From Rhodospirillales bacterium (GTDB taxonomy: Bacteria; Pseudomonadota; Alphaproteobacteria; Dongiales; Dongiaceae), in contig VFKA01000041.1 in NCBI GenBank assembly GCA_009885795.1, positions 1 to 34,916 on the forward strand: 34,916 nt of DNA, read 5' to 3'. Positions 1 through 34,916 of the stretch are shown one piece after another. Under the pieces are notes generated by a model. The model was given only the letters and a program-made list of their open reading frames with translations, did no database searches and had not been told where the DNA came from. The position numbers and the translations under genes are program-made. Each line of letters starts with the position of its first letter. Positions within the stretch are counted from its first letter, which is position 1.

Positions 1-4054
<4,054 letters not shown>

Positions 4055-4064
4055 GGGTGTCTCG

Positions 4065-5522
4065 CTACTCCGCCGCGGCCGCGCGCGGGGTGGACTGGGC
4101 CGCGAGATAGCGGTGAACATTTTCCGCGGCGTCGCGGCCATCGCGGATGGCCCAGACGACGAGCGAGGCGCCGCGCACGATGTCGCCGGCGGCGAACACG
4201 CCGGGCAGGCTGGTCATCATCGTCTTGCGGTCGATCTTGATTGTGCCCCAACGCGAAAGCGCCAGATCGGGCTCGCCCATCGCCGCCGCCATGTCCTCGG
4301 GATCGAAGCCGAGCGCCTTGATCACCAGATCGCCCGGAACCATGAAGTGTTGGCCCTCGATCGGCCGGGGCGTCTGCCGGCCGCCGGCATCGGGGACGCC
4401 GAGATGGATGTGTTGCGCGCGCACCGAGCGCACGGCGCCGTCGGGGCCGCCGATGAAGGCCTCCGGCGCCGAGAGCCACAGGAACTCGACGCCTTCCTCC
4501 TCCGCGTGGCGCACTTCCTGGCGCGAGCCCGGCATGTTCGCCCGGTCGCGGCGGTAGAGGCATTTCACCGATCGGGCGCCCTGGCGCACCGCCGTGCGCA
4601 CGCAATCCATGGCCGTGTCGCCGCCGCCGATCACCACGACGTTGCGCCCCGAGGCGTCGAGCCGGCCGCTGTCGAAGTCCGGCACGCTGTCGCCCAAGCC
4701 CTTGCGGTTCGACGCGATGAGATAGTCGAGCGCCGGAACGATGTTGGCGAGACCGACACCGGGCGCCGATAGTTCGCGCGGCCGGTAGACGCCGCAGGCG
4801 ATCAGGATCGCGTCGTGGCGCCGGCGCAGCTCGGCGAGGCTGGAATCGCGCCCGACCTCGAATCCGGCATGGAAGCGGATGCCGGCGGCGGCGAGAAGAT
4901 CGGTCCGCCGTTGCACCACCGTCTTCTCGAGCTTGAAGTTCGGGATGCCGTAGATCATCAGGCCGCCGATGCGGTCATGGCGGTCATAGACCTCGACCCG
5001 GTAGCCGCGGCGGCGCAGCTCCTCGGCCGCGGCCAGGCCCGCCGGCCCGGCGCCGATGACGCCGACCGACCGGTCGAGTTCGCGGCGTGGGCGCACCGGC
5101 TTCACCCAGCCGCGCTCCCAGGCGGTCTCGGTGATGAACTTCTCCACCGCGCCGATGGTCACGGTGCCGTGCCCGGCCTTCTCGATGACGCAGTTGCCTT
5201 CGCATAGCCGGTCCTGCGGGCAGATGCGCCCGCAGATTTCGGGAAAGTTGTTGGTGGCCTGCGACATCTCGTAGGCCTCTTCCAATCGCCCCTCGGCGGT
5301 CAGCTTCAGCCAATCCGGGATGTTGTTGTGAACCGGGCAGTGGATTTGGCAGAACGGCACGCCGCATTGCGAACAGCGCCCGGATTGCTCGGCCGCCTTC
5401 CCGGGATCGTAGGCGCCATGGATTTCCTGGAAATCGTGCCGCCGCTGGGCGCCGGCGCGCTTGTCCGGCATCTCGGCCCCGAGATCGACAAAGCGCTGCA
5501 TCTTGCCGGTCGTCGACGACAT
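4065..5522 (-). CDS. gltD: Glutamate synthase (NADPH) small subunit
   Basis: The beta subunit of GOGAT oxidises NADPH at FAD and passes electrons to GltB. The 485-residue product has an N-terminal cysteine cluster for two [4Fe-4S] centres (CSQCGVPFCQIHCP, then CGRICPQDRLCEGNC). An FAD Rossmann motif (GAGPAGLAAAEELRRRG) and an NADPH-binding motif (VVIGGGDTAMD) follow. The frame is open 24 codons further upstream, but ATG at 5522 is chosen. It has a GGGGAGCGG ribosome site at suitable spacing, and the protein then begins MSSTTGKMQRF, close to the usual family start. The gene is first in the gltD-gltB operon, which is transcribed away from uppP. Confidence 0.96.
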   Translation of the reverse strand: MSSTTGKMQRFVDLGAEMPDKRAGAQRRHDFQEIHGAYDPGKAAEQSGRCSQCGVPFCQIHCPVHNNIPDWLKLTAEGRLEEAYEMSQATNNFPEICGRICPQDRLCEGNCVIEKAGHGTVTIGAVEKFITETAWERGWVKPVRPRRELDRSVGVIGAGPAGLAAAEELRRRGYRVEVYDRHDRIGGLMIYGIPNFKLEKTVVQRRTDLLAAAGIRFHAGFEVGRDSSLAELRRRHDAILIACGVYRPRELSAPGVGLANIVPALDYLIASNRKGLGDSVPDFDSGRLDASGRNVVVIGGGDTAMDCVRTAVRQGARSVKCLYRRDRANMPGSRQEVRHAEEEGVEFLWLSAPEAFIGGPDGAVRSVRAQHIHLGVPDAGGRQTPRPIEGQHFMVPGDLVIKALGFDPEDMAAAMGEPDLALSRWGTIKIDRKTMMTSLPGVFAAGDIVRGASLVVWAIRDGRDAAENVHRYLAAQSTPRAAAAE

Positions 5523-5614
5523 GGAACCGTTCCGCTCCCCTGCAATACGCAAGTCTAAGGGCAAGAATGCCGGAAAGGCGAGTCGAATCGACAAATTTAG
5601 TCACCTATTATGAC

Positions 5615-5620
5615 ATTATA
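5615..5620 (-). promoter_or_regulatory. Candidate -10 box for gltD-gltB
   Basis: On the minus strand this reads TATAAT, a perfect -10 hexamer, in an AT-rich pocket about 95 bp before the gltD start. No convincing -35 is present at 16-18 bp, so an activator may be needed. This is sequence inference only. Confidence 0.4.
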
Positions 5621-5743
5621 TTTCTGTTATGGACATGCGAATCGAACTCGGCGACCCACGGAGAACGCTTCCTCTATTTAATAGTGCCGTTTCGGACATA
5701 AACTTGGAAACCATGGATTGCACATATTCATGTCGCCTGGCGG

Positions 5744-5752
5744 TGCTATAAG
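5744..5752 (+). promoter_or_regulatory. Candidate extended -10 promoter for uppP
   Basis: TGCTATAAG is an extended -10 element (TGn followed by TATAAG), about 38 bp before the uppP start. It predicts a leader of roughly 30 nt. No good -35 is seen, as is usual for extended -10 promoters. No clear Shine-Dalgarno sequence precedes the uppP ATG. Confidence 0.4.
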
Positions 5753-5790
5753 CGCTTCAGGCAATCGAACCCAGAATCGCCCTTAACTCC

Positions 5791-6597
5791 ATGAGCCTCC
5801 TTCAGATTGTCGTCCTCTCGGTGGTCCAGGGCTTGACCGAGTTCCTGCCGGTCAGCTCCTCGGGCCACCTGATCCTGGTTCCGGCGTTGACCGGGTGGCC
5901 GGACCAGGGGCTTGCCATCGACGTGGCCTCGCATGTGGGCACGCTGGCCGCCGTGCTGGTCTATTTCTGGCGCGATGTCTGGCGCATGGCGGTCGGAATC
6001 GCCGGGCTCGGCCGAGGCGGCGCCGACGGCGGCGCCAAGCTCGCCGGGTTGCTGCTGATCGGCACGCTGCCCGCGCTCGTCGTGGGCTACTTCTTCGACA
6101 AATACCTGTCCGCCGGCCTGCGGACCATGGAAGTCGTGGCCTGGACCATGATCGGCTTTGCCGCCGTCCTCTACGTCGCCGACCGTTTGGGTCCGTCCTT
6201 TCGCCGTCTCGAGGACGCGACCGCGGCGCACGCAATCGTCATCGGCCTCGCCCAGGTTCTCGCCTTCGTGCCCGGCACCAGCCGCTCGGGCATCACCATG
6301 GTGGCGGGAAGGCTGCTCGGGTTCGAGCGGGTCGAGGCGGCAAGGTTTTCATTCCTGCTCTCGATCCCGGCCATCGCCGCCGCCGGGCTGTGGAAGGGCT
6401 ACGGCCTGCTGCAATCCGCCGATGCCGCCACCATCGAGGCCGCGCTGTGGACGGCCGTCTTGTCGGCGCTCGCCGGCTTCGCGGCCATCGCCTTCCTGAT
6501 GCGCTGGTTCCGCCACTACGGCTTCATGCCGTTCGTGGTCTATCGGTTAGGGCTGGGGGCCGCGCTGCTCTATCTGGTTTACGGACTCGGATACTAA
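5791..6597 (+). CDS. uppP: Undecaprenyl-diphosphate phosphatase
   Basis: This integral inner-membrane enzyme of the UppP/BacA family dephosphorylates undecaprenyl diphosphate so the lipid carrier can be reused for peptidoglycan and LPS synthesis. Its activity is linked to bacitracin resistance. The 268-residue length is typical. The first family motif (QGLTEFLPVSSSGHL) is at residues about 14-28. The second (PGTSRSG) is near residue 167. Several hydrophobic helices follow, ending in a hydrophobic C-terminus. The stop overlaps by 4 bp with the stop of the convergent NDUFA9-like gene, so no room is left for a terminator between them. Confidence 0.96.
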   Translation: MSLLQIVVLSVVQGLTEFLPVSSSGHLILVPALTGWPDQGLAIDVASHVGTLAAVLVYFWRDVWRMAVGIAGLGRGGADGGAKLAGLLLIGTLPALVVGYFFDKYLSAGLRTMEVVAWTMIGFAAVLYVADRLGPSFRRLEDATAAHAIVIGLAQVLAFVPGTSRSGITMVAGRLLGFERVEAARFSFLLSIPAIAAAGLWKGYGLLQSADAATIEAALWTAVLSALAGFAAIAFLMRWFRHYGFMPFVVYRLGLGAALLYLVYGLGY

Positions 6598-7538
6598 CCC
6601 GCCTGCGAGGCGTAGCGCCCGCCGCGGCGATACGGCTCCATGTAAGTCGGCAGAATCGCCTCGACCGCGCTGGGCGCGATCTCGAGATCGGCAAAGGTGA
6701 GCGCGCCTGACGCCACTAAATTGTCGCGGCGAAGCATCCGCACCTGATCGCGCGTCAGCGGCGGCCGCGGCAGGCAACCCAGGATCGCACTCTGCAATTC
6801 GGCGAGCGCGAAGGGCACCGGCACCAGCAGGCGGCGCCGGCCGATCTCGCGCAACAACAGCTCCATGAGTTCCTTGAACGTGAACACCCGTGGGCCGCCC
6901 AATTCGTATGTCTTGCCCCGGCATGCCGGGTCGTCGATCGCCTTCACCGCCGCCTCGGCCACGTCGCCCACATAGACGGGCTGGAACCGGGTTCGTCCGC
7001 CGCCGATAAGCGGCAGCGCCGGCAGCAGCAGCGCCAGCTTCGCGAACCTGTTGAAGAATTCGTCCTCGGGCCCGAACACGATGCTGGGCCTCAAGATCGT
7101 CGCCTCGGGAAAGGCATCCCTAACCGCCTTCTCGCCGGCGGCCTTGGTGCGGCCGTAGGCCGAAGGGCTCGCCGCATCGGCGCCGATGGCGGAAACATGG
7201 ATCAGGCATTCGACACCGGCCGACTTGCTCAGCCTTGCGACGCGCCCGGCGCCCTCGGCATGGATCGCCTCGAATCGCTGCCGCCCACCCTCATAAAGAA
7301 CCCCGACCAGGTTCACCACGGCCGCCGCTCCGGCGACCGCCGCGGCGATGGAGCGCTCGTCCCTGATATTGGCGGCCACGGGGGTGATCTGCCCGACATC
7401 GCCCATGGGCTTCAGGAACAGGGCCTCGTTCGGCCGGCGCACCGCGGCGCGGACCAGCCAGCCGGCCCTAGCCAGCCGGCGCACCACATGGCGTCCGATG
7501 AAGCCGGAACCGCCGATGACCGTTGCCAGTCGCGCCAT
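6594..7538 (-). CDS. NAD(P)-binding protein, complex I NDUFA9-like (atypical SDR)
   Basis: The 314-residue protein has an N-terminal Rossmann motif (VIGGSGFIGRHVVRRL, residues about 7-22). It has the architecture of the atypical short-chain dehydrogenases related to mitochondrial complex I subunit NDUFA9. Family features include the YGRTKAAGEKAV segment and a downstream RPSIVFGPEDEFFNRFA block. In alphaproteobacteria these proteins are usually called complex I NDUFA9 subunit family; their biochemical role is not settled. ATG at 7538 is chosen because homology starts there, although the frame stays open for about 178 more codons across the tRNA gene, which cannot be coding. No nuo genes are nearby. 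Its end overlaps the end of uppP. Confidence 0.88.
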   Translation of the reverse strand: MARLATVIGGSGFIGRHVVRRLARAGWLVRAAVRRPNEALFLKPMGDVGQITPVAANIRDERSIAAAVAGAAAVVNLVGVLYEGGRQRFEAIHAEGAGRVARLSKSAGVECLIHVSAIGADAASPSAYGRTKAAGEKAVRDAFPEATILRPSIVFGPEDEFFNRFAKLALLLPALPLIGGGRTRFQPVYVGDVAEAAVKAIDDPACRGKTYELGGPRVFTFKELMELLLREIGRRRLLVPVPFALAELQSAILGCLPRPPLTRDQVRMLRRDNLVASGALTFADLEIAPSAVEAILPTYMEPYRRGGRYASQAG

Positions 7539-7605
7539 TCCCCGATCCGCCTCGTTCGAAGCCGTTCCCGCCGCCGGTACTATCGCAATCGGCCCGAAAA
7601 GCAAG

Positions 7606-7634
7606 TTGACATCGGCCACCCCGAGGTCAATATC
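7606..7634 (+). promoter_or_regulatory. Candidate sigma-70 promoter for tRNA-Leu
   Basis: A perfect TTGACA (7606-7611) is followed after 17 bp by AATATC (7629-7634). It lies about 70 bp before the tRNA. The -10 is weak (3 of 6), but the -35 is consensus and the spacing is ideal. Confidence 0.5.
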
Positions 7635-7702
7635 CCCGCCTTCGCCAGCCAGGGCTCGATTCCGTCGGGATCGGGCCGTCCCTTGGCGGCGAACCACACA
7701 AG

Positions 7703-7789
7703 GCCCAGGTGGCGGAATTGGTAGACGCGCAGGTTTCAGGTACCTGTGACCGAAAGGTCGTGGAAGTTCGAGTCTTCTCCTGGGCACCA
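7703..7789 (+). tRNA. tRNA-Leu (anticodon CAG)
   Basis: An 87-nt class II tRNA with encoded CCA. The acceptor arms GCCCAGG and CCTGGGC pair fully and are followed by discriminator A and CCA. The anticodon stem CAGGT/ACCTG encloses the loop TTCAGGT, giving anticodon CAG for CUG codons. A long variable arm (TGACC-GAAA-GGTCG) and a T-loop TTCGAGT fit leucine tRNA. The RNase D gene begins 50 bp downstream on the same strand. Confidence 0.97.
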
Positions 7790-7839
7790 GCCAATACGGT
7801 TTTTCAGGATCGGTTTCAACGAGATCGAGGTTCCCGGGC

Positions 7840-8463
7840 ATGACCCCGACGCTGCATCGTGGAGACTTGCCGGCGGGGCAGGGCTTCGGGCCGGTCGTCG
7901 CCATCGATACCGAGGCGATGGGTCTCGATCCGCACCGCGACCGGCTCTGCCTGGTGCAGCTTTCGGCGGGCGACGGCAAGTGCCATCTGGTCCAGATCCC
8001 GGTTCTCCGGCCGGGACAGCGCCACCAGGCGCCGAATCTGGCCCGCCTTCTCGGCGATCCCGCGGTGACCAAGCTGTTCCACTTCGCCCGCTACGATGTC
8101 GCCATGCTGCGTCAGTACCTTGGTGTCGTCTGCCGGCCGGTCTACTGCACCAAGATCGCATCCAAGTTGACCCGCACCTTCACCGACCGGCACAGCCTCA
8201 AGGATCTGTGCAAGGATCTACTGGGTGTCGATCTGTCGAAGCAGCAGCAGGCCTCGGATTGGGGGGCGGCCGAGTTGACCGTGGAGCAGCTTCGCTATGC
8301 CGCTTCCGACGTCCTTCATCTCCATGCCCTGAAATCGAAGCTCGACGAACTCTTGGCCCGGGAGAATCGCGGCGATCTGGCGGCGTCCTGCTTCCAATTC
8401 CTTCCCGCCCGGTCGGAACTCGATCTCGCCGGCTGGGGCGAACTCGATATCTTCGAACATTGA
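7840..8463 (+). CDS. rnd: Ribonuclease D (short form, 3'-5' exonuclease)
   Basis: A DEDDy-family exonuclease of 207 residues, about half the length of E. coli RNase D, because it has only the nuclease domain and no HRDC domains. Catalytic acids are recognisable as D23 and E25 (AIDTEAMGLD), D86 (FHFARYDVAM) and the ExoIII pair Y153/D157 (RYAASDVLHLH). The family trims 3' ends of tRNA precursors and other small RNAs. It lies just downstream of tRNA-Leu on the same strand, so co-transcription is possible. The symbol follows family membership; a general 3'-5' exonuclease role is the alternative. Confidence 0.9.
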   Translation: MTPTLHRGDLPAGQGFGPVVAIDTEAMGLDPHRDRLCLVQLSAGDGKCHLVQIPVLRPGQRHQAPNLARLLGDPAVTKLFHFARYDVAMLRQYLGVVCRPVYCTKIASKLTRTFTDRHSLKDLCKDLLGVDLSKQQQASDWGAAELTVEQLRYAASDVLHLHALKSKLDELLARENRGDLAASCFQFLPARSELDLAGWGELDIFEH

Positions 8464-8653
8464 CCGTGACGCCAGGCGCCGGGCATACTTTTCGCCGTAA
8501 GCGGCGGGCGCCGGGTACCGGCCGGCGCCGCTTGCGCCGAATCGGTTGCAGGCGGGAGGGGGCGGCGCGGAATAGAGGGCCCTCGAGGGACCGCATGGTT
8601 AACGTTCAAGTTCGGTTCTTCATCGGCGGGCGGGGCGAAGAGGACTCGGTTCA

Positions 8654-9661
8654 ATGACCGCGAGGTCAAGACCTTCTGGCTCGTCGCGCGCCGCCCCGGC
8701 GATTGGCGGCATCGACACCTTGCGCCGCGTGCTGGAGCACGAGGTGCGCGGCCTGCGGCTGCTCATGGACAATCTCGATGGCGTGATGCCGGCGCTCGAC
8801 ATCCTGATCGGCGTCGCCGGTCGCATCGTCGTCACCGGCATGGGCAAGAGCGGCCTTGTCGCGCGCAAGATCGCGGCGACGCTTGCCTCGACCGGAACGC
8901 CGGCCCTCTTTGTCCACCCGGCGGAGGCCAGCCACGGCGATCTCGGCATGATCGCTCAAGGCGACGGGGTGATCGCTCTTTCTTACTCGGGCGGCACGGC
9001 CGAGCTTGCCGACATCGTCACCTATACGCGCCGCTACGCGATTCCCCTCGTTGCCATCACCGGCAAGTCGCCGAGCGTGCTGGCGGACGCGGCGGACGCG
9101 GCGATCGTGCTGCCGCCCGCCGAGGAAGCGTGCCCCATGGGGCTGGCGCCGACGACCTCGACCACGATGATGCTGGCGTTGGGGGACGCGATCGCCATCG
9201 CCCTGCTCGAGCGGCGCGGGTTCACGCCGAGCGATTTTCAAGTCCTGCATCCGGGCGGCACGCTCGGGCGCCGGTTGCTCCGGGTGGCGGATATCATGCA
9301 CGGGAACGAGGCCTTGCCGCTGGTCGATGCGGGCACGCGCATGGCCGATGCCATCCTGGTCATGACCGCCAAGAGCTTCGGTTGCGTCGGCGTCCTGGGG
9401 GCGGGCGGGCGTCTTGCCGGTATCGTCACCGACGGCGATTTGCGCCGGCACATGGCGCCGGATTTGATGACCCGTCCGGTCGAGGCGGTCATGTCGAAAA
9501 AGCCTCGGACGGTCGGCCGCCAGGCGCTGGCCGCCAAGGCGCTGGCGCTGATGAGCGGCCGGCTTGGCGGTCCGCCCATTACCAGTCTGTTCGTGGTCGA
9601 AGGCGACCGGCCGGTCGGCATCGTGCATGTGCACGATTGCCTACGGTCCGGGGTTGCCTAG
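8654..9661 (+). CDS. kdsD: D-arabinose 5-phosphate isomerase (KdsD/KpsF family)
   Basis: This enzyme converts ribulose 5-phosphate to arabinose 5-phosphate, the first step of Kdo synthesis for lipopolysaccharide. The 335-residue protein has an N-terminal SIS domain with VTGMGKSG (residues 60-67), HPAEASHGDLGM (88-99) and SYSGGTAEL (110-118). Two CBS domains occupy about residues 210-335, which is the standard KdsD layout. ATG at 8654 has GAAGAGGA upstream. The gene leads the LPS export genes lptC-A-B, as in other Proteobacteria, but is separated from them here by about 400 bp of repeats. The 190 bp upstream are GC-rich with GGCGCC repeats and no recognisable gene. Confidence 0.94.
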   Translation: MTARSRPSGSSRAAPAIGGIDTLRRVLEHEVRGLRLLMDNLDGVMPALDILIGVAGRIVVTGMGKSGLVARKIAATLASTGTPALFVHPAEASHGDLGMIAQGDGVIALSYSGGTAELADIVTYTRRYAIPLVAITGKSPSVLADAADAAIVLPPAEEACPMGLAPTTSTTMMLALGDAIAIALLERRGFTPSDFQVLHPGGTLGRRLLRVADIMHGNEALPLVDAGTRMADAILVMTAKSFGCVGVLGAGGRLAGIVTDGDLRRHMAPDLMTRPVEAVMSKKPRTVGRQALAAKALALMSGRLGGPPITSLFVVEGDRPVGIVHVHDCLRSGVA

Positions 9662-9697
9662 TGCCCGGAATCATAGCAGCGTGAGACGTAACCCCAG

Positions 9698-9777
9698 CCC
9701 TCATGTTTCGACAGGCTCAACATGAGGGCCTCTCCCGAGCTTGCCGAAGGGCCGAGCCTGTCGAAGGATAGAGGCCC
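9698..9777. repeat. Intergenic palindromic repeats (CGACAGGCTC type)
   Basis: Two adjacent hairpin units sit after kdsD. In the first, CCCTCATGTT (9698-9707) pairs perfectly with AACATGAGGG (9719-9728) around a loop holding the common motif CGACAGGCTC. In the second, GGGCCTCT (9726-9733) pairs with AGAGGCCC (9770-9777) and encloses two similar 15-mers (CGAGCTTGCCGAAGG and CGAGCCTGTCGAAGG). The motif resembles dispersed intergenic repeats of alphaproteobacteria and recurs at 34775-34819. It could act as the kdsD terminator. Confidence 0.7.
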
Positions 9778-9801
9778 GACCCGAGTTTCCATGATTGCGG
9801 A

Positions 9802-9975
9802 CACTAGCAGGCCGCCGAAAAGCTTGCCGGCAAACGACCTCCTCCTTCGAGACGCTTTGCTCCTCAAGATGAGGTCGTTTGCAATCAACAGGTTACCTCA
9901 CCCTGAGGAGGCCGCGCTAGCGGCCGTCTCGAAGGGGGAGCGGACGAAAGTGGGTTTTTCGGCAGCCTGCTAGTG
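9802..9975. mobile_element. MITE-like element with 20-bp terminal inverted repeats
   Basis: A 174-bp segment starts with CACTAGCAGGCCGCCGAAAA (9802-9821) and ends with its inverted copy (9956-9975), matching at 19 of 20 positions. It has no coding capacity. Inside are nested inverted repeats: GCAAACGACCTC/GAGGTCGTTTGC (9830-9841/9871-9882) and a composite palindrome (9844-9935). TA dinucleotides next to each GCAGGC end (9805-9806 and 9971-9972) could be target duplications. The terminal repeats suggest mobilisation by a transposase elsewhere; the transposase family is not known. It separates kdsD from lptC. Confidence 0.6.
9844..9935. repeat. Composite palindrome, copy 1
   Basis: The order is CCTTCGAGACGC, then GCTCCTCAAGATGAGG (9859-9874), CCTCACCCTGAGGAG (9896-9910) and CGTCTCGAAGG at the end, so two nested imperfect inverted repeats are formed. 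The same arrangement occurs at 16489-16569. This copy lies inside the MITE-like element. Confidence 0.65.
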
Positions 9976-10058
9976 GTATGGTGCAATCGGATGATTCCTC
10001 CGCTTGCGAGCTCCGTCTCACCGGTCGAGCCCGGCCATGACATCGATGGGATCCTAGA

Positions 10059-10754
10059 GTGACAATGAAACTCGATGCACTGTACCGGCCATCCGCGCCT
10101 TCGATCGCGGCGGTCCCGCCGCGCCGCCGGTCGTGGCGCCGCCGGGCCACCAGTCTCGGGCTGTTGGCCGTCTCGCTCAAGACGGCCTTGCCGTTGATCG
10201 CGCTGGGTCTGATCGGATTGCTCGTTTTCTGGGCCGACACGAATTTGAGCGAAGGCCGATTCCATGTCGGCGTCACCGAGCTGGCCTCGAGCGCTGTCGA
10301 CAAGTTCAACCTGGTCAACGCAAGGTTCGAGGGGATGGATTCGAAGGATCGTCCCTTCAGCATCACCGCCATCGAGGCAAACGAGATCGACAGCGGGGCG
10401 GGGCTCATCGCCTTGAAGCAGCTCGAGGCCGATATCACGCTTGAGTCCGGCGCCTGGTTGGCGCTGCGGGCCGATGCCGGCATGTTCAGGCGCAAGAGCG
10501 ATCTCTTGGAGCTGGATGGAAGCGTCAGCTTGTTCCATGACCGCGGCTATGCCATCGAGGCCGAGAGCCTGCGGGTCGATCTGGAGCAGCGCGTCGCCGT
10601 CAGTCACGATCCGATCATCCTGCAGGGGCCCGAGGGCAATTTGACCGCGGAGGGCTTTCGGCTCGAGAACGGTGGCGACAAGGTCGAGTTCTTCGGCCGC
10701 TCCACGCTCGTGTTCTATTCCGGAGCCAGGGTTCCAGACCTGGCAATCGAATGA
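10059..10754 (+). CDS. lptC: LPS export ABC transporter periplasmic protein LptC
   Basis: LptC is a bitopic inner-membrane protein that passes LPS from the LptB2FG extractor to LptA. The 231-residue protein has a basic cytoplasmic N-terminus (residues 1-45) and one hydrophobic segment (about 46-67). A periplasmic beta-rich domain of the LptC/YrbK type follows. The start is either GTG at 10059 or the ATG two codons later at 10065; both give nearly the same protein. The stop overlaps the lptA start by 4 bp (ATGA). Primary sequence identity in this family is low, so the call rests on architecture and gene order. Confidence 0.85.
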   Translation: MTMKLDALYRPSAPSIAAVPPRRRSWRRRATSLGLLAVSLKTALPLIALGLIGLLVFWADTNLSEGRFHVGVTELASSAVDKFNLVNARFEGMDSKDRPFSITAIEANEIDSGAGLIALKQLEADITLESGAWLALRADAGMFRRKSDLLELDGSVSLFHDRGYAIEAESLRVDLEQRVAVSHDPIILQGPEGNLTAEGFRLENGGDKVEFFGRSTLVFYSGARVPDLAIE

Positions 10755-11596
10755 GCAGGCAGGCTCGCCGCGATTGGCGGCATGGCGCCATCGCGACGCT
10801 CGCGGCCTCGTGGCTGTGCTGGGGATATGTCGCGACGACGGTGCCGGCGATGGCGCAATCGGCCGGATTCGATGTCGGCGGCGATGAGGCGCCGATCGAG
10901 ATCGATGCCTCGGAGGGCATCGAATGGCGCCGCGGCGAGAAAGTCTATGTCGCGCGCGGCAATGTTCGCGCTTCGCGCGGCAGCCTCGCCCTTTTCGCCG
11001 ACACCCTGACGGCGCGTTACCGCGATGCCGGCGGGCAGGTACGGATCTGGCAGATCGAGGCCGCCGGCAACGTGCGGCTGTCCTCGGCCGAGGAGTCGGT
11101 CTTTGGCACGCGCGCGGTTTACGACCTCGACAAGGACGTCGTCGTGTTCGATGGCCCCGGGCTCAAGCTCGAAACGCCTAGGAATCGCCTCACCGCCGAG
11201 GACAGATTCGAGTTCTGGACCAAGCGCAATGTGCTGGTGGCGCACGGCGGCGCGCTGGCCGTCGATGGCGAGCGCGAGGTGCGCGCCGATTCGTTGACCG
11301 GCTATTTCCGCAAGAATGCCGACGGCCGCCTGGACCTTTTCCAGGTCGAGGCCTCGGGCCATGTCCGGATCTCGGGCAAGGGCGGGACCGCGAGCGGGTC
11401 GAAGGCGATCTACAACCTCGATAAGGGCATCGCGATGCTCTCCGGCGGCGTGCGGATCACCAAGGGCCAGGCGCAATTGAACGGCGACCGCGCCGAGGTG
11501 AATTTGCGCACCGGCGTGTCGAGGCTTCTTGGCGCCGAGGGCGGCGGCCGGGTGCGGACCCTTATCGTTCCGGGCGCGAAGCCAGCCGGTCCTTGA
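10751..11596 (+). CDS. lptA: LPS transport periplasmic bridge protein LptA
   Basis: LptA polymerises into the periplasmic bridge that carries LPS to the LptD/E outer-membrane complex. The 281-residue protein has an N-terminal signal peptide (hydrophobic ATLAASWLCWGYVATTVPAM, probable cleavage after AMA-Q near residue 35). Repeated OstA/YhbN-type beta strands follow, such as DASEGIEWRRGEKVYVARGN and the later AEVNLRTG. It is longer than E. coli LptA (185 residues), which is common in alphaproteobacteria. It overlaps lptC by 4 bp and lptB by 1 bp, so translation is probably coupled. Confidence 0.9.
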   Translation: MSRQARRDWRHGAIATLAASWLCWGYVATTVPAMAQSAGFDVGGDEAPIEIDASEGIEWRRGEKVYVARGNVRASRGSLALFADTLTARYRDAGGQVRIWQIEAAGNVRLSSAEESVFGTRAVYDLDKDVVVFDGPGLKLETPRNRLTAEDRFEFWTKRNVLVAHGGALAVDGEREVRADSLTGYFRKNADGRLDLFQVEASGHVRISGKGGTASGSKAIYNLDKGIAMLSGGVRITKGQAQLNGDRAEVNLRTGVSRLLGAEGGGRVRTLIVPGAKPAGP

Positions 11597-12402
11597 TGAC
11601 CGTGACCGCGTTCAGGCCGCCGCCACGCATCGCGGAGTCGCCGGGAGAATCCGAAACGCTCGTACCGACGACGCTTCCGAGAGAAGGGCTGGTGGCCTAC
11701 AATCTGCATAAGGCGTTCCGACGGCGACCGGTCCTGCGCGGGGTATCGCTGTCGCTGATGCGCGGCGAGGCGGTCGGGCTTCTCGGCCCCAATGGCGCGG
11801 GCAAGACGACCTGCTTCTACGTCATCACCGGCCTCATCGAAGCCAATGCCGGCACCATCCTGCTCGATGGCGTCGACGTGACCGATCTGCCGATGCACCG
11901 GCGGGCGCGGCTCGGCGTCGGCTACCTGCCGCAAGAGGCGTCGATCTTCCGCGGGCTGTCGGTCGAGCAGAACATTCGCGCGGTACTCGAGGTCGTCGAT
12001 CCGGTGCGCGACCGCCGCGAAGCCATGCTCGAGGCGCTGTTGGAAGAATTCGCCGTCGGGCATCTGCGGCACACGCCGGCCTTGGCGCTGTCGGGAGGCG
12101 AACGGCGAAGGGTCGAATTGGCGCGCGCTCTGGCGTCGCAACCGAGCTACGTCCTCCTCGACGAGCCCTTCGCCAGCATCGATCCGATCGCGCTCGGCGA
12201 CATCCGCGCCCTTGTCTCGCACCTCAAGGATCGCGGCCTTGGCGTCCTCATCACCGACCACAATGTCCGCGAGACGCTCGATATCGTCGACCGTGCCTAC
12301 ATCCTGCATGACGGCATGGTCTTGCGCGAGGGAACGCCCGGCGAAATCGTGCTGGATGAGGACGTCCGGCGCGTTTACCTCGGAGAAAGGTTTACCCTGT
12401 AA
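11596..12402 (+). CDS. lptB: LPS export ABC transporter ATP-binding protein LptB
   Basis: This is the ATPase of the LptB2FG complex, which powers LPS extraction from the inner membrane. The 268 residues include a 30-residue N-terminal extension and a Walker A GPNGAGKTT (about residues 64-72). The ABC signature is LSGGERRRVELARAL and the Walker B is VLLDEPFASIDPIA. A Q-loop (YLPQEASIFRGLS) is typical of LptB. ATG at 11596 overlaps the lptA stop (TGATG); a TTG one codon earlier is less likely. lptF and lptG are not in the window. Confidence 0.96.
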   Translation: MTVTAFRPPPRIAESPGESETLVPTTLPREGLVAYNLHKAFRRRPVLRGVSLSLMRGEAVGLLGPNGAGKTTCFYVITGLIEANAGTILLDGVDVTDLPMHRRARLGVGYLPQEASIFRGLSVEQNIRAVLEVVDPVRDRREAMLEALLEEFAVGHLRHTPALALSGGERRRVELARALASQPSYVLLDEPFASIDPIALGDIRALVSHLKDRGLGVLITDHNVRETLDIVDRAYILHDGMVLREGTPGEIVLDEDVRRVYLGERFTL

Positions 12403-12413
12403 GGCTCGCCGTC

Positions 12414-13844
12414 ATGGCGATCAGTCAGCGTATGGAGATGCGGCAGGGCCAGGCCCTGGCCATGACGCCGCAGCTCCAGCAGGCCATCAAGCTGTTAACC
12501 ATGGGCAATCTCGAGCTTCAGGCCCATGTCGAGCTGGAGCTCGAATCGAACCCGATGCTCGAGCGGGCCGACGCCGCCCTGCCTGGGCCGGATGCGCCTC
12601 TGGCGACGGACGCCCCGGTCGAGGAGAAGAGCGGGCCTTCGGTGTTCGATGCCGATGAACCATGGCTGCCGCTCGGCGGGTCCGGCGGCGCGTCGGATCG
12701 TGGCGGCGGGGGCGGGGATTTCGACGACGACCTGCCGAGCCTTGCCGACACGCTGTCGCAGGAAGTCGATTTGCGCCAGCACCTGCTGTCGCAACTCGCC
12801 ACCGAGATCGCCGACCCGACCGACCGGTTGATCGGCGCGCAGATCGTCGATCTGATGGACGAAGCAGGCTACATCCCCCGCGACTTGGAGCCGGTCGCGA
12901 CCCTGCTGGGCTGCGACCCGGCGCGCGTGGAAGCCACCCTTGCCCAACTTCAGCAATTCGATCCGCCCGGGATCCTTGCCCGCGATCTCAAGGAATGCCT
13001 GGCGCTGCAATTGCGCGAACGCAACCGTCTCGATCCGGCCATGCAGGCGTTGATCGACAATCTCGATCTGCTGGCCAAGGGCGAACGCGCGGCGCTGCTT
13101 GATATCTGCGGGGTGGATCATGAGGACCTCGCCGACATGGCGGCGGAAATTCGCGCGCTCGATCCAAAGCCGGCGGTCGCCTTCGACCGCGCTCCCTCGC
13201 CGACGGCAACGCCCGACATCTTCGTGCATCGCCTGGGCGATGGCTGGGTGGTCGAACTGAACAACGAGACCTTGCCCCGCGTGTTGGTCGATCGCGCCTA
13301 TTATGCGCGCGTCAACGCCACGGCGCGCGAAAAGACCGAGCGCGACTACGTGACCGAGCGCTACCGTTCCGCCACCTGGTTGGTCAAGGCGCTGGAACAG
13401 CGCGCGACCACCATCCTGAAGGTGGCATCGGAGATCGTGCGCCGCCAGGACGGCTTCCTGCGCCACGGCGTCCAGCATCTCCAGCCGCTGGTGCGCCGCG
13501 AGGTGGCCGCGGAGATCGGCATGCACGAGAGTACCGTCAGCCGCGTGACCACGGACAAGTACATGGCCACGCCGCGCGGCGTTTACGAACTGTCCTTTTT
13601 CTTTGGCGCCAGCATCGCCGCCGCCGACGGCACCGGCGCGCGCGCCGCCGCCGCGGTGCGTTCCCGGCTGCGCCAGCTCATCGACGCCGAACGGCCGGAC
13701 CAACCCTTGTCCGACGACCGGCTGGTGGAATGCCTACGCGCGGACGGCACCGATATCGCCCGCCGCACCGTCGCTAAATATAGAGAATCAATGCAGATTC
13801 CGTCTTCGCCCCAGCGCCGGCGCGGCAAGCTTTTGCGAATCTGA
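12414..13844 (+). CDS. rpoN: RNA polymerase sigma-54 factor
   Basis: RpoN directs core RNA polymerase to -24/-12 promoters of nitrogen and other regulated genes and depends on AAA+ activators. The 476-residue protein has the glutamine- and leucine-rich region I (residues 1-50, MTPQLQQAIKLLTMGNLEL). An acidic, glycine-rich region II follows (about 60-115). The core-binding domain comes next, and the DNA-binding part ends in the RpoN box ARRTVAKYRE (449-458). It starts 11 bp after lptB, the common gene order in Proteobacteria. Confidence 0.97.
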   Translation: MAISQRMEMRQGQALAMTPQLQQAIKLLTMGNLELQAHVELELESNPMLERADAALPGPDAPLATDAPVEEKSGPSVFDADEPWLPLGGSGGASDRGGGGGDFDDDLPSLADTLSQEVDLRQHLLSQLATEIADPTDRLIGAQIVDLMDEAGYIPRDLEPVATLLGCDPARVEATLAQLQQFDPPGILARDLKECLALQLRERNRLDPAMQALIDNLDLLAKGERAALLDICGVDHEDLADMAAEIRALDPKPAVAFDRAPSPTATPDIFVHRLGDGWVVELNNETLPRVLVDRAYYARVNATAREKTERDYVTERYRSATWLVKALEQRATTILKVASEIVRRQDGFLRHGVQHLQPLVRREVAAEIGMHESTVSRVTTDKYMATPRGVYELSFFFGASIAAADGTGARAAAAVRSRLRQLIDAERPDQPLSDDRLVECLRADGTDIARRTVAKYRESMQIPSSPQRRRGKLLRI

Positions 13845-13886
13845 TTGGCGAGGCCACGGGGCATGGCCCGGGCCGCCCGCTTGTTG

Positions 13887-13915
13887 TTGACAGGCAGCGG
13901 CCCCCTACCTATGTT
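13887..13915 (+). promoter_or_regulatory. Candidate sigma-70 promoter for hpf-ptsN
   Basis: TTGACA (13887-13892) and TATGTT (13910-13915) are separated by exactly 17 bp in the rpoN-hpf gap. The -35 is consensus and the -10 matches 4 of 6. It would give hpf-ptsN its own transcript with a leader of about 60 nt, besides read-through from rpoN. Confidence 0.65.
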
Positions 13916-13984
13916 CGCCCACTTTCCCGCAGAGGCCGGGCTAGCGATTTTCGCCGGCCTTTCACAAATCAATTTTCATCGTCA

Positions 13985-14587
13985 ATGGCTCTAAGCGTCA
14001 AAGGCAAGCAACTCGATGTCGGGGACGCGCTGCGCCAGCACGTAACCGATAACATCGACAGCTTGTTCGGCAAGTACTTCAGCGATCCGATCGATGCCAC
14101 GGTCACCTTTGCCCGCGAGGCGCATCTCTATCGCGCCCAAATCTCCGTGCATGTCGGGCGGGGCATTCGCATGGAGAGCGAGGCCGATTCCGATACGCCT
14201 TACTCGGCTTACGACACGGCGGCCAATCGGATCGCCAAGCGCCTGCGCCGCCACAAGCGCCGCCTGCGCGACCATCACCGCCGCGAAGTGGCAGTGGAGC
14301 CGGCCCGGCACTATGTTCTGGCCGCGGAGCGCACGGACGAGGAGACGGTGGAAAACGAATCGGCCCAGCCCGTCATCATCGCCGAGATGACCGGCGAGGT
14401 GCCGACACTCACGGTGGGCGAAGCGGTCATGCGGCTCGATCTGACGGACGAACCGGCCATGCTGTTCCGCAACTCGTCCCATGGCGGTCTGAACATGGTT
14501 TATCGGCGCGCCGACGGCAATGTCGGTTGGCTCGATCCACGCGGCAACCGAGGCAGCGGACCCAATCCGGGCCGGACGGACGAATGA
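13985..14587 (+). CDS. hpf: Ribosome hibernation promoting factor, long form
   Basis: Long HPF dimerises 70S ribosomes to 100S particles under starvation or slow growth. The 200-residue product has an N-terminal S30AE domain (about 1-100, beginning MALSVKGKQLDVGDALRQHV and ending in a basic helix RIAKRLRRHKRRLRDHHRR). The C-terminal dimerisation domain occupies about 135-190 (TVGEAVMRLDLTDEPAMLFRNSSHGGLNMVYRRADGNVGWLDP). The domain is near-canonical. It lies 140 bp after rpoN, a conserved neighbour, and its stop overlaps the ptsN start (ATGA). No strong ribosome site is seen at the start. Confidence 0.95.
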   Translation: MALSVKGKQLDVGDALRQHVTDNIDSLFGKYFSDPIDATVTFAREAHLYRAQISVHVGRGIRMESEADSDTPYSAYDTAANRIAKRLRRHKRRLRDHHRREVAVEPARHYVLAAERTDEETVENESAQPVIIAEMTGEVPTLTVGEAVMRLDLTDEPAMLFRNSSHGGLNMVYRRADGNVGWLDPRGNRGSGPNPGRTDE

Positions 14588-15051
14588 TGGAAATCGAGGT
14601 TCTACTGGCTCCCGACCGCGTCATCGCCAATTTGCGCGTCACCAGCAAGAAGCAGGCGTTGCAGGAACTGGCCAAACGCGCGGCCGAGGCGATCGGCCTT
14701 CACGAGCGCGCCATTTTCGACGTGCTGCTCGAGCGCGAGCGGCTCGGCACCACCGGTGTCGGCAATGGCATCGCCATTCCGCACGGCAAGCTCGCCGGGC
14801 TCAAGCAATTGGTCGGGCTGTTCGCCCGCCTCGAAACGCCCATCGATTTCGATTCGATCGACGACCAGCCCGTCGATCTCATCTTCCTGCTTCTGGCGCC
14901 GGAAGCCGCGGGCGCCGATCATTTGAAGGCGCTGGCCCGTGTCTCGCGCCTGCTGCGCGACCGCTCCGTCTGCGAAAAGCTGCGCGGCGCCGATCAGCCG
15001 GACGCGCTCTATGCGCTCCTCACCCAATCGCCGGCGAGCCACGCCGCCTGA
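14584..15051 (+). CDS. ptsN: PTS IIA-like nitrogen regulatory protein (EIIA-Ntr)
   Basis: EIIA-Ntr accepts phosphate from the PtsP-NPr relay and regulates potassium transport, nitrogen metabolism and PHA metabolism in various Proteobacteria. The 155-residue protein has the phosphorylation site His67 in GVGNGIAIPHGKL, an exact family match. The start is the first of two consecutive ATGs and overlaps the hpf stop. The frame is open another 19 codons upstream, but that part is inside hpf. Its partners ptsP and ptsO are not in the window. The link with the PHA genes at 20-32 kb is suggestive only. Confidence 0.95.
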   Translation: MMEIEVLLAPDRVIANLRVTSKKQALQELAKRAAEAIGLHERAIFDVLLERERLGTTGVGNGIAIPHGKLAGLKQLVGLFARLETPIDFDSIDDQPVDLIFLLLAPEAAGADHLKALARVSRLLRDRSVCEKLRGADQPDALYALLTQSPASHAA

Positions 15052-15069
15052 GGCTTTGCACCGGCGGCC

Positions 15070-15285
15070 TCAATGAACGCTGACCGGCTCCAGATCGTTC
15101 TGACGGATCATCTGGCGCGCCATCGGCAGGGACGGGGCAAATCCCACCGAGTGGCCGTCGGCCGCGTGAATGACGAAGCCCGGCATGCCGTCATTCACGC
15201 CCGCCCGCACATAGGCGACGTTGTTGAGCCCGAGCGCCGCGAGGTCGTCGCGGCTCATGGTGCGGATTTTCTCGGCCAGGTTCAT
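15070..15285 (-). CDS. DUF1150 family protein
   Basis: A 71-residue protein typical of the DUF1150 family, which is confined to alphaproteobacteria (LAALGLNNVAYVRAG near the N-terminus, GHSVGFAPSLPMARQMIRQNDLEPVSVH at the end). Its function is unknown. It starts 5 bp after the hsp20 stop and is surely co-transcribed with it, a recurrent pairing that suggests a stress role. A start at 15285 fits the family; the frame is open further upstream only as a shadow of hsp20. It converges on ptsN with 18 bp between the stops. Confidence 0.85.
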   Translation of the reverse strand: MNLAEKIRTMSRDDLAALGLNNVAYVRAGVNDGMPGFVIHAADGHSVGFAPSLPMARQMIRQNDLEPVSVH

Positions 15286-15290
15286 GGCGC

Positions 15291-15713
15291 CTACCTCGCA
15301 CCGCCATTGACGATCGGGATCGAGCGCGACGGGCGCTCCACGGCACGGCGCTGCAGATCGATGTGCAGCAACCCGGTGTCGAGAGCGGCGCCGACGACCT
15401 CGACACCCTCCGCGAGTACGAAGCCGCGCTGGAATTGCCGCGCGGCGATGCCCCGGTGCAGATAGATGCGCGATGTCTCTTCCTCGGGCCGGCGCCCGCG
15501 GACGGTCAGGCGGTTTTCTTCCACCTGCGCGTCGAGGTCCTCCGCGGCGAATCCGGCGACGGCCAAGGTGATCCGCAGCCTGTCCTCGCCGATCTGCTCG
15601 ATGTTGTAGGGCGGATAGCCTTCGTTGGCCGCCTTGGAGATGCTCTCCAGCGTCCGCTCGATCCGGTCGAAGCCAAGCAGCAGCGGGCTGTTGAACAAGG
15701 ATAGGCGAGTCAT
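15291..15713 (-). CDS. Small heat shock protein, Hsp20/IbpA family
   Basis: An ATP-independent holdase of 140 residues that binds unfolding proteins and hands them to DnaK and ClpB. The start MTRLSLFNSPLLLGFDRIERTLE matches the IbpA/HspH-type N-terminal region. An alpha-crystallin domain (about 35-125) contains NIEQIGEDRLRITLAVAGF and NRLTVRGRR. The C-terminal anchor is the I-X-I/V motif IPIV. A ROSE-like thermometer and a possible heat-shock promoter lie upstream. It is in an operon with DUF1150 and divergent from pyrE. Confidence 0.94.
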   Translation of the reverse strand: MTRLSLFNSPLLLGFDRIERTLESISKAANEGYPPYNIEQIGEDRLRITLAVAGFAAEDLDAQVEENRLTVRGRRPEEETSRIYLHRGIAARQFQRGFVLAEGVEVVGAALDTGLLHIDLQRRAVERPSRSIPIVNGGAR

Positions 15714-15790
15714 CGTTGCGGCCCCTCCATTTGAGCGAGCGCGATTTCAGGTGGCATTTCACCGGCGGCCCCCGAGGCGCCGCCGTCGTG
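15714..15790 (-). promoter_or_regulatory. ROSE-like RNA thermometer in hsp20 leader
   Basis: On the minus strand the leader can form successive hairpins: GGCGGCGCC with its GC-rich complement, then GGUG/CACC. The last hairpin, at 15721-15740, is GCUCGCUC-AAAU-GGAGGGGC. It pairs the Shine-Dalgarno GGAGG with GCUC and CUC and leaves one unpaired G. That strand contains UCGCU, fitting the ROSE consensus U(U/C)GCU with a bulged G opposite the ribosome site. The start codon is about 10 nt after GGAGG. ROSE elements are known to control hsp20 genes of alphaproteobacteria. Folding was done by eye. Confidence 0.75.
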
Positions 15791-15795
15791 CGAAA

Positions 15796-15826
15796 TTACT
15801 TGGGAACGCCGCCCTTGAGAATCAAG
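15796..15826 (-). promoter_or_regulatory. Candidate heat-shock (RpoH) promoter of hsp20
   Basis: On the minus strand CTTGATT (15826-15820) is followed after 15 bp by CCCAAGTAA (15804-15796). This resembles the sigma-32 pattern CTTGAAA-N11-16-CCCCATNT. Transcription would start near 15788, giving a leader of about 75 nt that covers the ROSE-like hairpins. The -10 match is partial. Confidence 0.4.
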
Positions 15827-15844
15827 ATCAAGACGGCCTATGAT
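15815..15844 (+). promoter_or_regulatory. Candidate sigma-70 promoter of pyrE
   Basis: TTGAGA (15815-15820) and TATGAT (15839-15844) are separated by 18 bp, each 5 of 6 to consensus. The predicted start is about 24 nt before the pyrE ATG. The -35 overlaps the proposed RpoH -35 of hsp20 on the other strand. Confidence 0.6.
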
Positions 15845-15874
15845 CCTCAATTCATTGTGCTATCAGGCTCAGTC

Positions 15875-16444
15875 ATGCCCAGTATGCCGTCGCGCCAAAC
15901 GCCGCAAGCCGCGCGGGAGAGGCTGCGTCAGATCATCAAGACGGAATCCCTGCGATCCGGGGGAGAGTTCCGCCTGGCGTCCGGCAAGACCAGCACCATG
16001 TTCTTCGACCTGAAAAAGACCGTACTCGACCCGGAAGGCGCCAATTTGATGGCCGACGCGGTTCTCGACCTCTTGAAGGACGACCGGCCCGACTTCATCG
16101 GCGGGCTGGAGATGGGCGCCGTGCCCGTCGTTCAGGCGATCTGCACCAAGAGCTTCCCCGAAAACCCGATCCGCGGCTTCTTCGTCAGGAAGGAGCTGAA
16201 AGGCCACGGGACCAATCAGACGATCGAGGGGCATCTCCGCGATGGCGCCCGCGTCGTCATTCTGGAAGACGTGACCACCACCGGGGGTTCGGCGCTAAAG
16301 GCCGTCGCCGCGGTCGAGGGCCGCGGCTGCCGGGTCGAGAAGGTCATCACCATCGTAGACCGCCTCGAAGGCGCCAAGGAAAATCTGGCCGCGCGCGGTA
16401 TCGCGCTCGTCGCCCTCTTCACCAAGGACGACTTCGCCGGATGA
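15875..16444 (+). CDS. pyrE: Orotate phosphoribosyltransferase
   Basis: PyrE converts orotate and PRPP to orotidine 5'-phosphate in pyrimidine synthesis. The 189-residue protein has the PRPP-binding motif VVILEDVTTTGG (residues 127-138). It also has RLASGKTSTMFFDLKKT near residue 33 and the flexible loop VRKELKGHGTNQTIEG (104-119). All are characteristic. ATG at 15875 is chosen; 15884 is an alternative three codons later. The frame is open upstream to 15716, but that part overlaps the hsp20 leader and the promoter. Ribosome-site quality is poor for both starts. Confidence 0.95.
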   Translation: MPSMPSRQTPQAARERLRQIIKTESLRSGGEFRLASGKTSTMFFDLKKTVLDPEGANLMADAVLDLLKDDRPDFIGGLEMGAVPVVQAICTKSFPENPIRGFFVRKELKGHGTNQTIEGHLRDGARVVILEDVTTTGGSALKAVAAVEGRGCRVEKVITIVDRLEGAKENLAARGIALVALFTKDDFAG

Positions 16445-16445
16445 A

Positions 16446-16478
16446 GGGTCTCGGGCCGAATCTCGAAAACCGAGACCC
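16446..16478 (+). terminator. Hairpin after pyrE
   Basis: GGGTCTCGG (16446-16454) pairs perfectly over 9 bp with CCGAGACCC (16470-16478), starting 2 bp after the pyrE stop. There is no T-tract, so it may be a processing barrier rather than a classical intrinsic terminator. Confidence 0.55.
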
Positions 16479-16488
16479 ATGGCCGATC

Positions 16489-16569
16489 CTTCGAGACGCG
16501 TTCTTCGAACGCTCCTCAGGATGAGGAATATTACCTCATGCTGAGGAGCCGCGAAGCGGCGTCTCGAAG
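16489..16569. repeat. Composite palindrome, copy 2
   Basis: CTTCGAGACGC (16489-16499) pairs with GCGTCTCGAAG (16559-16569). Inside, GCTCCTCAGGATGAGG (16511-16526) pairs with CCTCATGCTGAGGAGC (16534-16549) with one mismatch. The layout matches the copy at 9844-9935. The element lies between the convergent pyrE and aminotransferase genes and could terminate transcription from both sides. Confidence 0.7.
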
Positions 16570-16605
16570 CATGGCGACCGGGTCGAAGTTTCTAAAGACT
16601 TGGTA

Positions 16606-17994
16606 TCAGGCCGCCGCCAGTCCTTCCTTTCGCACCCATTCCGTCGTCTCGTCGAGCGCGCGCCCCAATCGCTCCAGCAGCAGATCGATCTCCTCCGCCG
16701 TGATGATGAGCGGCGGGGAGAAGGCCAGCATCTCGCCATTGGCGCGGAAGAGGAGGCCGTGGTCTTGCGCGCGCGCGGCGAGATAGGCGCCGACGCGGCC
16801 GGCGGGATCGAAGGGCGCCTTGGTCTTCTTGTCCTTGACCAGCTCGACGGCGGCCATCAGCCCGACGCCGCGAACCTCGCCCACCAGCGGATGATCGGCG
16901 AATTTCCCGAGGCCGTCGAGAAACCGCGGGGCAACGCGGCGCACGTGACCGACGATGTCGCGCTCGGCATAGATGTCGAGGGTCTCCAACGCCACGGCGC
17001 AACACACCGGATGCGCGGCGTAGGTATGGCCATGGCCGAAGGTGCCGATCTTTTCGCTTTCGGAGACGAAGGCCCGGTACATTTTTTCCGATACCAGCGT
17101 GGCGGCAAGCGGCAGATAGGCGCTGGTGAGCGCCTTGGCCACCGTCACCATGTCGGGCTTAATGCCGAAGGTCTCGCAGCCCCACATGTTGCCGGTGCGT
17201 CCGAAGCCGCAGATCACTTCGTCGGCCACCAGCAGGATGTCGTACTTGCGCAGGACGGCTTGGATCTTCTCGAAATAGGTGCGCGGCGGAACGATGACGC
17301 CGCCGGCACCCATGACCGGCTCGGCGAAGAATCCGGCGACCGTGTCGGGGTCCTCCGCCAGGATCAGCTTCTCCAGGTTCTCGGCGCATTGCGTGGCGAA
17401 TTCCTCCTCGGTCTGGCCGGGCGCGGCGAAGCGATAGTGATGCGGGCAATCGGTGTGCAGGATGCGCTCGATCGGCAGATCGAAATCCATGTGGTTCGCC
17501 GGCAATCCGGTGAGACTCGCGGACGCGATGGTGACGCCGTGATAGGCGCGCTTGCGGCTGATGATCTTCTTCTTCTTCGGCAGGCCGCGCGCGTTGTTGT
17601 AGTACCAGATGAGCTTGATGGCGGCGTCGTTCGCCTCGGAGCCGGAGCTGCAGAACAGCACCTTGGACATCGGCGCCGGCGCCATCTTGATCAGCCGCTC
17701 GGCCAGGTCGATGCCCTTGTCATGGCCGCGGTGAAAGAAGGAATAGAAAAACGGCAGCCGGTCCATCTGCGCCGCCGCCGCTTTCACCAGCCGCTTCTCG
17801 CTGAAGCCGAGCGACGTGCACCACAGGCCGGCGAGGCCCTCGATATAGGCCTTGCCGTCCTCGTCATAGACGTAGATGCCCTTGCCGTGGGTGACGACGA
17901 GGGGGCCGTCGCGCTCATGGGTCTTCAGGTTGGTATAGGGGTGCAGAAAATAGGCGACGTCGCGCGCCTTGGCCGAGTTCGGCAAGAAATTCAT
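16606..17994 (-). CDS. Class III PLP-dependent aminotransferase (omega-amino acid type)
   Basis: A fold-type I aminotransferase of 462 residues. The PLP lysine is K287 in TVAKALTSAYLPLAA, and the cofactor-ring aspartate is D258 in LLVADEVICGFGRTG. The phosphate-binding SSGSEAND is at 117-124. The sequence resembles enzymes that use omega-amino acids, amines or taurine with pyruvate; the exact substrate cannot be read from sequence. ATG at 17994 has a strong GGAGGG ribosome site. An in-frame start 11 codons earlier would remove the space to divergent gloB. gloB starts 56 bp away, and the intervening TATATA (18019-18024) may serve either gene. Confidence 0.9.
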   Translation of the reverse strand: MNFLPNSAKARDVAYFLHPYTNLKTHERDGPLVVTHGKGIYVYDEDGKAYIEGLAGLWCTSLGFSEKRLVKAAAAQMDRLPFFYSFFHRGHDKGIDLAERLIKMAPAPMSKVLFCSSGSEANDAAIKLIWYYNNARGLPKKKKIISRKRAYHGVTIASASLTGLPANHMDFDLPIERILHTDCPHHYRFAAPGQTEEEFATQCAENLEKLILAEDPDTVAGFFAEPVMGAGGVIVPPRTYFEKIQAVLRKYDILLVADEVICGFGRTGNMWGCETFGIKPDMVTVAKALTSAYLPLAATLVSEKMYRAFVSESEKIGTFGHGHTYAAHPVCCAVALETLDIYAERDIVGHVRRVAPRFLDGLGKFADHPLVGEVRGVGLMAAVELVKDKKTKAPFDPAGRVGAYLAARAQDHGLLFRANGEMLAFSPPLIITAEEIDLLLERLGRALDETTEWVRKEGLAAA

Positions 17995-18050
17995 GGCTCC
18001 CTCCGTTGTTGCCGCTGTTATATACATGGCCGAACTTGGGAGTCACGACG

Positions 18051-18815
18051 ATGCTTGAAATCGACCTCGTCCCCTGTCTCAGGGACAACTACGCCTATCT
18101 CGTCCGCGACCTCGCGACCGGCTTGACGGCCGCGGTCGACCCTTCGGAATCCGCCCCGGTGCTGAAGGCGGCGGCCGCCAAGGGCTGGACCATCAGCCAC
18201 GTGATGAACACGCATCACCACCCCGATCACGTCGGCGGCAATCTCGCGATCAAGGAAGCGACGGGTTGCGTCATCGTTGCGCCCAGGCCCGACGAGGGCC
18301 GGATTCCCGGGATCGACATCGCGATCGAGGATGGCGGCCGGTTCTCGCTGGGAGATTCGTTGGCGCTGGCGATCTTCATTCCCGGCCACACGCGCGGCCA
18401 TATGGCCTATTGGTTCGAAGAGTCGAAGGCGGTCTTCTGCGGCGACACGCTGTTCGCGCTCGGCTGTGGGCGGCTGTTCGAGGGGACGCCGGAGCAGATG
18501 TGGCGCTCGTTGGAACGCCTGCGCCGCCTGCCGGGCGACACGCGGGTCTATTGCGGTCACGAATATACGCAGGCCAATGCCCGCTTCGCGCTCACCGTCG
18601 ATGGCGCCAACGCGGCGCTGGCCTTGCGCGCCAAGGCTATCGATGGCTTGCGCGCCCAAGGCCGGCCGACCGTGCCCTCGACCATGGCGGAAGAGGCCGC
18701 GACCAATCCCTTCATGCGCGCCGACGATCCGGTGCTTGCCGCCGCCATGGGGTTGCCGGCGGCGGGACCGGTCGCGGTGTTCGCCGAGATCAGGCGGCGA
18801 AAGGACGCGTTCTAG
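18051..18815 (+). CDS. gloB: Hydroxyacylglutathione hydrolase (glyoxalase II)
   Basis: Glyoxalase II hydrolyses S-lactoylglutathione to lactate and glutathione in methylglyoxal detoxification. It is a metallo-beta-lactamase-fold protein of 254 residues with the metal motif THHHPDH (54-60). Further ligands lie in GHTRGHMAYW and GDTLFALGCGRLFEGTPEQM. YCGHEYTQANARFA is typical of GloB and distinguishes it from other family members. ATG at 18051 is preceded by GGGAG. It is followed without a gap by the HAD gene. Confidence 0.96.
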   Translation: MLEIDLVPCLRDNYAYLVRDLATGLTAAVDPSESAPVLKAAAAKGWTISHVMNTHHHPDHVGGNLAIKEATGCVIVAPRPDEGRIPGIDIAIEDGGRFSLGDSLALAIFIPGHTRGHMAYWFEESKAVFCGDTLFALGCGRLFEGTPEQMWRSLERLRRLPGDTRVYCGHEYTQANARFALTVDGANAALALRAKAIDGLRAQGRPTVPSTMAEEAATNPFMRADDPVLAAAMGLPAAGPVAVFAEIRRRKDAF

Positions 18816-19529
18816 ATGAAGCTCGCCGATTTCAAGGCGCTCACCTTCGACTGCTACGGCACCCTCATCGATTGGGAGGCGGGCCTGTTGGCGGCGCTCG
18901 AACCGTGGCGTCGGCGCGCAAGCGTGACTCTCGACGATCAGGCATTGCTCGGGCTGTTCGCCCAACATGAATCGCGGGCGCAAGAACGGTACCCGGCGGC
19001 GCTCTATCCGGTGCTGCTGGCGATGGGACTGGAAGCCTTGTCTCGCGATCTGGGCACGCCGGCGAGTGCCGCGGAGCGCGAGACCTTCGGCCGTTCGGTA
19101 AAGGACTGGCCGGCCTTTCCCGACAGCGCCGCGGCGCTTCGGTACCTGAAGCAGCATTACAAGCTCGTCATCGTCTCGAACATCGACCGCGCCTCGTTTC
19201 GCCACAGCAACGACAAGCTTGGCATCGCGTTCGACCATGTCGTGACCGCCGAGGACGTGGGCTCTTACAAGCCGGCGCCGGCGCATTTTCATGCGGCGCT
19301 GGCCTGGCTTAGCAAGGCGGGCGTGCCTAAGGGGAAGGTCCTGCACACGGCGCAGAGCCTCTATCACGACCACGTGCCGGCGAAGGCTCTCGGCCTCGCC
19401 GGCATCTGGATCAATCGCCAGGGCGGGCGGCCCGGCGCCACGCGCCGGCTCGATACGCCGGTGACGCCCGACTGGGAAGTGCCGTCGATGGCGGCGATGG
19501 TGGAGCTGCGCGAGAGGCAGACGGGTTGA
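18816..19529 (+). CDS. HAD-superfamily hydrolase, haloacid dehalogenase type II-like
   Basis: A 237-residue HAD hydrolase. The nucleophile is D12 in FDCYGTLIDW, motif II is VIVSNIDRASF and the motif III region is EDVGSYKPAPAHF. The DCYGTL motif and length fit the haloacid dehalogenase type II subfamily. Real substrates may be haloacids, phosphoglycolate-like compounds or damaged metabolites. Its ATG directly follows the gloB stop, so it is translated from the gloB message. A damage-control role alongside glyoxalase is inference. Confidence 0.87.
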   Translation: MKLADFKALTFDCYGTLIDWEAGLLAALEPWRRRASVTLDDQALLGLFAQHESRAQERYPAALYPVLLAMGLEALSRDLGTPASAAERETFGRSVKDWPAFPDSAAALRYLKQHYKLVIVSNIDRASFRHSNDKLGIAFDHVVTAEDVGSYKPAPAHFHAALAWLSKAGVPKGKVLHTAQSLYHDHVPAKALGLAGIWINRQGGRPGATRRLDTPVTPDWEVPSMAAMVELRERQTG

Positions 19530-19569
19530 TTCTTCCAGCGCTATCGAAGCCGACACAGGTATCGCCCAG

Positions 19570-19598
19570 TTGTCCTACACCAAGACTCGGTGTACCAT
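19570..19598 (+). promoter_or_regulatory. higBA promoter with embedded operator
   Basis: TTGTCC (19570-19575) and TACCAT (19593-19598) are spaced exactly 17 bp. The inverted repeat TACACC-N7-GGTGTA (19576-19581/19589-19594) fills the spacer and touches the -10, as expected for an operator bound by HigA. The predicted transcription start is at or next to the proposed higB start codon. Confidence 0.6.
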
Positions 19599-19604
19599 TA
19601 TCTG

Positions 19605-19883
19605 GTGATAAAGTCGTTTCGTGACGATGAGGTCCGGCGTCTCTTCGACCGATTGCCGTCGCGCCGATGGCATTTCATGGAGGTGACGGCTCGAAAGAAG
19701 CTTGAGCTCTTGAATGCCGCAACGTCTCTCGGCGACTTGCGGACGCCGCCCGGCAACCGCCTTGAAGCGCTGAAGGGAAGGCGTCGAGGACAACAGAGTA
19801 TTCGGATCAACGAGCAGTGGCGGCTATGCTTCGAGTGGCGAGAAGGAGATGCCCATGACGTCGAAATCCTCGATTACCACTAG
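19605..19883 (+). CDS. higB: Type II toxin HigB (RelE/ParE superfamily mRNA interferase)
   Basis: The toxin of a higBA module; HigB proteins cleave mRNA on the ribosome. The 92-residue product begins IKSFRDDEVRRLFD, matching the conserved HigB N-terminus. It contains the core RLEALKGRRRGQQSIRINEQWRLCF and ends VEILDYH, all typical. GTG at 19605 is chosen because it gives the family start M-I-K-S-F. An earlier GTG at 19590 falls inside the operator. Toxin precedes antitoxin, the usual order for hig modules. Confidence 0.92.
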   Translation: MIKSFRDDEVRRLFDRLPSRRWHFMEVTARKKLELLNAATSLGDLRTPPGNRLEALKGRRRGQQSIRINEQWRLCFEWREGDAHDVEILDYH

Positions 19884-20199
19884 GAAGCGGCTTGGCGCGG
19901 GCAAGCTGCCGCCGATTCATCCGGGCGAAATTCTCGGCTCGGAATTTCTGGCGCCGCTCGGCGTCAGTCAGTCGCAGCTCGCGCGCGACATCAATGTGCC
20001 AGTCCGCCGGGTGAACGAAATATGCCTCGGCAGGCGCGCGGTCACGCCGGACAGCGCGCTCCGCTTGGCCCGCTATTTCGGCAATTCGCCCGAATTCTGG
20101 ATGAACCTGCAACAGCGCTACGACCTGGAGCGCGCGAAGGATGAAACGGAGGCACGTCTGTCGCGGGAGATTCGCCCCTTTCAGTCCGATGCGGCCTGA
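19855..20199 (+). CDS. higA: Type II antitoxin HigA (XRE family)
   Basis: A 114-residue antitoxin that neutralises HigB and represses the operon. It has the HigA signature PPIHPGEILGSEFLAPLGVSQ, a helix-turn-helix (SQSQLARDINVPVRRVNEICLGRR) and the tail YFGNSPEFWMNLQQRYDL. ATG at 19855 is preferred over 19849 because AAGGAG (19843-19848) is then 6 nt away. The start overlaps higB by 29 bp, which helps coupled synthesis. Confidence 0.94.
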   Translation: MTSKSSITTRKRLGAGKLPPIHPGEILGSEFLAPLGVSQSQLARDINVPVRRVNEICLGRRAVTPDSALRLARYFGNSPEFWMNLQQRYDLERAKDETEARLSREIRPFQSDAA

Positions 20200-20223
20200 G
20201 TCCCAGATCCTTTGCGTTAAATA

Positions 20224-20625
20224 TCAGCGCGCCGCCTTGAACCGCTCGTCCACGTCCACGCGGTAGCCGCTGGCGAGACGGTTGGTCTCGTTGGCCATGC
20301 CGACCACGGCCAGAAGCTCCGCCAGCATGGCATCGGTCATGCCGGCGCGCCTGGCCGCCGCGGTGTGCGAGGCGATGCAGTATTCGCAGTTGTTGGTGGC
20401 GCTCACCGCGAGGTAAACCATCTCCTTCGTGAGCGCGTCGATGGTGCCCGGCGCCATGACTTCCTTGACGCTCTCCCAGGTGCGTTTCAGCGTCGGCGGG
20501 TGGTGCGCCAGCGCCTTCCAGAAATTGTTGATCCAATCGGTGCCGCGCGTGCGCATCATGTCGTCATAGACGGCCCGCACTTCGGGCCCGGCGTCGGCGT
20601 ACTCCACGGGCGGGACGGATGGCAT
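20224..20625 (-). CDS. AhpD-like carboxymuconolactone decarboxylase family protein
   Basis: A 133-residue all-helical CMD/AhpD family protein. The redox motif C80-E-Y-C83-IAS-H87 matches the AhpD active site (CxxCxxxH), so peroxide or thiol chemistry is more likely than lactone decarboxylation. It lies 30 bp downstream of phaB on the same strand and is probably co-transcribed. A protective role for PHA or thioester metabolism is speculative. It converges with higA, with 24 bp between the stops. Confidence 0.85.
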   Translation of the reverse strand: MPSVPPVEYADAGPEVRAVYDDMMRTRGTDWINNFWKALAHHPPTLKRTWESVKEVMAPGTIDALTKEMVYLAVSATNNCEYCIASHTAAARRAGMTDAMLAELLAVVGMANETNRLASGYRVDVDERFKAAR

Positions 20626-20655
20626 GGCCGCGGGCTCCTATGCTTCGGCTATCGG

Positions 20656-21378
20656 CTAATACATGTGCTGGCCGCCGTTCACCGACACGGTCGAGCCGGT
20701 GACGAAGCCGGCCTCGTCGGCCACGAGGAAGAGAACGGTACGGGCGATCTCCTCCGCCTCGCCCAGGCGGCCGACGGGGATCTTGGCGACGATCTTCTCG
20801 AGCACCGGCGCCGGAACGGCGCGGACCATGTCGGTGTTGATGTAGCCCGGCGCGATCGCGTTCACGGTGATGCCCTTGGCGGCGCCCTCCTGCGCCAGTG
20901 CCTTGGTGAAACCGTGGATGCCGGATTTGGCGGCGGCGTAGTTCACCTGGCCGTATTGCCCGGCCTGGCCGTTGATCGAGCCGATGTTGACGATGCGCCC
21001 GAAGCCGCGCTCGCGCATCGATTCGATGACGCAGCGGCACATGTTGAAGCAGGAAGTGAGGTTGGTGTCGATCACCTCTTTCCACTGCCCCGGCGACATC
21101 TTGTGCAGGGTCGCGTCCCGGGTGATGCCGGCGTTGTTCACTAGCACGTCCACCGGCCCCATCTCGCCGGCGATTCGCTTCACCGCCGCCACGCAGTGGT
21201 CGTAGTCGGCGACATCGAACTTATAGACCCGGATGCCCGTCTCGGCGTTGAACGCCTTGGCGGCCTCGTCATTGCCCTGATAGGTGGCGGCCGGCTGATA
21301 GCCGGCGCGTTTCAAGCCGATCGAGATCGCCTTGCCGATGCCGCGCGTTCCGCCGGTGACAATCGCTACCCGTCCCAT
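20656..21378 (-). CDS. phaB: Acetoacetyl-CoA reductase
   Basis: PhaB reduces acetoacetyl-CoA to (R)-3-hydroxybutyryl-CoA with NADPH for polyhydroxybutyrate synthesis. The 240-residue SDR protein has TGGTRGIGKA (8-17), NNAGITRDAT (81-90), catalytic S134, Y147 and K151, and a C-terminus NGGQHMY. The segment GSINGQAGQYGQVNYAAAKSG is diagnostic of PhaB versus FabG. A GGGAG ribosome site precedes the ATG. phaA lies 6 kb away, on the far side of the transporter genes, in the same orientation. Confidence 0.95.
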   Translation of the reverse strand: MGRVAIVTGGTRGIGKAISIGLKRAGYQPAATYQGNDEAAKAFNAETGIRVYKFDVADYDHCVAAVKRIAGEMGPVDVLVNNAGITRDATLHKMSPGQWKEVIDTNLTSCFNMCRCVIESMRERGFGRIVNIGSINGQAGQYGQVNYAAAKSGIHGFTKALAQEGAAKGITVNAIAPGYINTDMVRAVPAPVLEKIVAKIPVGRLGEAEEIARTVLFLVADEAGFVTGSTVSVNGGQHMY

Positions 21379-21417
21379 GATCCGCTCCCTGTTTCCGTTT
21401 TGCCCGACGTTACGCCA

Positions 21418-22158
21418 TCAGGGCGCGCTTCCGCCACCCCCGGGGCGGAAGGGCGGCGGGCTTAGCAGCGTCGCCGCCACCGACTCCGGCAGATCGCCCA
21501 AGGGGTTCTTGCGGGTCGGCATGCCGTCGACGAAGGGCAGCAGCTGGTGGCGCGCGACCTCGAAGATCCGCCGCAACTCCGCCACCGGATGGCGGTGCTC
21601 GTCAACGCGCAGGTCGAGATAGGGGTAGGCCTCCTTGTGATAGACCTTGACCGCGGCGGATTGGCGCCCGCGCTTGTCGCCGCCCGCCGCCTGGCCCGCT
21701 TCGAGCACGACGACCAGCCGTTCGGGCAGGCCGAGGGAATCGGAGCCGCGAAACGCGTCGACCATGGCCTCGACCGTCGCCTTGCCGACCAGCATGTTGC
21801 CCTGCACGGCGAAATTCTTGCCGACGATATGGCCGGCCCAGGGCACGCAATTCTTGCCGGTCCAGGCGGCGCTCGCGCCGTTCCTGTCGACGAGACCGAT
21901 CTGCCTCACCTCGCGCCCGGGATCGGCGGTCATGAGTTTCTTCAGCGCGGCCTTGGCGCTCATGCCCTTGGCCAGAAGCTCGACGCCGTCAATGCCGAGA
22001 TAGGGATTGACCCAGGACTGGGTCGAGATCGCGCCGGCGCCGGGGCGGATGAAGGGGCAGATGCCTCCCACGCCGGGCACCGCGGTCGAAACGGCGACGC
22101 CCAGCATGCGGGTGCGCGGGCAGCGCGCCGCGATCGAAAATGTGTTGAGCTCGAGCAT
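21418..22158 (-). CDS. DUF1028 family protein (putative Ntn-hydrolase fold)
   Basis: A 246-residue protein of the DUF1028 family, which is placed among N-terminal nucleophile hydrolases but has no established substrate. The family start TFSI is present at residues 6-9, preceded by five extra residues (MLELN). The glycine-rich block GVGGICPFIRPGAGAISTQ and the later KNFAVQGNMLVG fit the family. AAGGAG 6 nt before ATG supports this start. It is 33 bp downstream of the last importer gene, so it is probably part of that operon. A peptidase or amidase acting on imported substrates is plausible inference. Confidence 0.82.
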   Translation of the reverse strand: MLELNTFSIAARCPRTRMLGVAVSTAVPGVGGICPFIRPGAGAISTQSWVNPYLGIDGVELLAKGMSAKAALKKLMTADPGREVRQIGLVDRNGASAAWTGKNCVPWAGHIVGKNFAVQGNMLVGKATVEAMVDAFRGSDSLGLPERLVVVLEAGQAAGGDKRGRQSAAVKVYHKEAYPYLDLRVDEHRHPVAELRRIFEVARHQLLPFVDGMPTRKNPLGDLPESVAATLLSPPPFRPGGGGSAP

Positions 22159-22191
22159 CGTGACTCCTTTCCTAGAATGCGACGAGACGTG

Positions 22192-22989
22192 TCAGCCGGC
22201 GGCCCGTTCGATGTCCGGTACGGCCGCCAGCAGCGCCTGGGTGTATTCATGCTGGGGCCGCTGGAAAACCTCATGGCTCGGCCCGGTCTCGATGATGCGC
22301 CCCAATTGCATGACGGCGACGCGGTCGCTGACATAGCGGATGACGCCGAGATTGTGGCTGACGAACAGATAGGTCAGTCCAAGTTCGTTCTTCATCTGCC
22401 GGAACAGGTTGAGGATCTGGGCCTGGACCGAGACGTCCAGGGCCGAGGTCGGCTCGTCGGCGACGACCAGCGCGGGGCGCAGCATGATCGCGCGCGCGAT
22501 GGCGACGCGCTGGCGCTGGCCGCCGCTCAGTTGCAGCGGGTAGCGCTCCATGAAGCTGGCGCCGAGGCCGACGAGTTCGAGCGTTTCGCCGACCCGCGCC
22601 AGACGCTCGCGCGGCGTCCCGACATCGTAGACCTCGAGCGGCGCCATGAGCGCGCGGCCGACCTTCTGGCGCGGGTTGAAGGACGAGGCGGGGTCCTGAA
22701 ACACCGCCTGGATGCGCCTTCGGGTGCGGCGCAGCTCGGGCCCGCCGAGCTCGCCCAGCGACCGGCCCTCGAACAGGATGCTGCCGGCGGTCGGCCGCAG
22801 CAGCCGCAGGACCATGCGCAGCAGCGTCGATTTCCCCGACCCCGATTCGCCGACGACGCCCAGCGTCTCGCCGGCCATCAGGTCGAGATCGACGCCGTCC
22901 ACGGCGGCGAGGCGCCGGCGGTCCGAGGGCAGCCAGCCGGACTCGAACACCTTGGTCAGCCCGCGGACCCGCAGCAGCGGCTCAGCCAT
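22192..22989 (-). CDS. Peptide-type ABC importer ATP-binding protein (DppF/OppF-like)
   Basis: The second ATPase of an oligopeptide/dipeptide-type importer. It has 265 residues, with Walker [10 protein letters not shown], signature [14 protein letters not shown] and Walker [15 protein letters not shown]. It lacks the C-terminal cysteine cluster of its partner and is shorter than classical OppF (about 330). ATG at 22989 overlaps the preceding gene by 8 bp; the frame runs further upstream only inside that gene. The transported substrate is unknown: dipeptides, oligopeptides and other small solutes are all handled by this family. Confidence 0.92.
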
Positions 22990-24004
22990 GGCCGGCCTCG
23001 GCGAGCCAGCAGCGCGAGACGTGACCGGGCGCCGCCTCGAACAGCGGCGGCGGCTCGGCGCAACGCGCGAAGCGCTTCGGGCAACGGTCGGCGAATCGGC
23101 ACCCTTGCGGCAGGTCGAAGGGCAGCGGAATCTGGCCCGGAATCGAGACCAACTCCGCTTGCACCGTGCGCACCGTGGGCGTCGCGCGCAACAGCGCCTG
23201 GGTATAGGGATGCTGGGGGCTCCGGAACAGCCGGGCGACCGGCCCCGATTCCAGCACCGCGCCGGCATACATGACATAGACCCAGTCGCATGTCGTGGCG
23301 ACGACGCCGAGATCGTGGGTGATGAGCAGGATGGCGGTGCCGTGCGTGTCGCGGATCTCGCGCAACAGCCGCAGCACCTGCGCCTGGACCGTAACGTCGA
23401 GCGCCGTGGTCGGCTCGTCGGCCACCAGCAATTCGGGGTCGAGCGCCAGGCCCATGGCGATCATCGCCCGTTGCTGCATGCCGCCCGAATACTGGTGCGG
23501 ATATTCGCGCGCCCGTTGCTCGGGCGACGCGATGTGCACCGAACCCAGAAGATCGACCGCGCGAGCCTTGGCCCGCGACCAGGCGGTGCCACGATGAATC
23601 TTCAGGGGCTCGCCGACCTGCCGGTCCACGCGCAGGACCGGATTGAGCGCGCGCAGTGCGTCCTGCGGGATGAACGCCATGCGGTCGCCGCGCAGGCGCC
23701 GGCGGTCGGCGTCGGATTTGTCGGCGAGCGAATCGCCGTTGAGGCGAATCTGTCCCGACGCGATGCGGGCCCGGCGCGGCAGAAGCCCGAGCACCGAGAG
23801 CGCGGTCAGGGTCTTGCCGCTGCCCGATTCGCCGATGAGGCCGACGATCTCGCTCGGCCAGACCTCCAGCGTCACGTCATCGACGACGCGGGCCTTGCCG
23901 CGCCGCATGGCGATCTCGACGCTGACGCGGTCGATTGACAGCGTCGCCGGCCGATGGTTGAGCCGGTGCGGGCGCACGTCCGCGGCGGCGAGGGCGGCGG
24001 TCAC
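22982..24004 (-). CDS. Peptide-type ABC importer ATP-binding protein (DppD/OppD-like)
   Basis: The first ATPase of the importer, 340 residues. It has Walker [10 protein letters not shown], signature [16 protein letters not shown] and Walker [15 protein letters not shown]. The OppD-type C-terminal segment has a cysteine cluster ([15 protein letters not shown] then a distal SRCW) that may bind an Fe-S cluster in this family. GTG at 24004 overlaps the TGA of the permease gene (GTGA) and has GAGGGAG upstream. An in-frame extension of over 200 codons upstream overlaps the permease gene and is not coding. Confidence 0.92.
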
Positions 24005-24846
24005 GTCTCCCTCAGATGAGGGTCGAGCGCGTCGCGCAGGCCGTCGCCAAGCAGGTTGAACCCGAGCACGGCGATGAACATGGCCATGCCGGGCACGATG
24101 CTGAGCCAGGGCGCCTGCGCCATGAAGCCGCGCCCGGTGTTGAGCATGTTGCCCCAGGACGGCTCCGGCGGCTGGGCGCCGAGGCCGAGAAAGCTCAACG
24201 CCGATTCCAGCAGCACGGCATAGGCGAAGGCGACCGTGGCCTCGACCAGAAGCGGCGTCATCACGTTGGGCAGCACCTCGCGCCACAGGATGCGTGCGTC
24301 GGTCATGCCGATGGTGCGGGCGGCGTCGATGTATTGGTGGCGCAGCACGTCGTTGGTGGCCGCGCGCGCGAGGCGCGAAAATCCCGGAATGAAAATGATG
24401 CCGATCGCCACCATGGCGTTGAGGATGTTCGTGCCGAGGCTGGCCATCAGGATGATCGCCAAGAGGATGGCGGGGAACGAGAACAGCAGCTCCATGAACC
24501 GCATCAGCGCCTGGTCGAGCAGGCCGCCGAAATAGCCGGCGGCGATGCCGATGACCGTGCCGCCCAGCAAGCCGACGCCGACGGCGACGAGCGCCACCTC
24601 GACCGAAATCCGCGCGGCGAAGATGGCACGCGACAGCACGTCGCGCCCAATCTCGTCGGTGCCGAGCCAATGCGCGGCGCTCGGGCCCTGCAGCATCGAG
24701 GCCACGTCGAGGTCATAGGGCGAAAAGGGCGCCACGAATTCGGCGAAGGCGGCGGCGATGAGGACAAGCGAGACGAGCGCGCCACCGATGGCGAGCAGCC
24801 GCCAGCGGCTCCAGGTGATGTGGCGCGATGGGGCGGCCGCGCTCAC
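24001..24846 (-). CDS. Peptide-type ABC importer permease (DppC/OppC-like)
   Basis: An inner-membrane permease of 281 residues. It has an N-terminal helix (LLAIGGALVSLVLIAAAFAEFV), a periplasmic segment with HWLGTDEIGRDVLSRAIFAARIS, and further helices. The EAA loop is near IDAARTIGMTDARILWREVLPN. These are diagnostic of DppC/OppC. The start is GTG at 24846, sharing GTGA with the stop of the other permease gene, so translation is coupled. The C-terminal LLGDGLRDALDPHLRE is a family ending. Confidence 0.92.
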   Translation of the reverse strand: MSAAAPSRHITWSRWRLLAIGGALVSLVLIAAAFAEFVAPFSPYDLDVASMLQGPSAAHWLGTDEIGRDVLSRAIFAARISVEVALVAVGVGLLGGTVIGIAAGYFGGLLDQALMRFMELLFSFPAILLAIILMASLGTNILNAMVAIGIIFIPGFSRLARAATNDVLRHQYIDAARTIGMTDARILWREVLPNVMTPLLVEATVAFAYAVLLESALSFLGLGAQPPEPSWGNMLNTGRGFMAQAPWLSIVPGMAMFIAVLGFNLLGDGLRDALDPHLRET

Positions 24847-25799
24847 GTTGCGGCCTTGGCGTGGACCTGGCGAGGGTCGATGAGCGAGGCCGCGATGTCC
24901 ACCAGCATGTTGGCGGTCAGCACGACGAAGGTGATGACGAGCGTCGAGGACAGCAGCACCGGATAGTCGCGGTTGATGATGCCCACCAGCACCAGCGAAC
25001 CGATGCCGGGCAGCAGGAAGATGTCCTCGATGATGACGACGCCGCCGAACAGGAAGCCGAACTCGACCGCGCCCACCGTCAGGAACGGAATCAACGCATT
25101 GCGCAGCGCGTGGCGCCACAGCACCACGTTCCGCGTTGCCCCCTTGGCGAAGGCGGTGCGGATGTAATCGGAGGAAAGCACCTCGATCATGGCGGTGCGC
25201 ATGATCCGCAGCAGCAGCGCCGAGGATACGACGCCCAGCGACACCGCCGGCATCGCCATCTTCAGCAAGTTGCGCGCCGGGTCCTCGAACAGCGGCGTGA
25301 ACCCGCCGGAGGGCAGCCAGCGAAGGGTCAGCGTGAACACCAGGATGAGAAGAGTTGCCAGCCAGAAATTGGGGATCGCCCCCAACACCGTCGACCCGAA
25401 GGTGATGATCGTGTCGGGCTTGCGCTGGTGGTAGAAAGCCGCGATCGCGCCTAGCGGCAAGGCGATCAGATTGGCGATCAGGAAGGCGAGCGCCGCCAGC
25501 TCCAGCGTGATCGGCAGGCGCGACAGGACTTCCGGACCCACGGGGACGTGATTCTGGAACGAGACGCCGAAATCGCCTTTCACGACCCGGCCGAGCCAAT
25601 CGAGATACTGAACGTGCAGCGGCCGGTCGAGGCCGTGCTGGTGCTCGAACCGGGCGATGGCCTGCGCCGTGGCGTCGATGCCAAGGGCGGCTTTCGCCGC
25701 CGAACCCGGCACGACGTTGACGGCCAGGAACAGCACCATGGACGCCGCGATCATGGTGGGGACGAAGGCGGCCAGGCGCCAGGCGATCAACCGCAGCAT
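24843..25799 (-). CDS. Peptide-type ABC importer permease (DppB/OppB-like)
   Basis: An inner-membrane permease of 318 residues with the DppB/OppB N-terminus (LRLIAWRLAAFVPTMIAASMVLFL). It has a GLDRPLHVQYLDWLGRVVKGDFGVS block and the EAA loop DYIRTAFAKGATRNVVLWRHAL. It ends with IDPRQVHAKAAT (the DPR segment is typical). ATG at 25799 with AGGTG 6 nt upstream is preferred; GTG three codons earlier at 25808 is possible. It follows the binding-protein gene across a 124-bp gap that contains a hairpin. Confidence 0.91.
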   Translation of the reverse strand: MLRLIAWRLAAFVPTMIAASMVLFLAVNVVPGSAAKAALGIDATAQAIARFEHQHGLDRPLHVQYLDWLGRVVKGDFGVSFQNHVPVGPEVLSRLPITLELAALAFLIANLIALPLGAIAAFYHQRKPDTIITFGSTVLGAIPNFWLATLLILVFTLTLRWLPSGGFTPLFEDPARNLLKMAMPAVSLGVVSSALLLRIMRTAMIEVLSSDYIRTAFAKGATRNVVLWRHALRNALIPFLTVGAVEFGFLFGGVVIIEDIFLLPGIGSLVLVGIINRDYPVLLSSTLVITFVVLTANMLVDIAASLIDPRQVHAKAAT

Positions 25800-25860
25800 G
25801 GCGCACACCTAAAGCTCAAAGCCGGGCGTGGCGCCGCGCTGGAACCGTGGGCGCCGGCAC

Positions 25861-25895
25861 GGCCCTCATGGCGACGACGATACCGCATGAGGGCC
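25861..25895. promoter_or_regulatory. Hairpin between binding-protein and permease genes
   Basis: GGCCCTCATG (25861-25870) and CATGAGGGCC (25886-25895) form a perfect 10-bp stem around a 15-nt loop. In ABC importer operons such a stem after the binding-protein gene often stabilises or attenuates the message, giving more binding protein than permease. No T-run follows on the minus strand. Confidence 0.5.
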
Positions 25896-25923
25896 CTTGC
25901 CGTTCTCCCGTCGTGACCGAGGT

Positions 25924-27516
25924 TCAGCCTTCGAACCAGGCGTCCTTCAGCGTCTTCAAGAAGCCGGTCCGCATCGGCTTGTAGTTCTGAAGTTTCGTCG
26001 AATGGGCGATGAGCAGCCAGCCATTCACCAGCGGCACCTGGCCCATCTCGTCGAGCGAGGTTTGGGCCACTTCGTGGTAGGCCGCCTTGCGCTCGTCCTG
26101 GGTTGGCGCGATCTTGGCCTTCTCCAGCAGGTCATCCATTTTCGTGCTGCAGTATTTCTGGACGTTGATGGCCATGCCGCACTTGTAGTTGTTGGTCAAG
26201 AAATCGTCCGGATCGGCCAGCGGCGACAGCCAGTACATCGTGGTGATGTCGAAATTGCTGGTACTCCAAACCTCGTCCCAGTAGCGCGGGATTTCCATGG
26301 TGCCGATCTTGGCCTTGATGCCGACCGCGGCCAGATTGGCCTGGATGATCGGCGCCATGGCCATCTGCGCCGGGAATGACGAGGCGATGGTCATGGTTGT
26401 CTCGAAGCCGTCGGGAAACCCCGCCTCGGCCAAAAGCTGTTTCGCCTTTTCCGGATCGCCTTTCGGCTTGAAGTACTGGATATCGGCATAGCCCCAGTTC
26501 CACTGCGGCACGACCCCGCCCAGGATTGGCGTCGCCAGGCCGAAGAAGGCGCCCTGCACGAGAGCCTCGCGGTCGAGGGCGACGGCGACGGCCTGGCGGA
26601 CCTTCGGATTGTCGAGCGGCACCTTGGCGTTGTTGGGCAACAGCCAATTGTAGCGGGAGCCTTCGAGCGTCACGCCGGCGAGCTCGGGATTGGCCGTGAT
26701 CTGCGCCCAGTCCTTCGGCGGGATCTCGTTCGAGAAATTCACCTCGCCCGACATGACCGCGTTCGTCAGCGCCGTGATATCGGCGATGATGCGGTACTCC
26801 ATGGCGTCGAAATAGGGCTTGCCGACCTCGAAATACTTTTCGTTGCGTTCGAACTTGATCGCCGAGCGCGGCTGGTAGCTCACGAACTTGAAAGGCCCGG
26901 AGCCGATCGGATGGGCGTTCAGGTCATGGCCGGATTCGACCACCTTCTTCGGCACGATCGACGAGCCGGGGAAGGCCATGTAGATGAGGAACGGTCCGAC
27001 CCGCTTCTTCAATTTGAACTGAACCGTGTGCGGGTCCACGACATCGACGCTGGCGATGTCCTCGACCTGGGCGGTGTAGGAATAGCCGGAATCGGGCGCG
27101 CGCAGACGGTCAAAGGAGAATTTCACGTCCTCGGCCGTGAGCTCGTCGCCGTTATGGAAGAGGACGCCCTGACGAAGCTTGAAGGTGTAGGTGAGGCCGT
27201 CCTCCGAGACCTCGAAGCTTTCCGCCAGCTCCGGATAGGGCTTGGCGTCGGGATCGAGCGCCATCAGCGTCGAATAGACCTGCTCGATCACCACATGCGA
27301 CATGCCGGACGGCCCGCGCTGCGGGTCGAACCCCGCCGGGTCGGCCGAAAAGGCCGCGATCAGCGTGCCGCCGGGCTTGCCTTGCGCCCAAGCCGGACGA
27401 ACGCTCGCCGTGATTAGGCTTCCGGTCGCCAATGTCAGTCCCAGCGCGCTAGACTGGCGCAGGAAATTCCGGCGCGTGGTGCCAAACCAGGGGCCAAGCC
27501 CCGATCCCTTGCTCAT
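25924..27516 (-). CDS. Peptide-type ABC importer substrate-binding protein (SBP family 5), Tat-exported
   Basis: The periplasmic solute-binding protein of the importer, 530 residues. It has a twin-arginine signal (TTRRNFLRQSSALGLTLATG, RR at 15-16) with probable cleavage after AWA near residue 44. The family-5 signature region is YTFKLRQGVLFHNGDELTAEDVKFS (about 110-135), together with PIGSGPFKFVSYQP and DPEKAKQLLAEAGFPDGFE. GAGGGAG lies upstream of ATG. The ligand cannot be predicted; family 5 includes peptide, glutathione and opine binders. It is the first importer gene, 106 bp after phaA. Confidence 0.93.
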   Translation of the reverse strand: MSKGSGLGPWFGTTRRNFLRQSSALGLTLATGSLITASVRPAWAQGKPGGTLIAAFSADPAGFDPQRGPSGMSHVVIEQVYSTLMALDPDAKPYPELAESFEVSEDGLTYTFKLRQGVLFHNGDELTAEDVKFSFDRLRAPDSGYSYTAQVEDIASVDVVDPHTVQFKLKKRVGPFLIYMAFPGSSIVPKKVVESGHDLNAHPIGSGPFKFVSYQPRSAIKFERNEKYFEVGKPYFDAMEYRIIADITALTNAVMSGEVNFSNEIPPKDWAQITANPELAGVTLEGSRYNWLLPNNAKVPLDNPKVRQAVAVALDREALVQGAFFGLATPILGGVVPQWNWGYADIQYFKPKGDPEKAKQLLAEAGFPDGFETTMTIASSFPAQMAMAPIIQANLAAVGIKAKIGTMEIPRYWDEVWSTSNFDITTMYWLSPLADPDDFLTNNYKCGMAINVQKYCSTKMDDLLEKAKIAPTQDERKAAYHEVAQTSLDEMGQVPLVNGWLLIAHSTKLQNYKPMRTGFLKTLKDAWFEG

Positions 27517-27533
27517 CTGCGTTTCTCCCTCAG

Positions 27534-27554
27534 GTTGATTGACATTGATTCAAC
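27534..27554. promoter_or_regulatory. Imperfect dyad upstream of the importer operon
   Basis: GTTGA (27534-27538) and TCAAC (27550-27554) flank a partly symmetrical core just before the ribosome site of the binding-protein gene. It might be an operator. The match is short. Confidence 0.25.
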
Positions 27555-27622
27555 GACCAACAGTGTCACGTTAACCAAAGCCCGCGCGGCCGGCAATAGC
27601 ATGTCCTGGGCCGTCCGCGATG

Positions 27623-28801
<1,179 letters not shown>

Positions 28802-29100
28802 GGCTTGAACTCCTGAAAGAATCGGACGCGGGCGCTGTCCGCCGCCGGGGAAACTCGAAGCCTAGTGACGGGGCCGACGGCGCGCAAGGCCGCGCCGCTA
28901 GAGCCTGATCGAAGCCGCTACGCCCTTAACTCACCCGTTTGAGGTGAGACAAAAAGTTTGTAAAAACAGATCGTTAGTAAACAATTCATGTGTCCTGAAG
29001 CTTCCTCAATCGCCAGTCGGTGTATTCCGAACAGGATTATCTCCCGCATGATCAGAGACATTCGGGCGTGGATCATTTCCAATCGAGAGGGATCAGTCAC
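28802..29100. other. Non-coding gap between phaA and the small gene/fic pair
   Basis: A 299-bp gap that turns from GC-rich near phaA to AT-rich nearer fic. It holds a perfect 6-bp dyad CTCACC-N7-GGTGAG (28930-28948) followed by an A/T-rich stretch with TTTGTAAAAAC. No convincing sigma-70 promoter is found. Open frames here are short and lack homology. The AT-rich half may mark the edge of acquired DNA. Confidence 0.5.
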
Positions 29101-29319
29101 ATGGCCGAACGCAAATCAGCCCTTAAGCGGGCGCCTGACCGTCCCCAGCTCCAGGCGCTTTTGGAGCGTGCGAAAACGGTTTCACTGACGGATGACGAGT
29201 TGCGGGAACAGCGCGCCAGCTTCGTTTACGGCAATGCGCCGAAGGGTTCGCGGATCACGAAAGAATCCGCACGGAAATCCGTGGGCCGCCTTCGCCTCCT
29301 GGAAGCCGCCGCCAGATAA
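29101..29319 (+). CDS. Small protein upstream of fic, candidate partner or antitoxin
   Basis: A 72-residue, charged protein of unknown function with the pattern SLTDDELREQRASFVYGNAP followed by ITKESARKS. Proteins with this SFxYGN pattern occur as small conserved hypotheticals in alphaproteobacteria. It precedes fic by 29 bp, as antitoxins such as VbhA precede class I Fic toxins. It does not show the canonical inhibitory motif [S/T]xxxE[G/N]; SFVYGN has G where E is expected. GAGAGGGA upstream supports ATG at 29101. The partner role is inference from position. Confidence 0.6.
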   Translation: MAERKSALKRAPDRPQLQALLERAKTVSLTDDELREQRASFVYGNAPKGSRITKESARKSVGRLRLLEAAAR

Positions 29320-29348
29320 GAGTCCCCTGCGGGCCGGAACGCGCCGCC

Positions 29349-29950
29349 ATGTTCATCCTGGAGGAGGAAGACCCGCAACTTTATGGCCGGGTTCAAGAGC
29401 AAAACTTGAACCGGCAATACGAACTTCTGACAAACTGCATTGAGATCGGCCTCAAGAAGGGGGCGGTCTCGTTTGACAAGTACTTCCTGTGGTCGCTGAA
29501 CCATGTCGCGGTGGCGAACATCTCGCAATTCGGTGGCCGGTTCCGCCGGGAGCCCATTTACGTAGGGAACCACAAGCCACCGCACTTCAAAGAAGTCGAT
29601 GAATGGATGGATCGTTTCATATCGACGGTCCAAGAGAATTGGTACGTTTGGACAGCGACGGAGCTGGCGGCCTACGCGCTCTGGCGACTGAACTGGATAC
29701 ATCCTTTCATAGAAGGGAATGGAAGGACTGCCCGCGCCGCCTGTTACTTCCTCCCATGTGTTCGGTCCGGCGTGCTGTTACACGGCAGGCGAATTGTTCC
29801 TGAGCGGATTAGAGACAGCCGGGAACGCTATGAAGCCGCCCTCGCCGCCGCGGACCGCCATGGGACGAAGGCCATCTCGATTTCTCCGTCATGGAAGATT
29901 ACCTCGCCGCGTTGCTTCAGGCTCAGCTAGAGAATGATGGCGTGCCGTGA
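29349..29950 (+). pseudogene. Fic-domain protein with 3' frameshift
   Basis: A Fic-family protein; such enzymes transfer AMP (AMPylation) or other groups to target proteins. The catalytic motif HPFIEGNGRTAR (residues 118-129) is intact, with H118. The beta-hairpin flap region (RREPIYVGNHKPPHFKEVDEW) is recognisable. After codon 170 (near 29859) the frame appears to lose one base: frame 1 runs into an unrelated tail and stops at 29930. The next frame continues with the expected family ending WDEGHLDFSVMEDYLAALLQAQLEND to 29950. A sequencing error or a real one-base deletion is possible. The core active site is upstream of the shift, so activity might survive. Confidence 0.8.
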
Positions 29951-29963
29951 GCCTAACCTGATT

Positions 29964-31232
29964 TCAAACCGAGACAGTACCCCCACCCGGCAGCGACCCG
30001 ATCCACCGCGCCAGCGGCTGCCACAGCCGCTCGCGCGCGCCATGGCCCACCATCATGCCGATATGACCCGAGGCCGGATCGAGCCGTGTGACGTTCGGCA
30101 ATCGCCGGGCTAGAGCCGCCGCCGATTCCGGCGGCACGATGCGGTCGCGCCGTGGCGCCACGACCAGCGCCGGCTTGGCAAACCGCGAAGGGACAACCGG
30201 CTCTCCCTCGACCATCCAGCAATCGCGCGCCGGCGTATTGCCGCCATACCAGCCGGCGAGGCATTCGCGCGCCACGGGCGCCGCGAGCGCGATGCCGTCG
30301 TTCAGCCAATCCTCGAGCGCCACGAACAGCCGCGCGGTGTCCGAGCTCGGGTCCATCGTCGCGAAATCCATGAACTTGCGAATGACCTGGAAGGGATCGA
30401 GGCCGGCGAACAGACTCTGCAGGACATCGACCGGCAATTCGCCGAGCGTCCGCAAGGTCGGCTCGAGCGCGGGCAGCAGCGCGCCGAGCGCGCGCGCCCG
30501 CACCCCAGCCCCTTGGGCGTCGGCGGCATGGAAATCCCATGGCGTCGCCAGGCAGGCGAGACCGGCGACGCGGCTGGCCCGCCGTTGCGCCAGCGCCAGC
30601 GCCAGAAGGCCGCCCATGCAGTAACCGACGACGACCATGGGCGAACCCGCCGCGGCTGCCTGGTCGAAGGCGGGTTCGAGCCGCCGGGTCACGTAGTCGC
30701 CGAGTGTGAACCGCCGCTCCATTGGCCCGGGCGCGCCCCAGTCGACGAGCAGCGGCCTGAACCCCGCGCCCGCAAGATACCGAACGAAGCTGGTCCGCGC
30801 CGAAAGATCGAGAATGTAAGCGCGGTTCACCAGCGACGGGACGATGAAGACCGTGGCGCCGCCGGCGCCGGGCGCCCCGTAATCGAGCAACCTCGTCGTC
30901 CCCTCGGCCCAGACCGCCGGCGGGTCGGAAAGATCGCGCCGATAATCGTGATGGCGATAGGCGAGGATGCCGGCCATCAGCCGGTCGAGACGCCGGCGTC
31001 CCTCGGCGTCGATCGCCGCCGCGAAGGCGTCAGGCTCGCGGCCGTTTCGGCCGCCTGGCGGGCTTGCCGCGAGGCTTGCCCATTCGCGGCTTCCCTTCCA
31101 ATCGGGCAAGGCGCCGTTCGAGGGCGGCAACCCGTTCCGCCAGCCGAGCCATGTCGCCGCCGCCAGCCCCAGATGGAGCGGTAGCGGCCGCGGCCCGAGG
31201 CGCAAATCCGCTTGCGACCGGGCCGTCACCAT
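29964..31232 (-). CDS. PhaC-like polyhydroxyalkanoate synthase (alpha/beta hydrolase)
   Basis: An alpha/beta-hydrolase of 422 residues with the PHA synthase nucleophile elbow GYCMGG (C205; cysteine, not serine). The other triad members are D363 (APRRDRIVP) and H390 (SGHIGMMVG). The segment FIVPSLVNRAYILDL matches PhaC. It is shorter than class I PhaC (about 570-590) but longer than class III PhaC (about 355), and a PhaE-like gene lies upstream, suggesting a class III-like pair. ATG at 31232 places the N-terminus GPRPLPLHLGLAAATWL inside the overlapping gene; a start at the internal Met86 is the alternative. A PHA-processing role rather than polymerisation is possible. Confidence 0.8.
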   Translation of the reverse strand: MVTARSQADLRLGPRPLPLHLGLAAATWLGWRNGLPPSNGALPDWKGSREWASLAASPPGGRNGREPDAFAAAIDAEGRRRLDRLMAGILAYRHHDYRRDLSDPPAVWAEGTTRLLDYGAPGAGGATVFIVPSLVNRAYILDLSARTSFVRYLAGAGFRPLLVDWGAPGPMERRFTLGDYVTRRLEPAFDQAAAAGSPMVVVGYCMGGLLALALAQRRASRVAGLACLATPWDFHAADAQGAGVRARALGALLPALEPTLRTLGELPVDVLQSLFAGLDPFQVIRKFMDFATMDPSSDTARLFVALEDWLNDGIALAAPVARECLAGWYGGNTPARDCWMVEGEPVVPSRFAKPALVVAPRRDRIVPPESAAALARRLPNVTRLDPASGHIGMMVGHGARERLWQPLARWIGSLPGGGTVSV

Positions 31233-31392
31233 CGGGGTTTCCCGCCGGCGTACCCAGCGCCGCCAACAGACGGCTCCACTGCTCGGTAAGATCGGTGTTC
31301 TCGGCCAAGGCCGCCACCTGATCCTGCCAAAGATCGAGAAACCGTCGTGCCAATGCCTCCAAGTCCGGGGGTTCGCTGGGGCGGCTCGCCAT
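31030..31392 (-). CDS. PhaE-like small subunit candidate
   Basis: A 120-residue protein beginning PPDLEALARRFLDLWQDQVAAL, then an Ala/Pro/Gly linker. A coiled-coil heptad segment (MARLAERVAALERRLARLEG) and a basic Pro-rich tail (KPRMGKPRGKPARRPKRPRA) end it. Size, W/Q-rich start, coiled coil and position before a PhaC-like gene suggest a reduced PhaE subunit of class III-like synthases; no catalytic motif is expected. It overlaps the PhaC-like frame by 203 bp out of frame. A TATAGT -10 (31405-31400, minus strand) lies only 7 nt before ATG, so the message may be leaderless. Function is inferred from context. Confidence 0.6.
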   Translation of the reverse strand: MASRPSEPPDLEALARRFLDLWQDQVAALAENTDLTEQWSRLLAALGTPAGNPDGDGPVASGFAPRAAAATAPSGAGGGDMARLAERVAALERRLARLEGKPRMGKPRGKPARRPKRPRA

Positions 31393-31479
31393 GACCGAGA
31401 CTATAAGTCACGCGGGCACACCTCGTCACCAGCCGGCATCGCGAAAGGGCTGGACCGGCGCCGTCGAAATCCTGATATG

Positions 31480-31490
31480 CTGCACCGCAT
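31480..31490. promoter_or_regulatory. Candidate PhaR binding site
   Basis: CTGC-ACC-GCAT matches the PhaR recognition pattern CTGC-N3-GCAG described in Paracoccus and Rhodobacter at 7 of 8 positions. It overlaps a possible -10 (TATGCT, 31476-31481) about 40 bp before the phaR start. It fits autorepression and possibly control of the divergent phaE-phaC pair. Confidence 0.4.
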
Positions 31491-31522
31491 CATGAATTCG
31501 CATTACCTGGATCGCTGACATC

Positions 31523-32200
31523 ATGGCCGAACCGGCCCCTACGGCGACGTCCCCGGTCGTCATCAAGAAATACGCCAACCGGCGACTCTACAATACGCGG
31601 AGCAGCGCTTACGTCACGCTCGACCGTCTTTGTCAGATGGTGAAGGAAAACGTCGACTTTGTCGTCTATGACGCCAAGACCGGCGAGGACATCACCCGTC
31701 AGGTTCTGACCCAGATCATCGTCGAGGAAGAAGAGAAGGGGCAGGCACTACTGCCGATCGGCTTTCTTCGGCAATTGATAGGCTTCTACGGCGACAGCCT
31801 GCAATCCGTGGTTCCGCGCTATCTCGACCAATCGATGTCTATGTTCTCGCGCAATCAAGATCAGATGCGAACCTACATGCAAGACGCGCTTGGCGGCATG
31901 TTCCCCTTCGGCCGCTTCGAGGAAATGGGCCGCAGCAACCTCGCCTTCTTCGAGCAGGCCATGAAGATGTTCAACCCGTTTCGGGGTTCCGAGGCGGGCA
32001 AGGGCGCCGAAGGCGACGGCGCCCAGGCCGGCGCGGTCGCGACATCGCCGGCCGAAACGTCCGCCGAGAAATCCGCCGAGAAATCCGCCCCTGGCGCCAC
32101 TCTCGACACGCTCAAGCACCAACTGGATGCCTTGCAGCGCCAGATCGACAGCCTGTCCCGGCGAGAACCCGATAAGCCGAAGGGCGGGTCGGGGGACTAG
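31523..32200 (+). CDS. phaR: Polyhydroxyalkanoate synthesis repressor PhaR
   Basis: PhaR senses PHA granules and represses phasin and its own gene. The 225-residue protein has the N-terminal PHB_acc_N domain (VVIKKYANRRLYNTRSSAYVTLDRL, about 14-38). The C-terminal PHB_acc region follows (LPIGFLRQLIGFYGDSLQSVVPRYLDQSMSMF), then an Ala/Lys-rich linker and a final coiled coil (DTLKHQLDALQRQIDSLSRR). These are characteristic of alphaproteobacterial PhaR. It is transcribed divergently from phaE-phaC with a 130-bp shared gap. Confidence 0.95.
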   Translation: MAEPAPTATSPVVIKKYANRRLYNTRSSAYVTLDRLCQMVKENVDFVVYDAKTGEDITRQVLTQIIVEEEEKGQALLPIGFLRQLIGFYGDSLQSVVPRYLDQSMSMFSRNQDQMRTYMQDALGGMFPFGRFEEMGRSNLAFFEQAMKMFNPFRGSEAGKGAEGDGAQAGAVATSPAETSAEKSAEKSAPGATLDTLKHQLDALQRQIDSLSRREPDKPKGGSGD

Positions 32201-32251
32201 TGCGGTGTCCGAACTGTTGGAATCATGCCAACGACATCCCTGTCGTCCCGG

Positions 32252-32328
32252 CCCCGGCTTTCGCCGGGGTAAACTCCAGCCGGGACCCATGGCGAAGCGG
32301 CTCGATGGATTCCGGCTTTCGCCGGAAT
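32252..32328. repeat. Pair of CCGGCTTTCGCCGG hairpins
   Basis: Two stable hairpins with TTTC loops lie between the convergent phaR and EAL genes. CCCCGGC/GCCGGGG is at 32252-32269 (7 bp). ATTCCGGC/GCCGGAAT is at 32309-32328 (8 bp). The second is the common dispersed proteobacterial intergenic repeat. They may act as a bidirectional terminator. Confidence 0.7.
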
Positions 32329-32383
32329 GACAGACTTGGGGGATGATAAGCGGGGCATTGATCCTGTTCGATCGGATCTTGTT

Positions 32384-34105
32384 CTAATTCGCGATGCGCA
32401 GCCGCGGCTTTGCCGGGGCGTGGCGCTGTTCCAGCCAAGGCCGGCCGAGAACCGGGCGGCCGAAATAGTAACCTTGCAGGAGTTGCACGCCTTCGTTCAC
32501 GAGGAAGGCCGCTTCGTCCGCCGATTCGATGCACTCGGCCACCGTTTGCAGGTTGAAGGCGTTGGCAAGGCCCAGCAAATTGCGGATGAAGAGCTGATTG
32601 TCGACGCTCTCGATGAGATTGCGGACGAACGACCCATCGATCTTTACGATATCGATGGCGAGTGCCCGAAGATGGCGGAACGAGGTGAAGCCGGCGCCGA
32701 AATCGTCCAGTGCCACGCGGCAGCCCAGATCCCGTACCGCCGATACGAAGCGGGCCGATTCCTCGATGTCGTGCAGGGCCGCGGTTTCGGTGATCTCGAT
32801 GATCAGCCGGTCCGCCAGTTCCGGCTTGCCCTTCAACACGGCGATGAGCGAACGCAGCCACGAACGATCCGTGACGGTGAGGCCGGAGATATTGATGGCC
32901 AGCTTCACGTTGCCGTCCTGCTGAAGCTCGTTCAACGCAAGTTCGAGGGCATACCGGTCGACGAGGCGGACCAGGCCAAGCTGCTCGATCGCCGGCACGA
33001 AGGCCGCCGCCGGCACGAGGTCGCCGGTGTCGTCGCGCATGCGAATCAGGCATTCGTAGAAGTCGGTCTCCTGGTCTTGGGCGCGCACGACCGGCTGGAA
33101 GGCGAAGCATAGCCGGCCGCTCTTCATCGCTTCTTGAACCTGGATCGCGATATCGAGGCTGCGACGCGACAGCGCGCCCTGGCGTTCGGAGGGGCGGTAC
33201 TCGACATAGGTGTCGCGGCCTTCGCGCTTGGCCTGTTTCAACGCGGTCTCCGCCTTGGCCATGAGGTCATAGGCCGTATTGCCGGATGCCGGGAAGACCA
33301 CGCCGCCGATGGACACGGTCACATGCACGGGCAGTAGCGCCGTTTCGATCGGCCTGCCGTGAACGGCCGCCAGGATTCTCTCCGCCGCGGCCGCCAGCTG
33401 TTCCGCCGAGCATTGGCTGAGCACGACGCCGAAACGGTCGGCGCCGACCCTGCCGATGACATCGCTCGAGCGCAGGCATTCGTCCAGGCGCCGGCCGACC
33501 GCGATCAGCACCGCGTCGCCGGCCTCGAACCCGTGGGTGCTGTTGATGAGTGCCAGCCGGTCGATGCCGACAACGATATAGGCGCCGGCCAACCCGTAGC
33601 GGGAGGCGTAGGTGGTGGCATGTTCGAGGGCGTCGCGCAGGCGCGGCAGGTTGTAGTGCCCCGTCAGTTCGTCGAAGCTTGCCAGGCGCTCGAGACGCAC
33701 TTCGTTTCGCTTGCGCTCGGTGACGAGACGCAGCGTGCCGACAAGCCGCGATTCGCTGCCGTCGGTGCGCCGGCGCACGCTGCCGCGGTCATGGACCCAG
33801 ACGAACTGTCCGTCGGCGGTGCGCACGCGATACTCGCAGTCGAAGGGGGCTTCGCGCCCAAGATGGTCCGAAAGCGCCTTGAGGCGCTGCGGCAGATCCT
33901 CGACGTTGATCAGATTGGCGAATCCGTCGGCCGTGCCGATACTGTTGAGATTTCCGCTGCCGAACATGTCCTCGACGCGCCCCCCCCAACGGATCGCGCC
34001 GGACACAAGATCCCACTCGTAGCAAAGGTCGCCGGCCGCATCGATGGCGTTCAGCAGCCACGACAGGTCCGGTGATGGCGGCGGCGATTCGCCGGTCGTG
34101 TTCAT
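32384..34105 (-). CDS. PAS-GGDEF-EAL protein, probable cyclic-di-GMP phosphodiesterase
   Basis: A soluble 573-residue signalling protein. The PAS domain covers about 15-135 (FDCEYRVRTADGQFVWVHDRGSVRRRTDG). The GGDEF domain covers about 140-305 and the EAL domain about 320-560. The GGDEF motif is degenerate (GADRF, 221-225), so cyclase activity is unlikely; such domains often regulate the EAL domain. The EAL domain keeps E351 (ECLIR), N405, E437/E440 (EITET), D467-D468 (DDFGAGF), K488 (KIDGSF), E524 and Q544 (QGYYFGRP), so phosphodiesterase activity is likely. The start at 34105 fits the PAS beginning. It converges with phaR, separated by repeats. Confidence 0.9.
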   Translation of the reverse strand: MNTTGESPPPSPDLSWLLNAIDAAGDLCYEWDLVSGAIRWGGRVEDMFGSGNLNSIGTADGFANLINVEDLPQRLKALSDHLGREAPFDCEYRVRTADGQFVWVHDRGSVRRRTDGSESRLVGTLRLVTERKRNEVRLERLASFDELTGHYNLPRLRDALEHATTYASRYGLAGAYIVVGIDRLALINSTHGFEAGDAVLIAVGRRLDECLRSSDVIGRVGADRFGVVLSQCSAEQLAAAAERILAAVHGRPIETALLPVHVTVSIGGVVFPASGNTAYDLMAKAETALKQAKREGRDTYVEYRPSERQGALSRRSLDIAIQVQEAMKSGRLCFAFQPVVRAQDQETDFYECLIRMRDDTGDLVPAAAFVPAIEQLGLVRLVDRYALELALNELQQDGNVKLAINISGLTVTDRSWLRSLIAVLKGKPELADRLIIEITETAALHDIEESARFVSAVRDLGCRVALDDFGAGFTSFRHLRALAIDIVKIDGSFVRNLIESVDNQLFIRNLLGLANAFNLQTVAECIESADEAAFLVNEGVQLLQGYYFGRPVLGRPWLEQRHAPAKPRLRIAN

Positions 34106-34364
34106 GCGGGCATTCCCGAGAATCGAGGACTCAAGGGGATCAGTCTAAAGAACCGAAATTAACGACCTCTGAATGATTGCCATTCTCTTTCGGCAACAAT
34201 GGCAAGACTTCGACCGGGAAGCGCCACCGGCCATGGCGGACAATATTAAGGTTAACGGCGGTGAATTTTGCCAAAGAGCCGTTATTATTCAAAGATTCCT
34301 GTTGAAAATTTCGGAGAACAATCGCAATAATAACGCATAAATTTTTATGTGATATCGATCGATC
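34106..34364. other. AT-rich divergent intergenic region
   Basis: Clearly lower GC than the rest. It contains a 7-bp dyad TAACGGC/GCCGTTA (34253-34259/34278-34284) and several GANTC sites (34120-34124, 34128-34132, 34294-34298). A TATGTGATAT stretch precedes the right-hand gene. Promoters for both divergent genes are expected here, but I cannot define a convincing -35/-10 pair. Confidence 0.45.
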
Positions 34365-34757
34365 ATGAGCAGCGCGCTCGCCGTTACCATCCTGCCTCCG
34401 CTCCGCGCGCCCGGTTTGGGCGAAATCGCGGCACGCCAGCGCGCCGAGCGGACGGATCGTCCGCGCCCGTTCCTGTTTCAGGTCGAGGACGAGGAAGCTC
34501 GGCACCGCCGAGCCGGTGCGGCCGAGAGGCGCGAGACTTCGTACGGCCGCGCGAACACTCTCAGGCTGGTCACCTTCGACGATGGCGCCGAACCGGACGC
34601 GGCGCCTTTCGATCGCTACGTCGGGCTGCCGTTTCTTGCCCAGCACATCGCGCAAGAGCGGATGGGAGACGGGCTTGCCCTGGAGCCCTGGCGCGCCGTC
34701 GTCGGCGCCTACGCGCGCGGTGAAAAGCCGCCCGCCACCGTGGACATCGCCGCCTAG
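34365..34757 (+). CDS. Uncharacterised 130-residue protein
   Basis: I do not recognise a domain. The protein is highly charged in the middle (EEARHRRAGAAERRETSYGR). The C-terminal half contains YVGLPFLAQHIAQERMGDGL. Proteins of similar size with an FLAQ-IAQE segment occur as conserved hypotheticals in Rhodospirillales-like genomes, as I recall. No signal peptide or membrane segment is seen. Codon use and GC match the neighbours. The start at 34365 follows an AT-rich leader, and a long palindrome lies just after the stop. Confidence 0.55.
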   Translation: MSSALAVTILPPLRAPGLGEIAARQRAERTDRPRPFLFQVEDEEARHRRAGAAERRETSYGRANTLRLVTFDDGAEPDAAPFDRYVGLPFLAQHIAQERMGDGLALEPWRAVVGAYARGEKPPATVDIAA

Positions 34758-34774
34758 CACGCCGCGCCTTTATC

Positions 34775-34819
34775 CTTCGACAGGCTCAGGATGAGGCCCT
34801 CATGCTGAGCCTGTCGAAG
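34775..34819. repeat. 45-bp near-perfect palindrome (CTTCGACAGGCTCAG type)
   Basis: Two 22-bp arms around a central C match at 21 of 22 positions. CTTCGACAGGCTCAG (34775-34789) pairs with CTGAGCCTGTCGAAG (34805-34819), and the inside continues to pair. The core CTCAGGATGAGG is identical to the one in the composite palindrome at 16515-16526. It may terminate the preceding gene, ending at 34757. The rest of the window to 34916 has no recognisable gene. Confidence 0.75.
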
Positions 34820-34916
34820 CATGAGGGCCGGGGGACGGGACACTAACGCCGCGCCTTCATTTCCGCCGCCGCCATTGATATGGTCGGGTCGCCCCGCCTT
34901 GTCCCGGTTGCGGATC

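Follow-up and report, generated by a model that had tools for sequence, protein, structure and literature searches.

The leader of the small heat-shock gene hsp20 in the analysed stretch of DNA (34,916 nucleotides, hereafter the window) is predicted to form three hairpins directly 5' of the ATG (15785–15722, minus strand), the last of which pairs the Shine-Dalgarno (SD) sequence with a motif of ROSE-like RNA thermometers (Table 1). Judging from the sequence and its relatives, the leader very probably acts as a ROSE-like RNA thermometer that holds back translation of hsp20 until heat shock, a reading to which we give a probability of about 0.87. The observation itself is confirmed, and comprises the sequence and its conservation, the gene context, the resemblance to an RpoH promoter and, in relatives, covarying upstream hairpins; the thermometer reading is supported.

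Table 1. Features of the hsp20 locus in the window.
Feature	Position	Strand	Basis and remarks
hsp20, small heat-shock protein (alpha-crystallin family), 140 aa	15291..15713	-	PF00011, E 2e-16; ATG at 15713
DUF1150 (LarA family), 71 aa	15070..15285	-	PF06620, 2.3e-8; start 5 nt past the hsp20 stop
Divergent pyrE-like phosphoribosyltransferase	begins near 15875	+	PF00156
RpoH-like promoter, CTTGAT-N16-CCCAAGT	15798..15826	-	10 of 13 positions; sigma-32 consensus from PMC3669281
5' hairpin, CGGCGGC-[G]-CC...GG-GCCGCCG, bulged G15778	15763..15785	-	predicted; bulged-G hairpins and covariation in relatives
Middle hairpin, GGUG/CACC, short	15750..15763	-	predicted fold; weakest of the three
3' hairpin, anti-SD CUCGCUC (15739-15733) with SD GGAGGGG (15728-15722)	15722..15742	-	sequence and predicted fold; G15736 bulged
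UCGCU, a U(U/C)GCU motif of ROSE-like thermometers	15734..15738	-	sequence; motif as defined in PMC3669281 and PMC11342760

Architecture of the hsp20 leader

The first residue of the window Hsp20 is the start of the alignment in most orthologues, whose identity to it is at most 73% among the best-scoring loci listed, and the 3' end of the SD lies 8 nt upstream of the ATG. Start codon, ribosome-binding site and leader are consistent with one another, as the first-pass annotation had stated. The intergenic stretch between hsp20 and pyrE measures about 160 nt. Linkage to pyrE was considered and discarded, a divergent pyrE being present, within the fetched flanks, at only one of the 104 loci compared below, namely the window itself. 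Downstream of pyrE, a repeat of some 120 bases that is palindromic in part (16470–16590) has 76 matches across the 3.46-Mb genome, many of them on both strands at the same place, and resembles a dispersed repeat family. Genes for sigma-54, a hibernation-promoting factor and a PTS EIIA component lie in a row (12414–15051, plus strand) that ends 18 nt from the convergent DUF1150 gene, and a tRNA-Leu (CAG) gene is located at 7703–7789 (plus strand).

Within the SD hairpin, nucleotides 15739–15722 of the minus strand read CUCGCUC-AAAUG-GAGGGG, and the predicted pairs CUC/GAG and CUC/GGG flank the bulged G15736. The earlier claim that the last hairpin pairs the SD with UCGCU and leaves a bulged G can be seen in both the sequence and the predicted fold. 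The genome contains 15 occurrences of the pattern TCGCTCN(3-9)GRGGRG, compared with five of the reversed pattern. Genomic context was obtained for 14 of the 15 sites (L119, near a contig end, was left out); apart from the window's own site, a potential start follows at two of these 14 sites, after 5 and 15 nt, but both sites are covered by open frames on the same strand, of 737 and 962 codons.

Two further hairpins had likewise been proposed, and both are predicted, a strong one at 15785–15763 and a weak one at 15763–15750, the latter without the bulged-G motif that is present in the middle hairpin of thirty aligned relatives. The RpoH-like promoter is conserved among the orthologous leaders at the level of sequence, with scores of at least 10 of 13 in 59 of 89 leaders and in 3% of shuffles. 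Transcription would start near 15790, about 7 nt beyond this promoter, and give a leader of about 77 nt. The predicted start coincides with the upstream end given to the element in the first-pass annotation, which had suggested a possible RpoH promoter and a leader of the right length. An alternative fold, in which GGGCGGCG is paired with GCGCUCGCU and which would apply if the RNA began upstream of about 15808, was set aside because this stretch falls within the predicted promoter. On the plus strand, a sigma-70-like promoter directed toward pyrE (15815–15844, 10 of 12 positions) overlaps the RpoH-like promoter (15826–15798, minus strand), and mutual exclusion of the two is possible.

The folding energy of the window leader is no better than that of shuffled sequences (z = −0.80, −0.02 and +0.79 in three foldings). 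Calculated with ViennaRNA, exposure of the SD in the leader amounts to about 0.2 between 20 and 50 °C and to 0.26 at 60 °C, so that the SD remains largely paired at temperatures up to 50 °C. For the SD hairpin alone, exposure changes from 0.08 at 25 °C to 0.17 at 70 °C, whereas the isolated ROSE hairpin of the other hsp20 leader in this genome (C7, see below) shows the larger rise, from 0.03 to 0.31 over the same range. These figures are not decisive, because models of this kind leave non-canonical, heat-labile pairs untreated and the C7 ROSE hairpin also opens little. ROSE sensing is said to depend on such non-canonical, heat-labile pairs (PMC4166951). Under the thermometer reading, the SD hairpin in the window would open on heating.

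Conservation and covariation among orthologous leaders

Since the folding z-scores were null and no Rfam family matched the window leader, either at the gathering cut-off or at E up to 10, orthologous leaders were collected, and the case rests on their comparison. The collection comprised 30 loci, the best of the 49 out of 61 genomes that gave a match, and the best 80 of 345 relatives from a species-level collection. L001–L003 (the other hsp20, along with a redundant copy of the window) were left out of the leader set, and the 110 loci yielded 104 distinct leaders, the window included. Within the last 45 nt, U(U/C)GCU is found in 99 of these 104 leaders of best-matching relatives, compared with 11.8 ± 3.3 in dinucleotide shuffles, and CUCGCUC in 80 (1.6 ± 1.3 in shuffles). 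In 90 of the 99 leaders with the motif, 3–8 nt separate it from the SD; L022, L030, L035, L071 and L082 are the five without it. Comparison with related hsp20 leaders had been recommended as a check in the first-pass annotation, and this excess over shuffles speaks in favour of the element. Further upstream, a strictly defined bulged-G hairpin, in which the bulge is followed by CC, was detected in 63 of 89 representative leaders (window included; 2.1 ± 1.5 in 20 shuffles), and the bulge is a G in the best bulged hairpin of 71 of 80 leaders.

Two alignments were analysed for covariation. Alignment A2 consists of 30 relatives that were picked solely for carrying GGG[C/T]GCC, the 5' arm of the middle hairpin. 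RNAalifold folds it into three hairpins with 13 pairs, six of which are changed on both sides. After extension of the structure to 21 pairs, covariation reached 0.186, compared with 0.137 ± 0.008 in shuffled alignments (0 of 500 reach the value) and at most 0.079 with slid partners, a comparison in which relatedness inflates the shuffle control and the consensus-derived structure favours itself in the slid control. Doubly changed cells number 21, with 6.0 expected from the controls. The support falls on hairpin I, with six doubly changed pairs, and on one pair of hairpin II; the core of the SD hairpin (hairpin III) is nearly invariant and therefore lies beyond the reach of the test. The bulge column holds a G in 28, 30 and 30 of the 30 leaders in the three hairpins, respectively, the G of hairpin II having belonged to the motif used for selection.

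Of 90 representatives, 83 entered alignment A1; excluded were the window, a leader that was too short and the five that lack the motif. RNAalifold proposes no structure for it. On A1, the outer stem of the SD hairpin scored above letter shuffles in most runs but did not stand clear of the slid control (0.240 in the slid control, 0.248 for the stem). In the 80 leaders that could be anchored, the outer part gave −10.43, which is better than permuted flanks (−9.83 ± 0.23) but not than its own reversed flanks (−10.49 and −10.47). As the outer stem is no better than reversed flanks, it is explained by composition, and conserved pairing was not adopted for this stem.

A covariance model, R2, was built from the thirty A2 leaders, the window being excluded. 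Within the window, it ranks the hsp20 leader first at 32.4 bits, followed by a match of 18.4 bits. The leader is also first in the 3.46-Mb genome (32.4 bits, E 0.0036; next match 19.2 bits, E 1.5), where 150 of 5708 first-look candidates were scored and the E-values are rough; the match covers hairpins I and III and passes over the middle one. Applied to 142 class genomes, R2 gave at least 21 matches with E of 0.01 or less, each in a different genome; this is a lower bound because only 28 candidates per genome were scored. Eighteen of the 21 lie outside the training set. Twenty terminate no more than 10 nt from the start of an hsp20, and the remaining one overlaps such a start by 13 nt; a DUF1150-like match follows within 300 nt downstream in all 21 cases, and among the 28 candidates scored per genome none away from hsp20–DUF1150 matched at E 0.01. 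When R2 was applied to the 59 orthologous leaders not used for training (window included), 33 were found, all at most 8 nt from the start codon, and 26 were missed.

R1, a model of the 3' hairpin derived from A1, is too short for significance by itself. The window leader is its best match within the window (21.4 bits; next 12.4) and its second genome-wide, where an E of 0.57 is not significant. The best genomic match of R1, C64, lies inside a long open frame, presumably cobT-like, and was rejected as a chance match. In 61 genomes, R1 gave 25 matches, 13 of them at window-type hsp20 genes (most in the training set) and 12 elsewhere.

Relation to known ROSE elements

For alpha- and gammaproteobacteria, over 40 candidate ROSE-type elements are said to have been put forward by Waldminghaus in 2005. 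The other check named in the first-pass annotation, a comparison with the Rfam ROSE model, turned out negative for the window leader: it is matched neither by RF00435 (ROSE, cut-off 45 bits) nor by RF02523 (ROSE_3, cut-off 43 bits). RF02523 has three matches below the cut-off genome-wide, none of them on this contig, and a search of 15 orthologous loci with Rfam returned a single sub-threshold ROSE_3 match (L014, 25.9 of 43 bits). In 61 genomes, RF00435 gave 34 matches, 31 before other hsp20 genes, three elsewhere and none before a window-type hsp20, the two groups being divided by BLAST score rank. Because the RF00435 matches sit at the other hsp20 group in this way, the negative result was not counted as a refutation. 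The other hsp20 of the same genome is preceded by a leader (G000:C7:27953-28055; L001 1501-1603, minus strand) that scores 40.9 of 45 bits with the Rfam ROSE model and carries UUGCU in its SD hairpin; R2 gives it only 10.2 bits. In a relative, an Rfam ROSE match above the cut-off (G008:C1:535552-535625, 46.5 bits) is near none of the listed hsp20 genes.

ROSE-like elements are described as pairing the SD imperfectly with a U(U/C)GCU motif (PMC3669281, PMC11342760). In the window leader, such a motif opposes the SD, contains a bulged G and stands before a small heat-shock gene; the number of hairpins, two to four in ROSE-like elements, is three in the relatives, with covariation, and two strong plus one weak in the window. 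Since all of these features are present but the RF00435 score is not, its features make the leader ROSE-like, while its score places it outside RF00435. With the rhizobial type represented by RF00435 it shares several hairpins before a small heat-shock gene, the first with an unpaired G, and pairing of the SD with U(U/C)GCU around a bulged G; it differs in carrying UCGCUC in place of UUGCUC and in scoring no match.

The short ROSE-like thermometers of Pseudomonas ibpA (PMC3669281) also combine U(U/C)GCU opposite the SD with an upstream hairpin and a sigma-32 promoter, in a leader of about 60 nt. However, they are described with two hairpins, whereas the window has two strong ones and a weak middle one and belongs to an hsp20–DUF1150 unit. 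ROSE_3, which reaches a relative's leader below threshold and the window leader not at all, is of the same functional class. ROSE-G (PMC12857270) has in common with the window a bulged G opposite the SD, but is characterized by CUGCU together with another bulged G, located in the SD; the motif in the window is UCGCU and contains one bulge only, and CUGCU with opposed bulged Gs was not found in its leader. Among other reported cases, an Rfam ROSE is listed before an hsp20 of Gluconobacter (PMC5756330), ROSE-like elements are reported before two heat-shock genes of S. meliloti, one of them ibpA (PMC2873474), and the SD hairpin of oppF by itself is reported to give the full heat response (PMC11342760).

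Proposed control of hsp20 and the LarA-family gene

According to the thermometer reading, RpoH-type transcription from near 15790 would provide the leader of about 77 nt, in which at growth temperature CUCGCUC would pair with the SD, one G being bulged, so that ribosomes load poorly and little Hsp20 is produced. Upon heat shock, the last helix would open, the SD would become free and Hsp20 would be made, while the upstream hairpins probably hold the leader in register. The DUF1150 gene is probably co-transcribed with hsp20, and translational coupling of the two is possible. That DUF1150 would share the control had already been proposed, and fits the spacing of 5 nt, the adjacency of both genes (a same-strand DUF1150-like match at most 300 nt downstream in 94 of 104 loci of best-matching relatives, tblastn E up to 0.1) and the Caulobacter sHSP2–larA operon under sigma-32 (PMC10665427).

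In Caulobacter, the DUF1150 protein LarA is described as a heat-shock protein that activates the Lon protease and is itself degraded by Lon via a conserved C-terminus ending in histidine; larA forms a sigma-32-controlled operon with the small heat-shock gene shsp2 (PMC10665427). The window resembles this operon in the succession of a small heat-shock gene and a DUF1150 gene, in the predicted sigma-32-type promoter and in the V-x-V-H end, its DUF1150 protein terminating in VSVH, in agreement with the C-terminal LarA residues V86, V88 and H89 named in that report. Going by its sequence, the window DUF1150 protein is likely a Lon activator encoded in the hsp20 transcript. The controls described for sHSP2–larA are sigma-32 transcription and Lon proteolysis, the term 'RNA thermometer' is absent from the main text of PMC10665427, and a thermometer before hsp20–DUF1150 was not found among the literature matches listed.

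These two controls, being the ones reported for larA in Caulobacter (PMC10665427), agree with an explanation by transcription only, in which the promoter depends on RpoH and CUCGCUC persists on other grounds, for example because it is bound by a small RNA or RNA-binding protein that obstructs the ribosome site as well. The conserved RpoH-like promoter, the outer SD stem, which is not conserved as pairing, and the ViennaRNA calculations, which predict no melting below 50 °C, point in the same direction. However, the motif that is kept is the complement of the SD with one bulged G, is held at 3–8 nt from the SD in most of the leaders that bear it (90 of 99) and is accompanied by covarying upstream hairpins in relatives, and we regard control by transcription only as improbable. 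Chance or base composition would imply that GC-rich leaders pair a purine-rich SD anyway, as the null result of single-sequence folding might suggest; this is contradicted by the comparative results, namely the presence of U(U/C)GCU in 99 of 104 leaders with 11.8 expected, the first rank of the window leader in the genome under R2 and the location of all 21 class matches at the same gene pair, and hardly deserves credence.

The bulged G that is kept in the upstream hairpins, too, could indicate a sensor of a different class that resembles ROSE, the stack of bulged-G hairpins acting as a unit and also sensing, for instance, a ligand or an ion. Yet the Rfam ROSE consensus has an unpaired G also in its first hairpin, so that an upstream bulged G is not foreign to ROSE, and such a sensor appears very improbable. 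The ROSE-like thermometer may tentatively be extended to a wider and rather doubtful proposal, that of a ROSE branch invisible to Rfam which is fixed to the hsp20–larA operon in many alphaproteobacterial families and gates translation of both genes, the repeated bulged-G helix forming a multi-site cooperative thermometer. If this were true, heat itself, beyond sigma-32, would turn on chaperone and protease together.

What is new is this candidate ROSE branch, tied to the hsp20–larA operon, missed by current models and with a bulged G recurring in its hairpins. As R2 finds it at least 21 times in 142 class genomes and, among the candidates scored, nowhere else at E 0.01, the element could be annotated, and the comparative leader set is usable for probing what role the bulged Gs play upstream of the SD hairpin. 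Heat may release the chaperone and the Lon activator jointly if the leader acts as a thermometer, and a direct translational heat sensor would be added to the sHsp–LarA operon, whose second product activates the Lon protease (PMC10665427).
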